Assembly: GCF_013283835.1 (NCBI RefSeq)
Contig: NZ_CP054052.1
Coordinates: 2,170,001-2,234,000, forward strand
Origin: Poseidonibacter lekithochrous
GTDB taxonomy: Bacteria > Campylobacterota > Campylobacteria > Campylobacterales > Arcobacteraceae
Length of the DNA stretch: 64,000 nucleotides
Direction of reading: 5' to 3'
A program made the position numbers and the translations under genes. The notes under the pieces were generated by a model. It saw nothing but the letters and a program-made list of their open reading frames with translations. It ran no database searches and had not been told where the DNA came from. Shown here piece after piece: positions 1-64,000 of this stretch; the first letter of the stretch is position 1, and each line of letters starts with the position of its first letter.

Positions 1-1
1 T

Positions 2-928
2 TTTGCTTTAGCTATAACCCTTAATATATTTACATTAATGATGTTTTTTCTGTACCTTATACGTTTACAAACTAATAAATATACTCTTAAATCTAGAGGT
101 TTTATATTAGCTATTACTATTTTATTTATAAGTGGTTTTATAAATGGAAACCAAGAAATAAATAGCACCTTTTTTCTATTGCTTTATCCTATTGCTTCTT
201 TCTCAATTAGAGGATTAAAAGAAGGTTTAGTCTGGACTTTTTCATTATTACTTATACTAATCACTATTTATACTCAAATGAGTTTTTTATATAATGTTTA
301 TTCATTTATATTTTTTTGTATTGCTTACTTTATGGTTTCATATTTGCTTTATTGGTATAGGCATTATGAACTTAAAATATTTACGAAGATGTTTCAAGTA
401 AACAAATTAAAAGAAGAACTAGAAGAGAAAAATAAAGAACTAAAAAGAATTGCAATTACAGATAAATTAACAAATATTTATAATAGAGTAAAACTTGATT
501 CAAAAATGGAAGCGGAGATGAATAGAGCCCAAAGATTTGGACATGGTTTTAGTATTATAATTATAGATATTGATTATTTTAAAGAAGTAAATGATAACTA
601 TGGTCATCAAATAGGTGATTGTGTATTAATTGAAATGGCAAATTTACTAAAATCTCATGTAAGAAATACCGATACTCTAGGAAGATGGGGTGGAGAAGAG
701 TTTCTTATTATTTGTCCTGAAACAAAAGAAGAAGGTGTTTTAAAATTAGCTAATAATCTTCAAAAAACTATAGAAGAAAATACTTTTTCTACCATAGGTT
801 CTAAAACTGCAAGTTTTGGTATAACTACATACATAAACGGTGATAATACAAACTCAATTTTAAAACGTGCTGATGATGCCTTATACAAAGCAAAAACAAC
901 AGGACGAAACAAAGTAGAAATACTTTAA
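2..928 (+). CDS. Membrane diguanylate cyclase (GGDEF), 5' end outside window
   Basis: Makes the second messenger c-di-GMP from two GTP at the inner membrane. The frame is open to the left edge, so the start codon probably lies before the window; the first ATG inside is at 38. About five hydrophobic segments fill the first 110 residues, a short coiled coil follows (KEELEEKNKELK), then a GGDEF domain over roughly the last 150 residues. The active site reads GGEEF (in GRWGGEEF), and an RxxD product-inhibition site (RNTD) sits exactly five residues before it, so a feedback-inhibited active enzyme is expected. The sensor input is an unrecognised membrane domain. Function is confident; ligand is unknown. 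Confidence 0.88.
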   Translation, partial: FALAITLNIFTLMMFFLYLIRLQTNKYTLKSRGFILAITILFISGFINGNQEINSTFFLLLYPIASFSIRGLKEGLVWTFSLLLILITIYTQMSFLYNVYSFIFFCIAYFMVSYLLYWYRHYELKIFTKMFQVNKLKEELEEKNKELKRIAITDKLTNIYNRVKLDSKMEAEMNRAQRFGHGFSIIIIDIDYFKEVNDNYGHQIGDCVLIEMANLLKSHVRNTDTLGRWGGEEFLIICPETKEEGVLKLANNLQKTIEENTFSTIGSKTASFGITTYINGDNTNSILKRADDALYKAKTTGRNKVEIL

Positions 929-977
929 AGAAAAATAAGATAATATAAATACATATTTTATTCTGTAGGAGTCAAAC

Positions 978-1604
978 TTGGAAGTGAATTACAATAATAC
1001 TCAAAAGATTACATACAACGCAGCAGGTTACGAAGTAGTTGAAGAAAAAAACACAGTAAACTCTGCTTTTGCAAATGATTACGATGAAGCAAAAAAAGCT
1101 TCCAATGAAAAATCAAATAGTATTTTTGCCGATAGCACAGATGATGCTAGAGAAGCAAATAAAAAAGAAGAAAAAATATCAGAAACTCAAACTGATGCAG
1201 AAATAAGAGAAGAAACTAAAAAACTTTTAGAAGATATTAACTCTTTATTTAAAACTGGTCTTACAGTTGAAGAGTTAGAGAAGTTAAAAGAATTGCTAAA
1301 AGCCATTAAAGATGCTATTAAAGATGCAGAAAAAAACAACTCATCAACATCAGATATTGAAACAATGATTAGTGGTATGGAAGAAGCCATGATGTTACTT
1401 CAAAAAAGAATTGGTGGAGAAACTGTAATAAAAGCAAATAAAGAAAATGATTCAAATGATGATATGTTAGGCTTTGCTTCTAGAATTGAAGGAATTGAGA
1501 AATCACTAAAAGATTTAGAGCAAGGAAATCAAGATAATGGAATTAGTTCTACATCTACAAGTGAAGAACTTGAACTACTAAACAGACTTAAACAAAATCA
1601 ATAA
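978..1604 (+). CDS. Hypothetical acidic coiled-coil protein
   Basis: I do not recognise this 208-residue protein. It starts at a TTG codon placed about six bases after an AGGAG ribosome site; no ATG is suitably placed. It has no signal peptide or membrane segment, is rich in Glu, Lys, Asn and Ser, and residues about 70-130 and 165-205 look like amphipathic helices or coiled coils. The N-terminal stretch (NNTQKITYNAAGYEVV) is low in charge and may be disordered. It lies 50 bases after a diguanylate cyclase gene and ends at a strong bidirectional terminator. A flagellar or surface accessory role is conceivable from composition only. Confidence 0.65.
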   Translation: MEVNYNNTQKITYNAAGYEVVEEKNTVNSAFANDYDEAKKASNEKSNSIFADSTDDAREANKKEEKISETQTDAEIREETKKLLEDINSLFKTGLTVEELEKLKELLKAIKDAIKDAEKNNSSTSDIETMISGMEEAMMLLQKRIGGETVIKANKENDSNDDMLGFASRIEGIEKSLKDLEQGNQDNGISSTSTSEELELLNRLKQNQ

Positions 1605-1628
1605 TAGAAGGGGAAACCTTCTATTATT
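1600..1628. terminator. Bidirectional intrinsic terminator
   Basis: A perfect 12-bp stem (AATAATAGAAGG paired with CCTTCTATTATT) around a 5-base loop lies between the convergent 208-residue gene and ovoA, followed by T-rich sequence on both strands. It overlaps both stop codons. Confidence 0.85.
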
Positions 1629-3714
1629 TCTTTTTCCAAATACTCATTTGAGAAATTGTATGTTGGAACTTTCTATTTGTTTCTTTGATTACAAAAGGAA
1701 CATCAATAGTATCTACTAATTCATATCCATTAAGTTCCGTTTTTAAAGTCTCTAAAGTAGAAACTTCTTTATTATCTTTGATATATCCACCAAGCCAATT
1801 CTCTTTTGGAGTGTACTCTTCTAGCCATGTATAAGGTGATAATAATACTAATAAACCACCATCATTAACTCTATTTGGTACATCATCTAAGAACTTTTGA
1901 GGATAATATAATCTATCAATTAAATTTGAACAAAAGATTAAATCATATCCTGAATATACATCTTTTAAATTACAAGCATCACCTTGCATAAATGAAACAT
2001 TTTCTTTGATATTATCTAAATCAAAATCTTTTAATGATACTGATTTTTCTTGTGCAATATCACCCTCTTTTTTAACTTTGAAAGTTAGTGAGTCATATTC
2101 TTTTAGTTTAACACCTACATTAATAAAGTTTGCAGAGAAATCAATTCCCGTTACTTCATCAAAGTGTTGTGCAAGCTCAAAAGAACTTCTACCAACAGAA
2201 CATCCTAAATCTAAAGCTTTTTTAGTATCAATATTTTCTAAATAAGGTTTTAGTAACTCAACTGAGTTTACACAGAAGTTTTTAACACCAAAGTTTTCAT
2301 CACCATAATGGAACTCACAATATTGAGCTATTGACTCATCTGTTTCATAAACATTGTCGTTTAATTTTGTTCTATATTCGTTATCTGATTTCACGTATCT
2401 AAATCCTGCATGTTGAAAGAAATGCTTTCTAAAAGCATATCTAGCCTCTCTTAAAATCTCATTTCCTAAAGAAATAAAAGATCCACCTTTCATAAGTGCA
2501 TGTCTATCATCAAATGTTGGAGTTGTAAAATCATCATAAATTGGATGAGTTTCAAAATCATCAAATGGATAAGTAGGAGTTAAACTCCATTGCCATACAT
2601 TTCCAGTAACATCATAAAAACCGTCAAATTCATATTTATCTACGGGGCTTTGATTAAACTGTTTTAATCCTATATTTGCGTCTTTCTCATCCGCTTTTAC
2701 ATAGTCATATAATCTATAATATTCATCTTCACTAGGAAGTCTTACTTCATATCCTAATTGTAAACTTTTGTATTTACAGAATGCTTCTGCTTCATATACA
2801 TTAATATCAACTGGATAATTTAAAGGTAAAGGAATTTCTCTATTAATTTCTCTTAAGAAATATTTATCATCTTCTTCTTTTATCCAAAATGTTGGGTGTT
2901 TAGCTTGAGTAAAATCTAACCATTCTTTTCCCTCAGATGAGAAGAATTCTGGTTTGTTATATCCACCATCTTTTACAAACTCTAAAAACTCACCATTTGA
3001 TACTAAATATTTAGAAGCTTCAAAATTATTTATATGTGATTTATGAAATGAGAATTCATTATCCCATCCATAAAAGTCTGGTTTTGCTCTATCTTTTTCA
3101 ATTAGAACTTCTCCACCTTTTACCGCTAGTAATTCATTTTGAGGATATGAAGAACTCTCTTCATTTACATACTCAAATATCTCATCTTGGCTTATATATT
3201 TATATCCTAATTCCCGAAGTAGCACAGATGAAGTTTCAACATGAATATTTTCATGTTCAATTCCCATCATAATAACCCACATAGGAGATTCCCAGTTTAT
3301 AGGCATAGTAAACTCTATAGTATCAATAAGTTCTAAAATAATTTGTTTTACTTGTGCTCTATAATCTTTTGTTTCATCAACTGTTGGCCATTTATAATTC
3401 TTTGATTCTAAATCATCCCATGACATTTCATCAACACCAACAGCAAATTTTGATTCAAAATCTTTATTTACCCTATTTGGTAAAATATTTGCAAGAGTCA
3501 GTTTATTAATAAAAAATGTTGCTGTATGTCCAAAATAAAAAATTAAGGGGTGTCTTAATCTGTTTGGCTGCTTATAAAAACATTTTTCGTCTTTTATTAA
3601 ATCAAAAAGCTTTTCATCTAATTCATATGTTTGAAGAAAATACTCTTTTATTTCTGCTCTTTTTTCTTCAACCGTACCGGCACTTAAATTCACTGTATTT
3701 TTAATATAATTCAT
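1624..3714 (-). CDS. ovoA: 5-histidylcysteine sulfoxide synthase / mercaptohistidine N-methyltransferase (OvoA)
   Basis: Bifunctional ovothiol enzyme. The N-terminal iron part joins cysteine sulfur to C5 of histidine with O2, and the C-terminal part is a SAM methyltransferase for the imidazole nitrogen. At 696 residues it has the full OvoA layout: DinB-like domain (about 1-165) with the iron motif HX3HXE at H154, H158 and E160 plus an upstream His at 63; a formylglycine-enzyme/sulfatase-modifying-like domain (about 195-442) ending in HAGFRYV; and a Rossmann methyltransferase (about 460-696) with motif I DLGCSVG at 502-508. The start has an AAGG site six bases upstream. It follows the TPR-like gene by 33 bases and may share its operon. 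The PLP beta-lyase OvoB that completes the pathway is not in the window. Confidence 0.93.
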   Translation of the reverse strand: MNYIKNTVNLSAGTVEEKRAEIKEYFLQTYELDEKLFDLIKDEKCFYKQPNRLRHPLIFYFGHTATFFINKLTLANILPNRVNKDFESKFAVGVDEMSWDDLESKNYKWPTVDETKDYRAQVKQIILELIDTIEFTMPINWESPMWVIMMGIEHENIHVETSSVLLRELGYKYISQDEIFEYVNEESSSYPQNELLAVKGGEVLIEKDRAKPDFYGWDNEFSFHKSHINNFEASKYLVSNGEFLEFVKDGGYNKPEFFSSEGKEWLDFTQAKHPTFWIKEEDDKYFLREINREIPLPLNYPVDINVYEAEAFCKYKSLQLGYEVRLPSEDEYYRLYDYVKADEKDANIGLKQFNQSPVDKYEFDGFYDVTGNVWQWSLTPTYPFDDFETHPIYDDFTTPTFDDRHALMKGGSFISLGNEILREARYAFRKHFFQHAGFRYVKSDNEYRTKLNDNVYETDESIAQYCEFHYGDENFGVKNFCVNSVELLKPYLENIDTKKALDLGCSVGRSSFELAQHFDEVTGIDFSANFINVGVKLKEYDSLTFKVKKEGDIAQEKSVSLKDFDLDNIKENVSFMQGDACNLKDVYSGYDLIFCSNLIDRLYYPQKFLDDVPNRVNDGGLLVLLSPYTWLEEYTPKENWLGGYIKDNKEVSTLETLKTELNGYELVDTIDVPFVIKETNRKFQHTISQMSIWKKK

Positions 3715-3747
3715 TTGTAACCTTGTAATATGTAATAAGTTTTTTTA

Positions 3748-5967
3748 TTAAATTATCTTGTCTAAAAAATCTAACCTGTCTATTTTATCTGTTTTGATAA
3801 ACTCTTTGTATAACTTCAATATCTGTTGAGACTCATTTTCATCCAATAAAGGAAAATGAGTATTAAGTCTTTGTGCCACATCTTCATAGTTTTGTTTTAA
3901 TAAAGATTTTGTAATACAATTTTCGATTAGTAACATTCCTAATCTTTTAATAGATTTAGTTCTATCTAGTACAGAAATAGCATCATCAGTGATATATACA
4001 ATCTCTTTACAAGCAGCTTCATCTAAAGTGGAATTTACCATCTTATATAATACATTTAAAGCTTGATTATGTAATACAACTGGCATTTCGTCTCTATCCC
4101 CTACAGACTCTTTTAGAAATACACCTAATTTACCCAATTTAATAGACTTATCTATATTATCGAAGTTTTGTGTATTTGATGTTAAGTACATAAATCTATA
4201 TGCAATTGCCATATTCACAAAAGTCGCACCATACTCAAAAGCACCTAAGGCTGGAATAGAAAGACATTTATTATAGTTCTGAATCGCCCCATCATAATCT
4301 TCAGTCCATTCAGCATAGTTTGCTTTGATATTATAATAATGCCATAACCATAAAGGTTCATTGTCATCATTGTGTGAAAAAATTAAGCTTTTTAAACTTT
4401 TAAGAGCTTCTAAGCCTTCTTCTTTTAAATCTTCTTTTCTTTGACTAACTACTATCCAAGCTTTTCTTTGGAAGTACCGTACTTCAATATCACTAGGTTT
4501 TGCATTCGCACCTATGTTTAACTCTTTTGGTAAAGAATTGTATGCTTTCTCAAACTGTCCAGTTCTTTCGTATAATGAACAAATACTAACTGAGTATTTA
4601 TTTGGATTAATTTCATAAAGATATTTTGCTAATAATAAAGCTTGATCAAAATGACCATTTCTCTCAAATAAGAAAATTAGTTTATTTAAAGCATTTATTG
4701 ACAATCTTCTATAAAAAGAGTTATTAGTCTTTTCAAACTCCTCTAGTGAACTTGGATCAAACATCTGTCCTGCAAGAGCAAACCAATAATCATCAATTAA
4801 TTCATATTGTTGTTTTTTATGTACAGCATCTATAAACTTCTCTAAAATAGCAATTGTTCTTTTTTCATCTAATACAATATCTCTTACGTAATAATATAAA
4901 ATCAAAAGAGAAATAGGATTATCAAAATATGAGATACACTCTTCAATATGATTTCTTAAGTAATAAGCCAATCTTTTTTGTTCATCACTTAGATTTTTAA
5001 ACTTCACGTTTGATGTGAAGTAAATCTGCATTGATTTTTCTTGTGCAATAAATCTAAAGTCATCAAAACTTCTATTAATAAAATTCTGAAAACCAGAAAT
5101 AAGCTGATTACTTGAATCTTTTGTATCTTCAAAAAAGTTTCTACCACAATATTCAAATAGCTCTAGAGAAACAAACTTTCTTTTATCATTATTAGGAATA
5201 ATTGTTGAAGAACTTAATTGCATTAGTGAGTAAAGTTTTTGTTCTCTTGATGATAATAAAAAGTCTATATCACAAGCATTAATACTTTTTTTCTCTTTTA
5301 TTACTTCAATATTAGCAACACCAAAACTCTCTAGTTTTTTCTTAACACTTTGAATTTGATCATTTCTAATATACATATTTACAGTATAAAATCTTGAAAC
5401 AATAGTTTTTGTAAGAAGTCTATAAATCCAGTGTTCTGCATCTATTAAATCAAAGTTATAAAGGTTGATTGTTGTTTTTTTATCAAAAAGTGAAAAAGCA
5501 AGTTTCAGTCTTTTTAGTTTTTTGATATCTTTATTAAACCAAGAAGAAAGAATATTTTTAAACTCATTTCCCTCCCCATCTAATAAAGAAGGCATCATAA
5601 CCATTCCAAAAAAGAAAATAATTACAAAGATTAAAGAAACAGTATCCGAGACATTCCAGTCAAAGGGTAATTCAAAGATTATCTTTTTAAATAAATCTTC
5701 ATAAATAGAAGCAGAAATTAATGCAAACATCAAAACAATAACAGAAACAATAGAGATTAAAGTAGATGAAAATCTCTTTTTTAAAAAATAAGAAAAAGAG
5801 TTTCCAGTAAGTTCATTTAGGTCTTGCTCTAGTTTTTCAAGATTATCATCTTCACAAAAAGTGATATTTACACAATTCTCACCCCTTGAGATCATGCTAT
5901 CTTGTTTTTTTAATCTTTTTGTTTCACATAATTTTGAAGTATAAATATTACAAGAGTTTTGAAGCAT
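3748..5967 (-). CDS. Two-TM membrane protein with TPR-like C-terminal region
   Basis: Unrecognised 739-residue protein. A soluble N-terminus of about 65 residues is followed by two membrane helices (around residues 68-90 and 108-130), then a long helical cytoplasmic region. Residues about 400-620 look like degenerate tetratricopeptide repeats (for example HFDQALLLAKYLYEINPNKY and QFEKAYNSLP), suggesting a protein-binding scaffold. The start is two bases after the stop of the gamma-glutamylcyclotransferase-like gene, so translation is probably coupled. The first residues (MLQNSCNIY) have no clear ribosome site, and an internal Met at residue 25 is an alternative start. It could serve as a membrane-anchored adaptor; function is unknown. 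Confidence 0.7.
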   Translation of the reverse strand: MLQNSCNIYTSKLCETKRLKKQDSMISRGENCVNITFCEDDNLEKLEQDLNELTGNSFSYFLKKRFSSTLISIVSVIVLMFALISASIYEDLFKKIIFELPFDWNVSDTVSLIFVIIFFFGMVMMPSLLDGEGNEFKNILSSWFNKDIKKLKRLKLAFSLFDKKTTINLYNFDLIDAEHWIYRLLTKTIVSRFYTVNMYIRNDQIQSVKKKLESFGVANIEVIKEKKSINACDIDFLLSSREQKLYSLMQLSSSTIIPNNDKRKFVSLELFEYCGRNFFEDTKDSSNQLISGFQNFINRSFDDFRFIAQEKSMQIYFTSNVKFKNLSDEQKRLAYYLRNHIEECISYFDNPISLLILYYYVRDIVLDEKRTIAILEKFIDAVHKKQQYELIDDYWFALAGQMFDPSSLEEFEKTNNSFYRRLSINALNKLIFLFERNGHFDQALLLAKYLYEINPNKYSVSICSLYERTGQFEKAYNSLPKELNIGANAKPSDIEVRYFQRKAWIVVSQRKEDLKEEGLEALKSLKSLIFSHNDDNEPLWLWHYYNIKANYAEWTEDYDGAIQNYNKCLSIPALGAFEYGATFVNMAIAYRFMYLTSNTQNFDNIDKSIKLGKLGVFLKESVGDRDEMPVVLHNQALNVLYKMVNSTLDEAACKEIVYITDDAISVLDRTKSIKRLGMLLIENCITKSLLKQNYEDVAQRLNTHFPLLDENESQQILKLYKEFIKTDKIDRLDFLDKII

Positions 5968-5969
5968 AA

Positions 5970-6530
5970 TTACTTTTTAACCCCTTGTTTTGCAAACTTG
6001 TTTTGTATTGGGTCACTAAAAGTGTATGTTCCTTCTTTTAATTCAAAAGGATAATCCGCTAAACATTTTTTATACTCTACAACAAACTCATCATCATAAG
6101 AAGCAAATGCATTTGTAAGAATATCAATATATTTAGCAGGAATTACACAAGAAGAATCCCCTACTTTTGCAATTTTTTCTTCTTTTGTAGTCATAAAAGC
6201 AATAATATTATCATCAAGATCTTGACCTATTGCATTTGAAGAATCTATTGTAATACAAGAATAGTTTTTTTCTCTTAGTTTTAAAAGCTCTAACTCTTCA
6301 TCAGTTATTTTTACAACAACACCATTAGTAATAGCATTTTCATTTTTTTGAAGATTTAGAAAAACTCCATTAGTATCTTGTCCATCAAAGTTAATAGTTT
6401 CAATTGAATTCCAAACTTTTTCATAACCTTTTATTGATACTGGAATTAAATCACTTTGAAACAGTTCTCTCTTAAAAGACTTTTGAGCACTTACAATATT
6501 TATAAGTGAGCCATATCCAAACATATACAT
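5970..6530 (-). CDS. Gamma-glutamylcyclotransferase-like protein
   Basis: A 186-residue protein of the GGCT-like (BtrG/AIG2) fold, which releases 5-oxoproline from gamma-glutamyl peptides or amines. The signature YGSLI loop is at residues 6-10 of the start MYMFGYGSLIN, and an acidic residue in the central region (around EELELLKLREKNY) is in the expected place for the catalytic Glu. It overlaps the RraA-like gene by one base at its start and runs directly into the TPR-like gene, so it sits mid-operon. Its substrate is unknown. Proximity to ovoA raises the possibility of a link to thiol or gamma-glutamyl metabolism, which is inference only. Confidence 0.78.
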   Translation of the reverse strand: MYMFGYGSLINIVSAQKSFKRELFQSDLIPVSIKGYEKVWNSIETINFDGQDTNGVFLNLQKNENAITNGVVVKITDEELELLKLREKNYSCITIDSSNAIGQDLDDNIIAFMTTKEEKIAKVGDSSCVIPAKYIDILTNAFASYDDEFVVEYKKCLADYPFELKEGTYTFSDPIQNKFAKQGVKK

Positions 6531-7009
6531 TAAACTATCTTTTCTTTAGTAATTACAATACCATCAGGATCAGCATATACATAATCACCTTCATTGATTT
6601 GAACACCATCAACAGTAATACTTACGTTAATTTCGCCCTCTTGAACAGGAATATATTTTTTAGGACAAGTTCCTTTTGCTAATAATCCCACATCAAACTC
6701 TTTTGTTGTTTCTGTATCTCTAACATATCCGTTTACAATAATTCCTTCATATTTATTATCACTTGCAAACTTCATTAAGTTATCACCTACAACAGCAAAA
6801 TATTTAACATCCACATCAACAACAACTACTTTTCCAAGTCCTTCATTGTCTCTTAGTAATACAGCTAAATCTTTATTATTTTTATCTAGTTTTACTGTTA
6901 TTACCTCACCTTGGAATTTTTTGCTTCCACCGTAAGATTTGAAATCTGGTCCTAAAACCTCTGTTTTATCACTATATTCATCACATAAATCTGCTGTAAA
7001 AAATCCCAT
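6530..7009 (-). CDS. rraA: RraA-family protein (aldolase / RNase regulator fold)
   Basis: A 159-residue protein with the RraA/HMG-aldolase fold, about the size of E. coli RraA (161). Landmarks are the N-terminal ATSDLCD-like TADLCDEY, the GDNLMKFA loop and NGYVRDT with the paired Arg-Asp of the substrate and metal site. In gammaproteobacteria RraA inhibits RNase E, whereas relatives are 4-hydroxy-4-methyl-2-oxoglutarate or oxaloacetate (de)aldolases. Campylobacterota generally lack a classical RNase E, so an enzymatic or other role is at least as likely. It is the first gene of the minus-strand operon ending at ovoA; AAGGA precedes the ATG. Family is confident, function is not. Confidence 0.85.
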   Translation of the reverse strand: MGFFTADLCDEYSDKTEVLGPDFKSYGGSKKFQGEVITVKLDKNNKDLAVLLRDNEGLGKVVVVDVDVKYFAVVGDNLMKFASDNKYEGIIVNGYVRDTETTKEFDVGLLAKGTCPKKYIPVQEGEINVSITVDGVQINEGDYVYADPDGIVITKEKIV

Positions 7010-7152
7010 TATTATTCCTTATATATTTATTAAATTATTAAAGTTTCTATTATCTCATTTTAGTTTTAAAATATACTTATTTTTCGGTTTTTTTCTATGT
7101 AAGTATTTTTTTCATATACTTTCAAATCAAAAAAAACAAAAGAAAGTACTTT

Positions 7153-7950
7153 ATGAAAAAAATCAAATTAGCTTTTATACTATTAGCTTTAGCATATTTA
7201 GCTGCAAATATCTATTTATACACTCAACAAGACTCACTAATTTTCAAAAATGAAAAAGCCGTAAAAATTGAACTCGTAAATGAAAAGAATATAAAAGAAG
7301 TCACTTTTAAAGTAGAAGAAAATATTAATCTTTATGGTAAGTATAAAACTTCTAATAAAGCAAATGCTCCACTTATTTTATATTTTGGTGGAAGTTCATC
7401 TGACATTACAGGTTTTTTCAATCATACACAAGATATTAATGATTTTAATATTTTAGGATTCAACTATAGAGGTTTTATAGATTCACAAGGAAGTCCAAGC
7501 CAAAACAAGATTTTTAAAGATGCTTTAAATATCTATGATACTTATGCTAAAGATAAAGAAGTAATTCTAATAGGTAAAAGTCTAGGAACTGGTGTTGTTT
7601 CTTACTTAGCTAGTAAAAGAAAATCAAAAGCAATTATTCTAATCACTCCTTACGATTCAATAAGTGCAATTGCAAAAGGAAAATATCCTATTTTTCCAAT
7701 TGATTTATTGTTAGAGCATAAATTTGAGTCAATTAAATATATTCAGAATGTTACAACTCCAATTGCATTATTTGAAGTAAAAAATGATTTAGTAATAAAA
7801 AAACAGCATTTTGACAATCTAAAATCTAATATCAAAAATATCTTTTCTTATGAAATATTAGAAGGTGTTTCACACGCAAAAGTAATGACCCATATAGATT
7901 TTGAAAAAAAATTAAAAGAAATCTTAGAAAAAACTAAAAATAGTCAATAA
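7153..7950 (+). CDS. Membrane-anchored alpha/beta hydrolase
   Basis: A 265-residue serine hydrolase of unknown substrate. An N-terminal hydrophobic helix (residues about 5-24) is likely an uncleaved anchor that leaves the enzyme on the periplasmic face. The nucleophile elbow is GKSLG (in VILIGKSLGTGVVSY), an oxyanion-type loop LYFGGSSSD precedes it, and the catalytic His is probably in GVSHAKVM near residue 245; the Asp may be in FEVKNDLVI. This layout matches the BEM46/abhydrolase family. It is divergently arranged with rraA, sharing the 143-base gap, and stands alone upstream of a lipoprotein gene. Confidence 0.8.
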   Translation: MKKIKLAFILLALAYLAANIYLYTQQDSLIFKNEKAVKIELVNEKNIKEVTFKVEENINLYGKYKTSNKANAPLILYFGGSSSDITGFFNHTQDINDFNILGFNYRGFIDSQGSPSQNKIFKDALNIYDTYAKDKEVILIGKSLGTGVVSYLASKRKSKAIILITPYDSISAIAKGKYPIFPIDLLLEHKFESIKYIQNVTTPIALFEVKNDLVIKKQHFDNLKSNIKNIFSYEILEGVSHAKVMTHIDFEKKLKEILEKTKNSQ

Positions 7951-8007
7951 GCAAACACACTTTTTTTACACAAAAAAAGTATAGAATATACTCATAAAAG
8001 GAACATT

Positions 8008-8982
8008 ATGAAAATATTCTATACTCTATTTCTAAGTATTTGCATTTTAATACTTAGCGGATGTACTCCAAAATTAACTGTAAAATCTTTACATCCCTCA
8101 CTAATTCCAAATGAAAAAATCAATTCAATATTTATAGAACAATTTGATTCTGATCATATTAATCAAACAGAAGCAATAGAAGATAAACTATTAAATACAA
8201 TAATCAAACAAAAAAAAGTTTTTACTTTAAAAACAAATGAAGAAAACGTAGATACAATTATAAAAGGCAAAGTATTAGAATCATCTCTAAACTACGATGT
8301 ATATTATAAAAAAGAATTAAATAGACAAAGATGTAGAATTTATGAATATGATAAAAACAATAAAGTAAAAAGATGTATTCAATACTACAATAGATATATA
8401 CCTTGTGAAAATAGATATTACAAAGTTAGCACAAAAATAGAACTTTTAGATTCAAATGAAGAAGAGATATTATTTAGTAAAATATATACTAAAACAAGAG
8501 AAATTAATAAGTGTTATGATGAATATTATTACACTTTCCCAAGATTTACAAGGGATAAAGATGAGATAAATTCTAGTTTAGCTGTTGAAATAGCTTCACA
8601 AATACAAGAAGATTTAGCTCCTCATTACAAATATTTTGATTTAGAAATAATAGAAGAGTTTGATAATACTACAAGTGTGAGTGATTTACAAAAAAAATCT
8701 CTATCTAATATTGCAAGTTTAATTGAAGACGATAAACTAAAAACAGCTCAAGATTTATTAAAAAAACTAAATTTTGAATTAGAAAATAAAAGTTGGGAAG
8801 TATTATATAATTTAGCCCTTACTTACGAAGGAACATTTAATTTAACAAATGCAAATTCACTTTATAAAAAAGCTCGTGAGATTACATCAAATATAGAAAG
8901 TTTAACACTTATTAATAATGCAATTAATAGAACTAAAAGAAATTTAGAAGAGAAAATAAAAGCAAAATCACAATTACCATAA
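8008..8982 (+). CDS. Lipoprotein with repeat-containing C-terminus
   Basis: A 324-residue protein with a lipoprotein signal: a hydrophobic h-region followed by the lipobox LSGC, so Cys19 should be lipid-modified. The middle part (residues about 60-210) is Tyr- and Cys-containing (CRIYEYDKNNKVKRCIQYYNRYIPC) and might form disulfides in the periplasm. The C-terminal 90 residues are helical and TPR-like (NLALTYEGTFNLTNANSLYKKARE). No family name is recognised. A site AAAAGGAAC precedes the ATG, and GATATAGAATATAC-like sequence just upstream may be the promoter. Confidence 0.7.
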   Translation: MKIFYTLFLSICILILSGCTPKLTVKSLHPSLIPNEKINSIFIEQFDSDHINQTEAIEDKLLNTIIKQKKVFTLKTNEENVDTIIKGKVLESSLNYDVYYKKELNRQRCRIYEYDKNNKVKRCIQYYNRYIPCENRYYKVSTKIELLDSNEEEILFSKIYTKTREINKCYDEYYYTFPRFTRDKDEINSSLAVEIASQIQEDLAPHYKYFDLEIIEEFDNTTSVSDLQKKSLSNIASLIEDDKLKTAQDLLKKLNFELENKSWEVLYNLALTYEGTFNLTNANSLYKKAREITSNIESLTLINNAINRTKRNLEEKIKAKSQLP

Positions 8983-9068
8983 TTTAAAATTCCTCTAAGC
9001 TTCAATACACACAAAATCTATATAACTTATGATAATATACCCGCATTATTAAATTATAAGGTGAAAAA

Positions 9069-9710
9069 ATGCAAAACAAAAAAATTGTAATTATTTCAGT
9101 TATATGCCTTGTGGCATTGTTTTTTGTAGGTGGTTATATTTACAAAAATAAACAAAATGAACAAATAGCTTCAAATGTAAAAGCTAACTATTCAGCACTT
9201 GTTAGAGAGTATTCTTACGTAAAAGGTAATCCTGATGCAAAAGTAGAGCTAGTTGAGTTCTTAGACCCAGCTTGTGGAACTTGTGCACAGTTTCATCCAT
9301 ATGTAAAAGAGATTTTAAAGCAAAATAAAGGAAATCTAAAAGTAGTTTATAGATATGCTCCTTTTCATAAAAACTCAGATGAAATCGTAAAAATGCTTGA
9401 AGCTTCAAAAAAGCAAGGTAAGTATGAAGAGGTTTTAGATCTTGTACTTGTAACTCAAAGATATTGGGTAAAAAATCATGTTGGTCAATTAAACATTTTA
9501 TGGGAAATTCTTTTAAAATCAGAATTACTTGATATGAATAAATTAACTGATGATATGAAAGACCCTAAACTTGATGCAATTGTAAAACAAGATTTAGCAG
9601 ACGCTAAAACTTTAGGAGCATCAAAAACTCCATCATTCTTTGTAAATGGGAAACCATTAGAAACATTTGGTTTAGATCAATTAATTGATTTAATTCAATC
9701 TGAATTATAA
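9069..9710 (+). CDS. DsbA/DsbG-like thioredoxin-fold protein
   Basis: A 213-residue periplasmic, membrane-tethered thiol oxidoreductase. A transmembrane helix (residues 5-24) precedes a thioredoxin fold with active site CGTC at Cys69-Cys72 (context DPACGTCAQFHP) and a cis-proline loop SKTPSF near residue 190, both characteristic of the DsbA/BdbD family (Thioredoxin_4 type). A helical insertion lies between. Such proteins introduce or isomerise disulfides in exported proteins. No DsbB or DsbD partner is adjacent. The gene is monocistronic, ending in an intrinsic terminator. Confidence 0.87.
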   Translation: MQNKKIVIISVICLVALFFVGGYIYKNKQNEQIASNVKANYSALVREYSYVKGNPDAKVELVEFLDPACGTCAQFHPYVKEILKQNKGNLKVVYRYAPFHKNSDEIVKMLEASKKQGKYEEVLDLVLVTQRYWVKNHVGQLNILWEILLKSELLDMNKLTDDMKDPKLDAIVKQDLADAKTLGASKTPSFFVNGKPLETFGLDQLIDLIQSEL

Positions 9711-9731
9711 AAGAAGATTTACTCTTCTTTT
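9709..9731 (+). terminator. Intrinsic terminator
   Basis: A 9-bp stem AAAAGAAGA / TCTTCTTTT with a 5-base loop starts at the stop codon of the DsbA-like gene; the 3' arm itself supplies the T-run. Confidence 0.7.
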
Positions 9732-9795
9732 ATATACTCTCTTCATAAATAAAATACTGTGACAATGACAGTTATATTAAATTAGATAATTATTG

Positions 9796-9801
9796 TATAA
9801 T
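9796..9801 (+). promoter_or_regulatory. -10 box 7 bases before a start codon (possible leaderless mRNA)
   Basis: A consensus TATAAT ends seven bases before the ATG at 9808, so transcription would begin at or next to the start codon. No Shine-Dalgarno-like sequence is visible before that ATG. Confidence 0.45.
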
Positions 9802-9807
9802 AATTTC

Positions 9808-11091
9808 ATGAAAAAAAATATCGCTAAATATATTGAACAATTTGAACAAACTTTAAACTTTTCTGACCTTTCATGGTGGATTATAGATTATAAAAATGAC
9901 CCTGGATATTTTTATTGTAATAAAGTTATGGCTAATGCTTTTAATTTAGATATAAATGCCCAAAAACACTCAGTAGTTGACACTTGTCCAATTGCTGGAG
10001 ATTACATTAAAAATGTACATTTAGCTTCAACAAATAAAGCAAATTTAATCATAAAAGAGTACTTAGAACTTCTTAATCAAGAAAAAAAAGAGTACAACAA
10101 TACTTTCCCTTATTACGATAAAAATATTGATACTGTCAAATATTTTTCAAGTAAAGCCAAAGCTTTAGAATTAGATGAAGAAGGTAATGTAAGTATATTA
10201 TTTGGATTAATCGAAAATATTACTTCCAAAGAAACTCTTTCTAAAGAACTTAAAGAATATCACAATATTATTGATACAAATGTCATGACAGCAACTACGA
10301 ATACAAAAGGTATTATCCTTAATTGTAGTTCAGCATTATGTAATATTACAGGATATTCAAAAGAAGAATTAGTTGGTCAAAAATACAATATTTTAAAACA
10401 CCCAGATACTTCAGAAAAAATCTTTGAAAAAATGGAATTAGCCCTAGCAAAAGGCGAAATTTGGGAAAATGAAATTAAAAATCAGAAAAAAAATGGTGAA
10501 GAGTATTGGATAAAACTAATAGTATCTCCAATTTTTAATGAACAAGGCAAAATAAAAGCCTTTACAACTATTAATCAAGATATTACAGATAAAAAAATTA
10601 TTGAAAAACTATCAAAAAAAGATAAATTAACAAATCTTTATAATAGAGCTAAATTAGATATTTTATTAGAAAAAGAGCTACAAACTTTTGAGAGATATGA
10701 AACTAACTCCTCAATAATAATGCTTGATATTGACTATTTTAAATCAATAAATGATAATTACGGTCATCTAATTGGGGATAAAGTCTTAGTGCAAATTGCC
10801 TCTATTTTACGCTCAAATACCAGAATCACTGATTTTGTAGGAAGATGGGGCGGAGAAGAATTCCTAATCATTTGTCCAAATAGTGATATTGAAAATACAG
10901 AAAAAGTAGCTTCTAAATTAAAAGATGTATTAGAATTTTCAGATTTTGGAATGAAAAAAAATGTAACAGCAAGTTTTGGAATAAGTTCATACAAAGAAAA
11001 TGATACAGTTGACACCCTATTACAAAGAGCTGATAATGCTTTATACAATGCTAAAGAAAATGGAAGAAATACCGTAGAATTAATTCCTTAA
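9808..11091 (+). CDS. PAS-GGDEF diguanylate cyclase
   Basis: Cytoplasmic c-di-GMP synthase with two N-terminal sensory modules. Residues about 1-135 look like a first PAS-type domain, about 145-270 is a clear PAS/PAC (KGIILNCSSALCNITGYSKEELVG and the PAC-like ITDKK end), and about 275-427 is GGDEF with GGEEF. An RxxD inhibitory site (RITD) lies five residues before it. No membrane segment is seen. An in-frame TTG at 9793 would add five residues, but the ATG is preferred because the TTG lies within the predicted -10 box region. It is closely related in its catalytic domain to the partial cyclase at the left edge. Confidence 0.9.
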   Translation: MKKNIAKYIEQFEQTLNFSDLSWWIIDYKNDPGYFYCNKVMANAFNLDINAQKHSVVDTCPIAGDYIKNVHLASTNKANLIIKEYLELLNQEKKEYNNTFPYYDKNIDTVKYFSSKAKALELDEEGNVSILFGLIENITSKETLSKELKEYHNIIDTNVMTATTNTKGIILNCSSALCNITGYSKEELVGQKYNILKHPDTSEKIFEKMELALAKGEIWENEIKNQKKNGEEYWIKLIVSPIFNEQGKIKAFTTINQDITDKKIIEKLSKKDKLTNLYNRAKLDILLEKELQTFERYETNSSIIMLDIDYFKSINDNYGHLIGDKVLVQIASILRSNTRITDFVGRWGGEEFLIICPNSDIENTEKVASKLKDVLEFSDFGMKKNVTASFGISSYKENDTVDTLLQRADNALYNAKENGRNTVELIP

Positions 11092-11110
11092 AAAGAACAC
11101 CGCTTTAACA

Positions 11111-11150
11111 CTTTTCCTTTTTATAATATATAAATAAAAAAAAGGAAAAG
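11111..11150. repeat. 12-bp inverted repeat covering a ribosome binding site
   Basis: CTTTTCCTTTTT at 11111-11122 is perfectly complementary to AAAAAGGAAAAG at 11139-11150, with a 16-base loop. The right arm is the ribosome site of the 36-residue ORF at 11152. In a read-through transcript from the upstream cyclase the site would be sequestered. The loop contains TATAAT at 11122-11127, so a transcript starting locally would lack the left arm. Confidence 0.6.
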
Positions 11151-11151
11151 T

Positions 11152-11262
11152 ATGTACTTCTATATAATAATCCTAACTATCATAACAATATTTTCTATCT
11201 TTTACATATGCAATAGATCTGATGAATTTTGGCTAAATTTAAGTGAAAAAGACTTCCTATAA
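11152..11262 (+). CDS. Small single-pass membrane peptide (36 residues)
   Basis: A short ORF with convincing signals: a strong purine-rich ribosome site ending just before the ATG, a consensus -10 box about 25 bases upstream, and a coherent product. Residues 2-20 form one hydrophobic helix (starting MYFYIIILTIITIF), then a polar tail CNRSDEFWLNLSEKDFL. It stands alone between a cyclase gene and the glutamate mutase operon. No known family is recognised. Small membrane peptides of this type often modulate a membrane protein, but no partner can be named. A chance ORF is possible. Confidence 0.5.
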   Translation: MYFYIIILTIITIFSIFYICNRSDEFWLNLSEKDFL

Positions 11263-11407
11263 AAATAAAGAAATTAGGTATTAAGAGAGATTATAAAAAC
11301 TGTAATTTTTATATAATTAATATGAAACTTTGTTAAATATATGATTGTCTAATACTTTATCATAATTAGCACTTATACAAAACTAATAAAAATCTAACCA
11401 CTTTTTG

Positions 11408-11413
11408 GATAAT
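11408..11413 (+). promoter_or_regulatory. Likely -10 box of the glutamate mutase operon
   Basis: GATAAT preceded by a T-run (CTTTTTG) matches the Campylobacterota sigma70 pattern, in which a T-rich stretch replaces a -35 box. The leader to the ATG at 11468 would be about 48 bases. No cobalamin riboswitch core was seen in 11263-11467. Confidence 0.5.
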
Positions 11414-11467
11414 ATATCTGCCTTAAATAAAGAAGAAACTAATAAAAAAAGAATTTAGGTATATAAT

Positions 11468-11881
11468 ATGAAAGTAGTAACTGGCGTAGTAGGAAACGAC
11501 ATACACGTTGTAGCAAATAGACTTATCGAACTTTCACTTCAAGCAAGAGGATTCGAAGTATTTAACTTAGGTGTTAATACATACTTAGAAGAATTTGTTG
11601 ATGCAGTGATTGAAACTGATGCTGATATTTTATTAATATCATCACTAAATGGTGAAGCCGAAGGTTGGGCAAGAGAACTTAAAATTTTAAAATCAAAATA
11701 TGGAAGTCTTTTAGATGACGTTGTATTTATGATTGGTGGAAATTTAGTAGTTGGTACAGGAACAGCAGAAGATATTGTTCCAAGATTTAAAAACTATGGA
11801 TTTGACTTAGTATTCCATCAAGTTGACCTAAATACTGGTCTTGATGCATTAGAAGATTTTATGAAAGAGAGAAATAAATAG
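11468..11881 (+). CDS. glmS: Glutamate mutase sigma (S) subunit, cobalamin-binding
   Basis: The 137-residue B12-binding subunit of adenosylcobalamin-dependent glutamate mutase (methylaspartate mutase), which interconverts L-glutamate and 3-methylaspartate. The Rossmann-like fold carries the base-off motif as D11-I-H13-V-V-A16; His13 should ligate cobalt, but the usual glycine of DxHxxG is alanine here. The other cobalamin-tail contacts are present: the SSL element (ISSLNGEAEGW) and the GG element (IGGNLVVG). It is first in a tight operon with the E subunit, a MutL-type reactivase and an AMP ligase. Not to be confused with glucosamine-phosphate synthase, which shares the symbol. Confidence 0.88.
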   Translation: MKVVTGVVGNDIHVVANRLIELSLQARGFEVFNLGVNTYLEEFVDAVIETDADILLISSLNGEAEGWARELKILKSKYGSLLDDVVFMIGGNLVVGTGTAEDIVPRFKNYGFDLVFHQVDLNTGLDALEDFMKERNK

Positions 11882-13246
11882 ATGAGTTTATTGCAAGAAG
11901 AAAGAAATATCATATTAAACAATGAATATGTAGATAGATTTGATTTTGCAGAAGTTGAAGAGTTTGTAAAAAACGCTTCAAAAAACTTATTCATTTCTCA
12001 CAACTTTAAAACAAAAGATAAGATGTTAGTTCAGCCAAGAGGTGGATTCCCAACTTATGACAAAATGTTTGCACTTTACGAATTTTTTGATAAAGCAGAT
12101 GTAGATGTATTACCTTGTACTATTGATTCAAATACAAGATTAAATGACTACGAAACTGCAAAGAAGATGTTAAGACTTTCAGAAGAAAATGAAGTAGATA
12201 TGTTAAATGGATATCCACTAGTAACTCATGGATATAGAAATACTAGAAAAATGATGACTCATTTTGATAAACCTATTTCTTTAAGACATGGTACTCCTGA
12301 TGCTAGACTTTTAATTGAAACTGCAATTGCTTCTGGTATTTTTGAAATTGAAGGTGGACCAATTACTTACCTTTTACCATATTCAAAAAACTTCCCATTA
12401 GATAAAGCCTTTTTATACTGGAAATATGTTGAGAGAGTTTGTGCTGATTACTCAAAACTAAATGAACCTATTAATAGAGAATCATTTGGACCATTAACAG
12501 CAACACTTGTTCCACCTTGTATTACTATTGTAATTCAATTACTTGAGATGTTATTATCACTTGAAGAAGGTGTAAAATCATTCTCTGTTTCATTCTCACA
12601 AACAGGTTCTATGAACCAAGATATTGTAATGGGTGCAGTAATTAAAAAACTAGCAAAACATTATGCTCATGAAATTGGTGTAACTGATGCTGATATTCAC
12701 TTAGTTTATCACCAATGGATGGGTGCTTTCCCAATGGATCCAAACTTTGCAGGACAATTAATTAATATGTCAACTGTAATTGCATCTATGGTTGGAGCAA
12801 ATAAACTTATTACAAAAACAAAACAAGAAGCTTCTGGAATTCCTACAAAAGAAGCAAATGCTGAAACAGTAGCAAACACTCAATATTTATTAAGAATCTT
12901 AAATGGTTTACCAAATATAGTAGATGAAGAGGAAGAAGAGATTTTAACTTTAGAAGTAATGGCAATTATGGAAGCTGTATTTAATGATAAAGCTGACACA
13001 TTATGGAGAAAAGTATTTAACTCAATTAAAAATGGAACTATTGACGTACCATTCTCTCCTCATATTATTAATAATAATGAAATGATTACAATTAGAGATA
13101 AAAAGAAAAATATTAGAATTATCAAAAAAGGAAAAGTTCCAATTCCTGATAGATGTTTTGAATATGAAAAAGCCCAATGTGACTTAACAAAAGATACGAC
13201 TTCAATCGTAAATGATATTATCCATGATATAGGGATTATGCAATAA
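11882..13246 (+). CDS. glmE: Glutamate mutase epsilon (E) subunit
   Basis: The catalytic TIM-barrel subunit of glutamate mutase, 454 residues against about 483 in the clostridial enzyme. It binds the substrate and pairs with the S subunit, with adenosylcobalamin between them. Family features visible are RHGTPDARLLIETAIASG with the substrate-contacting arginines, FEIEGGPITYLLPYSK, and the Gly/Gln-rich FSQTGSMNQDIVMGA. It begins directly after the S-subunit stop codon. The C-terminal 60 residues (IPIPDRCFEYEKAQ-type region) are somewhat basic. A methylaspartate ammonia-lyase, the usual next enzyme, is absent from the neighbourhood. Confidence 0.9.
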   Translation: MSLLQEERNIILNNEYVDRFDFAEVEEFVKNASKNLFISHNFKTKDKMLVQPRGGFPTYDKMFALYEFFDKADVDVLPCTIDSNTRLNDYETAKKMLRLSEENEVDMLNGYPLVTHGYRNTRKMMTHFDKPISLRHGTPDARLLIETAIASGIFEIEGGPITYLLPYSKNFPLDKAFLYWKYVERVCADYSKLNEPINRESFGPLTATLVPPCITIVIQLLEMLLSLEEGVKSFSVSFSQTGSMNQDIVMGAVIKKLAKHYAHEIGVTDADIHLVYHQWMGAFPMDPNFAGQLINMSTVIASMVGANKLITKTKQEASGIPTKEANAETVANTQYLLRILNGLPNIVDEEEEEILTLEVMAIMEAVFNDKADTLWRKVFNSIKNGTIDVPFSPHIINNNEMITIRDKKKNIRIIKKGKVPIPDRCFEYEKAQCDLTKDTTSIVNDIIHDIGIMQ

Positions 13247-14448
13247 TGAGCCAAGTAAACGAAAACACAAATGACAAACTATTAATTGATGTGGGAAGTA
13301 CTTATTTTAAAATGAGTACTTCAAAAGGTGTTGAGCAACACTTTAGAGATTTCAACAAAGATATTTTTGATGATTTAACATACAAATGTGGTGATACAAT
13401 TAATGCTTATGAAAAAGAAGATGTATATATTTGTTCATCAGCAAATGGTGGATTAAGTACACTTATTATTGGAATTTCTAATTCATTTTCATTAAAATAT
13501 GCAACTAATATTGCTTTTAACTCTGGTATTAATATTATTGATACTGTTTTAAATAAAGATATTGATACAACTTCAAGACCAAGCGAATTAATCGATGTTG
13601 TTATAGTTGTTGGAGGAATTGATTCAGTTTCTAAAATCTTTGATGAAAAACTATTTAACTTTTTAAATGATATTAACTACTCAAATATTGTTTATGTAGG
13701 AAGCAAAAAAGAAGCTCCTTATTTAAGTGAAAATATTGAGAATTTAGTAGTTTTACCAAATATTATTACAAATAAACTTCATGTTGAAGAAGAAAATTTA
13801 AAAGAGTATTTAACAAACCTATACCAAGCAGATATTATGGGGAAAGAAGATATCAAACACCTATATGATATTACTTCAAACCAAATCTTCTCAACTCCAT
13901 ATATTGTAAATAAAACATTACCATATATTGGTTCTAAATTTACAGTTGCTAATCCATATATTCTTATTGATATTGGTGGAGCAACAACAGATATTCACTA
14001 CTCAAAAGATTTAGTAGATGAAAATATGGTTACAGAAAATGAATATGATAGATTAGTATTCAAAAAACTTGGGGTTTATAAATCAAAAGAGTCTTTAATT
14101 TTTGCAGCTAAAAATAATGAATTTGTATATGAATTATTAGCTCACTTAAAAGTTACAGAACATATCTTTGACGAGACAAGCGAAAAAGCAACTACTATTT
14201 TAATGCAATTAGCAATTTTCTTAGTACTTTGTAAAGTATCAACTTATAGAAAAGCATATATCAATTTAAAATTACATGCACTAAATTCAATCGTATTTAC
14301 AGGTGGAATATCTAAAGTATTAAAGCCGGAAGAAATTGAAGATATTGTATCATTTTTCTATCAAAAAATATTAAGTTCACAACATAATCCAAACATCGTA
14401 ATGGATAGTAATTACGATATCTGGACTCTTGGCGTGAAAGAAAAATAA
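13246..14448 (+). CDS. glmL: Glutamate mutase accessory ATPase (MutL/GlmL-like)
   Basis: A 400-residue actin-fold ATPase of the MutL family, thought to reactivate or reload the coenzyme B12 mutase. Phosphate loops are visible as DVGSTYFKM near the N-terminus (residue about 14) and DIGGATTDIHYS near residue 245, with an adenosine-type loop VFTGGISKVL near residue 348. It overlaps the E-subunit gene by one base (TAATG), indicating coupling. It is shorter than typical GlmL (about 460). The position between the E subunit and the ligase is consistent with a dedicated chaperone for this mutase. Confidence 0.84.
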   Translation: MSQVNENTNDKLLIDVGSTYFKMSTSKGVEQHFRDFNKDIFDDLTYKCGDTINAYEKEDVYICSSANGGLSTLIIGISNSFSLKYATNIAFNSGINIIDTVLNKDIDTTSRPSELIDVVIVVGGIDSVSKIFDEKLFNFLNDINYSNIVYVGSKKEAPYLSENIENLVVLPNIITNKLHVEEENLKEYLTNLYQADIMGKEDIKHLYDITSNQIFSTPYIVNKTLPYIGSKFTVANPYILIDIGGATTDIHYSKDLVDENMVTENEYDRLVFKKLGVYKSKESLIFAAKNNEFVYELLAHLKVTEHIFDETSEKATTILMQLAIFLVLCKVSTYRKAYINLKLHALNSIVFTGGISKVLKPEEIEDIVSFFYQKILSSQHNPNIVMDSNYDIWTLGVKEK

Positions 14449-14460
14449 AAGGAAATATAA

Positions 14461-16026
14461 ATGTCTATTAACTGTATTAGAACTTTAATTGAAGATGCTG
14501 CATTATCTCATGGAGATAAAACAGCAATAACTTTCAATTCAAAAAATATTTCATACAACGAACTATTAAAAAAAGTAAATCAAGTTGCCTTTTATTTAAA
14601 AGAATTAGATTTACCAAAAGGAACTAGAGTTGGAGTTTATTCTACAAAAGGAATAGACCAAGTTATTGCAATTCTTGCAATTTTATCTACGGATTATGTA
14701 TTAGTTCCTTTAACAAAACTATTAAAATCTGAACAAGTAGAATATATCACTAATGATTGTAATATCAAATGTATTATTACAGATAAACTTGAAAGCATTG
14801 AAAAAATTAATTTTGATGGTCATATTATCTCTTATGAAACAACACAAAAAGATATTCCATCTTTTGAAGAGATTTATAAATACTACAACAAACCATATTT
14901 TCATGATGTAAATGGTCATGATAATGCAGTAATTACTTATTCATTTGGTATTACAGGACAACCTAAAGGTATCGTAATTTCTCATAGAAATTTAATTGAT
15001 TCTGCAAGAGTTGTATCTCAGTATTTAGATTTAAATGAAGATGATGTAATCTCTGGAACGTTAATTTTCAATCTTGATTATGGTTTAAATCAAATCTTTT
15101 GTACATTATATAAAAGAGCAACATTAGCTTTACATAGATTAATTTTAGCTAATGATTTCTTCAATCATTTAATTAATGATAATGTAACAGTAGTACCATT
15201 AATGCCTATTAATATAACTTCAATGTTTGATGAAGATGAACATAGACTTCCAAGTATTGAACTATTATCAAAAGTAAGAATTCTTACATCTTCAGGTGGA
15301 AATGTAACGCAAAAGATGTTAAAAGATTTAGATAAATTCTTCCCTGATGCGAAGTTTTATTCTATGCATGGTTTAACAGAAGCATTTAGATCAACATACT
15401 TAGACCCCTCACAAATTCATATTAGACCTGATTCAATTGGAAAAGCAATTCCTGATGTTGAGTTATATGTAATTAATGAAGAAGGTAAAGAGTGTGGACT
15501 TAGAGAAGTTGGTGAATTAATCCATAGAGGTGGTTACATCTATAAAGGATTCTGGAATGCACCAATTGAAACTAGTGAGAGATTCAAATCTATTCAAATT
15601 CTTAAAAATGTAATTGACTTAGATGGGCAATTAGCAGATGAAACTGTAATTGCTACAGGAGATTATGTATATAAAGATGAAGAAGGTTATTTCTACTTTG
15701 TATCTAGACATGATGACATGATTAAAACAAGAGGATTTAGAGTAAGTCCTTATGAAATTGAATCAGTTGTAGCTAAAAATATCAAAGAGATTGACCAATG
15801 TGCTGTATTCTCAGTAGAGAATCCAGATATTGAAGAAGAGATTGTTTTAGTATATAGTGCACAAAATGAATTAGCTCCAAAAGAGATTAATTTTGAGCTT
15901 AAAAAACATCTTGCATCATATATGATACCAACTCAAATAATCTATAAAAGGTCACTTCCACTAGTACCTTCTGACAAAAATAAAGTAAATAAAGAAGAAT
16001 TAAAAAAAGAACTTCTTACTAAATAA
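14461..16026 (+). CDS. AMP-forming acyl/amino-acid ligase linked to glutamate mutase
   Basis: A 521-residue adenylate-forming enzyme (ANL superfamily). The phosphate loop at 161-170 is SFGITGQPKG instead of the usual SG-S/T-TG pattern, and the downstream motifs are intact: HGLTEAFRST, TGDYVYKDEEG, a hinge near RGFRVSP, and a C-terminal lysine in SDKNKVNKEE. Overall wording (ISHRNLI, DYGLNQ, LTEAFRSTYL, RPDSIGKAIP) resembles the acyl-CoA ligases of exosortase-A/PEP-CTERM loci. It starts 12 bases after the reactivase gene, so it likely activates the mutase product or a derivative. The acceptor (CoA, carrier protein or amine) cannot be told from sequence. Confidence 0.8.
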   Translation: MSINCIRTLIEDAALSHGDKTAITFNSKNISYNELLKKVNQVAFYLKELDLPKGTRVGVYSTKGIDQVIAILAILSTDYVLVPLTKLLKSEQVEYITNDCNIKCIITDKLESIEKINFDGHIISYETTQKDIPSFEEIYKYYNKPYFHDVNGHDNAVITYSFGITGQPKGIVISHRNLIDSARVVSQYLDLNEDDVISGTLIFNLDYGLNQIFCTLYKRATLALHRLILANDFFNHLINDNVTVVPLMPINITSMFDEDEHRLPSIELLSKVRILTSSGGNVTQKMLKDLDKFFPDAKFYSMHGLTEAFRSTYLDPSQIHIRPDSIGKAIPDVELYVINEEGKECGLREVGELIHRGGYIYKGFWNAPIETSERFKSIQILKNVIDLDGQLADETVIATGDYVYKDEEGYFYFVSRHDDMIKTRGFRVSPYEIESVVAKNIKEIDQCAVFSVENPDIEEEIVLVYSAQNELAPKEINFELKKHLASYMIPTQIIYKRSLPLVPSDKNKVNKEELKKELLTK

Positions 16027-16030
16027 ATTA

Positions 16031-16056
16031 AAATATAGCATTTTTGCTATATTTTT
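16031..16056 (+). terminator. Intrinsic terminator of the mutase operon
   Basis: A 10-bp stem AAATATAGCA / TGCTATATTT with a TTTT loop, followed by T-rich sequence, directly after the ligase gene. Confidence 0.8.
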
Positions 16057-16103
16057 CTACTTTTCTACTATTTTTCCACTTTTATTGACTAGAATCAAGT
16101 ACT

Positions 16104-16109
16104 TATAAT
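16104..16109 (+). promoter_or_regulatory. -10 box of the cytochrome c gene
   Basis: Consensus TATAAT about 53 bases before the cytochrome start, with TTGACT at 16085-16090 at a short 13-base spacing, so the -35 assignment is doubtful. Confidence 0.5.
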
Positions 16110-16161
16110 AAGAAATTCATTAAAATGTATCTTATTAAAAAACAATGTAGAAGGATTTAAT

Positions 16162-16443
16162 ATGAAAAAACTAGTAATCGCAGCATCTTTATTAACTGCA
16201 GCATGTGTAGCATTCGCTAACCCATACGCTAAGTGTGCAGGTTGTCACGGAGCAAATGGTGAGAAAGTAGCATTAGGAAAATCTAAAGTAATTAAAGATA
16301 TGTCTAAAGCTGATTTCATTGGTGCATTAAAAGGTTATAAAGATGGTTCTTACGGTGGACCAATGAAAGGTTTAATGAAAGGTCAAGTAGCTTCATTATC
16401 TGACGCTGACATCGAAGCAATCGCTAACCAAATCGTTAAGTAA
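16162..16443 (+). CDS. Small class I c-type cytochrome (c553-like)
   Basis: A 93-residue periplasmic electron carrier. A cleavable signal peptide (about 19 residues, ending AFA) is followed closely by the haem c site C25-A-G-C28-H29 and a likely distal Met ligand in GGPMKGLMKG (Met68 or Met72). The compact size and K-rich surface match cytochrome c553, which feeds cytochrome oxidases or other reductases in Campylobacterota. It has its own promoter region and terminator. The ribosome site is AGAAGGA, and codon use is noticeably richer in preferred codons than its neighbours, suggesting high expression. Confidence 0.93.
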   Translation: MKKLVIAASLLTAACVAFANPYAKCAGCHGANGEKVALGKSKVIKDMSKADFIGALKGYKDGSYGGPMKGLMKGQVASLSDADIEAIANQIVK

Positions 16444-16455
16444 TTGTTCTTATGG

Positions 16456-16477
16456 TAACTAGGCTTCGGTCTAGTTA
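16456..16477. terminator. UUCG-tetraloop terminator, shared by convergent genes
   Basis: Stem TAACTAGGC / GTCTAGTTA closed by a TTCG loop (one G-T wobble) between the cytochrome gene and the convergent GGDEF gene; its right arm contains the stop codon of the latter. Confidence 0.7.
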
Positions 16478-17322
16478 TTATATAGAATCTCTATTCTATC
16501 TCGGCCATTAGCTTTGGCTTTATAAACACCCTCATCCGCTTTTTGAAGTAACTTATCTTTATCATTATAATTTTTATAAAAAGAAACACCCATACTAACA
16601 CTAATTGAAATATCTTTGTTTGAATGATGTACTCTTTGAGATTTAATATCTTTTTGTAAATCATTTAATTTTGATTCAAGCATCAAAGATGGTAGAAAAC
16701 ATAAAATCACAAACTCTTCTCCACCATAACGATACACTTCACCATTTAAATAATAAGCATGTGTTCGAAGTTTTTCACCTAAATATTGTAATACTCTATC
16801 TCCAGCATCATGTCCATAGTTATCATTGATACCTTTAAATCTATCAGCATCAATAAAAACAGCACATAGTAAAGAAGCATTGTTTTGTTTTACATACTTT
16901 TCTAAATCTTCTTCCATCTTTTTTCGATTATAAACACCTGTTAAATAATCTCTAGTCATTCTATCTTCTAGTAGTTGTTTCTCTTTTAGTAGTTGTTCAA
17001 TTAGATTATCTTTATAATCCTCACCCATAGTTGTATTCTTCTGTTCTAAGACTTTGCCAAGGCTAAACTCGAATCTATCAAAAGAGCTTGAATAAGCTAC
17101 TTTATTACACTCTATGACTAACTGTGGTTTATCATCTCCCAAACCATTTGTAATTCTTAATTGCTCAAACTGTTTAATACCATAAGAGAGTTTATCATCA
17201 ATTATTTTAGGTTCTAGTAGTTCTTTTTTCCAGTAACGATTATTTTCCTTTGTAAGGATTAGTGTTTTTTTTAATAATATATCTTCAAATAACTCTTTAT
17301 TTACGGAAATTTTGTACATCAC
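16471..17322 (-). CDS. Soluble GGDEF diguanylate cyclase
   Basis: A 283-residue cytoplasmic protein with an unrecognised N-terminal domain (about 1-110), a coiled-coil linker (LIEQLLKEKQLLEDRM) and a C-terminal GGDEF domain starting at TRDYLTGVYNRKKM. The catalytic loop is RYGGEEF and the metal Asp lies in VFIDADRFKGIND, so activity is expected. Unlike two other cyclases here, the position five residues before GGEEF reads LNGE-like rather than RxxD, so classical product inhibition is probably absent. It is monocistronic and convergent with the cytochrome gene. Confidence 0.88.
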   Translation of the reverse strand: MMYKISVNKELFEDILLKKTLILTKENNRYWKKELLEPKIIDDKLSYGIKQFEQLRITNGLGDDKPQLVIECNKVAYSSSFDRFEFSLGKVLEQKNTTMGEDYKDNLIEQLLKEKQLLEDRMTRDYLTGVYNRKKMEEDLEKYVKQNNASLLCAVFIDADRFKGINDNYGHDAGDRVLQYLGEKLRTHAYYLNGEVYRYGGEEFVILCFLPSLMLESKLNDLQKDIKSQRVHHSNKDISISVSMGVSFYKNYNDKDKLLQKADEGVYKAKANGRDRIEILYNN

Positions 17323-17480
17323 TACTCTTTTAAATTAATTATGAAACTATATCTATTCTAGACTTAGTTGTTAATATAAACAAAAGTTCTGATTATCTAC
17401 ATAAGTAAAACTTATTTAATATTCATAAGCATTTAATATAATTTAAAGTAATATAAAAGAAATAACTATAAGGATTTTCA

Positions 17481-18641
17481 ATGATTTTAAGAGAAAAATT
17501 CACACCAATGTGTTTTTTATCAGCATTAGGTGCAGGAGGACTATCTGTATCATTTTTTATGTATTTAATGTTTCTAGTACCACACAAAGGAAGTCCAATG
17601 GCTACTTTTGATTTTATATATCCAGAACTATTAAAAGGAACATGGTTATCAGCTATTATTGTAATTTCACTTTTATTTATAATATTATTCGCAACACTAC
17701 ACTTCAAACTATTAATTTGGAATATAAAACAATTTAACTTATATAAAAAATCAGATTCATATAAAATATTAAAAGAATCAAATACTGAGATAACACTAAT
17801 TACTCTACCTCTTACTTTTGCAATGACAATAAATGTAGCTTTTGTTTTAGGGGCAGTTTTTATTCCAAAACTTTGGAGTATTGTTGAGTATTTATTTCCT
17901 TTTGCATTAATAGGATTTTTACTTTGTGCGATTTATGCTTTAAAAATATTTTTCAATTACTTTTCAAGAATACTAATAAGTGGAGATGTTGATTGTACAA
18001 AAAACAATAACTTATCTCAAATGATTTCTATATTTGCCTTTTCTATGATAGCAGTTGGTTTTGCAGCTCCTGGAGCTATGAGCCATAATATCTCTATTAA
18101 TGCTATTGGTATATTTGGGGCTTTATTTTTCACTTCCCTTGCACTGATATTACTTGTAATCAAAATTACTCTTGGTTTTAAAAATATGTTTGAACATGGA
18201 ATTTCAATGGAAGCAGCACCATCACTTTGGATAATTATTCCTATTCTTACACTACTTGGTATTACAGCAGTTAGAGTATCTTTTGGATTAGATCATAATT
18301 TTGATGCAACACTAGCAAAATCATCACTATTTACTTTAACATCAGTTGTATTATCTCTTCAAATTATATTTGGAATACTAGGATATCAAATAATGAAAAA
18401 AATTGGATACTTTGAAGAGTTCATTCATAGTGAAAAAAGATCTCCTGTATCTTTTGCTTTAATATGTCCAGGAGTTGCTTTAATGGTATTTGGAATGTTT
18501 TTCATAAACTTTGGACTTACATATAATGAAGTAATTACAAAATACTCTCTTGCATACTTTGTATTAATGCTTCCATTTATGTTTATTCAATATAGAACAG
18601 TTTTATATTTCTTCAAACTAAAAAGAAAATTCAGCTTCTAA
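17481..18641 (+). CDS. SLAC1/TDT-like multispanning membrane protein (possibly TsoY family)
   Basis: A 386-residue integral membrane protein with about ten hydrophobic helices and short loops. The N-terminal wording FTPMCFLSALGAGGLSVSFFMYLMF and the VPHKGSPMATFDF loop resemble the TsoY group of SLAC1/TDT-like proteins, some of whose members are selenoproteins; no in-frame TGA is used here. TDT-fold proteins are anion or dicarboxylate channels. The assignment rests on memory of family wording and topology, so an unrelated polytopic protein remains possible. It stands alone, convergent with the CPBP gene. Confidence 0.5.
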   Translation: MILREKFTPMCFLSALGAGGLSVSFFMYLMFLVPHKGSPMATFDFIYPELLKGTWLSAIIVISLLFIILFATLHFKLLIWNIKQFNLYKKSDSYKILKESNTEITLITLPLTFAMTINVAFVLGAVFIPKLWSIVEYLFPFALIGFLLCAIYALKIFFNYFSRILISGDVDCTKNNNLSQMISIFAFSMIAVGFAAPGAMSHNISINAIGIFGALFFTSLALILLVIKITLGFKNMFEHGISMEAAPSLWIIIPILTLLGITAVRVSFGLDHNFDATLAKSSLFTLTSVVLSLQIIFGILGYQIMKKIGYFEEFIHSEKRSPVSFALICPGVALMVFGMFFINFGLTYNEVITKYSLAYFVLMLPFMFIQYRTVLYFFKLKRKFSF

Positions 18642-18652
18642 GAAAAAGATCT

Positions 18653-19327
18653 TTAAAATTTAAAGGTCTGCTCTATTGTAGATACAGTTCCTGTATAAAA
18701 AAACTCCCCTAAACCAATAGTAAATAACATACATCCATACAGCGAGTGAGCAATAAAAAGTAAAGTTAATGAGTGTGTTTTCATATACAACTTTGCAAAC
18801 AAATATCCACCACCAATTGTGAGTATTACAGCAATCCAATTATGAAAAATTATATGCATAAAGCCAAACAAAAAAGCATTTATTAATATCATTTGTTCTT
18901 TATTTTTAAACAAAGATTTGTATCGGTGAAAGAAAAAAGCTCTATATACTAACTCTTGTGGATAAACAGAAAGTAAGGGATACAAAACAATAACAGCAAA
19001 CCAAAGAATAATATTACTTTTAATCAAAGAGAAAAACATATCCGGAATAAAAAAGAACATAAGCAAGGCAATAAAAAGTGAAATTCCAAAGAATTGAAAT
19101 AAAACTGATTTTATATTTGAATTTACAGCTTCATTTCTTAATAGATTTTTTCTATTGAACTTTTCATCTTTTAATAAAATATATACACACCAAGCACAAA
19201 CAAGCCACAAGAAAGGCAAAACAGGAGTTGGTACAATAATATATAATACTAATGGAAATAAAATAAAAAGAGCAATAAACTCAAATACTAAGAATGTTTT
19301 ACTTTTAAAAATTCTAATAATAGGCAT
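18653..19327 (-). CDS. CPBP-family intramembrane metalloprotease
   Basis: A 224-residue protein with six or seven membrane helices. The CPBP (Abi/CaaX protease-like) motifs are present: motif 1 as Q124-E125-x3-R129 (usual EExxxR with the first Glu replaced by Gln), motif 2 as F154-x3-H158, and motif 3 His at 194 (FIAHSLYG). These residues hold the glutamate-type active site inside the membrane. Family members process prenylated proteins or small peptides, or act in bacteriocin self-immunity. No peptide substrate gene is adjacent. It is monocistronic and faces away from the NlpC/P60 lipoprotein gene. Confidence 0.8.
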   Translation of the reverse strand: MPIIRIFKSKTFLVFEFIALFILFPLVLYIIVPTPVLPFLWLVCAWCVYILLKDEKFNRKNLLRNEAVNSNIKSVLFQFFGISLFIALLMFFFIPDMFFSLIKSNIILWFAVIVLYPLLSVYPQELVYRAFFFHRYKSLFKNKEQMILINAFLFGFMHIIFHNWIAVILTIGGGYLFAKLYMKTHSLTLLFIAHSLYGCMLFTIGLGEFFYTGTVSTIEQTFKF

Positions 19328-19424
19328 ATTTCTCCAATATAAAATAAAAATGTAGAATATTATATTTTAAGTTGTTTACAATTGAATTTCAATTAGGATA
19401 GAATATACAAAAAAAGGAGTATTC

Positions 19425-20702
19425 TTGAGAAATAATAAACTTTTTATATATTTAACTATTCTAATAATATCTCTATTTTTTAATGCTTGTACTTCTAGTA
19501 TATCTAACATTACTATTAAAGATAAAAAGCTATCAGATTTAAATTATAGAGCTAATGATAATTTTATGAATCAAAAAAAAGAAGCTTCAAAGTTTCTAGA
19601 TAAATACTTCAGACCTTGGAATCAAGAAGAGATAATTTCGAGTATGGATGATGCTACTTGGGGATTTAAATACAGATTAAAAGACATTTATTTAGAAAAC
19701 CATAATAAAGCTTCTCAGTCATGGTTTTCAAAACAAATAGATAATTCAAACTTCCAGAAATATAATCAAGTATTAAAAAAAGCAATTTCAATAAGAAATA
19801 CTAATGTTAGAGTTTTTCCTACAAAATCTGTAATGTTCTTAGATCCAAATAAACAAGGAGAGGGTTTTCCTTTTGATTATAATCAAAACTCCTTACTTAA
19901 AATAAATAGCCCTATTCTAATATCTCACTTTTCAAAAGATAAAGCATGGGCATATATGCAAGCTTCGAGTTTTGCAGGATGGGTGAGTATTAATGATATT
20001 GCATTTGTAAATGATGATTTTATAAAAGAGTTTCAAACTAACTCTTATGAAATAGCAATAAAAGAGAAGTTTGCTTTATATGATAGAATTTTTAGAGAGT
20101 TTATAAAAGTTGGTACTTTATTTCCTAAAAAAGATGGGAAATATTTAATAGCAAGAGCAGATTATAATCAAAATGCTCTAATATCAGAAGTATCAATAAA
20201 AAAAGAGAATATCAGTAAATTCCCAATAGAGTTTAATACAGAAAATAGAATCAAAATCGCCAAAACATTAATGAATGAACCTTATGGTTGGGGTGGATTG
20301 ATGAATAATAGAGATTGTTCTAGTTTTACAAGGGATTTTTTTGCACCCTTTGGAAAGTACCTAAAACGAAACTCTAAAGCTCAAACAGATAATGGAAAAG
20401 TCTATGATATTTCAAAACTATCAAACAAAGAAAAGCAAGAGTACATAAAAGAAAATGCAATTGCTTTTTCTACTTTAATTTATCTAAAAGGTCATATTAT
20501 GCTTTATGTTGGTGTTAAAGATAATGAACCACTTGTAATGCACAATATCTGGAGTATAAGACTTAAAAACAATGAAGGTAAAGAGTATAGACACATAATA
20601 GGGAAAACCTCTATAACTACTCTAGAACCAGCAAGAGAGCAAAAAGATTTTAATCCCAAAAAAAGTCTCTTATCAAAAATTCAAGCTATAGTAATTTTAT
20701 AA
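19425..20702 (+). CDS. SH3/NlpC-P60 lipoprotein, peptidoglycan endopeptidase
   Basis: A 425-residue cell-wall hydrolase of the C40 family that cuts between D-Glu and the diamino acid of stem peptides. A lipobox (FFNAC) after a hydrophobic start predicts membrane anchoring. Next come an N-terminal stabilising region, SH3b-like sequence around residues 100-200 (VRVFPTKSVMF, WAYMQASSFAGWV) and the NlpC/P60 domain with catalytic Cys in NRDCSSF (about residue 297) and His in KGHIMLYVG (about 356). Translation starts at TTG, well placed after AAAAGGAG. It sits nine bases before the D-amino acid aminotransferase gene, fitting a shared cell-wall theme. Confidence 0.87.
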   Translation: MRNNKLFIYLTILIISLFFNACTSSISNITIKDKKLSDLNYRANDNFMNQKKEASKFLDKYFRPWNQEEIISSMDDATWGFKYRLKDIYLENHNKASQSWFSKQIDNSNFQKYNQVLKKAISIRNTNVRVFPTKSVMFLDPNKQGEGFPFDYNQNSLLKINSPILISHFSKDKAWAYMQASSFAGWVSINDIAFVNDDFIKEFQTNSYEIAIKEKFALYDRIFREFIKVGTLFPKKDGKYLIARADYNQNALISEVSIKKENISKFPIEFNTENRIKIAKTLMNEPYGWGGLMNNRDCSSFTRDFFAPFGKYLKRNSKAQTDNGKVYDISKLSNKEKQEYIKENAIAFSTLIYLKGHIMLYVGVKDNEPLVMHNIWSIRLKNNEGKEYRHIIGKTSITTLEPAREQKDFNPKKSLLSKIQAIVIL

Positions 20703-20711
20703 AGGAAAAAC

Positions 20712-21563
20712 ATGATTGTATACGTAAATGAGAAATATTTAGATGAAAATGAAGCTTTAATAAATGTCAATGATAGAGGATATTTATTAGCAGATGGAGC
20801 TTATGAAGGTTTTAGAATCTATAATGGAAAAATATTCAAACTACAAGAACATAAAAAAAGATTTCAAAGAAGTCTTAATGAATTGAAAATTTCATATCAA
20901 ATAGAGAATGAGATAGAAGAGATTTATACTAAACTTTTTGAAGATAATTCATATACTAAAGACCATGAACTTTTCTTTTATATGCAAATTACAAGAGGAG
21001 TAGCTCCAAGAGATCATGCTTTTCCTAAGAATACTCCAAAAGCAGGTGTTTACGCATTTTTGACTGAAAAGAAAATAAACCATGTAGCTTATAATAATGG
21101 AATTAGAGTATGTACAGTTCCTGATAATAGATGGGCTAGATGCGATATAAAATGTATCTCTTTAGTTGCAAACTGCTTGGCAAAACAAAATGCCATTGAT
21201 AATGGTTTTGCTGATGGTTTATTTGTCCATGATGGAGTAATAACAGAAGGAACTGCAACTAATGTATGTTTTATTAAAAATGGAGTTTTATACACACATG
21301 GAGCAACTAATAGAATCCTAAGAGGGGTTACGAGAAACTTTGTATTAGATTTATGTAAAGAGAATAATATCAAAGTTGTAGAGTTCCCAATAACAGTTGA
21401 TAAACTAAAATCAATAGATGAAGCATTCTTAACGGGAACTACAGGAGAAATAACACCAATTACACATGTAGATAATATTACTATTGGAAATGGTCAAGTA
21501 GGACTTATAACTAAAAAACTGCAAGCATCTTATAAAGAGTATTTAAATAAATACTTCTATTAA
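20712..21563 (+). CDS. dat: D-amino acid aminotransferase (class IV, PLP)
   Basis: A 283-residue fold-type IV aminotransferase that interconverts D-alanine, D-glutamate and the 2-oxo acids, supplying D-amino acids for peptidoglycan. Typical wording is visible: YVNEKYLDENEALINVNDRGYLLADG at the start, the Schiff-base lysine K147 in RCDIKCISLVAN, and the phosphate-binding EGTATNVCF. The size matches Bacillus DAAT. Branched-chain transaminase or aminodeoxychorismate lyase are fold relatives, but the D-specific wording favours DAAT. Cotranscribed with the NlpC/P60 gene; its 3' end overlaps the convergent gene by four bases. Confidence 0.88.
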   Translation: MIVYVNEKYLDENEALINVNDRGYLLADGAYEGFRIYNGKIFKLQEHKKRFQRSLNELKISYQIENEIEEIYTKLFEDNSYTKDHELFFYMQITRGVAPRDHAFPKNTPKAGVYAFLTEKKINHVAYNNGIRVCTVPDNRWARCDIKCISLVANCLAKQNAIDNGFADGLFVHDGVITEGTATNVCFIKNGVLYTHGATNRILRGVTRNFVLDLCKENNIKVVEFPITVDKLKSIDEAFLTGTTGEITPITHVDNITIGNGQVGLITKKLQASYKEYLNKYFY

Positions 21564-22312
21564 AAAACTTGCCAATGAATACTAAAAGAGCTTTCAAACT
21601 CTTTTAGTTTCTCTTTTAAAAACTCATATATTGTCTCATCACTACAAACAAAAAAATAAACTCTAGGAGAGTATGGTTTATGTTTTATTGCTAAGACATT
21701 TTTATATTTATCTTCTAGTTTTTCTTTTAATAACTCTACTTGTTTATCATGAGCCATTGTTCTATTTAGATGATGATAGATTATTAGACATTTAGTATTA
21801 TTGTATAAACACTCTATCTCATCAGCAAAGATATATTTGCCTGCTTTAGTTTTTGTCTTAAAAGTATCAAAACTTTGAATAGAAATATCTTTTGTTTCAT
21901 CTATTTTTATTAGTTTTGTTGCAATTCCATTATCTGGATCAACTGCTATAAAATCACTATTTTTACTAAACTCTTCTGCTTTTTGTAACCATGATTTTCT
22001 ATAATCTAAATCATCTTTATTGTTTTCATTTACTAAAGAGTCAAAGTATTTAGTGTTACTTAATAGGTTTGAATTTTCTAAAGCTTTTACATTTCTATTT
22101 ATTTGAGATATTTTTTTGAACTTTTCTTCAAGCTCTTTATCCATACCTTTTACTTTTTCAAAATAGTTAATATATAAACCATCATTATTATGAGATTCAT
22201 CTGGATACATATACCAAATTTGAGATAGATTATAAGAAGTATTTAAAAAGATATAACGAAGTAGATGAAATTTTCCAAAATCACCTACATCAGCAGAATA
22301 TCTATCCTGCAC
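21560..22312 (-). CDS. Conserved hypothetical protein (RYxGDxGDFGK family)
   Basis: A 250-residue soluble protein that begins with QDRYSADVGDFGKFHLLR, a wording I associate with a widespread uncharacterised family. Other conserved-looking points are WYMYPDESHNNDG, FIAVDPDNGIAT and IIYHHLNR. The DPDNG and YHHLN elements suggest an alpha/beta, possibly methyltransferase-like or nuclease-like, fold, but no catalytic assignment is safe. It overlaps the end of the RND permease gene by one base and so is probably translated with it. Function unknown. Confidence 0.7.
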   Translation of the reverse strand: MQDRYSADVGDFGKFHLLRYIFLNTSYNLSQIWYMYPDESHNNDGLYINYFEKVKGMDKELEEKFKKISQINRNVKALENSNLLSNTKYFDSLVNENNKDDLDYRKSWLQKAEEFSKNSDFIAVDPDNGIATKLIKIDETKDISIQSFDTFKTKTKAGKYIFADEIECLYNNTKCLIIYHHLNRTMAHDKQVELLKEKLEDKYKNVLAIKHKPYSPRVYFFVCSDETIYEFLKEKLKEFESSFSIHWQVF

Positions 22313-25300
22313 TAAGAAGCTTTCCTAAGGTAGATTAATCTATAAATCATTGGAACATAATATAAGTTAAGAACTGTTGCCCATAAAATACCAAAACCTA
22401 AAGAAATAGCCATAGGTTGTAAAATCAATGATTGCCCAGAAGCAAAGAATATAAGTGAGCTAAGTCCTAATATTGTAGTAGCTGATGTTAAAAGAATTGG
22501 TCTTAATCTCATTTTTGCATAAGACTCTAACTCTTTTATATCTTTTGCTTTTTTAATAAAGTCCATCATAATAATTCCATCATTTACAATAACCCCAGCA
22601 AGTCCAACCATACCAATCATACTTGGCATTGTAAGATTAATATCCATTACAATATGTCCGATTAAAACACCTAAAATAGATAAAGGAATAGTACTTATAA
22701 TAATCAGAGGTTTTACAAGAGAATCAAACATCCATACTAAAGCCATAAAGATTAGAATAATAGCAATTAATGCAGCCTCACCCATCTCTTTTTGTACTTT
22801 CTCATTCTCTTGTTGTTCACCTTTAATATCTAATGTAACAACTTTATTTAGTCTATCTATTTCATCCCCTAATTGAGCAAATACTTCAGCAGAAGTAACA
22901 TCACTTAAAGAAGCAGTTACACTAATGATTTGTTCATTATTCTCTTTGAATATTTGTGAATAAGCAGGTACTTTAATAAAATCAACTACATTTGTAAGTA
23001 ATACTTTTTCATTATTAGTAGTTGTTACTTCAAAAGTATCTAGACTTGAAAGTACATCTTTTGATTTACTTTTGAAAATAACATCAACAATACCTTCATC
23101 ATCAAACATTTTAGAATATGTACCTTTGAAGTAAAAAGGTCTTAATTCATTTAGAATACTCTCTTCACTTATTCCTAACTCATCCCCATAAGAATTAACT
23201 TTGAATTTCAACTCATAGTTTCCAGTAAGAGCATCATCAGCAATATTTGAAACCCCTTTGATTTTAGAAAGAGTTTCTTTTAGTTCTGCCGTTGATTTTA
23301 ATACCTTATCATTTTTACCTGATAATGCAATCTCAAAATCATTTTTAACAATTCCAGCTTGTGGAACAAAGATTTTTAATTCATCATAATTACCTGAGTT
23401 TACTTCTTCTTTTAGAATTACTTTTAACTCTTCTTCCATTTCTTGAGCACTTGAAATTCTAAGCATATTTGAATCATCATATTTTGGTGATAAATATGGA
23501 TTTATATATACTTCAAATAAATTGATAGGAGCTCTTTCATTTAGGTTTACAAAAATATGAAAATAAAACTCTTCATGATGGGGTTGATTCTTACCATCTA
23601 GTTTCATTCCTGTAACTGATGTTACAGAAGATACTGTATCTTTAAAATCCACACTACTTAATATTTGTTTCTCTATTTTTAATACAGCTTGTTCTGTTTG
23701 TTCAATCTTTTTACCAACTCCAACTGAACCTGTAATATATATTTGAGTTGAATCAAAAGATGGCATAAACTCAAACTTTTGTGTTTTGAATATCATTACA
23801 GTTGCAATAAGAATACTTCCTACCATTAAAGCAACACTTAGGTATTTACCTCTTAATAAAAAGTCTAGAACATTAGAATATAACTTATAATTAAAATCCC
23901 ATACTTTATGAGATTTTCTCTCTCCATGACTTACTTTTAATAACTCTTTTGCATGTAAAGGCAAGAAGAAAAATGCTTCAACAAGTGAACTTATTAATAA
24001 AATAGTAATCATAATAGGAAGAATTTGCATAAATCGCCCTACTTCACCAGTCATTAAAAGTATTGGTAAAAATGCAAAAACAGTTGTAGCCGTTGCAGTT
24101 AAAACAGCAGGGAACATTTCCAATGCTCCATCTCTAGCTGCGGTGAACTTATCTTTCCCCATTTCTAGATGACGATAGATATTTTCTCCAACAACAATGG
24201 CTTCATCTACAAGCATCCCAAGGGCTATTAAAGCACCCAAGAGGGAAAGCATATTTAAACTATAACCTAAGTAATCAGCAAAAATAAGACCAATCATAAA
24301 TGAAGTAGGAATACCAATAGCAATAACAATTGCAATTCTTATATTAATAAAGAAAAATAGTGCAATAAATAGTAAAATAAGCCCAAATAAGATATTAGAT
24401 ACAACTGTATTAAGTCTGTTTTTAATCCAAATAGATGTATCTATATATGTATCAAACTGAAGGTTTTCATATCTTTTCTCAAAGCCTTTTGTAATCTCTT
24501 TTATTTGTTTTACAAGCTCAATTGCATCACCTTCAAAACCTTTATTGATACTAACGGCAATATTTTCTTTTGAATTATAATGGGAGATATTGGCAACATC
24601 TCCTAGGGTAAACTTCACATCAGCTATATCTTTTAAATAGAGTTTAACTCCATTTATTTTAAGAATAGTATTTTTGATTTTATTAATATCTTTTTCACCA
24701 TTATATGTAGATAAGTAGTAGTGTCTAGCCTTATCTTTAATAACACCAATAGGAAAAATAGAACTAATAGATTGAACAGCTTTTATAACTAGGTTTTTTT
24801 CTAAACCATAAGCATTAATTTTTTCATCATTAAAAGTAACTAGAAGTTCTTTATCACTCTTCCCAAGAACTGTAACTTCTGATAGATCTTTTAATTGCAT
24901 GATTTTTGATTTTACTTTTTTTGCAATCTCTATTAAAGACTCTTTTGAATCACTTCCATCTTTTGAATAAACAGCAACAGTAATTAATGGAAAAGCATGT
25001 TTCATTGTTTTTACTATTGGTTCATCCATATCTGAAGGAAGATTTGTTTGAATTTTTGAAACAATATCTTTAATATCGTTTACATTATCTTCTGGTCGCT
25101 CTCCATCTTTTAAATCAACACGTATTGAGAAAAAACCATTTTTAATTGTTGAAGATATTTTATCAGCAGCACTTAGACCTAGAAGTTCATCTTCTATATC
25201 TGTAACAGCTATTTTATCAAGTAATTCAGAACTAGCCCCAGAGTATGAGCCACTAATAGAGACGGCATCTAATGCCGAAGGAGGAAAAATCTCCTTTGGT

Positions 25301-25401
25301 ATTTTGAAATAAGAAAAAATCGCAAGTAAAAAAATGAAAAGTAATAATAAGTGGTTTAGTATTGGTTTCCGTAATGAAAACTCAATTAGGCTTTTTATCA
25401 T
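22312..25401 (-). CDS. RND efflux transporter permease
   Basis: A 1029-residue inner-membrane proton-driven pump subunit of the AcrB/CzcA superfamily with the expected 12 membrane helices and two large periplasmic loops (about 35-330 and 555-850). The helix-4 proton-relay region reads LGMLVDEAIVVGENI, with D-E in place of the more common D-D or D-N, and the second half has GLAGVIVNDGIIMMDF. No membrane-fusion or outer-membrane partner is adjacent, which is unusual for a drug or metal pump. It overlaps the FtsL-like gene by four bases, so it appears tied to the rsmH operon. Substrate unknown. Confidence 0.9.
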   Translation of the reverse strand: MIKSLIEFSLRKPILNHLLLLFIFLLAIFSYFKIPKEIFPPSALDAVSISGSYSGASSELLDKIAVTDIEDELLGLSAADKISSTIKNGFFSIRVDLKDGERPEDNVNDIKDIVSKIQTNLPSDMDEPIVKTMKHAFPLITVAVYSKDGSDSKESLIEIAKKVKSKIMQLKDLSEVTVLGKSDKELLVTFNDEKINAYGLEKNLVIKAVQSISSIFPIGVIKDKARHYYLSTYNGEKDINKIKNTILKINGVKLYLKDIADVKFTLGDVANISHYNSKENIAVSINKGFEGDAIELVKQIKEITKGFEKRYENLQFDTYIDTSIWIKNRLNTVVSNILFGLILLFIALFFFINIRIAIVIAIGIPTSFMIGLIFADYLGYSLNMLSLLGALIALGMLVDEAIVVGENIYRHLEMGKDKFTAARDGALEMFPAVLTATATTVFAFLPILLMTGEVGRFMQILPIMITILLISSLVEAFFFLPLHAKELLKVSHGERKSHKVWDFNYKLYSNVLDFLLRGKYLSVALMVGSILIATVMIFKTQKFEFMPSFDSTQIYITGSVGVGKKIEQTEQAVLKIEKQILSSVDFKDTVSSVTSVTGMKLDGKNQPHHEEFYFHIFVNLNERAPINLFEVYINPYLSPKYDDSNMLRISSAQEMEEELKVILKEEVNSGNYDELKIFVPQAGIVKNDFEIALSGKNDKVLKSTAELKETLSKIKGVSNIADDALTGNYELKFKVNSYGDELGISEESILNELRPFYFKGTYSKMFDDEGIVDVIFKSKSKDVLSSLDTFEVTTTNNEKVLLTNVVDFIKVPAYSQIFKENNEQIISVTASLSDVTSAEVFAQLGDEIDRLNKVVTLDIKGEQQENEKVQKEMGEAALIAIILIFMALVWMFDSLVKPLIIISTIPLSILGVLIGHIVMDINLTMPSMIGMVGLAGVIVNDGIIMMDFIKKAKDIKELESYAKMRLRPILLTSATTILGLSSLIFFASGQSLILQPMAISLGFGILWATVLNLYYVPMIYRLIYLRKAS

Positions 25402-25652
25402 TTTTCTACTTTCATTGGATTAAATAATAAGGAATCAATAATTTGATTTTTAAACTTCATATCTTCTAATTGTTGAGATAAGAATCTATTCTCTTCTTGC
25501 AGTGAAATATAATGTGCATAAAGTTTATTAACATCTTTACTTACATAATAAATATTACTTCTCAAATAAATTTTTGGAAAGTAAACTAAAATTGCAAAAA
25601 ATAAAATAGAAAATACTATTATCAACGAATTGAATTTATTCAGTTTAATCAA
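25398..25652 (-). CDS. FtsL-like division protein candidate
   Basis: An 84-residue protein with one membrane helix (about residues 8-28) followed by a periplasmic coiled coil (VNKLYAHYISLQEENRFLSQQLEDMK). It starts within the last bases of rsmH (eight-base overlap). In many bacteria ftsL directly follows rsmH (mraZ-rsmH-ftsL-ftsI), and FtsL is a small, poorly conserved bitopic coiled-coil protein that joins FtsB and FtsQ at the septum. Topology, size and position all agree; sequence identity cannot confirm it. No ftsI follows here, so the classical cluster is broken. Confidence 0.62.
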   Translation of the reverse strand: MIKLNKFNSLIIVFSILFFAILVYFPKIYLRSNIYYVSKDVNKLYAHYISLQEENRFLSQQLEDMKFKNQIIDSLLFNPMKVEK

Positions 25653-26547
25653 ATTTGAATATCCTTAATTTTGAACTTCTACTTCTAGGGTTTTGTTTTA
25701 TCTCTTCTTTTGTAGGAATTATTGGTTTTCTAGTAATAACTTTTCCTAAAGAGTGATCATTTCCACATTCACATCTAAATACCCCAGGAGGGCAAATACA
25801 AGATTTAGTCCATTTTTTGAAATAGTTTTTTACAATTCTATCTTCAAGTGAGTGGAAAGAGATAATAGCAACAATACAATTTCTAGGTTTTGAAGCCTCA
25901 ATTGAATCAAATAATCTCTCTAAAACTCCTAATTCATCATTAACTTCAATTCTAATACCTTGAAAAGGTAAAGTAGCTGGATGAATTTTTCCTTTTGACA
26001 TTTTCTTTGATAAAAATGTAGATAATTCTTTTGCCGAGGAGAATGGTCTGTTATTTACAATAATTGATGCAACTTTTTTATACTCTCTAACTTCTCCATA
26101 CTCTTTGAAAACTCTTTCAAGTTCACTTTGCGAATAAGTATTTACAACAACAGAAGCATCAAGGCTTGCATCTTGGTTCATTCTCATATCAAGAGTTTCA
26201 CTCTCAAATCCGAAACCTCTCTCTAATTTATCTAATTGTAAAGAAGAAACACCAATATCAGCCAAGATACCTTTGATTTCATAATCTTTAAATTTTTCAA
26301 AAACGTGTTCAAAATTTCCTTTATTGAAAGTAACTCTATCTGAGTATTTTTCTAATCTTTTACCTGAAAATGCCAAAGCTTCATCGTCTTGGTCATTACA
26401 TATTAAATTAATATTTTCATATTTTTCAAGTAGTCCGTTACTATGTCCACCGAATCCAGTAGTACAATCTATTATATAACCCTCATTTATATCCGCGAAA
26501 GCTTCTAGTGTTTCTTGGAATAAAACAGGTATATGAGGTATATGCAT
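25645..26547 (-). CDS. rsmH: 16S rRNA (cytosine-1402-N4)-methyltransferase
   Basis: A 300-residue SAM-dependent enzyme that methylates N4 of C1402 in the ribosomal P site. The typical opening HIPVLFQETLEAF, SAM motif DCTTGFGGHSNG, GVSSLQLDKLERGFGF and the C-terminal SFHSLEDRIVKNYFK and RSRSSKLRIF signatures are all present, at normal family length (about 310). A Cys cluster around CICPPGVFRCECG near residue 260 is seen in some members. It is first in a minus-strand operon with the FtsL candidate and the RND permease. Confidence 0.95.
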   Translation of the reverse strand: MHIPHIPVLFQETLEAFADINEGYIIDCTTGFGGHSNGLLEKYENINLICNDQDDEALAFSGKRLEKYSDRVTFNKGNFEHVFEKFKDYEIKGILADIGVSSLQLDKLERGFGFESETLDMRMNQDASLDASVVVNTYSQSELERVFKEYGEVREYKKVASIIVNNRPFSSAKELSTFLSKKMSKGKIHPATLPFQGIRIEVNDELGVLERLFDSIEASKPRNCIVAIISFHSLEDRIVKNYFKKWTKSCICPPGVFRCECGNDHSLGKVITRKPIIPTKEEIKQNPRSRSSKLRIFKFD

Positions 26548-26608
26548 TAAAACAGTCCTTATTAAAATTAATATATAATATCCAAAAACATATTTAAGGC
26601 TTTTTAAA

Positions 26609-27187
26609 ATGGTTGATAAAAAAACTGTTAAACAACTTGGAGATTTATCTCTAACTATGTTCAGAAAAAACTTTTTTGGTATCTACCATGGTGCTATCTC
26701 TGCAAAACTGGATCAAGAAAACTTTTTAATTAACACTAGTGATGCGATTTTTGATGAAATGTGTGAAAACTCTTTTTGTGAATTAAATCTTAATAGACAA
26801 GATTATAGATGGAATATTGCAAGTATTGAATCTCATATTCATGCAACAATATATACAAATATACATGAAGCAAAATATATTGCTTTTGGAATGCCTATTT
26901 ATACAACAGCATATACATTTGATCACGATAGAATTATATTTGATGATTTCTTTGGAAAAACAGAATTTGGAGATATTCCAATTTATGATCCGGGTGATTT
27001 TTCTACATGGTATAGAAGAAATGCTCTTGAAATAACAAAGTATCTAAAAGAGTCAAATAATAATGTGATGGTAATCAAAGGTGTAGGAACTTATGCTTAT
27101 CATAGAGACTTAAATGAATTAGTTAAGAAAATCGCCATTTTAGAGAACTCGGTGAGGCTTTTAAGTATAAAAACATCTTTTGATTAG
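26609..27187 (+). CDS. Class II aldolase/adducin-like protein
   Basis: A 192-residue protein of the class II aldolase/adducin fold. The N-terminus (LGDLSLTMFRKNFFGIYHGAISAKL) and the metal-binding HxH in IESHIHATIY (about residues 72-80) fit the family. A third zinc His may be in GVGTYAYHRDL near the C-terminus. Fold relatives are fuculose- or ribulose-phosphate aldolases/epimerases and MtnB dehydratase; no specific substrate is apparent, and sugar-phosphate wording is weak. It is divergently arranged with rsmH across a 61-base gap and stands alone. Confidence 0.75.
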   Translation: MVDKKTVKQLGDLSLTMFRKNFFGIYHGAISAKLDQENFLINTSDAIFDEMCENSFCELNLNRQDYRWNIASIESHIHATIYTNIHEAKYIAFGMPIYTTAYTFDHDRIIFDDFFGKTEFGDIPIYDPGDFSTWYRRNALEITKYLKESNNNVMVIKGVGTYAYHRDLNELVKKIAILENSVRLLSIKTSFD

Positions 27188-27309
27188 AAAAGTACTGATT
27201 TAATCTAACTTTTCTGTTATTTATTTGTTTAAAAGCCCTAGTTTTAGCTATTCTAAAGCTTAAATACTATAAAGTTTACGTAATTTAATTTAAAACAAGG
27301 AGTTCTTCT

Positions 27310-27588
27310 ATGAACAAAGCAGAATTTATCGACGCGGTAGCTACAAAAGCTGGTTTATCTAAAAAAGATGCAAAAGGTGCAGTTGACGCTGTATTAGATA
27401 CGGTTACTGAAACTTTAGTAAAAAGAGAATCTGTAAGCTTCATCGGGTTTGGGACATTCACGACTGCTGACAGAGCTGAAAGAACTGCAAAAGTTCCAGG
27501 AACTGACAAAACTGTTATTGTACCTGCTACTACTGTTGCAAAATTCAAAGTTGGTAAAGCTTTAAAAGAAGCTGTAGCAGCTAAATAA
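27310..27588 (+). CDS. hup: HU-family nucleoid protein
   Basis: A 92-residue DNA-bending protein. The helical dimer core begins MNKAEFIDAVATKAGLSKKDAKGAVDAVLD, followed by the beta arm region with FIGFGTFTTADRAERTAKVPGT and the closing KFKVGKALKEAVA. It binds DNA non-specifically as a dimer and shapes the nucleoid. Unusually for this window it uses GC-richer preferred codons, consistent with high expression. It has an AAGGAG ribosome site and a strong terminator. The arm lacks the exact RNPxTG wording of E. coli HU, having KVPGTDKTV instead. Confidence 0.95.
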   Translation: MNKAEFIDAVATKAGLSKKDAKGAVDAVLDTVTETLVKRESVSFIGFGTFTTADRAERTAKVPGTDKTVIVPATTVAKFKVGKALKEAVAAK

Positions 27589-27617
27589 TTTTATTAAATT
27601 ATTTAATAAACCTTGGG

Positions 27618-27648
27618 AAAGGACTTATTTTCGGATAAGTCCTTTTTT
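27618..27648 (+). terminator. Strong intrinsic terminator after hup
   Basis: An 11-bp stem AAAGGACTTAT / ATAAGTCCTTT with a 6-base loop, followed by a T-run, 30 bases after the HU gene. Confidence 0.88.
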
Positions 27649-27662
27649 AATGTCTAAGAAAA

Positions 27663-27748
27663 GCCGCTATGGTGGAATGGTAGACACGAGGGATTCAAAA
27701 TCCCTTGACAGCAATGTCGTGTCGGTTCAAGTCCGACTAGCGGTACCA
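27663..27748 (+). tRNA. tRNA-Leu (anticodon CAA)
   Basis: A complete 86-base cloverleaf: acceptor GCCGCTA pairs with TAGCGGT, the anticodon stem AGGGA/TCCCT encloses loop TTCAAAA with anticodon CAA, a long variable arm (class II, as in Leu) precedes the T arm GTCGG-TTCAAGT-CCGAC, and discriminator A with encoded CCA ends it. Reads UUG codons. Confidence 0.96.
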
Positions 27749-27754
27749 CTACTA

Positions 27755-27776
27755 AAAACCCTCAAGTAAGGGTTTT
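27755..27776. terminator. Intrinsic terminator after tRNA-Leu
   Basis: An 8-bp stem AAAACCCT / AGGGTTTT with loop CAAGTA seven bases past the tRNA CCA end; likely also serves the convergent cyclase gene. Confidence 0.75.
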
Positions 27777-27795
27777 ATTAAGTTAACTATCTATT

Positions 27796-29415
27796 TTATA
27801 ATTCTATAAAATCTACTCTATTTCGTCCTGACTCTTTTGCTTTATATAAAGCATCATCAGTTTGTTTATAAATACCATCTATTGTATGATCACTATTACT
27901 TCCTGAGATGATAGATAATCCAAATGAAGCAGTAATAGTTTTAAGTGGTAGATTTAGTTCATGTACAATACCAATTTTTTCTATATCATTTCTAGCTTGT
28001 TCCGCAAGTGTCTTAGCATCATTTATACTTTTAGTATTAATTAAAACTCCAAACTCTTCTCCACCTAGTCTAAATACTAAATCATCATCTCTTTTAAATG
28101 TATTTTGAAGTGTTTTTGAAACTTGCTCTAACACATTGTCACCTTCTTGGTGTCCATAAGTATCATTATATTTCTTGAAATTATCAATATCTAGTAAGAT
28201 AAATGAGAAAACCTCATTATTTCGAACTGTTTTATCCATAATATCTTTTGCTACTTCATTAAAATATCTTCTATTATATAATCCAGTTAGCCCATCAGTA
28301 ATTGATAATTCGTAGATTCTTTTTTTATCAGTGATATCTTGTCTTACAGCATAATAACCTGTAATTCGCTCTTCAACGTCAAATATAGGTTCTATAACTG
28401 AACTAACCCAATATAAAGAACCATCTTTTTTACAGTTTTTAATCTCACCTCTCCATGTATTACCACTTTTGATAGTTGCCCACATCTCTTTATAAATTGA
28501 CTTTGGCATATCTACATGTCTTACAATATTATGGTGTTTTCCAATTAATTCTTCTTTTGAATAACCTGAAATTTTTTCAAATGCTTTTGAAACACTTTTT
28601 ATTACACCTTTATTATCTGTTGATGAAGAGATAATATTTTCATCAAAAATAGTATTAAAACTCTCAATTTCTTTTACTTTTTTAATATTAGAGAATACAT
28701 CTAAAACTTTTGATTTTAATTCTTCTTCTAAAACAGGCTTAGACATAAAATCATTTGCACCATGTTTAAATAGTTTTATTCTTATATCTTTACTTTCAAA
28801 TGAACTTAGAATTAATACTGGTAATTCAGATAAATTAGAATTCTTTCTAATATTTTTGATAAGCTCTAATCCATCCATTTTAGGCATATTGTAATCAGTA
28901 ATTACCATAGCTACATTTTTATTATTTTTAAGATAATCTAATGCTTCAATCCCATTACTAACAAGTCTAACTTTTAAAAATAGTGTTTCTAAAACATCTC
29001 TTACTTGATTTGCAATTAGTTTAGAATCTTCAACTACCAAAACTTCTCTATCTTTGATAAACAATAGAAGTTGCATTAATTCATATACAGTTGTAAGCCC
29101 ATGCATTGAATCTTTTAATACATAATCTACAATTTTCATATTATCTATAGAATTTATAAAATTGCTATCTATGTCTGCACTTAGAATTACTGTTGGTATA
29201 CTCTCATTTTTAAGAACTTCTAATAATTCTCCATTTAAAGCATCTGGTAAAATAGTATTTGAAACAGCAGCAAAAAAATGATGTTCTCCTATTAATAAAG
29301 AGACATCATTTAAACTTTTTGCAACATAAATCTCAAAATCATTTTTTTGTGCAAATAAATCTTTTAATACCTTAATAATAAGGTTTGAATTGTCTACTAG
29401 TAATAGTTTTTTCAA
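27796..29415 (-). CDS. Response regulator diguanylate cyclase (REC-REC-PAS-GGDEF)
   Basis: A 539-residue soluble c-di-GMP synthase. The first receiver (about 1-120) is degenerate: the phospho-acceptor position reads AAVSNTILPD, with no Asp after the beta-3 strand. The second (about 123-245) is intact, with acid pocket VVEDSK, acceptor in VITDYNMPKMDG and Lys in FMSKPV. A PAS/PAC domain (about 255-365) has the YSKEELIGKHHNIVRH wording of Aer-type sensors. The GGDEF domain has RLGGEEF and an RxxD site (RDDD) five residues before it. No cognate kinase is adjacent. Expected to couple phosphorylation and redox or ligand sensing to c-di-GMP. Confidence 0.92.
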   Translation of the reverse strand: MKKLLLVDNSNLIIKVLKDLFAQKNDFEIYVAKSLNDVSLLIGEHHFFAAVSNTILPDALNGELLEVLKNESIPTVILSADIDSNFINSIDNMKIVDYVLKDSMHGLTTVYELMQLLLFIKDREVLVVEDSKLIANQVRDVLETLFLKVRLVSNGIEALDYLKNNKNVAMVITDYNMPKMDGLELIKNIRKNSNLSELPVLILSSFESKDIRIKLFKHGANDFMSKPVLEEELKSKVLDVFSNIKKVKEIESFNTIFDENIISSSTDNKGVIKSVSKAFEKISGYSKEELIGKHHNIVRHVDMPKSIYKEMWATIKSGNTWRGEIKNCKKDGSLYWVSSVIEPIFDVEERITGYYAVRQDITDKKRIYELSITDGLTGLYNRRYFNEVAKDIMDKTVRNNEVFSFILLDIDNFKKYNDTYGHQEGDNVLEQVSKTLQNTFKRDDDLVFRLGGEEFGVLINTKSINDAKTLAEQARNDIEKIGIVHELNLPLKTITASFGLSIISGSNSDHTIDGIYKQTDDALYKAKESGRNRVDFIEL

Positions 29416-29508
29416 ATTATAATCCTAAAGTTTTTTTATTATTATAATTATAACAAAATTACTTTTATTTAAGCTATTATGAGCTTTGTTCTACATATAA
29501 TTTAATTA

Positions 29509-30438
29509 TTATTTTAGATTTTCATATATAGATTTTATTGTTTCTAGAAAAAATAAATGACTATTAGGTGCTTTAGCAACTCTATAATCTTTAATTCCCA
29601 ACTCATCTGCAACTTCTTTATATTCTATGTCTAATTCAAACTGAGTTTCTGAATTATCAACAGTGAATGATATTGGATAAATTATTACGTTATTTTCTAT
29701 TTCTTTTAACTTATCTTCCATATAGGGTCTTAACCATTCCATAGGACCTAATCTGGATTGATAAGCTACATGGATTTTTTTGAATTTTATATTTTGCTTA
29801 TCTAGTTGGGCTTTTGCATATTTGACATTTTCTAAAATATGTTTTTGGTATAAATCACCCTTATCAATAGTTCTTTGAGTTAAACCATGTGCTGAGAATA
29901 CAAGCTCAAAATTATTAGAATCATCTCCATTTAATGATTCTTTGATTCTCTCAACAATTGCTTTATTATAGTTTTCATCATCAAAATAAGAATCAACAGT
30001 TTTGATTTTATTTTCAAGATTATATTTTCTTGCAATATTTGTAAAGTTCTCAATTGATGATTTTGTGGTAGTTGATGAATAATGAGGATACATAGGAATT
30101 GCATAAATCTCATCATAATCTTTTATTTTCTCAATTACTTCATTTGCAAAAGGAGGTGTATATCTCATTTCATAAAAAACATCAGCATCTAATATATTAT
30201 TTAATCTTCGAACTAATCTTTTTGTATATCCAACTATAGGTGACATTCCACCAAGAAGCTCATAATTACTTTTTGATTCATCTAATCTTCTAGAGATAAT
30301 AAACTTTGCTACTAAAGCACGTATTGGTTGGGGAATTCCTAATATATACTTATCATTAAACATGTTTTTTAGAAAAACTTGTACTTCATTAATATTATTA
30401 GGTCCACCCATATTCATTAAAACAACAGCTCTTTTCAA
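29509..30438 (-). CDS. hemH: Ferrochelatase
   Basis: A 309-residue enzyme that inserts Fe2+ into protoporphyrin IX, the last step of haem b synthesis. Signatures include MNMGGPNNINEVQVFLKNMFND at the start, the metal His in LVFSAHGLTQRTID, AYQSRLGPMEWLRPYMED and the closing acid region VDNSETQFELDIEY. Size matches the short membrane-associated bacterial form. Its start overlaps the SRPBCC gene by four bases. Placement next to photolyase and CrtI-like genes suggests a link to porphyrin photodamage or a dedicated haem supply, in addition to housekeeping. Confidence 0.95.
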   Translation of the reverse strand: MKRAVVLMNMGGPNNINEVQVFLKNMFNDKYILGIPQPIRALVAKFIISRRLDESKSNYELLGGMSPIVGYTKRLVRRLNNILDADVFYEMRYTPPFANEVIEKIKDYDEIYAIPMYPHYSSTTTKSSIENFTNIARKYNLENKIKTVDSYFDDENYNKAIVERIKESLNGDDSNNFELVFSAHGLTQRTIDKGDLYQKHILENVKYAKAQLDKQNIKFKKIHVAYQSRLGPMEWLRPYMEDKLKEIENNVIIYPISFTVDNSETQFELDIEYKEVADELGIKDYRVAKAPNSHLFFLETIKSIYENLK

Positions 30439-30890
30439 ATTATTTCCTTGTTTTCTAATATTTCTTTAGTGATGTTATGTCTAAAGTCAAACATATTTTC
30501 CAAATCTTTTTCAACTAAGGGTGAAAATAAACCACCTATGTAACCAAATGGCATTTCATATTTAACAATATCTTTTAATTCAGTGAAATTTGCATGTTTA
30601 ATAAAAACATGTTGATGTTCCCAATATTTAAAAGGAGAACTAAGTGCAACATCAACTAATATATTTGGCTTTTGCAGTTTTTGAATTTTTACAGTCCAAT
30701 TCATAGGTATAAAATTTTTAATACTTTTTAGTTTTAAAACTTCACCCTCTTTTGCTTCAAAATCTGGCGTTAGTAGTTTTACTTTTATATTGTTTGGTGT
30801 AATTTTTGTAAGGTTATTTGCATCTAAATGAAAATCAAATAATTCATCGATACTACACTTGATTAGTGTGCTTTTCTCAAAAGTGTTCAT
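30435..30890 (-). CDS. SRPBCC-fold (START-like) protein
   Basis: A 151-residue helix-grip protein of the COG4276-type SRPBCC group, recognised by STLIKCSIDELFDFHLDANNLTKITPNN, the TVKIQKLQKP strand and the FKYWEHQHVF/PFGYIGGLFSPLVEKDL pattern. The fold forms a deep hydrophobic pocket for lipids, porphyrins or polyketides. Members of this group recur beside photolyase, CrtI-like and short-chain dehydrogenase genes. Here it precedes hemH and follows the LytTR regulator by about 70 bases. The ligand is unknown. Confidence 0.8.
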   Translation of the reverse strand: MNTFEKSTLIKCSIDELFDFHLDANNLTKITPNNIKVKLLTPDFEAKEGEVLKLKSIKNFIPMNWTVKIQKLQKPNILVDVALSSPFKYWEHQHVFIKHANFTELKDIVKYEMPFGYIGGLFSPLVEKDLENMFDFRHNITKEILENKEII

Positions 30891-30959
30891 AACATCTCCT
30901 TTTTACTTAATACTATTTTATCAGGCAAAAAGAAGTTTTTGTATGAAATAAATGTCAGT

Positions 30960-31673
30960 TTATATTAATCTTCTCTCTAAGTATTCACGAAACTCTTTAG
31001 CTCCATCTTTTGAAGAAGTTACAATTTCATCAATACCATCAAAAGAGATTTCTAATTTCGATTGATCAATACTCTGCATTGATTTAATTTTGTCAACATT
31101 TACAATATAAGATCTATGTACTCTAAAGAAATTCTTATTTGAAAGTAGTTTTTCTAAGTCTCCAATTTTCTTACGTACATAGGCATCTGTTTCTTTTATT
31201 TTTATAATTACTTCATCTAAATCGGCTCTAATATAATAAATATCATCAAGATTAATCAAATATAATCTATCCCCTCTTTTGGCAATAATTTTTTTATCTT
31301 CACTTAAAGTATTTGAACTCATATATATTTCTATTTTCTTCAAAACATCTTTTAAAAGAGTAGTTTCTACTGGTTTTAATAAATACCCCATACCGCCAGT
31401 TTTATAAGCTTCTAGGGCATATTCTGAGTATGCAGTTTGGAATACTACAAAAGTTTTAGGCTCTAACTCTAAAATCATATTTGCTAATTCAAGCCCTGTA
31501 ATTCCAGGCATTGAAATATCCAAAAACACAACATCAAACTTAGATTTAATACACTCTTTTAATGCTTCTTGTGGATTAGTAAAAGAAGTGATATTTTCAA
31601 CTCCTTCATCATTTAGAAGCCTTTGTAATCTACTAATTGCTAGATTCTCATCATCAACTATTAATACTTTCAC
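30960..31673 (-). CDS. LytTR-type response regulator
   Basis: A 237-residue DNA-binding regulator. The receiver (about 1-120) has the acid pair VDDE, phospho-acceptor in VVFLDISMPG and Lys in YLLKPVE. The C-terminal LytTR domain (about 135-237) has the characteristic YIRADLDEVIIK and FFRVHRSYIVNVDKI. It would bind direct repeats with bends rather than an HTH site. It overlaps the upstream kinase gene by 20 bases, so the two form a LytS/LytR-type pair. Its place inside the photolyase locus makes that locus its likely target. Confidence 0.92.
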   Translation of the reverse strand: MKVLIVDDENLAISRLQRLLNDEGVENITSFTNPQEALKECIKSKFDVVFLDISMPGITGLELANMILELEPKTFVVFQTAYSEYALEAYKTGGMGYLLKPVETTLLKDVLKKIEIYMSSNTLSEDKKIIAKRGDRLYLINLDDIYYIRADLDEVIIKIKETDAYVRKKIGDLEKLLSNKNFFRVHRSYIVNVDKIKSMQSIDQSKLEISFDGIDEIVTSSKDGAKEFREYLERRLI

Positions 31674-32655
31674 TTTTAATCCTTATAATAAATTTCATTT
31701 TTTCATCTGTGTCATAATCTAAATTACCCACTTTTAAAAGTTCTAGCCTTTTATCAAGATTCTTTAGACCTGTGCCATATTTAACAAACTCTTCAATTTT
31801 TCCATTGTTTGATACTTCTATTGTTTCTTTCGAAATTGTAATATCAATATCTAATTCTTTACCTTCAAAACCATGTTTAATAGCATTCTCTACTAATAAT
31901 TGTATTGAGAACTTAGGAATTAATCTATCTTCATAATCTTTGTTATTGTTTATATTTAGTTTTATCTTATCTTCAAATCTTGTATTTTCGATATTTACAT
32001 AAGTTTTTACCATGTCTAACTCTTTTGAAGTACTTACTAAACTATCAGTATTCAAGGCATTTCGTAAGAATTTTGATACATTTAATACAGAATCTTCTGC
32101 TTTTTTCTTATCAATATAAATAAGTTCACTAATAGAATTAAGTGCATTAAATAAAAAATGAGGATTTAATTCATTTTCCAAAGCTTTTAGTTTACTCTCT
32201 AAAATCTCATTTCTAATAAACTCATTTTTATATTTCATAGAAATAAACTGATGTAAAATAAGTCCAATTAAAAAAGTAAGAAAACCTATAGTAATACTAA
32301 TATAGATATAAAAAGGTTCTATAAACTCAATAATTTTTATGGAAAAATACGAAAATAAAAAATATGAAAATAAAAAACCTAAAGCCCCTGATAAAAATGA
32401 GAATAAAAAACTTATTAAATACCAAAATTGTTTATTTACCAAAGGCAATATAAAACTATTTGAAATACTTATTAGTATTGATGAAAAGATAGCAATTATA
32501 ATAGCAGCACTTGTGCTAAATACCATTGTTGATATTTTTTGTAAATCTTGATTTAGAAAATAAAAAAATATCGAAATTAAGAAGCCAAAAAAAGCAGCAA
32601 TAGTTATAATATATAGCCAATCTTTTATAGATATTTTAAGTTCAAAGCTTTCCAT
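31654..32655 (-). CDS. LytS-type membrane histidine kinase
   Basis: A 333-residue sensor with four hydrophobic segments in the first 145 residues and a His_kinase-type catalytic region. The phosphorylated His is in ELNPHFLFNALNSISELIY, and the N box is LLVENAIKHGF, followed by a short ATP lid (YGTGLKNLDKRLELL). This is the LytS/YehU class that pairs with LytTR regulators, and the pair overlaps. No extracytoplasmic sensing domain or known cofactor site is visible, so sensing is likely within the membrane. It overlaps the CrtI-like gene by 14 bases. Confidence 0.9.
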   Translation of the reverse strand: MESFELKISIKDWLYIITIAAFFGFLISIFFYFLNQDLQKISTMVFSTSAAIIIAIFSSILISISNSFILPLVNKQFWYLISFLFSFLSGALGFLFSYFLFSYFSIKIIEFIEPFYIYISITIGFLTFLIGLILHQFISMKYKNEFIRNEILESKLKALENELNPHFLFNALNSISELIYIDKKKAEDSVLNVSKFLRNALNTDSLVSTSKELDMVKTYVNIENTRFEDKIKLNINNNKDYEDRLIPKFSIQLLVENAIKHGFEGKELDIDITISKETIEVSNNGKIEEFVKYGTGLKNLDKRLELLKVGNLDYDTDEKMKFIIRIKSESINS

Positions 32656-34063
32656 TTAATTCCTTATTTAATACTTCCACGCCAAGAGCAATACCAGGCC
32701 ACCCTTGTCCTGCAAATACTGTATCTCCAACATTATAAAGTCCTTCGAAAGGAGTATTACAAGAAGGAAGATTAATTGCATTTTTTATAGTGATACTATT
32801 TCCACCACAATTAAATCTATTTATATAGTTATTAAAAGTTGTAGATGTAGCACAAAAAGAATATTTAATATTATCTTTACTAATCTTATCAAAATTATTT
32901 AAAAACTCTTCAATAATAAAATTCATTGTTTTTTCTTTTTCTTTTTCATACTCATCTTTTGAATATTGTTTCCATGAATTTGCTTTTGCATGAGTTGAGA
33001 TAGTAATACTAAGTCCCTTTTTACTTAGTTTATAATCATTTTTATCAGAAAGAGAAACAAAAAAAGAGTTTGAAATACAATTAGGTATTTTTTCATTTAA
33101 TATTACTTGATAATGATGTAGTAACTCAGGTTCAATATCAAGTTTTAGATAAACAACAAAAGCACTTTGATCATTAAAGCTAAAACTATTGTAATAATCT
33201 TGTATTTTTTTATCTTCAAAAAACTTACTACTATCAAATACAGTAGAGTTTAAAATCACATTTTTTGCTAAGTATTCATCTTTTGAAGTTTGTATATGAT
33301 AATAGTCATCTTGTTTTTTTATTTTTAAAACTTCTTCTTTTTTATGAACATCAACGTCTTCAAGAATACCATCAAATAAGCTTCCCATACCTCCATAAAC
33401 ATAAAAAACATCATGAAAAGGATATGATAAACCTAAAGCCATTGATAATAAAGGAATATCTTTTGATGTAGTTTGAACTGTAATAAAAAGTTGAGCATCT
33501 ATAAAACTTTGATATTCCTCTGAAATATCCCCTAAGATATCTTCTATAAAACCTGTTGCACTTTTGAATAAATCAAATTTAAATACTTTTAATAACTCGT
33601 AAATAAATGAAGCTGTTCTAAAATAAGATTTCATACTATATTTTGCAAAATATAACTTTTTTAAGTTCCAAAATTTTTCATCAATATCTTTTAAAGTTCT
33701 CCAAAACTTCTCATTGTTTTTATTTGGATAAACTTTGTTTAACTCTTCTAAAAAAACATCAAAATCTTGAATTCTATCTAAGACTTTTTTATTTTGAATA
33801 GTTCGTATAGCAATATTACTTTTTAATAAATCAGGATTAAATCCTATATCATCAAAAATTCTTTTTATAGGATGATTATCTTCATAACCCACAAAAGTAG
33901 TAGCTCCTGCATTAAAAAAAGCTCCATATCTTTTAAAAGTACTAGCACAACCACCAAGGTTCATATCTCGTTCAAAAAGTTTTAGTGATTCATTACTATT
34001 TAAAGCAGAAATCAAACTGCCTCCAATTCCAGAACCAACTACTGCAATATTAATCTTTTTCAT
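32642..34063 (-). CDS. CrtI/CrtO-like FAD-dependent oxidoreductase
   Basis: A 473-residue flavoprotein of the phytoene desaturase/carotenoid isomerase superfamily. The N-terminal dinucleotide fold reads VVGSGIGGSLIS with the Glu-type acceptor in KLFERDMNLGGCAS, and the closing FAD motif is YNVGDTVFAGQGWPGIALG. Start is placed at the Met before KINIAVVGSG, preceded by AAAGG, rather than 19 residues earlier; it then overlaps the photolyase gene by 14 bases. Possible roles are carotenoid or other polyene desaturation, or retinol-saturase-like chemistry; no phytoene synthase gene is nearby, so a carotenoid role is not established. Confidence 0.82.
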   Translation of the reverse strand: MKKINIAVVGSGIGGSLISALNSNESLKLFERDMNLGGCASTFKRYGAFFNAGATTFVGYEDNHPIKRIFDDIGFNPDLLKSNIAIRTIQNKKVLDRIQDFDVFLEELNKVYPNKNNEKFWRTLKDIDEKFWNLKKLYFAKYSMKSYFRTASFIYELLKVFKFDLFKSATGFIEDILGDISEEYQSFIDAQLFITVQTTSKDIPLLSMALGLSYPFHDVFYVYGGMGSLFDGILEDVDVHKKEEVLKIKKQDDYYHIQTSKDEYLAKNVILNSTVFDSSKFFEDKKIQDYYNSFSFNDQSAFVVYLKLDIEPELLHHYQVILNEKIPNCISNSFFVSLSDKNDYKLSKKGLSITISTHAKANSWKQYSKDEYEKEKEKTMNFIIEEFLNNFDKISKDNIKYSFCATSTTFNNYINRFNCGGNSITIKNAINLPSCNTPFEGLYNVGDTVFAGQGWPGIALGVEVLNKELNGKL

Positions 34064-35396
34064 TTTGAAGCCTTTTAAAAGTATCAATTGTTCTTTGTCT
34101 TGAAAAAGAAATTGATACAATTTGTTTAGGATAATCTACAAATAGATTTTCTTGAACTGCACCCTCTTTATGTAAGGTCTTAGCATCTATATTTTCTAAC
34201 TCTTTAATTACACTTTTTATAAATACAGCCTCTTTATCAAATTTTGCACTTTGTAAATAAGGATTAAATATTCTAAAATAAGGAACAGAATCTACACCCG
34301 TACTAGCAGCCCATTGCCATGAACCAATGTTTGAACTAGCTTCATAATCTAATAGTTTTGAAGCAAAATATCTCTCACCTTTTTTCCAATTGATTAATAG
34401 ATTTTTTGTAAGATATGACGATACTATCATTCTTAATCTATTATGCATCATTCCAGTTTTATTAAACTCTCTCATGCTTGCATCAATAATTGGAACTCCA
34501 GTATTACCCTCACACCATGCAAGAAAATCGTCTTCATTTTCATTCCAAGGAACATTAAGCTTCTTAAAATTCTCAAACTGAGACATAGGAAAATGATATA
34601 AAATGTAGTTGTAAAATTCTCTCCAAAAAAGCTGTCTAATATATGCATCACCCTCATTTGTATTTAACTCTTTAATTTTATTAAAAAGCTCACGTGCAGA
34701 TATAAGACCAAATCGTAAATGCACACTTAACATTGAAGTTGATTCTTTATTGAAAAAATCTCTATCTTTTACATATGAATTAATAGATTTACTAAACTCT
34801 TCTATTAATTTATTTGCATCTTTTTTTAAAAACTCAGGTAATACTTCTTTTTTAAATCCCATATCTTCTAGGGAAATATTACATGAATAATCAAAATTTA
34901 TTAGTTTAAGATTTGTATTAAAAGAAAACTCTTCAAGAGATTTACTTTGCCAGATAAAATCTAATGATTTATAAAAAGGTGTAAACATTTTATATGGAGT
35001 TCCATCTTTTTTATAAACTTGCCATGGTTTTAAAATCCATGAATCACAAAATCTTTTCATTGGTAGAATTTCTTCTATTTCTTTATCTCTTTTCTTTGAA
35101 TAGTAATCAAAATCTACAGAACACAAAACCTCATCAAAACCTTCTTTTTGAAGTTTTGTAAATATCTCTATAGGATTTCCATAAAAAATTGCTAAGTCTA
35201 AACCTTTTTGTTTTAACTGTTTTTTCAAAGCTAAAACAGATTCATAAATAAAAGTAACTCTTTTATCATCTTTGTTTAAGGAAGAGAGAATCTTTTCATC
35301 AAAAATAAATATAGGCAATACCTCATCAAAAGTACTTGATAAGATTGCATTATCATTGATTCTAAGATCTCTTCTAAACCATAATATCTGTCTCAT
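34050..35396 (-). CDS. phr: DNA photolyase (class I, cryptochrome/photolyase family)
   Basis: A 448-residue FAD enzyme that splits UV-induced cyclobutane pyrimidine dimers with blue light. The N-terminal antenna domain starts RQILWFRRDLRINDNAIL. The FAD-binding helical domain shows LSVHLRFGLISARELF, RQLFWREFYNYIL, the DASMREFNKTGMMHNRLRM core, and SWQWAASTGVDSVPYFRIFNP with the electron-transfer Trp region. Length fits E. coli PhrB (472). It overlaps the DUF523/DUF1722 gene by four bases, an arrangement also known as ybgA-phrB in E. coli. Confidence 0.95.
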   Translation of the reverse strand: MRQILWFRRDLRINDNAILSSTFDEVLPIFIFDEKILSSLNKDDKRVTFIYESVLALKKQLKQKGLDLAIFYGNPIEIFTKLQKEGFDEVLCSVDFDYYSKKRDKEIEEILPMKRFCDSWILKPWQVYKKDGTPYKMFTPFYKSLDFIWQSKSLEEFSFNTNLKLINFDYSCNISLEDMGFKKEVLPEFLKKDANKLIEEFSKSINSYVKDRDFFNKESTSMLSVHLRFGLISARELFNKIKELNTNEGDAYIRQLFWREFYNYILYHFPMSQFENFKKLNVPWNENEDDFLAWCEGNTGVPIIDASMREFNKTGMMHNRLRMIVSSYLTKNLLINWKKGERYFASKLLDYEASSNIGSWQWAASTGVDSVPYFRIFNPYLQSAKFDKEAVFIKSVIKELENIDAKTLHKEGAVQENLFVDYPKQIVSISFSRQRTIDTFKRLQNEKD

Positions 35397-36343
35397 TTGT
35401 AAGCCTTAATATCCGATCTTAAAGCTAATTCTTTTGGATATGGATTTAAAAATTTTTGACCTAATAAATAAGAATGCTCAAATCTTTTTGTATATAAATT
35501 TAGAATATTAATAACTGCAACTAAAGGAATTAGTTTATTTTTATAATCTTCTATAAACTCTAGTATTTCTTGTTTTTCACTACTAGTAATTAATTTTTTG
35601 AAATATCCAAAAATATGTAAAAGCACATTGTATGTTTTTTTGATATTTCCTTTTTCATTGATAGCTTCTAAGAATGCCCATTTATACTCTTCTAATACCG
35701 TATCTAAACCTTTTTTTTCAGTATTAGCTACGATAGATCCAAGTTTTTTATAGAAGATATGAGATTTAGCATAAATTAAATATTTATATTGAGTATGGAA
35801 CTCTATTAAATCTTTGAAGCTTGGTTTCCCAAGTACAAACTCATGTATATGTTTATATGCAAATATTTGCATTAAGAAGTTTTCTCTTAACCATGGATCT
35901 TTTAGTCTACCCTCTTCTTCTAGGGGTAAGAATGGATATTTTTCTTTGATTTTAGCAGCAAATCTACCAGTACCTTTTTTTTCACTAGGAGCATTAGTAT
36001 CTTTATAAACTTTAACTCTTTCCATTCCACATGTTGGAGAGTTTGATTTAAGTACAAAACCACATAACATATCATTTTGTATTCTATTAGCATTTTTTTC
36101 ACAAGATTCATCTAATTCATCTGTTAAGTCTTTAGATTCAAAAGAAGTATGGACTCTTGTTTCATCATTAACTTCTACTAATCTAATTGTAGGTCTTGGT
36201 GTACCAAAAACCTCTGCTTCAGGACAATATGGTTCGTAATCAAAATACTTACCTAAAGTATTTATTATAAAACCATCTTTATTATCACTACCATCATATC
36301 TACACATAGTTCCTAATAGGCAAGCTGAAATTCCAAGTCTCAT
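35393..36343 (-). CDS. DUF523-DUF1722 fusion protein (YbgA-like)
   Basis: A 316-residue two-domain protein. Residues about 1-150 are DUF523 (start RLGISACLLGTMCRYDGSDN, with further Cys at CPEAEVFG and SNSPTCGMERVKVY), and about 190-310 are DUF1722 (IEFHTQYKYLIYAKSHIFYKKLG). Conserved cysteines in the first domain suggest a metal or Fe-S site; the family has been linked to tRNA or sulfur chemistry, but no function is certain to me. It is first in the photolyase run, and its ribosome site lies in the arm of a long hairpin. Confidence 0.88.
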   Translation of the reverse strand: MRLGISACLLGTMCRYDGSDNKDGFIINTLGKYFDYEPYCPEAEVFGTPRPTIRLVEVNDETRVHTSFESKDLTDELDESCEKNANRIQNDMLCGFVLKSNSPTCGMERVKVYKDTNAPSEKKGTGRFAAKIKEKYPFLPLEEEGRLKDPWLRENFLMQIFAYKHIHEFVLGKPSFKDLIEFHTQYKYLIYAKSHIFYKKLGSIVANTEKKGLDTVLEEYKWAFLEAINEKGNIKKTYNVLLHIFGYFKKLITSSEKQEILEFIEDYKNKLIPLVAVINILNLYTKRFEHSYLLGQKFLNPYPKELALRSDIKAYK

Positions 36344-36388
36344 AACAAATCCTTTTTTTATTTAGTTTAACCCAAAAAAAGATTTGTT
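36344..36388 (-). promoter_or_regulatory. Leader hairpin occluding the DUF523/DUF1722 ribosome site
   Basis: Read on the minus strand, AACAAATCTTTTTTT pairs with AAAAAAAGGATTTGTT (one bulged G), a 15-bp stem ending at the ATG. The AAGGA ribosome site is inside the right arm. It could be the hrpB 3' end, a translational switch, or both. Confidence 0.5.
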
Positions 36389-36413
36389 TGTATGGTTTTT
36401 ATATCAGTTCATC

Positions 36414-38924
36414 TTACATATGCTTTTTTGTCTTACTAGTTGCTACTGCTTCATAAGGATTTTCGGGCCAATAATGTCTTTTATATTTTCCTCTTAATTC
36501 TTTTCGCACTTCCTCATAAGAGTTCTGCCAAAAGCTTTTTAGATCTTTTGTTATTTGAATTGGTCTTCTTGCAGGACTTAATAAATGAATAGTTAAAGAT
36601 ATTTGATTATTTAGAACCCTTGGAGTTTCCATCATTCCAAATACTTCTTGAATTCGTACTTCTAATATAGGATTTTTATCATCTGAGTAATCAATAAAAA
36701 TCTTTGAACCACTTGGCACACTCAAATGCGTAGGTAATAGTTCATCTAATAAACAAAGTTCATTCCAAGAAATTTGTGATGATAAAATACTATATAAATC
36801 CAATTTCTTTAAATCATCAAACTTTTTAATATTCTCTAGATATGGTTTTAACCAAGCATCAACACTAGATGTTAAAAACTCATTACTAAAACTAGCTATT
36901 TCTAAATCACAGTTAAAACCATCTTTTTTAGTTTTATTTATAAACTCCAATCTATCTAATAAGCTTTTAGTTTTTTTATCAAAATCAAAAACCTTTTCAA
37001 TACCTCTATTTTTAATAAAATCTAATAAGGCATCTATATACTCTTCTTTTGATATATTCTTTGCATTTTGTTCAGACATTACTAAATCTTCAAAAAATGT
37101 CTTTTCTCTTAACTCAAACTCTACACTATTAGATGATGAAATTTTAGTTTTAATATGTGAAGCAAAATATTTTTTAATATCTTTTTCTTCTATCTTACAA
37201 GCTTGACTTATATATGAATTAGTTTGTTTTGCATTCAAACTTGCTACTACTAAATACTCACTTTTAAATAAAGCATCATTAGAGTTCAAAGATGCTGCTT
37301 TTTTATTACTAAGTGCATAAGTAGTATCATCACTAACTCTTTTTTTAGCTAATCTATCAGGATATGCGAATAGTAATAATATAGCTACTTTACTTTTATC
37401 AAATGTATTTTGTTTATTTATTTTTTGTAGTTTTTCTAATCGTTTAAGATAAAACTCACTTTGTTTTATCACTTGTTTTGCTCTATGTGTATTAATATAT
37501 GAAGAGGAAAATCTATTTTCATATACTACTTCAAACCTATCTATAAAATCAGCAGAATTATAATCCCTTGAAAAAATATCTTTCTCTACTAATAATGAAG
37601 CTATCAAAGAAGCCTCTTTTGCAAAACCTAAAGTATTTGCTTTTAATAACATAAAGGCAAGTCTAGGATGTAATCCCAAAGAAACAGCATCTTTCCCTAA
37701 AGGTGTAATAACTTTGTCTTTATCTAACATCTCAAGTTCTTTAAGGACTTTTCTACTCTCATTTATCACTTCATCTTTTGGTAAATCTAATAAAACTAAC
37801 TCTTCTAAATCCTCGCATCCCCACAAAGAAACATCTAAAAGAAAAGAGCTTAAATCAACTCTTAGAATTTCCGGTTTTATCTCTTTTTCTAAAAGCCTTT
37901 TTTTATGCCATAACTTATAACACTTCCCTTCACTTAATCTTCCAGCTCTTCCTTGTCTTTGAATTGCTGAGTCTTGGGAAATAAATGATAGTTCTAAATG
38001 ATCCATTCCATTTGTATAATCAAATCTTGATTGTTTTTCTAATCCTGAATCTATAACAACTGTAATTCCCTCTATTGTTAAAGAAGTCTGAGCTAGGTTT
38101 GTAGATAGAATTATTTTTCTTTTTTGATTCTTATTTATAGCTAAATCTTGTTCATTTTTATTAAGGTTTGAATGAAGAGGAAGTATTAAAATATCATCTT
38201 TAATACTATTTTCTAAAAGAGCTTTTAGGGTATTAATCTCTTTTTGTCCTGCTAAGAAGATTAGTATATCTCCTTGGTTTTCAGTATAAGCTTTTAGTAT
38301 TGTATCTAATAGATATTTGTTAATATCGTCTTTGTTTGGATGTCTTTTATCATCACTTAAATATATCTCTTCCACATCAAACATTCGTCCTTGACTTGTT
38401 ACTAATCTGGCTTGATTTAGAATAGCTGATAGTTTTTCTGCGTTTAAAGTAGCAGACATAAGAATGATTTTTAAATCCTCTCTTAACATCTCTTGAGATT
38501 GTAAACTCAAAGCCAAAGATAAATCAGTATGAATACTTCTTTCATGGAACTCATCAAAAATCACACAAGCTACATCTTCTAAAGCTTGGTCACTTTGTAG
38601 TTTTCGAACAAGTATTCCCTCTGTAACTACTAATATTTTAGTTTTTGAGGTAAAACAACTGTCCATCTTTATTTGATAACCTACGTCTTGCCCTACTTTT
38701 TGACCTAAAAGTTTTGCCATTTGAGTTGCCACTGCACGTGCTGCTACACGGCGTGGTTCTAGAACAATAATTTTTTTATTCTCTAACCAGGGTTCATTAA
38801 GTAGTGAGATAGGAACAATAGTACTTTTACCAGCACCAGCTGGGGCTTCAATGATTATTTGGGAATTATTATGTAATAGCTCTTTTATTTTTGGTATTAC
38901 TTCATTTATTGGAAAGTTTAACAT
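36414..38924 (-). CDS. hrpB: ATP-dependent helicase HrpB
   Basis: An 836-residue DEAH/RHA-type RNA helicase. Walker A is EAPAGAGKSTIVP, motif II DEFHERS, motif III SATLN, and motif VI QRQGRAGRLSEGKCY. After the RecA pair come the helicase-associated domains and the HrpB-specific C-terminus (SPARRPIQITKDLKSFW and the RYKGKYKRHYWPENPYEA-like end). Length matches E. coli HrpB (about 809-824). The biological substrate is not well defined in any species. It starts 26 bases after the small coiled-coil gene, so it is likely downstream in the Na/Pi operon. Confidence 0.94.
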   Translation of the reverse strand: MLNFPINEVIPKIKELLHNNSQIIIEAPAGAGKSTIVPISLLNEPWLENKKIIVLEPRRVAARAVATQMAKLLGQKVGQDVGYQIKMDSCFTSKTKILVVTEGILVRKLQSDQALEDVACVIFDEFHERSIHTDLSLALSLQSQEMLREDLKIILMSATLNAEKLSAILNQARLVTSQGRMFDVEEIYLSDDKRHPNKDDINKYLLDTILKAYTENQGDILIFLAGQKEINTLKALLENSIKDDILILPLHSNLNKNEQDLAINKNQKRKIILSTNLAQTSLTIEGITVVIDSGLEKQSRFDYTNGMDHLELSFISQDSAIQRQGRAGRLSEGKCYKLWHKKRLLEKEIKPEILRVDLSSFLLDVSLWGCEDLEELVLLDLPKDEVINESRKVLKELEMLDKDKVITPLGKDAVSLGLHPRLAFMLLKANTLGFAKEASLIASLLVEKDIFSRDYNSADFIDRFEVVYENRFSSSYINTHRAKQVIKQSEFYLKRLEKLQKINKQNTFDKSKVAILLLFAYPDRLAKKRVSDDTTYALSNKKAASLNSNDALFKSEYLVVASLNAKQTNSYISQACKIEEKDIKKYFASHIKTKISSSNSVEFELREKTFFEDLVMSEQNAKNISKEEYIDALLDFIKNRGIEKVFDFDKKTKSLLDRLEFINKTKKDGFNCDLEIASFSNEFLTSSVDAWLKPYLENIKKFDDLKKLDLYSILSSQISWNELCLLDELLPTHLSVPSGSKIFIDYSDDKNPILEVRIQEVFGMMETPRVLNNQISLTIHLLSPARRPIQITKDLKSFWQNSYEEVRKELRGKYKRHYWPENPYEAVATSKTKKHM

Positions 38925-38950
38925 TCTTGGATTATATAAAAAACTTTATA

Positions 38951-39169
38951 CTATTTTACTTTTTTATATAGTTTTTTTAAAACCTTTTGTTTTTTCTTTA
39001 GTTTTGTTCTTTGTATTTCATCTTTTGAGTCAAGAAGTTCTTCTTTTGTTTTTTCTAGTTTCTTTTTTATTTCTTGTTTTATTAACTCTTTTTTATCTAA
39101 TGAGCTTTTATCTTCAATAGCTGAATCATATAGTTTTTCTATATTTTCAAATATTTTTTCTATTTTCAT
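38951..39169 (-). CDS. Small Lys/Glu-rich coiled-coil protein
   Basis: A 72-residue, highly charged, wholly helical protein (MKIEKIFENIEKLYDSAIEDKSSLDKKE at the start, continuing in Lys- and Glu-rich heptads). Its ATG overlaps the stop codon of the Na/Pi symporter gene by four bases, a sign of real translation by coupling. No family is recognised. The opposite strand has a long hydrophobic frame that is only its antisense shadow. It may assist the symporter or simply be a small accessory peptide. Confidence 0.6.
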   Translation of the reverse strand: MKIEKIFENIEKLYDSAIEDKSSLDKKELIKQEIKKKLEKTKEELLDSKDEIQRTKLKKKQKVLKKLYKKVK

Positions 39170-40926
39170 AATTCATCTCCCAACTCTTGGATTTCAGATC
39201 TCTCAATAAATAGTATACTAGCAGCTTCAATTAAATTCTTAGATATTGCATGGGCATAGGTAGTATCATTAATCAAAGAAGTTGCCATCTTTTTATCAAT
39301 ATAGTTTTCTCTAATCAATGTATCTAATCTATCATTTCTAATATCATCTAAATTACGTATATTTTCTCGTAATACTTCAAGGGAAGTCAAGACTTCAATA
39401 TCATCTTTTTCCTCACGTATTTCATTAATAGTACGTAGAGTATTTGCAATATTTACCCTAAGATTATTATACTCTTCTTTTATGTCCTCGTTATCTGATT
39501 TTAAATAAATTGATATATTTCTATGTAAATCACGAATATCTTTTATAGCTTCGACAATATTCCTAGAGGCAAGCTTCAAGTCATATACTCTATTTTTATC
39601 ATCTTCATCCATGTTTTCTTGGGATAGAGCTGAGTATCGTATAATCTCACCATATAAACTTTTGATTTTATTTGTATAAAACTGGTTTATATCTGTGTGA
39701 ATATCTAGGTTTGATTTTTCAACAATTTGACTTAGGTCTTTTTTACCACTACCTAGAAATTTGTGTCTATGAAGATAAATTGCGTGAGATATTACTTCTT
39801 GAGCATTTTCATACAAATGAAGTATCTCTTTTTTTATTGATATTAATGCAGCATCTGGAATTTTCATAAATACTTCATCTAAATATTTTGCTTTTAATTT
39901 AGAGCTTTTTTCATCTTTGAATAAACCTTGTAAAAAAGTCTCTAATTTATAAACAAATGGTGTTACTACTATAACTCCAATGACATTAAAAATTGTATGA
40001 AACAGTGCTAATTTCATTGCATAGTTATCTTCACTAATAGCCACTTTTAAAGCTAGAAAGTCCACTAAATCAGATAGTTGATATAAAAAGACTATTGCAA
40101 TAAAAGCAGTTACAATATTAAATATAAAATGAGCAACTGCTAATCTTTTCCCATTTGAGTTTGAAGCAACAGCTGCAATAACTGCTGTTACAGTTGTACC
40201 AATATTTGCACCAATTGCTAACTCTAAAGCATTAATATAAATAATCTGATTTGTCGCAAGTGCTGTAATAATTAGAGCCATTGTAGCCCCACTTGATTGA
40301 ATAATAACAGTTGCAACTGCTCCTAAAGCAATATATACTAAAGCTCCAATATACCCTTCTATTGCAAACTGAGATAAATCCAAGGCAGTTTTTAAAGTAT
40401 CAAAACCATCTTTCATATATGATATTCCTAAAAACACAAAACCTAGTCCTAAAAGAACATTTCCTAAGCCTTTTAAAGAGTTGCTTTTAGTAAAACGAAA
40501 AATCACCCCAAAGATAATCATGGGCATAGCAAAAGCTGATATTTTTATCTTCACTCCAAAACTTGCAACTATCCAAGCTGTTGTGGTACTACCTATGTTT
40601 GCTCCTAGAATCACTCCAATAGCAGAACTTAAAGCTATAAGTCCTCCACTTAAAAATGAAATAACAATAATAGAAATCAAAGAGGAACTTTGGACAACAG
40701 ATGTTGAGATAAAACCTGTAAAGATAGCTTTGGGAATATTATTTGTACTTTTTTCTATAAGTTTTTCTAAAATACCACCACTAAATAATTTAAATCCATC
40801 TTCCATAAAAACCATACCAATTAAAAAAATTGCAACTCCTGCAATTATTATTTTGGCATCATCGTTAGATAGTAGTAAAAATGCTAATAATATTAAAAAA
40901 ACGGGTAGCATTAAGTTTTTTAGCAT
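39166..40926 (-). CDS. Na/Pi symporter family protein with PhoU-like domain
   Basis: A 586-residue membrane protein of the NptA/YjbB type that couples Na+ to phosphate movement. Eight or more helices fill residues 1-320, with the two inverted family repeats marked by QSSSLISIIVISF and QSSGATMALIITA. The C-terminal 230 residues are soluble and helical, PhoU-like. It might import phosphate or export it to relieve excess. It has its own upstream region of over 200 bases shared with the divergent RNA helicase and leads the operon with the 72-residue protein and hrpB. Confidence 0.9.
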   Translation of the reverse strand: MLKNLMLPVFLILLAFLLLSNDDAKIIIAGVAIFLIGMVFMEDGFKLFSGGILEKLIEKSTNNIPKAIFTGFISTSVVQSSSLISIIVISFLSGGLIALSSAIGVILGANIGSTTTAWIVASFGVKIKISAFAMPMIIFGVIFRFTKSNSLKGLGNVLLGLGFVFLGISYMKDGFDTLKTALDLSQFAIEGYIGALVYIALGAVATVIIQSSGATMALIITALATNQIIYINALELAIGANIGTTVTAVIAAVASNSNGKRLAVAHFIFNIVTAFIAIVFLYQLSDLVDFLALKVAISEDNYAMKLALFHTIFNVIGVIVVTPFVYKLETFLQGLFKDEKSSKLKAKYLDEVFMKIPDAALISIKKEILHLYENAQEVISHAIYLHRHKFLGSGKKDLSQIVEKSNLDIHTDINQFYTNKIKSLYGEIIRYSALSQENMDEDDKNRVYDLKLASRNIVEAIKDIRDLHRNISIYLKSDNEDIKEEYNNLRVNIANTLRTINEIREEKDDIEVLTSLEVLRENIRNLDDIRNDRLDTLIRENYIDKKMATSLINDTTYAHAISKNLIEAASILFIERSEIQELGDEL

Positions 40927-41111
40927 TTTATTTCCTCTTTGGTTTTCTATATAATTTCTTACTTTATACTATATTTATATCTAAGATTCTGTTATATATT
41001 CATAAATATTAAATTTAATAAATAATTTTAATCTTGTTACTTATTTTCTAAGTCAATAGTATTTATTTCCAATAAAAAAATCTTTCTTGATGAAAATGAG
41101 GATTTTTTGGA

Positions 41112-41117
41112 TATAAT
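41112..41117 (+). promoter_or_regulatory. -10 box of the RNA helicase gene
   Basis: TATAAT preceded by a T-run and GGA (TTTTTTGGATATAAT), the clearest Campylobacterota-type sigma70 promoter in the window; leader of about 30 bases. Confidence 0.65.
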
Positions 41118-41152
41118 CGCGAATATATATAAAAGATTTTAAAGGAATCATT

Positions 41153-42448
41153 ATCAAAGCATTTAATTCATTAGACTTAGATACAAATATTATAAAAGCT
41201 CTAAAAGACTTAGAATATGAAACACCAACAGATATTCAAATAAAAGCTATACCATTAGCTTTAAAGAAAAAAGATATTTTAGCAGCAGCTCAGAGTGGTA
41301 CAGGAAAAACAGCAGCGTTTTTATTACCAATTATTGATGAGCTTATAGAATCAAATCAAGAAAACAACAATACTCTAAGAGCATTAATTATAGCTCCCAC
41401 TAGAGAATTAGTAAATCAAATCAATAAAGCTATTGAAGATTTCGCAAGACATGTAGAAATCAAAAAAACAGTAGTTTTTGGTGGAGTTTCTTCTACTGAA
41501 CAAGCTAGAAAATTAGCTAAAGGAGTAGATATTTTAGTTGCTACTCCAGGAAGACTATTAGAGCATATTAGAAATAAAACTGTTAACTTATCAAGTGTAC
41601 AAACTCTTGTAGTTGATGAAGTTGATACTATGTTAGAAATGGGATTCTTAGAAGACATCGAAACAATATTTGCACAAGCAAGTACAACTAGACAAATTAT
41701 GATGTTCTCTGCAACTCTTAACCAAAATGTTAAGAAACTTGCAAAAGAGTTCTTATCAAACCCAGCAGTAATTGAAATTGCAAGTCAAAGATCTACAGTT
41801 GCGATTATTGATCAACAAATTATTCAAGTAGATCCAGAACAAAAATCTGCTTTATTATCATACCTTATTGGTTCAAGAAACTACTCTCAAGTTTTAGTTT
41901 TTGTTAATACTAAAAAAGAAGCTGATGGACTTGTTGAACACTTAGAATTAGATGGTTTACCTGCATCTTGTATCCATGGTGATGTAAGACAAACAGCTAG
42001 AGCTAAAGCATTAAGAAAATTCAAAAGTGGTGATATCAAAGTATTAGTTGCTACTGATATTGCAGCAAGAGGTATTGATATTCAATTACTTCCAGTTGTT
42101 GTAAACTACGAACTTCCAGAAACTGTAACTGATTATACACATAGAATTGGTAGAACAGGAAGAGCTGGTAATGCAGGTACTGCTATTACATTACTTAGTG
42201 TAAAAGATTATAGATTAATGCAAGAAATTGAAAAAGAACTTATCTTTAGTGTAAAAAGAGATATTATTGAAGATTTCGAACCAACAGAGAAAAAACCTAG
42301 AATCTTTAAAGCTAGAAAAAAACCTTTAAGTCATGTAAAAAGTTCTAGAAAACCTCAAGGGGCTACAAAACAAGACCCTAAAAAACAAAAAAAGAAAAAG
42401 TCTACTAAAACTACAAAAAGAGATGCAAACAGAAACTTTAGAAAATAG
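41153..42448 (+). CDS. DEAD-box family RNA helicase with non-canonical (ATC/ATT) start
   Basis: A 431-residue RNA helicase. The conserved N-terminus (KAFNSLDLDTNIIKALKDL, Q motif YETPTDIQ, Walker A AQSGTGKT) continues in frame upstream of the first ATG at 41630, and no ATG, GTG or TTG exists in frame back to the stop at 41114. The best-placed initiator is ATC at 41153, six bases after AAAGGA; ATT at 41150 is the alternative. Motif II reads DEVD rather than DEAD. SATL, ARGID and HRIGRTGRAG follow, then a basic tail (about 60 residues) likely to bind RNA. The cellular role is probably ribosome assembly or mRNA turnover at low temperature. Confidence 0.88.
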   Translation: MKAFNSLDLDTNIIKALKDLEYETPTDIQIKAIPLALKKKDILAAAQSGTGKTAAFLLPIIDELIESNQENNNTLRALIIAPTRELVNQINKAIEDFARHVEIKKTVVFGGVSSTEQARKLAKGVDILVATPGRLLEHIRNKTVNLSSVQTLVVDEVDTMLEMGFLEDIETIFAQASTTRQIMMFSATLNQNVKKLAKEFLSNPAVIEIASQRSTVAIIDQQIIQVDPEQKSALLSYLIGSRNYSQVLVFVNTKKEADGLVEHLELDGLPASCIHGDVRQTARAKALRKFKSGDIKVLVATDIAARGIDIQLLPVVVNYELPETVTDYTHRIGRTGRAGNAGTAITLLSVKDYRLMQEIEKELIFSVKRDIIEDFEPTEKKPRIFKARKKPLSHVKSSRKPQGATKQDPKKQKKKKSTKTTKRDANRNFRK

Positions 42449-42464
42449 TCTAACTATTTTCTAA
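42438..42464. terminator. Bidirectional intrinsic terminator
   Basis: A perfect 12-bp stem TTAGAAAATAGT / ACTATTTTCTAA with a 3-base loop spans the ends of the convergent helicase and exonuclease genes. Confidence 0.8.
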
Positions 42465-42977
42465 GTTCATCTTTCTTAGAATCTCAAAAGTTTTCGAAAC
42501 ATCATAGGTTGCACTATGGTGTGAAGACTCATCAAACTCAATATCAAAAAAATCACAAACCTCATCTAAACTTGGGTTTTTAATATTCCCTTTTTTATTC
42601 AAAGACTTTACTAATTTTTTATTCTCTTTCATTGTACAGATATGATTTGAGAAAAAAGCCATTTTATCAATATGTCTTAATTCAAAACTAATATTATGAG
42701 CTACCAAAGTATTAGCTTCTCTACAAAAATCAATAAAATCTTCATCTTCTGTAAAATAAGAAGAGTACTCTTTATCTGCTCTATGCTCTAGAATTAACTC
42801 AGGTGTTAATCTATGAACTGCATAAGAGTAAAAGTTAACGGGATACCGTGATAAATAGTATCTATGGAATTTATCTACTACTTTATATTCATTATTTACT
42901 ACTTCTAGTCTAACAGCAGCTACTTCTATTACATCACCTATATTTTGACTATTTGTCTCAAAGTCTAAAATTATCAT
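42450..42977 (-). CDS. DEDDh 3'-5' exonuclease (DnaQ-like)
   Basis: A 175-residue exonuclease of the DnaQ/RNase T fold. Exo I is DFET (residues 4-7), exo II lies around VAHNISFELRHID, and exo III has the His of the DEDDh class in HHSATYDV, giving the H-x4-D spacing. It is too short for a complete polymerase III epsilon with its binding tail, so a stand-alone DNA or RNA trimming enzyme is likely. Its start overlaps the DUF309 gene by four bases, so the pair is cotranscribed. Confidence 0.87.
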   Translation of the reverse strand: MIILDFETNSQNIGDVIEVAAVRLEVVNNEYKVVDKFHRYYLSRYPVNFYSYAVHRLTPELILEHRADKEYSSYFTEDEDFIDFCREANTLVAHNISFELRHIDKMAFFSNHICTMKENKKLVKSLNKKGNIKNPSLDEVCDFFDIEFDESSHHSATYDVSKTFEILRKMNLENS

Positions 42978-43300
42978 TTTATAAATTCATCTCTTTTCGT
43001 ATATATTAAAGTTTTTATCTCTTTGTACTTATCTCTATTGGGAGTAATTATTGTTTCTATTAAGTTTTCATATTTTTTAAAAGTATTCCAAACATTAGTA
43101 GAATGCTCAGACCTATTCATTTTATGTAACTCTATTGAGATACTTGCATTTGTAAATGCTTTTAGAATAAAAGACTCTTCTCTAGTGTTTTTAGAATCTT
43201 TATATGCTCTCCATAAATCTTCAAAAACATCATGGGCTTGAACAAATTCATTTTTACTTAGTAGCTCAATAGCTACTTTTAATTCTTTGATTATAATCAT
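42974..43300 (-). CDS. DUF309 protein
   Basis: A 108-residue helical protein of the DUF309 family, recognised by the N-terminal ELLSKNEFVQAHDVFEDLWRAYKD (usual F-x-AHExxE-LW pattern) and the second helix pair FILKAFTNASISIELHKMNR. No function is established for the family. It is the first gene of a two-gene operon with the DnaQ-like exonuclease. The length is at the lower end for the family. Confidence 0.8.
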   Translation of the reverse strand: MIIIKELKVAIELLSKNEFVQAHDVFEDLWRAYKDSKNTREESFILKAFTNASISIELHKMNRSEHSTNVWNTFKKYENLIETIITPNRDKYKEIKTLIYTKRDEFIK

Positions 43301-43378
43301 AATTCACCTATATTTTAAAGAGTTATTATATCAAAAGTTCTGTTTTTTTTATGCTAAATATAAACTTTTATATGTAAC

Positions 43379-44266
43379 TTATTCAGTAATGGGTATTACA
43401 TATTTAGTAGAGAAAGATCCATCACTAAAATCTATTACATTTTCAAATAACTCATAGTCATTACCTATTCCTCGTTTATACTTTGAATTAGGAAGCCAGT
43501 AACCATAAATATAATCAATAGTCTTCTTTGCAGTTTCAGAATCAATATCTGTAGATATATTAAAAATTGCAACTTTTTGTTTTGGAATTGTATAAGTACT
43601 CATTCCCTCAGGAGTATTTTCTAAAGTGCTTACCGGAGCTGCTGCAATATAATTTATTTTTTCTTCAGTGAAGTTACCAGAGGGACTTATATTTAGAGCG
43701 TAGTATGTTTGTATTATTCTATTTTCTATATTCTTTTCTTCCTCAAATAATTTAAACCAATAAGGAGCAACATACTCACAAATATTATCTCTTGTTGAAA
43801 AAGGTGATGGTATTTCCAATTGCATACCAACTATAATTTGTTCATCTTTATTTATAATTTCTGGTTCTTGATGCATACCTTCTGTTATATGTTCTAATAA
43901 TTCATTACTTAATAAAGGTTTTTTGTTTATTAATACTAAGGGTTTTATATTTCTAAAATCTTTAGGTGAATGTTTAAAATAATTTTTGAACGATCTTGAA
44001 AAAGATTCATGAGAAGTAAAGCCAACATTAAAAGCAATATCAATAATACTTAATTCTGTTTCTAATAACATATTCGCAGATAAAGATAATCTTCTTCCTC
44101 TTGTGTAATTTCCTAATGTATCCCCTACAATACTTTTAAACAATCTTTGAAAGTGCCAAGGTGACATATTATTTATGTGTGCTAGTTTCTTAATATTTAC
44201 ATCATATGCCACATCTTCTTCTATTTTGTCTACTAAATCTTGTATCATTTTTAAATGACTTTGCAT
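43379..44266 (-). CDS. AraC-family regulator with GyrI-like ligand domain
   Basis: A 295-residue transcription factor. Two HTH motifs lie in the first 105 residues (NIKKLAHINNMSPWHFQRLFKSIVGD and SIIDIAFNVGFTSHESFSRSFKNYF), followed by a GyrI/Rob-like domain (about 120-295) that binds small hydrophobic or cationic ligands. The start is placed at the Met of MQSHLKM, with AAAGG six bases upstream, because the longer frame adds only a spurious hydrophobic leader. It is divergent from the NAD(P)-binding protein at 44402, which is a likely target. This Rob/SoxS-like layout often controls efflux or detoxification. Confidence 0.9.
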   Translation of the reverse strand: MQSHLKMIQDLVDKIEEDVAYDVNIKKLAHINNMSPWHFQRLFKSIVGDTLGNYTRGRRLSLSANMLLETELSIIDIAFNVGFTSHESFSRSFKNYFKHSPKDFRNIKPLVLINKKPLLSNELLEHITEGMHQEPEIINKDEQIIVGMQLEIPSPFSTRDNICEYVAPYWFKLFEEEKNIENRIIQTYYALNISPSGNFTEEKINYIAAAPVSTLENTPEGMSTYTIPKQKVAIFNISTDIDSETAKKTIDYIYGYWLPNSKYKRGIGNDYELFENVIDFSDGSFSTKYVIPITE

Positions 44267-44374
44267 TATTAACCTTTTATCATTTATAAATATTATTATA
44301 CAGCTTATTAGAATAAATGAAATAACTTTTTTGTAAACCGCACATATTATCAAGTATCAAAAAATTAATTATAT

Positions 44375-44380
44375 TATAAT
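44375..44380 (+). promoter_or_regulatory. -10 box of the NAD(P)-binding protein gene
   Basis: TATAAT in the gap to the divergent AraC-type regulator, 21 bases before the ATG, directly followed by the AAAGGAAAAGG ribosome site. Confidence 0.55.
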
Positions 44381-44401
44381 CAAAGGAAAAGGTTTTTAAT
44401 T

Positions 44402-45121
44402 ATGAATATTTTATTACTAGGAGCCACAGGAGCTACTGGAAAACTTGTTTTAAAAGAGTTGATAAACAATGACTACAACATAAGTATAGTAGTGAGAAAT
44501 AAAGAAAAAATAGAAGCAGATATATTAAATAATAAGAATATAGAAATTATTGAAAGTAATATTTTAGATATGTCAGAAAACGAACTAAAAAATTTAATTA
44601 AAACTTCTGATGTTTTTATTTCATGTTTAGGGCATAACATCAGTTTCAAAGGCATATTTGGAGAACCCAAAAAGCTTGTTAGTGATTCACTTAAAAAAAT
44701 ATGTAAACTCGTAGAAAGAGAAAATATAAAACCTATAAAATTTATACTTATGAATACTAGTGGAAATATTAATCATGATGAAAATGAGAAAGTATCATTT
44801 TTTCATAAAGTTTTACTTTTTATTATTCGTACTTTAGTTCCTCCTCATTTAGATAATGAAATGGCAGCAAATTATTTAAGACTTGATATTGGGCAAAAAA
44901 ATGATTTAATACAATGGGTTGTAGTAAGACCAGATAGTTTGATAAATGAAGATAAAGTAAGTAAATATTCTTTGTACTCTTCACCAACAAGAAGTGCATT
45001 ATTAGATGCTGGGCAAACAAGTAGAATAAATGTAGCTAGCTTTATGTGTGAACTTATTAAGAATAATTCTCTATGGAATACATGGAAAGGTAAGATGCCA
45101 GTAATTTATAACATAAACTAA
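44402..45121 (+). CDS. NAD(P)-binding SDR-like protein (atypical SDR)
   Basis: A 239-residue Rossmann-fold protein of the NmrA/BVR-B-like atypical short-chain dehydrogenases. The dinucleotide loop is GATGATGK at residues 8-15, followed by an Arg-rich cofactor 2'-phosphate region (IVVRNKEKIE) suggesting NADPH. The catalytic Tyr-x3-Lys of classical SDRs is not evident, so a redox-sensing or reductase role is open. It is divergent from an AraC/GyrI regulator, sharing a 135-base gap, and so is probably induced by that regulator's ligand. Confidence 0.82.
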   Translation: MNILLLGATGATGKLVLKELINNDYNISIVVRNKEKIEADILNNKNIEIIESNILDMSENELKNLIKTSDVFISCLGHNISFKGIFGEPKKLVSDSLKKICKLVERENIKPIKFILMNTSGNINHDENEKVSFFHKVLLFIIRTLVPPHLDNEMAANYLRLDIGQKNDLIQWVVVRPDSLINEDKVSKYSLYSSPTRSALLDAGQTSRINVASFMCELIKNNSLWNTWKGKMPVIYNIN

Positions 45122-45185
45122 TTTACTAGTTTTATATTGTATTAATAATTTAATATATACAATATGTATAATCAAGGAGTTTTTT

Positions 45186-46013
45186 ATGGAAATAGGTAAC
45201 AACTCTCAACTAAATAATAATATTTATTCTAATGCAAATCAAGCATTAAATAGAATTGCCACAGGGCTTGAAATAAATCAAGCTAGTGATGACCCTTCTG
45301 GATTATCAATTCTCAACAATCTACAAGTACAAAGTAGTGGTCTTACCCAAGCAATTGAAAATTCTAATTCAGCAGTAGCTCTTACTCAAATTGCAGACTC
45401 AGCATTATCGAGACAATCTACAATATTAGATGATGTAAAAGAAAAACTATTACAAGCTTCCACAGATACAACAAATCAACAAGGAAGAGAAGCAATACTA
45501 CAAGATATTCAAGGGCAACTAAGACAATTAAATGATGTTGCTAGTCAAACAAATTATAATGGTCAAACTTTTTTACAAAATGCATCTGATGATTCAAGTG
45601 CTAGTCAAACATTACAATTTCAAACTTCTACTGAAAGTGGAAATCCAATTGAAACAACAAGTGTTCAATCAAACACAGAAGGTCTAGATTTAGAAGGTTT
45701 ATTAAACCAAGATCCAGCAACATTTGATTCAGCAAGTGCTAGATCATTTTTGGAAAATGTAGATAATGCAATAAATACAGTAAGTAATAATAGAAGTGAA
45801 TTTGCAGCAGTACAAAACCAACTGGATAGTTCTACTAGAAATCTTTTTTCTCAAAGAGATTCTACTTTAAATGCAGCTTCAGTTTTTGAGACTAACTTTG
45901 CAGCAGAAACTGCAAACTTTTCAAAACAGAATATTTTAGCTCAAGTAGGAGCATTTGGGGCAGCACAGTCAAATAACATTAATCAATCAATTGTTACAAG
46001 ACTATTGTCATAA
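45186..46013 (+). CDS. Divergent short flagellin
   Basis: A 275-residue flagellin-family protein. The N-terminal D0/D1 helices show ANQALNRIATGLEINQASDDPSGLSI and LTQIADSALSRQSTILDDVKE, and the C-terminal helices end FAAETANFSKQNILAQVGAFGAAQSNNINQSIVTRLLS, the usual exit signal and polymerisation region. The middle domain is short and Ser/Gln/Asn-rich. It differs from ordinary flagellins at the very start (MEIGNNSQLNNN instead of an MRINxNxxAL-like opening). No other flagellar gene is nearby. It could be a minor filament subunit or an alternative flagellin. Confidence 0.82.
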   Translation: MEIGNNSQLNNNIYSNANQALNRIATGLEINQASDDPSGLSILNNLQVQSSGLTQAIENSNSAVALTQIADSALSRQSTILDDVKEKLLQASTDTTNQQGREAILQDIQGQLRQLNDVASQTNYNGQTFLQNASDDSSASQTLQFQTSTESGNPIETTSVQSNTEGLDLEGLLNQDPATFDSASARSFLENVDNAINTVSNNRSEFAAVQNQLDSSTRNLFSQRDSTLNAASVFETNFAAETANFSKQNILAQVGAFGAAQSNNINQSIVTRLLS

Positions 46014-46015
46014 TT

Positions 46016-46046
46016 TAATAGCCCAAGCTTTTAGCTTGAGTTATTA
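46016..46046. terminator. Intrinsic terminator after the flagellin gene
   Basis: CAAGCT / AGCTTG with a TTT loop, extended by an outer TAATA / TATTA pair, between the flagellin and the convergent glycine-zipper gene. Confidence 0.6.
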
Positions 46047-46556
46047 GAAACTAATAGTTTTAGTAATTCTTATTTTATTTTTAGGTCTTTTTGTAATTTT
46101 AAAGTACTCTCTATTATCATAAGTAAAGTAATTTTTATAACCTGATAAAACTCTTCTTTTTCTTTGAGTATAGTTATTTTCACATTGATTATGTTGATTT
46201 CTATAGTGTCTTTTTGAAGCACCATATCTTTCATGTCTAGTATTATTAGCAATAGTGGCACCTAATAAACCACCAGCAACTCTAGCAACATCTCTACCAT
46301 TACCTCTACCTATTTGATTACCAATAGCAACACCTAAGGTAGCACCAACAATAGTATCTAATCCAATACCATTAAAATTGTTTTCTTCCCTATAATCAGT
46401 CTCATAATAGTTTTCTTCACACTCTTCATAAACTCTATCATATTTGTATTGATATATTAGCTCACTATGGTTAACATAGGCATACGTATAAGATCTTCTC
46501 TCTTTAGCAAAAGCAAAAGAGGAGATAATTAAAATTAAGATTAAAAATTTTTTCAT
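46044..46556 (-). CDS. Secreted glycine-zipper protein
   Basis: A 170-residue exported protein with a cleavable signal peptide (ending FAFA about residue 17). Residues about 65-100 form a glycine zipper (GLDTIVGATLGVAIGNQIGRG and VAGGLLGATIANNT) as in the Rick_17kDa/YMGG group, which sit in the outer membrane. The rest is Tyr/Arg/Asn-rich and probably binds cell envelope. No lipobox is present. It ends at the shared terminator and stands alone. Function unknown. Confidence 0.78.
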   Translation of the reverse strand: MKKFLILILIISSFAFAKERRSYTYAYVNHSELIYQYKYDRVYEECEENYYETDYREENNFNGIGLDTIVGATLGVAIGNQIGRGNGRDVARVAGGLLGATIANNTRHERYGASKRHYRNQHNQCENNYTQRKRRVLSGYKNYFTYDNREYFKITKRPKNKIRITKTISF

Positions 46557-46621
46557 GACAAACTCCTTAGATTAAATCTATAAGAAGTATATGTCTAAAT
46601 TGTAGATGTATTGTAGATTAT

Positions 46622-46966
46622 TTATTTAAGTTTTCCAAAAACCTTGTATTTTTCCCAATATATATCCAAAGCCTCTTGTAGTTCTTTACTACTTAGTTTT
46701 GTTTTCTTTTTAACCCCAAACCTTTTGATAAAAGCTTGTGGCATTATCGTCATTTCTTTACTTGGATTTTGCATATAAGAAAACATTGCTTTATTTACAT
46801 CTTTTTGAGATGAGTATTTTAGTAAGTATCTATAAAAGTATTTATCAATAGATACAGGTAGTTTCTTGTGACATTTAACACAAGTACTTTCATATACATT
46901 TTGTTTTGTCTGTTTTGCATTAAGAAACGATATTAATATAAGTGTTATAAAAATAGTTCTTACCAT
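46622..46966 (-). CDS. Small exported mono-haem c-type protein
   Basis: A 114-residue protein with a signal peptide (about 17 residues, ending LNA) and one haem c motif C29-V-K-C32-H33. The possible axial Met is in MTIMPQAFIKRF. It is diverged from ordinary class I cytochromes. Its start overlaps the 3' end of the histidine kinase gene by seven bases, so it is last in a four-gene operon DUF1104, regulator, kinase, cytochrome. It may be an output of the two-component system or a redox accessory to its sensing. Confidence 0.8.
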   Translation of the reverse strand: MVRTIFITLILISFLNAKQTKQNVYESTCVKCHKKLPVSIDKYFYRYLLKYSSQKDVNKAMFSYMQNPSKEMTIMPQAFIKRFGVKKKTKLSSKELQEALDIYWEKYKVFGKLK

Positions 46967-48147
46967 GATACCTCTATTCTAGTTCCTACTTTTAATTCTG
47001 AACTAACATCAATTTTTAGTTTGTACTCTTTTGCAATTAAAGATACAATATTTAAACCTATTCCAAAACCACCAACACTTTTATCAAATCTAGTATATCT
47101 TTCAAATAAATTATCAAGGTTTTCTTTACTCATACCTTTTCCAGTATCTTCTACAACCATTAATTTATCTTTTAATGAAACACTAATAGTTCCACCTATT
47201 TTATTGTATTTAATAGCATTTGAAATTAGATTATCCAATAGTTTTGAGAACTTTTTGGTATCACATATAAAAGTTATATTATCTTCAACATCTAAAATAA
47301 AGTTTATTTTTTTGATAGTTGCTAGACTTTCAAAATACTCTACTCTTTGTTTTACAATACTTGATAAATCTAATTTTTTATTTTCTGAAATGATTTTATT
47401 ATTCAATGTTAGAAAGGTTAAATCCTCATAAATATTAGATATAGTTTTTGCTCCAATATCTATTCTATTTACCTTTCTTGCTGTTTTTTCATCTAAGGAA
47501 TCTTTATCTATCATCTCTACATTTGCAATAATTGCAGAAATAGGAGTATTTAATTCATGGGTAGTGTCTTTAATAAATCTATCTAATAAATGTAAAGCAT
47601 CTCTCATGGGTTTTAAAAATAGTTTTGAAATAAAGTATCCAATAAACATCATAAAAATAAATGCAGCAAAAGAGAAAGTGATTATTTCACCTCTAACTTT
47701 AATATACCAAAGTCCATCATCAGGTACTTCTACAATAATATATTTTGCACCTAAATAATATGATTCTGGTTTTTCTATAAAATGTATTTTGTTTTTGCTT
47801 ATATATGCAACTTCATCAAAGTTAATTTTATTTGATTTTAGTGTTGAGAAAATCTGTTTTTTATCACTATCAAAAATAGCTGAATTAAAGTTTTCATCTC
47901 TTGGGTAGTATTTGTATTTATCAAAGTTTACATGTAGGTCTTTTAGTCTAAAAACCAAATTGTTTGAATACTCTTGTAAAACTTGTCTTTTTTCTTGAAG
48001 CATTAAATCTTTTTGGAATGTATAATAAATAAAAGAAACAACCCCAATGATTACAAGAATTAAAAAAGAGTAAAGAAAACCAAAACCTAATAAGGTCCTA
48101 GTTTCACTCTTGGTTAAATCTATATCCAAGCTTTTTAAGACTAACAA
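46960..48147 (-). CDS. Membrane sensor histidine kinase
   Basis: A 395-residue kinase with membrane helices at about 20-43 and 152-175 around a roughly 105-residue periplasmic sensor, then a dimerisation helix with the phosphorylated His in DTTHELNTPISAIIANVEM, N box SNLISNAIKYN, and G boxes DTGKGMS and GFGIGLNIV. The ligand is unknown. It overlaps the regulator gene by 44 bases; a TTG start 18 bases further in would shorten the overlap. Forms a pair with the OmpR-type regulator. Confidence 0.92.
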   Translation of the reverse strand: MLVLKSLDIDLTKSETRTLLGFGFLYSFLILVIIGVVSFIYYTFQKDLMLQEKRQVLQEYSNNLVFRLKDLHVNFDKYKYYPRDENFNSAIFDSDKKQIFSTLKSNKINFDEVAYISKNKIHFIEKPESYYLGAKYIIVEVPDDGLWYIKVRGEIITFSFAAFIFMMFIGYFISKLFLKPMRDALHLLDRFIKDTTHELNTPISAIIANVEMIDKDSLDEKTARKVNRIDIGAKTISNIYEDLTFLTLNNKIISENKKLDLSSIVKQRVEYFESLATIKKINFILDVEDNITFICDTKKFSKLLDNLISNAIKYNKIGGTISVSLKDKLMVVEDTGKGMSKENLDNLFERYTRFDKSVGGFGIGLNIVSLIAKEYKLKIDVSSELKVGTRIEVSW

Positions 48148-48772
48148 TACGTTCTTTTCCTAATATTTTTCTAAGATTTTTGATATATGTTCTTAATGAG
48201 TTATCACTATATTCTTCGTCATATTCCCAAACATAATCATAAATTCTATCATGAACTAAAAGTTCATTCTTGTGTTGTAAAAAGAATTTTAATAGTTTTA
48301 ATTCTTTTAAATTCAGTTTAACTTCTTCCCCATCTTTTTTAAGTTCATTTGCTTTTGAATCAAAAGTAATATTTTCAGCTATTTGAATGATTTCGCTTTT
48401 GTTTGAATATTCTCTTTTGATTATAGTTTGTACTCTAATAAGTAATTCTTTTAACTCAAAAGGTTTTCTAATATAATCATCACAACCACTAGAAAAACCC
48501 TCTTCTAGTGAGTCCATAGAATTAAGTGAAGTTATAAAAATAGCAGGTACTACATTGTCTTCTTCTCTTAGTTTTTTTAGAACTTCAAAACCATTTAGTC
48601 CAGGAACATTAACATCTAATAAAAGTAAATCAAAGTTATTTTCATAAACAGCACTTAGGGCATCATCACCATCATAAGAAGCAATAACTTCAAAGCCTTG
48701 CTCCTCAAAATATTCAACTACTGTTTCACTTAATGTTAGGTCATCTTCTAATAATAGTAATTTTGTTTTCAT
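48104..48772 (-). CDS. OmpR/PhoB-type response regulator
   Basis: A 222-residue regulator: receiver (about 1-118) with acid pair LEDD, acceptor Asp in LLLLDVNVPGLNG and Lys in YIRKPFE; winged helix C-terminal domain (about 130-222) with LNLKELKLLKFFLQH and NSLRTYIKNLRKILGK. The family binds direct repeats spaced 11 bp as tandem dimers; repeats of that spacing lie upstream of this operon at 49058-49147. It is the second gene after the DUF1104 gene, two bases apart. Confidence 0.93.
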   Translation of the reverse strand: MKTKLLLLEDDLTLSETVVEYFEEQGFEVIASYDGDDALSAVYENNFDLLLLDVNVPGLNGFEVLKKLREEDNVVPAIFITSLNSMDSLEEGFSSGCDDYIRKPFELKELLIRVQTIIKREYSNKSEIIQIAENITFDSKANELKKDGEEVKLNLKELKLLKFFLQHKNELLVHDRIYDYVWEYDEEYSDNSLRTYIKNLRKILGKERIVSLKKLGYRFNQE

Positions 48773-48774
48773 AA

Positions 48775-48990
48775 TTATCTTAACTTTTTTAAATTATTTT
48801 GATATCGTTTTTTCTCTGCATTACTCATTGTTGGAACTCTTGATCTTAATTCTCTTATAAAATCTCTCTTATTTTGAGGTTCTACATACCCCATAATAGC
48901 GATAAGTTCTTGAGTACTCATTTCTGAATAGTCAACTTTAGCAAAAACAAGAGTTAAAGCAAAAGAAATTATTAATAATATTTTTTTCAT
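48775..48990 (-). CDS. DUF1104 small exported protein
   Basis: A 71-residue protein with a signal peptide (about 17 residues, ending VFA) and a mature part with the family pattern STQELIAIMGYVEPQNKRDFIRELRSRV, a helical domain found mainly in Campylobacterota. Its function is unknown. It is first in the operon with an OmpR-type regulator, a kinase and a small cytochrome, so it may act on the same signal in the periplasm, in the way of accessory CpxP-like proteins (inference). Confidence 0.8.
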   Translation of the reverse strand: MKKILLIISFALTLVFAKVDYSEMSTQELIAIMGYVEPQNKRDFIRELRSRVPTMSNAEKKRYQNNLKKLR

Positions 48991-49057
48991 ATTTATTCTC
49001 TATATTTTTATTTAATTGTACCATAACAAATGTATAAAAATTGTAAATAAACAAATA

Positions 49058-49147
49058 TAGCAAAAGTAGCAGAATTCATACATAAAAATAGCAAATTCAT
49101 AGCAACTTTCGTAAAACAAAGCTATTTAGTCATTTTTTAGTCATTTT
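49058..49147. promoter_or_regulatory. 11-bp-phased direct repeats, candidate OmpR-type operator
   Basis: TAGCA occurs at 49067, 49089 and 49100 (spacings 22 and 11) inside the longer pair TAGCAGAATTCATA and TAGCAAATTCATA, with a further TAGC at 49058. A second pair of an 11-base unit, TTAGTCATTTT, is exactly tandem at 49126-49136 and 49137-49147. They lie upstream of a TACAAT -10 box (49020 to 49015, minus strand) of the DUF1104 operon. Confidence 0.45.
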
Positions 49148-49171
49148 TTTTGTTTTTTTATTTAAGAAATC

Positions 49172-49199
49172 TTGATTTGATCAGTCATATATGTATAAT
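49172..49199 (+). promoter_or_regulatory. Near-consensus sigma70 promoter
   Basis: TTGATT (49172-49177), 16-base spacer, then TATAAT (49194-49199) preceded by TG, upstream of the HTH gene at 49242. Confidence 0.65.
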
Positions 49200-49241
49200 A
49201 GAATCAGAAACCTAGATAGATAAAATATGCAGGAATGGAAT

Positions 49242-50012
49242 ATGACGCAAGTAGGAAAATTATTTAAAAAAATGCCTTATATTGTAAGGGATGCAGAAAA
49301 TAGCTATAAAGACATCAAATATGTCGAAGCTGTATTTAAAGAACTAGTATCAGAATATAATATTAAAGAAGAAAATATTATCAATATATTTTCAAATAAT
49401 AGGGATAATCTTTTACACTTTCACTTAGTAACAAAAGTAACTATGCCAAAAGAAAGTCTTTGTGTTAATTATAAGGGTGATGCTCTTGAATTTACTTTTG
49501 AAGAATACAAAGAATCAAAAAGTAAAACAAAATATATAAACTCGTTTATGTTTATTGAGACTTTTAAACACCTTGGTGAAGATGTACTTGTAAGTGTGTT
49601 TGATGACATGATTGGATGTAATGGTAAAGAGTTATTTATTAGTACAAATAAAGAAAATCTAAAACTATTTCAACCAAGTTCAAAACACTACCGATGTCGA
49701 AAAGTTCTTTTAGAAAAAAGAGAAGCGGTAGAAGATACATGTACAACATTTAACATTGATTGTACAAAATTATATGAGGAATTAAATCCAAACCTAATCA
49801 AACAAGTTTGTAAAGATTTAGCTTTAACATATAAGAATTTATCTTATGAATTAGGGTACAAACCTGATACGATAAATAAAGCAGCATCAACAGGTAAAGT
49901 AAGTGATCAATTGAGAAAAGCAATTGATTTATATTTAGAAAATCTTAGATTAAGTGCAGAGTTAAAAGATCTTGAAATGATCAAGAAAACACTACGAAAT
50001 GCAATGGTTTAA
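49242..50012 (+). CDS. Hypothetical protein with C-terminal XRE-like HTH
   Basis: A 256-residue soluble protein of unknown function. The first 165 residues contain no recognised domain; several Cys and His are scattered (LHFHLVTKV, HYRCRKVL, DTCTTFNIDCTK). Residues about 190-230 look like a lambda-repressor type helix-turn-helix (LALTYKNLSYELGYKPDTINKAAS). The start at 49242 is preferred over an ATG at 49227 because an AGGA site lies seven bases before it. It has a near-consensus promoter and stands beside the DUF1104 two-component operon, sharing its control region. Confidence 0.68.
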   Translation: MTQVGKLFKKMPYIVRDAENSYKDIKYVEAVFKELVSEYNIKEENIINIFSNNRDNLLHFHLVTKVTMPKESLCVNYKGDALEFTFEEYKESKSKTKYINSFMFIETFKHLGEDVLVSVFDDMIGCNGKELFISTNKENLKLFQPSSKHYRCRKVLLEKREAVEDTCTTFNIDCTKLYEELNPNLIKQVCKDLALTYKNLSYELGYKPDTINKAASTGKVSDQLRKAIDLYLENLRLSAELKDLEMIKKTLRNAMV

Positions 50013-50062
50013 GTATTTGTAAATGTTATTTCACTAAAATCTCTACTAAAAAAAGAGTTTAA

Positions 50063-50362
50063 ATGATCAGAAATATATTATTGACTGCGTGCGCTTGTGT
50101 ATTATTTAGTGGTTGTATTGGTGAAAAAGAAGAAGAAAAATGGAATTCGTTTATCTACCCTGATAAACAAAACACAAAAAGAAACTTAAAAAGTCCTATG
50201 ACATTTCCATCATTACAAATTTGTAAAGATGAGTCAATTAAACAATTAGAGAAAATGGGTCTAACTAACTCAGGAACATTTAAATGTGGAATGAACTGTA
50301 GTTTTCATGATGGTATGAAACTTGAAGTTTGTGAAAAGATGTTAGCACCAACTGAAAAATAG
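50063..50362 (+). CDS. Small Cys-containing lipoprotein
   Basis: A 99-residue lipoprotein: lipobox LFSGC puts the lipidated Cys at 18. The mature part has four further Cys (LQICKDES, FKCGMNCSF, EVCEKML), likely two disulfides, and no known domain. It begins 50 bases after the HTH gene and ends at a clear terminator, so it may share that transcript. Confidence 0.72.
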   Translation: MIRNILLTACACVLFSGCIGEKEEEKWNSFIYPDKQNTKRNLKSPMTFPSLQICKDESIKQLEKMGLTNSGTFKCGMNCSFHDGMKLEVCEKMLAPTEK

Positions 50363-50378
50363 CCTTCGGCTATTTTTT
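50355..50378 (+). terminator. Intrinsic terminator with CTTCGG-type loop
   Basis: AAAAATAGCC pairs with GGCTATTTTT across a 3-base (TTC) loop that can also fold as a C(UUCG)G tetraloop; followed by a T-run. Confidence 0.85.
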
Positions 50379-50466
50379 GAAGTAATTAATTTTACTATCT
50401 CTTATATTTTTTGCTCTCGAAGGTTATAACTTTATTAGTTTTTTTATAATTTATATGGAGTAACTT

Positions 50467-51123
50467 ATGAAAGAATTAAAACATATTAACTTAATGTATA
50501 TTTATGATTCTGATAATTCAGAAATTATGAAAAGCCTTGAAAATATCTCAACAAATATAATAAAAGTAGAAAGTTTAGAAGAAGCCAATACTTTATTAAA
50601 AAATAAGTATATTGATATAATTATCTCAGAGAAAATAATTCTTACAGAACAACTAAAATACATTAGAGAAATCTCACCTAGAACACATATTATTTCATTT
50701 AAAAACTATATTGATAACTCATCATATTTTGATGCAATTAAATTAGAACAAATCAAGTATTTAAATCCTACATTAATAAACTTTACAATATTCAAAGAGG
50801 AACTAAAAGACATTATCAAAACTTTAGATTCTAATAGAAGTAATATTATTCAGTTAAAAGATGCTTTTACTTATGATAAATACAATAATACTCTACTAAA
50901 AAATAAAAAGATAATCTCACTATCTAATAAAGAAGATATGTTCTTGGATTATATTATCAATAATCAAGACAGAGCAATATCTTACGAAGAACTTAACAGT
51001 ACACTATGGGAAGGGGACATGACTCATAATGCTTTAAGATCTGTAGTAAAAGAAGTAAGAAAAAAGACTTACAAAAACCTAGTTAAAAACATATCTGGTG
51101 TAGGTTACAGAATAGATTTATAA
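50467..51123 (+). CDS. Winged-helix regulator with degenerate receiver
   Basis: A 218-residue OmpR-like protein. The N-terminal 120 residues have receiver-like alternation, but the phospho-acceptor position reads IDIIISEKI (Ser where Asp is expected) and the acid pair is only partly kept (IYDSDNS), so it is probably not phosphorylated in the usual way. The C-terminal winged helix is intact (LSNKEDMFLDYI, EELNSTLWEGDMTHNALRSVVKEVRKKT). No kinase is adjacent; the next gene, past a terminator, is a chemoreceptor. It may be controlled by ligand, expression level or protein contact. Confidence 0.8.
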   Translation: MKELKHINLMYIYDSDNSEIMKSLENISTNIIKVESLEEANTLLKNKYIDIIISEKIILTEQLKYIREISPRTHIISFKNYIDNSSYFDAIKLEQIKYLNPTLINFTIFKEELKDIIKTLDSNRSNIIQLKDAFTYDKYNNTLLKNKKIISLSNKEDMFLDYIINNQDRAISYEELNSTLWEGDMTHNALRSVVKEVRKKTYKNLVKNISGVGYRIDL

Positions 51124-51140
51124 AAACTCTCCATTATTAA

Positions 51141-51178
51141 ATACAAGAGTATTTTACTCTTGTATAACTTCCTTTTTT
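51141..51178 (+). terminator. Intrinsic terminator
   Basis: An 11-bp stem ATACAAGAGTA / TACTCTTGTAT with a TTT loop, then a T-run starting about ten bases on. Confidence 0.75.
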
Positions 51179-51362
51179 TATATTCTCAAGGATAAAACTC
51201 TCCATTAAACTAAATATTTATATTATTACTATAATAATTTCTAATTATAATTAATTTAATAATAAATTATAACTAACTATAAAAAGCCATATTTTCTTAT
51301 GAATATTTATTCATTTTATCTATATAAAAGACTATATAATAGTTGTTTCAGCTTATTTTATA

Positions 51363-51368
51363 TATAAT
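51363..51368 (+). promoter_or_regulatory. Possible -10 box of the chemoreceptor gene
   Basis: TATAAT 69 bases before the chemoreceptor ATG; a fliA-type promoter was not recognisable. Confidence 0.4.
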
Positions 51369-51436
51369 CCACAAAAATATTAACGTAGCATTAGAATAGC
51401 TATAGTGAAATAATAATTTTTAAGGAAGCACAAAAA

Positions 51437-53356
51437 ATGAAAAACCTGTCTATAAAATTCAAATTACTACTCCTAGTAATTTCATCCATTTCTATAATTT
51501 CTATTATATTAATAATCGATTCAATTAGTTCAATTAATAAAATAACTAATAACAATATCAAGAACTTTAAGGAAAACTCTTTTCTTACAAAAGAAGTTGA
51601 GCTGAAGAACTATACTGAACTTGCATACAATGTAATAGAGTCATTTTATAAAAGAGCTAACTCTAATAATGAAGAAGAATTAAAACAAGCAGCAATTAAA
51701 GCTGTGATGAATATGAAATATGGGAAAGACGGTTATTTCTGGATTAATGATTCAAAGCATGTTGTAATTGCACATGGATCAAAAGCTTCACTAAAAGGTA
51801 GAAACCTTATAAACCTAAAAGATAAAAATGGTGTTTATGTATATCAAGAGATTGTAAGAAAAGCAAATGCTAATACTAATGGTGGTTTAGTTGAATATGC
51901 TTGGCCAAAGCCTGGTGAAGAGAACGCAAGTCCTAAATTTGCTTATGTAAAAAACTTCAAACCATGGGATTTTATTGTTGGAACTGGTGCTTATGTTGAT
52001 AATATTGATAAGTCAGTTACAAAAATGCAAGATAGTGCAAGTGAAGAAATAACTTCTGCAATTCTTATTCTTACAATAATTACTATTATTGTAGCTATCA
52101 TTGTATCTATTTTATTTATTGTAATTTCTAATAAAATAATTGTAAATCCTTTACAAAAATTCGAAGTTGGATTATTGGACTTCTTTAAATTCCTAAATAA
52201 AGAAACAGCAGATGCTAAAGAATTAGAAGTAAATTCTAAAGATGAAATTGGAACAATGTCTAAAATAGTAAATGAGAATATTGTAAAAACAAAAGATTTA
52301 CTAATCCAAGACAATCACCTAATGAATGACGTAAAAGAAGTTGTAAGTGCTGTAAGTCAAGGGTACTTAGACAAAAGAGTAGAAAACTCAACTAATAATG
52401 AAGCTCTAAATGAGTTAAAAGAGTTATTAAATACAATGCTTAGTAATCTTCAATCTCTAGTGGGATTAAATATCAATACTTTAAGTGATGTATTAGACTC
52501 TTATGCAAATAGAGATTTCACTAAGACTTTAGATACTGCAACTACTGGAAAAATTGGTTCTGAGATTTATAATCTACATAAAATTATTACTTTAATGTTA
52601 AATGAAAATAATAAAGATGGAAATATCTTACAAACAAGTTCTTCTGAATTATCTATAAATGTAACTACACTATCTCAAAATGCTACAAATCAAGCAGCTT
52701 CACTTGAAGAGACAGCAGCATCTATTGAAGAGATTACTGGAAATATTGCACAAACAAATGAAAAAGCACAAACTATGCTAAAAATTTCTTCTGAAACAAA
52801 AAGTGCTTCTAGCAATGGTAAAAAATTAGCATCAGATACAGCATCTGCTATGGAAGATATTAATGATAATGTAATTGCTATTACAGAAGCTATTTCAGTA
52901 ATTGATCAGATTGCATTCCAAACAAATATTCTGTCACTTAACGCAGCAGTTGAAGCAGCAACAGCAGGAGAAGCTGGTAAAGGGTTTGCCGTAGTTGCTC
53001 AAGAGGTGCGAAACTTAGCATCAAGATCAGCAGAAGCTGCAAAAGAAATCAAAGTATTAGTTGAGACTGCAACTGCTAAAGCTGACCATGGTAAAAATAT
53101 CAGTTCTAATATGATTGAAGGTTTTACAGACTTAGAAAACAAAATTTTTGAAACAAATCAATTAATTGATGATGTAACAAATGCAGCAAAAGAACAAACT
53201 ATTGGAATGGCTCAAATCTCTGATGCTGTAAACCAATTAGATCAATTTACTCAACAAAATGCACAAATTGCTGATAAAGCAAACCAAATTGCACAAAGAA
53301 CTGATGAAATTGCAAAAGAAGTTGTAGAAAACGTACAACAGTACAAGTTTTTATAA
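51437..53356 (+). CDS. Methyl-accepting chemotaxis protein with single Cache domain
   Basis: A 639-residue chemoreceptor. Membrane helix 1 (about 8-28), periplasmic sCache_2-type sensor (about 55-200) with [19 protein letters not shown] and [15 protein letters not shown], membrane helix 2 (about 208-235), a HAMP-like region, a further linker and a long signalling coiled coil whose tip reads [47 protein letters not shown]. Cache_2 domains sense small carboxylates or similar nutrients. The tip contacts CheA and CheW. It has no C-terminal pentapeptide for CheR. It is monocistronic. Confidence 0.94.
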
Positions 53357-53367
53357 TTATTTTTAAA

Positions 53368-53391
53368 CTACGAAAGCATAGGCTTTCGTAG
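53368..53391 (+). terminator. Intrinsic terminator after the chemoreceptor
   Basis: A perfect 10-bp stem CTACGAAAGC / GCTTTCGTAG with loop ATAG, 12 bases past the stop codon; T-rich sequence follows. Confidence 0.75.
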
Positions 53392-53477
53392 ATACTTTCA
53401 AATCTTTTTCCCTATTTTAATAACCAATTTAAGCTATTTATTGTAAAACTTTCTTATAACTAATTTGAAAGAAAAAT

Positions 53478-55250
53478 ATGAAAAATAAAATATCATTAAA
53501 ATATATGTTTGATTTACTATTAGAAAATAAAAAATACCTAATATTTGGTCAATTAATAACTCTAATAGCTATTCTTATAAGTGTACCAATTCCTCTAATG
53601 CTTCCGGTGTTAGTAGATGAAGTATTATTAGACAAACCTGCCCTATTCGTAAATACTATTGATTCTACTTTTGGAGCTGGAAATGCTTTTTATTATGTAG
53701 CTATTGTGGCTTTTGCGGTAATCTTCCTAAGATTGATACATTTTATTTTTGTTGTACTAATCACTAAGATATTTACAAAAATCTCAAAACATGTAACATT
53801 TAAAATAAGAGAGAGATTACTAAATCATTTAAGATTAGTAAATATGAATGAGTATGAAAGTCTAGGTTCTGGTGCAATTACTGCTAATCTAATCACAGAT
53901 ATTAATACTCTTGATAATTTCATTATATCTATATCTAGTAAGTTTGTAGCTTCTGTATTGACTTTGTTTGCTGTGGCTATTGTAATTATTGCAATTGATC
54001 CAATTCTTGGAATGATGATTTTGTTTATACAACCAGTGATAATGCTAATATCAAAAAGAATATCTAAAAAAACAGGTACATTAAAAAAAGAAGAAAATCA
54101 ATCCATTGAGAACTTCCAAGATAATATCGGTGAAACATTAGAGTTATTTGGACAAATCAAAGCTAGTAATAAAGAGAAGTTTTTCTTCGATAATGCTATT
54201 AATAAAGCAAGAGATATTCAAAGAACATCTAATAACTTCAATTATAAAAGCGTGGCTTATGAGAGATTTTCATTTACTGTATTTTTAATAGCCTTTGAGA
54301 TATTCAGAGCTGCTGGGCTTATATTAGTAGAATACAATGATTTATCAATAGGTATGATGTTTGCAATGTTTGGGTATATCTGGTTTATTATGACACCTGT
54401 ACAAGATATTCTAACTATTCAATACTCTTACGCAAGTGCAAGTGCCGCTATAAAAAGAATCAATAAAATATTAGATTTAAAAACAGAAAAAAATGGTAAT
54501 GAAGAGTTATGTTCAGAAGACAAAAGAGTAAATATCAAACTAGATAATTTATGTTTCTCATACAACAAAGAAAAAACTATTCTTCAAGATATATCTTTTG
54601 ATATTCCAGCAGGGGAAAAAGTAGCGTTGATTGGAGCAAGTGGAAGTGGTAAAACTACCCTAGCCCAACTAATCTCAGGATTTTACTCTAAAAAATCTGG
54701 AGATATTATCTACAATAATATAAGTATTGAGAATCTAGATAGGCAAAGTCTAAGAGATAATATCTTTCTAGTACTACAAATGCCAATACTTTTCAATAAC
54801 TCACTACGATTTAACATCACAATGGGAAATGAAAGCATAACAGATACACAAATCCATGAAGCTCTTAAAATCGCCCAATTAGATGATGTAGTAGAGAAAA
54901 TGACAGAAGGTCTAGACACAATAGTAGGAAGACACGGAGTTCGGCTAAGTGGTGGTCAAAGACAAAGACTATCTATTGCTAGAATGATTATTGCTAATCC
55001 TGCTGTAGTTATCTTCGATGAATCAACCTCAGCACTAGATGTACATACAGAAGCCAAACTATTCAATGCACTAATTCCAGTACTTAAAGATAAAACAGTT
55101 ATTACAATCGCACACAGATTAAGTACAGTAAAAAATGCGAATATGATATATGTACTAGACGATGGCAAAATCGTACAAAGAGGAAAACACGAAGAGTTAG
55201 AAGAGGAAGAAGGTCACTATTTACAGTTCGTTAAAAATCAGTTGATTTAA
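53478..55250 (+). CDS. ABC exporter, fused permease and ATPase
   Basis: A 590-residue half-transporter that would dimerise. Six membrane helices (about 20-320) are followed by an ATPase domain with Walker A GASGSGKTTL, Q loop VLQMPIL, signature LSGGQRQRLSIARM, Walker B VVIFDESTSALD and H-loop AHRLST. It belongs to the MsbA/lipid or drug exporter class (type IV fold). No peptidase domain is present. Substrate unknown. It is monocistronic, convergent with the giant beta-helix protein gene. Confidence 0.92.
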   Translation: MKNKISLKYMFDLLLENKKYLIFGQLITLIAILISVPIPLMLPVLVDEVLLDKPALFVNTIDSTFGAGNAFYYVAIVAFAVIFLRLIHFIFVVLITKIFTKISKHVTFKIRERLLNHLRLVNMNEYESLGSGAITANLITDINTLDNFIISISSKFVASVLTLFAVAIVIIAIDPILGMMILFIQPVIMLISKRISKKTGTLKKEENQSIENFQDNIGETLELFGQIKASNKEKFFFDNAINKARDIQRTSNNFNYKSVAYERFSFTVFLIAFEIFRAAGLILVEYNDLSIGMMFAMFGYIWFIMTPVQDILTIQYSYASASAAIKRINKILDLKTEKNGNEELCSEDKRVNIKLDNLCFSYNKEKTILQDISFDIPAGEKVALIGASGSGKTTLAQLISGFYSKKSGDIIYNNISIENLDRQSLRDNIFLVLQMPILFNNSLRFNITMGNESITDTQIHEALKIAQLDDVVEKMTEGLDTIVGRHGVRLSGGQRQRLSIARMIIANPAVVIFDESTSALDVHTEAKLFNALIPVLKDKTVITIAHRLSTVKNANMIYVLDDGKIVQRGKHEELEEEEGHYLQFVKNQLI

Positions 55251-55266
55251 TATCCCTCTCTAATAA

Positions 55267-55295
55267 GGTTTAGTAAAAAGTTATTTTACTAAACC
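55267..55295. terminator. Bidirectional intrinsic terminator
   Basis: A perfect 12-bp stem GGTTTAGTAAAA / TTTTACTAAACC with a 5-base loop between the convergent ABC exporter and beta-helix protein genes. Confidence 0.85.
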
Positions 55296-55302
55296 AATTT
55301 TC

Positions 55303-58179
55303 TTACCTTTTAGTTTTTCTTTTAACAGAAACTACGAAATGATATATAAAAACTGAAATCAATAATTTATGAAACATCCATGCCCAATAAAAAGACCCAT
55401 AACTGGAACTTGAGGTCTTACTAAATGGATTAGTGAACTTTATAATATCATTTATCATCCAAACTACATGGTTTTGCCTAAACCCCTCTATTGATAATAA
55501 ATCATAATTTGCAATTCTATAAAAAAATAAAGTGAAAAATAACATCCAAAGAAGTGGGAAAAGCCAACTCTCACCAAAATTGGAAATCTTTTTATTAAAA
55601 AATAAAATCCACCATTCTGAGGACTTCCAATCTTTACAATCTTTCATTTGTTCAATCATTTCTCGCTGATAATATTTATTTGCTGTTATATAATCACTAA
55701 TTGAATCATAATAATTTTTAAAAAATCTATTTGTTTCTCTACTAGCATTAGTAAACTCAACATAACCAATTTTAGCCTCACTTACATGTGCGTCATTCAT
55801 AACAAAATTATCAAATTTCAACTTATCAAACACACCACTTTTTACTGTAGTATTTGATAAATTTATATTACGTTTAATATTTTTGTTTTTATTATATTTA
55901 TTATCTATAATTTGTAAATCCTCAAATATATTATCTGTACTTACAAAATCTTTTACAAAACATTTTTTTAATCTAAATACTTTTTCAATATTGGAATTCA
56001 ATATTTCAAAGTTATTAACCTCCAAGTTTTCAAAATTGATATCACTTTGAAAAGAGACTTCTTTCATCTTCAGTTTCTCGACTGTAATATCTTTAACTTG
56101 AATTGAATCTTTTCCAATCATATTTACTACTGCATTATTTGTAGATAAAATTGAGTTTGAGATAATTAATTCATTTATACTAATATTGATAGAATCTTTA
56201 AATATATCTTTTAGTTCTGTATCATTAATCAATATCTTTTCTGTAAAATTTACATTTTCTAAATTATTAAATTCTAAAATATTTCTAAGTTTATTAAAAA
56301 TAATAGTTTTATTAAAAATAGTATTTTTTATACCTATATTTTTTATTTCTGCAAAACTAAAATCTAAATCACCATTAAAAATATTTTTTGAATTATCTAA
56401 TAATTCTATTGAAGTAAAATTCACCTCTTTTATTATTGATTCTTTAAAGTCTATATTTTTCTTAAAGTCTGAATCGTTAATTATAAGAGAGGTATATTTT
56501 GATTTAGAAAAGTTTATATCATCATGAAATATAGATTTATCAATAGTGAACTTTTCTACAATATTTGAGGACTGTACTTTTCCTTTTATATCACATTCAC
56601 TTATAGATAAAGATTGAATACTCCCATGAATCTCAATATCTTCTCGCAATTCAACATTTTCTATAATAATATTTTTTGATTCCATACAATCAAGTTTCTT
56701 AAAAAAAATAGAATTATTACTAATTTTTAAATTATTTAATTTAGGTAGAATACAAACTTCTTTAATTTTTACATTGTCTAAGGATAATTTTTCTAAAGAA
56801 TTTAATTTTAAAAATTTAATAATAGTGTTATTGTTTATTTCTAAATTAGATATATTAGTTCCATTTAGCTCTTGAATTCTTGATTTATCAATAAAAACTT
56901 GAGATGATGAATTGCCTTCTAAATTTATTACTGGATATTCTTTTAAATCATTTATTTTTATATCTTTAGCATCTGAAAAATTAATTTTATTGTGGACTTC
57001 ACAATTAACAATATCTATAAAATCAAAATAACCACCATTTAATGAAATAGAATCTCTTACTAAACTATCGCTAAATGATACTACCTTTGTAGTAAAGATA
57101 TTAATATTCAAAAAATTAGAATTTATAATTACAATATTTTCACTCGTATTCTCATGCTGAAATTTGTCTTGAAAGGTCGACTTTTCAATATATAAAGACT
57201 TTATACCAGAGATATCAAATAATTTTTTTATTTCTGTATCTTCTATCTTTAATAAACTATTAATAGACTTTAATTTAACTTCTCCATTTATTCTAGTATT
57301 AATAAAAGATAATTCATTCAAACCACACAATGATAAATCATTGATTTCTGAATCTTCAATAATAATATTTTTAATCCCATTTTCTTTAAATATACATTCT
57401 TTTAAAAAATTAATCTCTTTTAATTCTAAGTTATTTACATTATCAAAAGATACATTTTTCTTAAAATCTATTTTTTCTAAATAAATTTCATTATGTCTAT
57501 TTATAAAAGAAACCTCAGATCTTAATTGTGAATTATTAATTTTAATATTTTGTATACTATCAGTAGTAAATTCCTTATCAAACTGCGTTTCATCAATAAT
57601 TATATTTAATTGACTTGTACCCTTTACCTGAAATTTATTCCTAAAAACAGAATCTTTTATATATACACTTTCTTCAACATTAATTTTTATATTTTTAATA
57701 AATTTTGTATTTTCATGAATTTTTACGTTTTTATATCTTTTATTACCAAATTGCACTTCATTTTTAAACTCACAAGAATTTAATTCTAATTCATTAATCG
57801 AATCAGCAATTATATCACCATGAAAGATACAATTAACAAACAAAATTTTTGAATTTACACAGAAGCCGAATAAATCAAAATTATTAATAAATGTACAGTC
57901 TTTAAATGTTAATTTATTTTGAAAATCTTGATAATTATATATATAAAAGTTATTATTGTTATAATCATTTTTAATAAACTTTGGAAAAATGATATTTTCA
58001 ATTTCTATATCATTAACTATATTGTCATAGCCATCAAAAATCACATATTTTTCTCTTATATTGTTCCAAAAACTTACAGTATCATTATGATTAAATTCTT
58101 TTTTCTCACAATGGAATAAACATTTACTGTATTCCTTATATTTTTCATTATTACAATTTCTTTTACTACATATAGACAT
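55303..58179 (-). CDS. Giant pentapeptide-like beta-helix protein with Cys-rich N-terminus and two C-terminal TM helices
   Basis: A 958-residue protein in three parts. Residues 4-24 hold C4, C9, C20, H23 and C24, a probable zinc site. Residues about 50-810 are a run of roughly 20-residue turns with the recurring pattern of an Asn/Ser-x-Phe or Ile step followed by a xLxIx strand (for example SEINDLSLCGLNELSFIN and TEIKKLFDISGIKSLYIEK). Twenty residues is one coil of a quadrilateral pentapeptide helix, but the strict A(D/N)Lxx wording is absent. Residues 871-890 and about 929-953 are membrane helices, ending KRKTKR. C-terminal two-helix, channel-like modules occur in other pentapeptide-repeat proteins. 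Role unknown; monocistronic and notably Asn/Ile/Lys-rich. Confidence 0.78.
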   Translation of the reverse strand: MSICSKRNCNNEKYKEYSKCLFHCEKKEFNHNDTVSFWNNIREKYVIFDGYDNIVNDIEIENIIFPKFIKNDYNNNNFYIYNYQDFQNKLTFKDCTFINNFDLFGFCVNSKILFVNCIFHGDIIADSINELELNSCEFKNEVQFGNKRYKNVKIHENTKFIKNIKINVEESVYIKDSVFRNKFQVKGTSQLNIIIDETQFDKEFTTDSIQNIKINNSQLRSEVSFINRHNEIYLEKIDFKKNVSFDNVNNLELKEINFLKECIFKENGIKNIIIEDSEINDLSLCGLNELSFINTRINGEVKLKSINSLLKIEDTEIKKLFDISGIKSLYIEKSTFQDKFQHENTSENIVIINSNFLNINIFTTKVVSFSDSLVRDSISLNGGYFDFIDIVNCEVHNKINFSDAKDIKINDLKEYPVINLEGNSSSQVFIDKSRIQELNGTNISNLEINNNTIIKFLKLNSLEKLSLDNVKIKEVCILPKLNNLKISNNSIFFKKLDCMESKNIIIENVELREDIEIHGSIQSLSISECDIKGKVQSSNIVEKFTIDKSIFHDDINFSKSKYTSLIINDSDFKKNIDFKESIIKEVNFTSIELLDNSKNIFNGDLDFSFAEIKNIGIKNTIFNKTIIFNKLRNILEFNNLENVNFTEKILINDTELKDIFKDSINISINELIISNSILSTNNAVVNMIGKDSIQVKDITVEKLKMKEVSFQSDINFENLEVNNFEILNSNIEKVFRLKKCFVKDFVSTDNIFEDLQIIDNKYNKNKNIKRNINLSNTTVKSGVFDKLKFDNFVMNDAHVSEAKIGYVEFTNASRETNRFFKNYYDSISDYITANKYYQREMIEQMKDCKDWKSSEWWILFFNKKISNFGESWLFPLLWMLFFTLFFYRIANYDLLSIEGFRQNHVVWMINDIIKFTNPFSKTSSSSYGSFYWAWMFHKLLISVFIYHFVVSVKRKTKR

Positions 58180-58320
58180 ATTTACTCCATAATTATAAAC
58201 ACATCCATTCTACTAAATTAATTATAAAAAAACATATTTATAAATTAAAAGATAAAATTATTTTCTTTCTTGTAACCATTCATTAAGAATCTAAATATAT
58301 AATAACAAAAAAGGTTTCAT

Positions 58321-59367
58321 ATGGATTCATCAAGTATAAAAAACTATTTTTTCTTTTTCGCTACTTCTATTATCATCATTGCAGGGGTAAAAGTAGCTAG
58401 TGAGATAGTAATAATTTTATTTTTATCTATTTTTATAGCATCAATATTTTCTACATTATTATCATTTCTGAAAAGAAAAGGTATTCCAAAACTACTATCA
58501 TATTTTTTCGTTATATCCATATTTGTGATATTTACCCTACTTATTGCTTATATAATCAATATATCCCTAAAAGATTTTGCTAGTAATCTTCCATTTTATG
58601 AAGAAAAGCTTCAATCTTTGATTGTTTCAAGTATTAGTTTAGTAGAGCAGTATGGTTATACTATCGATCAAACGACTATTTTAGATGCGTTAAATCTTAG
58701 TTCGTTTTTTGGGTTTACTACTAATATTATTGGAAGTATCGGGACATTTTTATCTAAGTTCTTACTTATTATTATTGGGGTTGCTTTTATTCTTGCAGAA
58801 TCAAAATCTTTTGAGACAAAACTAAAAGTGATATTCAAATACAATGCCAAAAAACTAGAACATTTCAATCTATTCTCACACAATATTCAAAAATACTTTT
58901 TAGTGAAATCAACTACAAGTTTCCTAACAGGTCTTATAATAGCTGTAGTACTAATGTTTTTTAATGTGGATTATCCAATACTTTGGGGAGTTATAGCAAT
59001 GCTGTTCAATTTTATTCCAGTAGTTGGGTCTATTATTGCGGCTATTCCTGCTGTATTATTATCACTTCTAAATGTAGATATGAATACAACACTTATATTG
59101 ATACTATTTTATGTGATTATAAACATCTCTATTAGTAATATCATTGAGCCAAAGCTAATGGGAAAAGAGTTGGGATTATCTCCTCTTGTTATATTCTTCT
59201 CACTTATTTTTTGGGGTTGGATTCTTGGAATTGTAGGTATGTTCTTAGCAGTGCCTATTACTATGACTTTAAAAATTGCGTTTAATTCAAATAATGAAAC
59301 TACATGGATAGCTATATTGATGTCAAATTTATCGGGAAAAGAAAAAAAGAGACAAAAGAAAGATTAA
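58321..59367 (+). CDS. AI-2E family transporter (PerM-like)
   Basis: A 348-residue inner-membrane protein with eight or so helices. Typical wording is seen: the second helix pair IILFLSIFIASIFSTLLSFLKRKGIPK, the FNFIPVVGSIIAAIPAVLLSLL region and ISNIIEPKLMGKELGLSPLVIFFSLIFWGWILGIVGMFLAVPITMTLKI. Named for one member that exports autoinducer-2, but others move ions, so the substrate is open. It converges with the small 54-residue gene, overlapping it by four bases at the ends. Confidence 0.9.
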   Translation: MDSSSIKNYFFFFATSIIIIAGVKVASEIVIILFLSIFIASIFSTLLSFLKRKGIPKLLSYFFVISIFVIFTLLIAYIINISLKDFASNLPFYEEKLQSLIVSSISLVEQYGYTIDQTTILDALNLSSFFGFTTNIIGSIGTFLSKFLLIIIGVAFILAESKSFETKLKVIFKYNAKKLEHFNLFSHNIQKYFLVKSTTSFLTGLIIAVVLMFFNVDYPILWGVIAMLFNFIPVVGSIIAAIPAVLLSLLNVDMNTTLILILFYVIINISISNIIEPKLMGKELGLSPLVIFFSLIFWGWILGIVGMFLAVPITMTLKIAFNSNNETTWIAILMSNLSGKEKKRQKKD

Positions 59368-59528
59368 GAATCTTCTTTTTTCTTTTTGCTGTTTTTATCA
59401 ATATTGTCTTGATATTTTTTCTCAGCAAAAACTTTTATTAGAATAAGAATAACTAAAACAGGTATTGCATACCATTCACTCAAAAAACCATTTGAAGTAA
59501 GCTCATCAAAATCGATAATATCACCCAT
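59364..59528 (-). CDS. Small single-pass membrane protein (54 residues)
   Basis: A short frame with a coherent product: acidic N-terminus (MGDIIDFDELTSNGFLSEW), one membrane helix (about residues 20-35, YAIPVLVILILIKVF) and a very basic tail (QDNIDKNSKKKKEDS). Its ATG lies inside the last eight bases of the upstream 75-residue gene, which suggests coupled translation. No family is recognised. The layout is that of a small accessory membrane protein; it could be a chance frame, but start overlap and topology argue for a gene. Confidence 0.55.
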   Translation of the reverse strand: MGDIIDFDELTSNGFLSEWYAIPVLVILILIKVFAEKKYQDNIDKNSKKKKEDS

Positions 59529-59748
59529 GGAATTTAGATCTTAGTTTTAGATTTTTGTCATAACTTAGTACATCATAATTAAACTCAGCTAAGTCATCAT
59601 CATACTCAGCAAGCATTTTTGTAGCCCAATTACTAATATCTACTTTATAAGCATTAGACATGCCTTGTGGTCTAGATGTATTTCTTCTAGTAGTGTTAGA
59701 ACCAAAAACTGGTCTATTAGATGATATAGTACTATTGTTTACTCTCAT
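59521..59748 (-). CDS. Hypothetical 75-residue protein
   Basis: An unrecognised small protein: a Ser/Asn/Arg-rich, probably disordered start (MRVNNSTISSNRPVFGSNTT) and a more ordered acidic second half (WATKMLAEYDDDLAEFNYDVL). No signal peptide or membrane segment. It begins a two-gene unit with the 54-residue membrane protein. The opening recalls flagellar or surface-associated small proteins only in composition. Function unknown. Confidence 0.58.
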   Translation of the reverse strand: MRVNNSTISSNRPVFGSNTTRRNTSRPQGMSNAYKVDISNWATKMLAEYDDDLAEFNYDVLSYDKNLKLRSKFHG

Positions 59749-59930
59749 TGATGCTCTTTATAATTATATAAATGTATTATATTGAATTTAGTGTTATTCT
59801 ACGATTAGAGCAAAAAATACAAAAGTATAAATATAATCCAATTTTAAAATATTGTCTATTTTTTATACATACAGAAGATAATTTTCATGAAATTAATTAG
59901 TAAGATATATAAAACTAATAAGGATTATTT

Positions 59931-60551
59931 ATGAGTATAGAAACATGGATAGCTTTCGTAATAGCTTCACTAATTTTGACAATGACTCCCGGACCTAGCA
60001 TATTATTAGGTGTTGTGCATTCTTTGAACTTTGGAGTAAAAAAGACAGTATATACAGCTCTTGGTGATATTACTGCAAATTTTTTACAAATGATTTTAGT
60101 TGCTATTGGATTAGGTGTTATTATTGCTAGTTCTGAACTTGCTTTTTTAGTAATCAAATGGTTTGGGGTAATTACACTTTTATATATGGGTATAAAAATG
60201 ATTATGTCAAAACCACAAATAATAGAAAATACAAAACAAGAAAGTATCTCAAGAAAAAAGATGTTTACATCAGGTTTTGTAGTAGCTGCTGGAAATCCAA
60301 AAGCTATAATATTTTTCACAGCATTTTTTCCACAGTTTATAGACCCACAACAATCACTACTATTACAAATGTCAATTCTATGCCCTACTATGGCGTTATT
60401 AGATTTCACTTGGGTAATGATATATGCTATTAGTGCAAATAAGTTTTTCGATAGATTTCAAAGTAATGCTTCGTATATTAATAAGTTTAGTGGAAGTGCA
60501 TTGATAGGTGCATCAGGATTTTTGGCTATGTCATCAAAGAGTGGGAATTAA
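59931..60551 (+). CDS. LysE/RhtB-family amino acid exporter
   Basis: A 206-residue exporter with six membrane helices. The family signature near the start is present (LILTMTPGPSILLGVVHSLNFGVKKTVYTALGD), as is the second-half pattern FTSGFVVAAGNPKAIIFFTAFFPQFI. Substrates of the family are homoserine, threonine, lysine or related compounds; the exact one cannot be read from sequence. It lies immediately before the minus-strand RNase P RNA gene. Confidence 0.92.
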   Translation: MSIETWIAFVIASLILTMTPGPSILLGVVHSLNFGVKKTVYTALGDITANFLQMILVAIGLGVIIASSELAFLVIKWFGVITLLYMGIKMIMSKPQIIENTKQESISRKKMFTSGFVVAAGNPKAIIFFTAFFPQFIDPQQSLLLQMSILCPTMALLDFTWVMIYAISANKFFDRFQSNASYINKFSGSALIGASGFLAMSSKSGN

Positions 60552-60555
60552 ATAA

Positions 60556-60877
60556 GGTAAGCCAATAAGCCGAGTTTTGTTTTTAAGACGATAATTTATC
60601 TAGTTAGCAAATTACTTAGCTAATCTTGCGAAGACCAAAAAACGTGAAGTTTAATACCAGGTCTTCTTGCTGCGGGTTGGGTTTACATAGCACCTAATAT
60701 TGCTAAAAGGTCTGGGGAGCTCTTACCTCTCCGTTTCACCATCACCAGTAAACTGGCTGTATACTTTCTGTTGCACTGTCCCTTAGGTTACCCTAGCCAT
60801 TCTCTAAATGGAACCCTACTTCACTGCAGCCCGGACTTTCCTCTTGAACAAGAGTTCAAGCTATCATCTGGCTTACC
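60556..60877 (-). ncRNA. rnpB: RNase P RNA
   Basis: Catalytic RNA that trims tRNA 5' leaders. On the minus strand, conserved cores of the bacterial class A RNA are visible: GAGGAAAGTCCGGGCT near the 5' end, ACAGTGCAACAGAAAG, GGTGAAACGG, GGTAAGAGCTCC, and a 3' end GGCTTATTGGCTTACC. P1 forms between GGTAAGCCA at the 5' end and TTGGCTTACC at the 3' end, setting the approximate boundaries (about 322 bases). It lies 32 bases after lolA on the same strand. Only the exact ends are uncertain. Confidence 0.93.
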
Positions 60878-60909
60878 TTGGCGGAATTATAGCTAAAGTT
60901 TCTTAAACT

Positions 60910-61443
60910 TTATTTTCTTATAATGTCATAATAATCTGGTGCTGAAAATTTGAATACAGAATCATTGATTTCATTATTTTCTATAGAGTTTTCAAAGTTT
61001 ATTTCTACAGAATTTTCTAGTTTATCTTTATATGATATTTTTGAGATTTTACTAGTTTCATTTGAAACCTCTATAATATAATCTGTATTATCGATATTTG
61101 TTAAGTACTTATTCTTCTCAATCTCTTTTGCACTTTGTAAAAGTTTGATAATATTGATTTCATTTTGAAGCTGAGTATAAATAGCTTGTTCTAACTCTGG
61201 TTCATCAATAATTGCAAAATTATTTAAGATATATACATTCTTTTCAATAGGTGTTTTGTATTTCCACAGAATTTTTCCTGTATTTTTAATAAAAACATCC
61301 CCTTTATATTCAATAGTTTTTCCAGAAGAAGACTCAATAATTTGAGTAAATTGTGCCTTGAAAGTTTCTAGTTTTTTTATATCTACAGCTGCGTTTGAAA
61401 GTCCTAAAAAACATAATAGTGACAATAAAATTTTATAAAACAT
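60910..61443 (-). CDS. lolA: Outer-membrane lipoprotein carrier LolA
   Basis: A 177-residue periplasmic chaperone that ferries lipoproteins from LolCDE to the outer membrane. A signal peptide (ending LSNA, about residue 18) is followed by the half-barrel pattern KAQFTQIIESSSGKTIEYKGDVFIKNTGKILWKYKTP, where the ordered FTQ and WKYxxP elements are typical. It is slightly shorter than E. coli LolA. It is divergent from secA and sits upstream of rnpB, so both arms concern protein export. Confidence 0.9.
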   Translation of the reverse strand: MFYKILLSLLCFLGLSNAAVDIKKLETFKAQFTQIIESSSGKTIEYKGDVFIKNTGKILWKYKTPIEKNVYILNNFAIIDEPELEQAIYTQLQNEINIIKLLQSAKEIEKNKYLTNIDNTDYIIEVSNETSKISKISYKDKLENSVEINFENSIENNEINDSVFKFSAPDYYDIIRK

Positions 61444-61500
61444 ATTTTAACCTTTATTTCTATATAATCTATCCGATTATAACAAAAAGGAATTAATTTT

Positions 61501-64000
61501 ATGTTTAATGTTTTTTCAATGGTTTTTGGAACTAGAAATGATAGAGAAGTAAAACAATATAGAAAAAGAGCTCAAGCTATTAATGCCTTAGAAAAACAAT
61601 ATGAAGCTATGAGTGATGAAGAACTACAAGACAGTTTTGCGAAATTAAAAGATCAAGTTCAAAAAGACGAACTTACGCTTGATGCTGCGTTAAATGATGC
61701 ATTTGCTATGACAAGAGAAGCTAGTAAAAGAGCTCTTAACATGAGACCTTATGATGTACAGTTGATTGGTGCAATGGTACTTCATGAAGGAAGAATTGCA
61801 GAAATGAAAACAGGTGAAGGTAAAACTTTAGTTGGTTCATTAGCTGTAGCACTTAACGCTCTTGGTGGAAAAGGTGTACACGTAGTAACAGTAAATGATT
61901 ATCTTGCATCTAGAGATGCTGCTGAATTAGAACCATTATATAACTTCTTAGGTTATAGTGTTGGTGCAATTACAAGTGAGCATAGAGATGATGATGTAAG
62001 AAGAGAGCAATATGCTGCTGATATTACTTACGGTACGAATAATGAATTTGGTTTTGATTATCTAAGAGATAATATGACTTTAGACATAACTGAAAAAGTA
62101 CAAAGAGAACATAACTTTGTAATCGTTGATGAAGTGGATTCAATTTTAATTGATGAAGCAAGAACTCCTTTAATTATTAGTGGACCAACAAATCACAAGA
62201 ACTCTAACTATGTAAAAGCACATGAAATTGCTATGGGCTTAGAAAGAGGCGAAATTCTTGAATCAAAAGATCCTACAGAAAAAACACAAACTACTGGAGA
62301 CTTCACAGTAGATGAAAAAAACAAATCTGTTTTATTAACAGAACAAGGTATTGAAAAAGCTGAGAAATTATTCGATGTTGATAATCTATACTCTTTAGAG
62401 AATGCATTGCTTTCTCATAACTTAGACCAAGCACTTAAAGCAAACTACATTTTTGAAAATGATGTTGATTACGTTGTTAAAGACAATGAAGTAATTATCG
62501 TTGATGAATTTACAGGTAGATTAAGTGAAGGTAGAAGATTTAGTGAGGGACTACACCAAGCACTTGAAGCAAAAGAAGGCGTTGCTATTCAAGATGAATC
62601 TCAAACATTAGCAGATATTACATTCCAAAATTACTTTAGAATGTATGATAATCTTGCAGGTATGACTGGTACTGCTCAAACAGAAGCAACAGAATTTGCT
62701 GAAATCTATAGTTTAGACGTTGTATCAATTCCTACAAATGTTCAAATTAAAAGAGATGACAAAAATGACCTTATTTACAAAAGTGAAAGAGAAAAATTTG
62801 AAGCTGTATGTAACAGAATCAAAGAATTCCACGAAAAAGGTCAACCAGTATTAGTTGGAACTGCTTCAATTGAAAAATCAGAAGCATTACACAAAATCCT
62901 AAAAGACAAAAAAATCCCTCATACAGTGTTAAATGCAAAACAACACGAAAAAGAAGGTAAGATTATTCAAGATGCAGGTCAAAAAGGTGCAGTAACAATT
63001 GCAACTAATATGGCTGGTCGTGGAGTTGATATTAAATTAACTCAAGAAATCTTAGACTTAGGTGGATTAGCTATTCTTGGTACTGAAAGACACGAATCAA
63101 GAAGAATTGATAATCAGTTAAGAGGTAGAGCAGGAAGACAAGGTGATGTTGGGGAATCTCAATTTTTCTTATCTTTAGAAGACAACTTATTAAGAATTTT
63201 CGGTTCTGATAAAATTGCTGGAATCATGGAAAGATTAGGTATTGAAGAAGGTGAACATATCGAATCTAAAATGGTTACAAGAGCTGTTGAAAATGCACAG
63301 AAAAAAGTGGAATCAATGCACTTTGAATCTAGAAAACACTTACTTGAATATGATGATGTTGCAAATCAACAAAGAAAAGTAATCTATAACTTTAGAAATG
63401 ACTTATTAAAACCTGATTACAATATTGAAGCAAAATTAGATGAGAATAGAGAAGAATATATTCTTGACTTATTATCTAATGCAGAAATTATTAATGGTAT
63501 GCCTGTTGAAGATTTCAACTACGATCACATCATTGCGAAATTCAAAGAAGAATTACATTTAGTAGTTACTCTAGAAGATATTACTTCTGAATCTTATGAA
63601 GAATTAGAAGAAAAATTAGTAAAAATTGTAAAAGAAGTATACGAGAAAAAAATGTCAGTTGCTGCTCCTGAGCAAAAATCTGAGATTGAAAGAATTCTTT
63701 ACTTACAAATTTTAGATAATGCATGGAGAGAACATTTATACTCTATGGATACACTAAAAACAGGTATTGGGCTTAGAGGTTATAACCAAAAAGATCCACT
63801 TGTTGAGTACAAAAAAGAATCATATAATATGTTCATTGAATTAATTTCAAACATCAAAACTGAAATTATCAAAGTATTATTTACAGTGCAACTACAAAGT
63901 AATGACGATACACAAAAAGAACAAGAAGCTTTAGAAAAAATGAAAGAAAAAATGGAAGAAGCTAACCAAGGTACTACTACAAATATAGAAGAACAAGAAA
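61501..64000 (+). CDS. secA: Preprotein translocase ATPase SecA, 3' end outside window
   Basis: ATP-driven motor that pushes proteins through SecYEG. The first 833 codons are present; the frame runs off the right edge. Landmarks are the start [25 protein letters not shown], Walker [13 protein letters not shown], motif [22 protein letters not shown], the pre-protein domain, motif VI ([11 protein letters not shown]), the helical wing region and the [25 protein letters not shown] core of the helical scaffold domain. The ATG follows AAAAAGGA. A zinc-binding C-terminal tail would lie beyond the window. Confidence 0.97.

Follow-up and report, generated by a model that had tools for sequence, protein, structure and literature searches.

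What might a glutamate mutase do where no methylaspartate ammonia-lyase accompanies it? The question is posed by a locus of Poseidonibacter lekithochrous (Campylobacterota, Arcobacteraceae; GCF_013283835.1) within the 64,000-nucleotide stretch that we analysed (contig NZ_CP054052.1, positions 2,170,001 to 2,234,000; hereafter the window, with coordinates counted from its first letter). Here, genes for the S and E subunits of glutamate mutase, a MutL-like protein and an AMP-ligase-like protein are contiguous at 11468–16026. A sequence-only reading had described four tightly packed genes and inferred that the cell makes an activated methylaspartyl (or derived) group for a conjugate, surface glycan or secondary metabolite. 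The coordinates and the near-zero gaps were borne out (0 bases between S and E, a 1-base overlap between E and MutL, 12 bases between MutL and the ligase gene).

A glutamate mutase operon and its recurrence

The B12-binding S subunit (11468–11881, plus strand; 137 aa) passes the NCBIfam model NF002612 (155 bits, cut-off 110), fails TIGR01501 (96 bits, cut-off 136) and can be aligned to the Clostridium S chain. The D-x-H of this subunit is kept in 76/76 aligned S proteins, and the glycine of the DxHxxG motif is replaced by alanine in all 76. The E subunit (11882–13246, plus strand; 454 aa) is full length, scores slightly below its NCBIfam cut-off (370 versus 390 bits), matches Pfam PF06368 with 388 bits (cut-off 27) and aligns to the PDB entries 6h9e (272 bits) and 1cb7 (268 bits). 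Eight catalytic positions (Arg66, Arg100, Arg149, Glu171, Tyr177, Tyr181, Lys326 and Glu330), whose numbers we take to be those of the Clostridium E chain and which agree with the chain numbering at the positions counted, are invariant in 81/81 loci, representing 79 different proteins. Judged by these conserved residues, the mutase looks functional. The MutL/GlmL-like protein (13246–14448, plus strand; 400 aa) matches PF13941 (MutL) with 91 bits (cut-off 27) and falls far short of the GlmL model (67 bits, cut-off 475); it is probably the reactivase of the mutase.

The terminator claimed behind the ligase gene was recovered as a hairpin at 16030–16055 (plus strand; 11-bp stem, −10.7 kcal/mol, z −5.05), although a pattern scan that demands three G-C pairs did not list it. 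The claim of an own promoter fared worse: the 376-bp intergenic region 5′ of S (11092–11467, plus strand) is the presumed promoter site, yet promoter-like sites in the region were no commoner than chance (34 versus a shuffle mean of 36.9). Besides, Rfam gave no match at gathering score between 11000 and 16500.

The S-E-MutL-ligase string is not confined to the window but recurs widely across a comparison set of 81 loci from Campylobacterota (among which L062 was counted), mostly marine Gammaproteobacteria and a few other bins. S was found in 81/81 loci (76 by ORF clustering, 5 by tblastn). MutL is present in all 76 loci whose downstream sequence extends for 1.5 kb or more, and the ligase in 72/73 of those where it extends for 3 kb or more; the exception (L048) is truncated. 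Some of the 81 loci are not independent of one another: L065 and L066 belong to a single bin, and the E protein of L050 is identical to that of the window. At L050, MutL is split into two reading pieces. The cassette has probably spread horizontally among bacteria. A plasmid search for the cassette ligase returned 45 records, all below 60% identity and none of them the cassette ligase; exosortase-annotated ligases of rhizobia are among the matches listed.

A ligase-like protein with a VinN-like pocket

The terminal gene (14461–16026, plus strand; 521 aa) encodes an ANL-family protein. Its best NCBIfam model is the exosortase-A ligase TIGR03098, matched with 425 bits against a cut-off of 592. 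In 21 genomes this model found one match each (420–448 bits), 21/21 below cut-off, and the next-best ligase-like match in the window's genome was 28% identical. The earlier label of an exosortase-type ligase thus holds insofar as TIGR03098, which goes with the decarboxylase family TIGR03099, is the closest curated family, but not at the level of its cut-off. Three true exosortase-A ligases have the pocket Asp, Tyr and Arg and a short loop in common with the cassette ligases, with Ser in two and Thr in one; unlike the latter, true members carry a canonical ATP loop and an A10 GK.

When the full-length ligase was searched against the PDB, VinN ranked 15th, after NRPS domains of other specificity, with SlgN1 (4gr5), the other 3-methylaspartate enzyme, below it. 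With the pocket stretch as query, picked after the full-length search, the top two solved-structure sequences were VinN (E 7e-8; next protein 5e-4). Asp230, Phe231, Ser299 and Arg331 of the VinN pocket are matched by D206, Y207, S278 and R310 of the ligase, Phe being exchanged for another aromatic residue, and these four are invariant in 74/74 cassette ligases. A gap that shortens the beta13–beta14 loop is common to the ligase and VinN, and VinN Lys330 corresponds to Phe in the window's copy. As one part of the explanation set out below, and as tentative as the whole of it, the protein may bind 3-methylaspartate in this pocket.

On the other hand, the ATP-handling motifs have changed. As a standard we used the ATP loop (A3) and the A10 lysine, which we take to be canonical for the ANL superfamily; canonical loop and lysine were present in 7/7 comparison ANL proteins (an eighth, from L186, was left out on account of a wrong reading frame). 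The loop of the cassette ligases is non-canonical in 74/74 (Y-S-F-G-[LIMV]-[TS]-G, with Phe at position 162 and a hydrophobic residue at 164), and its lysine is retained in 68/74. The A10 lysine is present in 64/74, including the window's copy, and lost in 10/74, while Glu307, Gly400-Asp401, Arg416 and Asp418 are invariant in 74/74. Because the loop is altered throughout, adenylation by this protein is doubtful, and so, given the A10 losses as well, is the activated methylaspartyl group of the sequence-only reading, in favour of which the invariant pocket still speaks. A predicted structure, for which 22 of the 74 ligases were aligned, reached a mean pLDDT of 60 with much of the middle below 50 and is too poor to judge.

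Vicenistatin-type starter modules for beta-amino acids combine a glutamate mutase, a VinN-type ligase, a carrier protein and a decarboxylase (PMC10662134). The cassette is alike in its mutase and in a VinN-like pocket (Asp, aromatic, Ser, Arg) with a loop one residue short, and differs in the altered ATP loop, the Lys330 exchange and the addition of MutL, the RraA type and the aminotransferase. Its neighbourhood likewise differs in showing no visible carrier protein, decarboxylase or polyketide synthase; among the conserved neighbours, named by eye, neither a carrier protein nor a VinO-type decarboxylase was seen. Elsewhere in the window's genome there are two PF02784 proteins, judged LysA-like and SpeA-like by open-frame size, and three carrier proteins, all away from the cassette and two of them in a polyene-like cluster. 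A vicenistatin-like pathway was tentatively set aside on these grounds.

An RraA-type gene and a travelling aminotransferase

The operon is less self-contained than first described: comparison brings in two partners, a gene of the RraA family and, in many Gammaproteobacteria, one for an aminotransferase. Of the 73 loci with room, 53 have a divergent RraA-family gene on the other strand, no more than 1.5 kb from E; in 20, the window's locus included, none is near E. The window's gene (6530–7009, minus strand; 159 aa; NF006875, 147 bits, over cut-off) stands about 4.5 kb upstream of S and is the counterpart of the gene that adjoins S in most other loci. By curated models it is nearest to 'ribonuclease E activity regulator RraA' and bears a weak likeness to characterised aldolases. 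An Arg-Asp metal/catalytic motif is found in 60/60 aligned RraA proteins (60 of the 67 clustered; 7 outside the length limits were dropped). HMG/CHA aldolase, a member of this family, also decarboxylates oxaloacetate, and a metal/catalytic motif is present in most homologues (PMC5065237). The cassette protein is alike in sequence family and motif, and differs in being tied to a glutamate mutase and in that its activity is a predicted one.

Strong RraA-type matches occurred in 58/58 PF06368-positive versus 3/339 negative Campylobacterota genomes (Fisher p about 1e-66, with kinship ignored), the limit of E 1e-37 having been set after the gap from 3e-38 to 2e-13 was seen. Within genus g2, the type was present in 5/5 mutase-positive versus 1/12 negative genomes (p 0.001). 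In the RraA tree, the window's protein belongs to the principal cassette-linked clade (support 98/84), and 100/100 support separates the cassette type from seven housekeeping copies of the Colwellia family. The subtypes are not cleanly split, though, since four further paralogues in the window's genome group with the cassette-adjacent G203 and G299. The contexts of four closer paralogues and a distant one showed no common partner by eye. We tentatively regard the module as one of five genes, with the RraA-type gene usually divergent from S-E-MutL-ligase.

A gene of the aspartate-aminotransferase type is linked in 28 of 64 loci with room. It accompanies the cassette in many Gammaproteobacteria, where a six-gene form of the module is put forward on the same tentative footing. 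In the Colwellia maritima family, with 98 genomes compared, the cassette RraA type and the travelling aminotransferase occur in exactly five genomes, those with this mutase type. Their travelling aminotransferases are 84–100% identical to the query (100% being the query itself), and each of the five genomes has a second aminotransferase that is 68–73% identical. Both arginines that we take to bind the dicarboxylate are kept in 31/31 travelling and 25/25 housekeeping aminotransferases, and the columns that divide the two groups suggest no substrate switch. In a search of 68 genomes, the travelling type was found in none of the mutase-bearing ones, and two mutase-negative genomes gave weak partial matches.

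The proposed fate of 3-methylaspartate

The RraA-family gene and the aminotransferase point to a keto-acid route, and our overall proposal, which we hold as a tentative one with less than even confidence, runs as follows. The B12-dependent S and E subunits, kept active by the MutL-like protein, would convert L-glutamate to (2S,3S)-3-methylaspartate, which would be transaminated to 3-methyloxaloacetate by the travelling aminotransferase in Gammaproteobacteria and by some other aminotransferase in Campylobacterota. The RraA-family enzyme would then decarboxylate this keto acid, in the manner of the oxaloacetate decarboxylases among class II pyruvate aldolases, yielding 2-oxobutanoate and CO2. 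With glutamate as a catalytic carrier, the net reaction would turn 2-oxoglutarate into 2-oxobutanoate and CO2, and the product may go into isoleucine or propionyl units. As for the ligase-like protein, it might adenylate 3-methylaspartate, pass it along or only hold it. Gene content, gene order, conserved catalytic residues and co-inheritance are observed features of the cassette; the substrates of aminotransferase, RraA-type protein and ligase, the direction of flux and the end product are inferred. Perhaps, then, 3-methylaspartate is made and consumed without the known ammonia-lyase, via 3-methyloxaloacetate to 2-oxobutanoate.

In favour of this route we count the mutase residues, the missing PF07476, the RraA co-occurrence, linkage and Arg-Asp motif, the oxaloacetate decarboxylase activity of HMG/CHA aldolase, the Colwellia co-inheritance and the aminotransferase arginines. 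Against it speaks the ligase, which is the most constant partner after S, E and MutL and yet plays no part in the route. Further points against are the lack of the aminotransferase in Campylobacterota and its linkage in just 28/64 loci, its columns without a substrate switch, the RraA gene's model likeness, its distance from E in 20/73 loci and its paralogue grouping. Threonine dehydratase, moreover, is over cut-off in 68/68 genomes (40 mutase-positive, 28 mutase-negative), so that the cassette is no essential isoleucine bypass and no supply gap is visible. A rescue replacing threonine dehydratase was rejected as a necessity on this count and kept as a possible extra route.

The classical methylaspartate pathway or cycle, with its lyase unlinked, is highly improbable. 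The sequence-only reading had found neither an ammonia-lyase nor a peptide synthetase linked, which agrees with the neighbourhood, and had named a lyase elsewhere in the genome, co-regulated and with downstream mesaconate genes, as one finding that would overturn it; PF07476, the one lyase family that the search covered, has no match anywhere in the window's complete genome, and the pathway was rejected there. Short PF07476 matches over the Pfam cut-off do occur in 37/397 genomes of the phylum, at least nine of them mutase-positive, but those listed are all partial and at most 49 bits, and 11/14 control genomes match too, which fits other enolase-superfamily proteins. In clostridial glutamate fermentation, operons contain GlmS, GlmE, MutL, Mal and mesaconase (PMC4682846). 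S and E with catalytic residues and a MutL-type gene in the operon are alike, whereas the cassette differs in its genome's missing lyase match, distant MutL-like protein, terminal ANL protein and divergent RraA gene.

Two other readings centre on the ANL protein. It is conceivable, though rather doubtful, that it turns 3-methylaspartate, or what is made from it, into an activated AMP ester, thioester or amide that goes into a conjugate, lipid, glycan or small secondary metabolite, with RraA and aminotransferase as accessories. Its presence in 72/73 loci, the invariant pocket with VinN as first hit of the pocket stretch, the A10 lysine of the window's copy and the largely identical pocket of the exosortase-A ligases argue for this; the altered loop and lost A10 lysines, the low full-length ranks of VinN and SlgN1, the Lys330 exchange and the lack of a visible carrier protein or suitable PF02784 decarboxylase argue against it, and no finding links the cassette to glycans or conjugates. 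A repurposed, non-adenylating binder of 3-methylaspartate (a trap for the mutase product, a channel or a sensor), with triphosphate handling lost and the substrate and nucleoside halves kept, is unlikely. The invariance of pocket, Glu307, Gly400-Asp401, Arg416 and Asp418 beside Phe162, a hydrophobic 164 and a variable A10, in a superfamily whose 7/7 usable comparison proteins are canonical, speaks for such a binder. Yet most copies retain the loop and A10 lysines, the structural model is too poor to judge, and ATP-loop substitutions can slow adenylation rather than abolish it. Improbable, finally, is the view that RraA and aminotransferase are passengers or regulators with no action on methylaspartate. 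It is favoured by the RraA score over the cut-off of the RNase E regulator model, by the linkage lost in several Arcobacteraceae loci and by the three mutase-negative genomes with the RraA type; against it stand the 58/58 versus 3/339 distribution, which holds even where linkage is lost, the separation from housekeeping RraA proteins and the exact co-inheritance of both genes in 5/98 genomes. Overall, the earlier observation was confirmed and its interpretation partly upheld, for the absent lyase and the pocket but not for activation or a glycan or conjugate role.

As to the proposed keto-acid route, a 'glutamate mutase pathway' is named among the 2-ketobutyrate routes in a paper that cites Abramsky 1962 (PMC7476758). 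The starting enzyme is identical, and an aminotransferase and an oxaloacetate-decarboxylase-type enzyme could complete the route; the cassette differs in adding a ligase that the route does not need, in genomes that keep threonine dehydratase, and in that the route is here a predicted one. The literature searches listed no gene set for the old route and, subscription papers aside, no paper on the cassette. That the cassette is the gene set of this route, horizontally spread and with an ANL protein that does not adenylate, is quite unlikely as a combined claim. Either way, glutamate mutase occurs here in a fixed, lyase-free module of several bacterial groups, beyond fermentation, the haloarchaeal cycle and antibiotic clusters, and a concrete gene list makes the old route, or a new use of 3-methylaspartate, directly testable. 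At L163, the gene after a true exosortase-A ligase encodes the PLP decarboxylase TIGR03099 of exosortase-A systems, and the shared pocket points to aspartate or 3-methylaspartate as a possible ligand of exosortase-A ligases.

The mutase cassette and its spread

Re-examination of the window placed the four genes of the sequence-only reading exactly where it had put them, all on the plus strand: S (11468-11881), E (11882-13246), a MutL-like gene (13246-14448) and a ligase-like gene (14461-16026). Profile models and alignment to solved chains bore out S and E as glutamate mutase subunits. The third protein is a MutL relative as claimed, though a distant one, and the last, described as an exosortase-type ligase, is an ANL-family protein whose nearest model is indeed the exosortase-A ligase, but with a score under the cut-off. 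The absence of methylaspartate ammonia-lyase likewise held, in that the source genome (3.57 Mb, single contig) gave no match to PF07476, the known lyase family. Across the rest of the phylum, this profile gave nothing beyond partial matches of 49 bits at most; 37 of 397 Campylobacterota genomes had one above the Pfam cut-off, and at least nine of these carry the mutase.

A public-genome scan for close loci, of which the best 80 of 217 were taken (81 with the window), showed the order S-E-MutL-ligase to recur: S was found at 81/81 loci (76 via clustering, five via tblastn), MutL at all 76 with at least 1.5 kb downstream, and the ligase at 72 of the 73 with at least 3 kb downstream, the 73rd being truncated. 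The eight positions of the Clostridium E chain that we take to be catalytic did not vary in any of these 81 E proteins. Besides, the glycine of the B12 motif DxHxxG is alanine in 76/76 aligned cassette S subunits.

Of the 397 Campylobacterota genomes, 58 match the E family model; they represent 20 of 68 genera. Arcobacter sp. UBA7394 (L050) has the very same E protein as the window, whose genome is on this ground assigned to the Arcobacter group. The best 80 loci cover Arcobacteraceae, Sulfurimonas and relatives, Colwelliaceae, Oceanospirillaceae, Halieaceae and other Gammaproteobacteria, three beta-proteobacterial bins and one Rhodothermales bin; among them, E proteins from outside Campylobacterota share 81-89% identity with the window's, which is high for such taxonomic distances and suggests that the cassette spread horizontally. 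In the E tree, Campylobacterota form two groups, one amid Proteobacteria, yet the fork is weak and their E proteins may have a single origin. The literature searched, which covered papers outside subscription, yielded no publication on the cassette as a unit; its parts belong to known families, and the combination is apparently new, at least to us.

Genes that accompany the cassette

Neighbourhood clustering revealed a gene missing from the sequence-only reading, an RraA-family gene almost as constant as the cassette itself. At 53 of the 73 loci with sufficient flanking sequence, it is encoded on the other strand no more than 1.5 kb from E, and at 61 of 73 it occurs anywhere in the upstream stretch examined. 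Its counterpart in the window by sequence and tree (6530-7009) is ∼4.5 kb from S, and in the tree the protein sits within the main cassette-linked RraA clade (98/84). A sister group unites four paralogues of the window's genome with two cassette-adjacent sequences (G203, G299). A few further cassette-linked sequences fall in neither group, and the RraA subtypes are thus not cleanly split; all these are set apart with 100/100 support from seven Colwellia-family housekeeping RraA proteins. Strong matches (E-value ≤1e-37, a limit chosen after a gap in the values was seen) occurred in 58/58 mutase-positive versus 3/339 mutase-negative Campylobacterota genomes and, within one genus (g2), in 5/5 versus 1/12, kinship being ignored in both counts. 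An Arg-Asp motif is kept in 60/60 aligned RraA-type proteins; for HMG/CHA aldolase, such a motif and oxaloacetate decarboxylase activity are on record in a passage of PMC5065237. The four close RraA paralogues of the window's genome (L151-L154; 51-53% identity) lie near 219006, 2511400, 1463922 and 2065608, with a distant fifth near 925541, and comparison by eye found no neighbours common to them. In Colwellia maritima (L055, 8797-9531), the cassette RraA gene is in two pieces in different frames, through mutation or sequencing error.

Gammaproteobacteria add a second partner, an aspartate-aminotransferase-type gene, which was found near RraA at 28 of 64 loci with room. Its product matches the NCBIfam model 'aromatic amino acid transaminase', and its closest solved structures are aspartate aminotransferases. 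Both arginines that we presume to bind dicarboxylates are present in 31/31 travelling and 25/25 housekeeping copies. In the Colwellia maritima family, six of 98 genomes matched the E model, five being cassette-type and the other the divergent G489. All five cassette-type genomes, and no others, have both the cassette-type RraA (80-85% identical to the query, and in two pieces in G398) and the aminotransferase that travels with it (84-100%, counting the query's own genome); each also has a second aminotransferase elsewhere (68-73% identical). Other genes separate RraA from the aminotransferase in two of the five (G451, G494). The aminotransferase is, however, not a universal part of the cassette, since 68 Campylobacterota genomes held no counterpart beyond two weak matches. 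The E-like protein of G489 (L227; 32% identity), encoded downstream of a permease-like gene, probably belongs to a different system; no S, MutL or ligase gene was recognised in the 4.1 kb examined.

Substrate pocket and ATP loop of the ligase

When solved structures were searched with the whole ligase, NRPS adenylation domains came out on top, VinN came 15th among the sequences, and SlgN1, a second enzyme that accepts 3-methylaspartate, was placed further down. With the pocket stretch alone as query, the two best structures were VinN, given as (2S,3S)-3-methylaspartate-activating in a passage of PMC11253843. Counterparts of VinN Asp230, aromatic 231, Ser299, Arg331 and the short loop are constant in 74/74 cassette ligases; VinN Lys330 is unmatched, with Phe instead. 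The ATP loop reads Y-S-F-G-[LIMV]-[TS]-G in 74/74, including the window's copy (14461-16026), with Phe and another hydrophobic residue at two phosphate-loop positions, unlike in three true exosortase-A ligases. The A10 lysine is replaced in 10/74 and retained in the window's copy. The half that handles the substrate is conserved and the alterations lie in the triphosphate half, which makes ordinary adenylation doubtful.

The true exosortase-A ligases (TIGR03098, 726-757 bits; L162 1456-3114, L163 1483-4319, L164 230-1843) share the Asp, Tyr, Arg and short loop of the cassette ligase in 3/3 and its pocket Ser in two, L163 having Thr. In L163, the next gene encodes the exosortase-A PLP decarboxylase TIGR03099, a pair resembling VinN and its decarboxylase partner. 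This hints that the group produced by exosortase-A loci is of beta-alanyl or 3-aminoisobutyryl type, with aspartate or 3-methylaspartate as its precursor.

Possible products

We tentatively consider a keto-acid route possible, in which the mutase would convert glutamate to 3-methylaspartate, the aspartate-type aminotransferase would yield 3-methyloxaloacetate, and the oxaloacetate-decarboxylase-type RraA enzyme would release 2-oxobutanoate. PMC7476758, citing Abramsky 1962, names a 'glutamate mutase pathway' to 2-ketobutyrate in a passage that does not set out its steps. Two points speak against this route: threonine dehydratase is present in 68/68 Campylobacterota genomes tested (40 of 58 mutase-positive, 28 of 339 mutase-negative), and the ligase takes part in none of its steps. 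The ligase is accounted for by the earlier proposal of an activated methylaspartyl group destined for a conjugate, glycan or secondary metabolite; such a 3-methylaspartate-based product leaves RraA and the aminotransferase unexplained, and we regard it as rather unlikely. That the ligase binds its ligand as a non-adenylating protein appears improbable to us. On balance, we place the keto-acid route slightly ahead of the conjugate and the non-adenylating role behind both, each at less than even odds.

Elsewhere in the window's genome (L155, 262000-281000), we observed a polyene-like biosynthesis cluster, named by eye, with ketosynthases, an aromatic amino acid ammonia-lyase-type gene and two carrier proteins.
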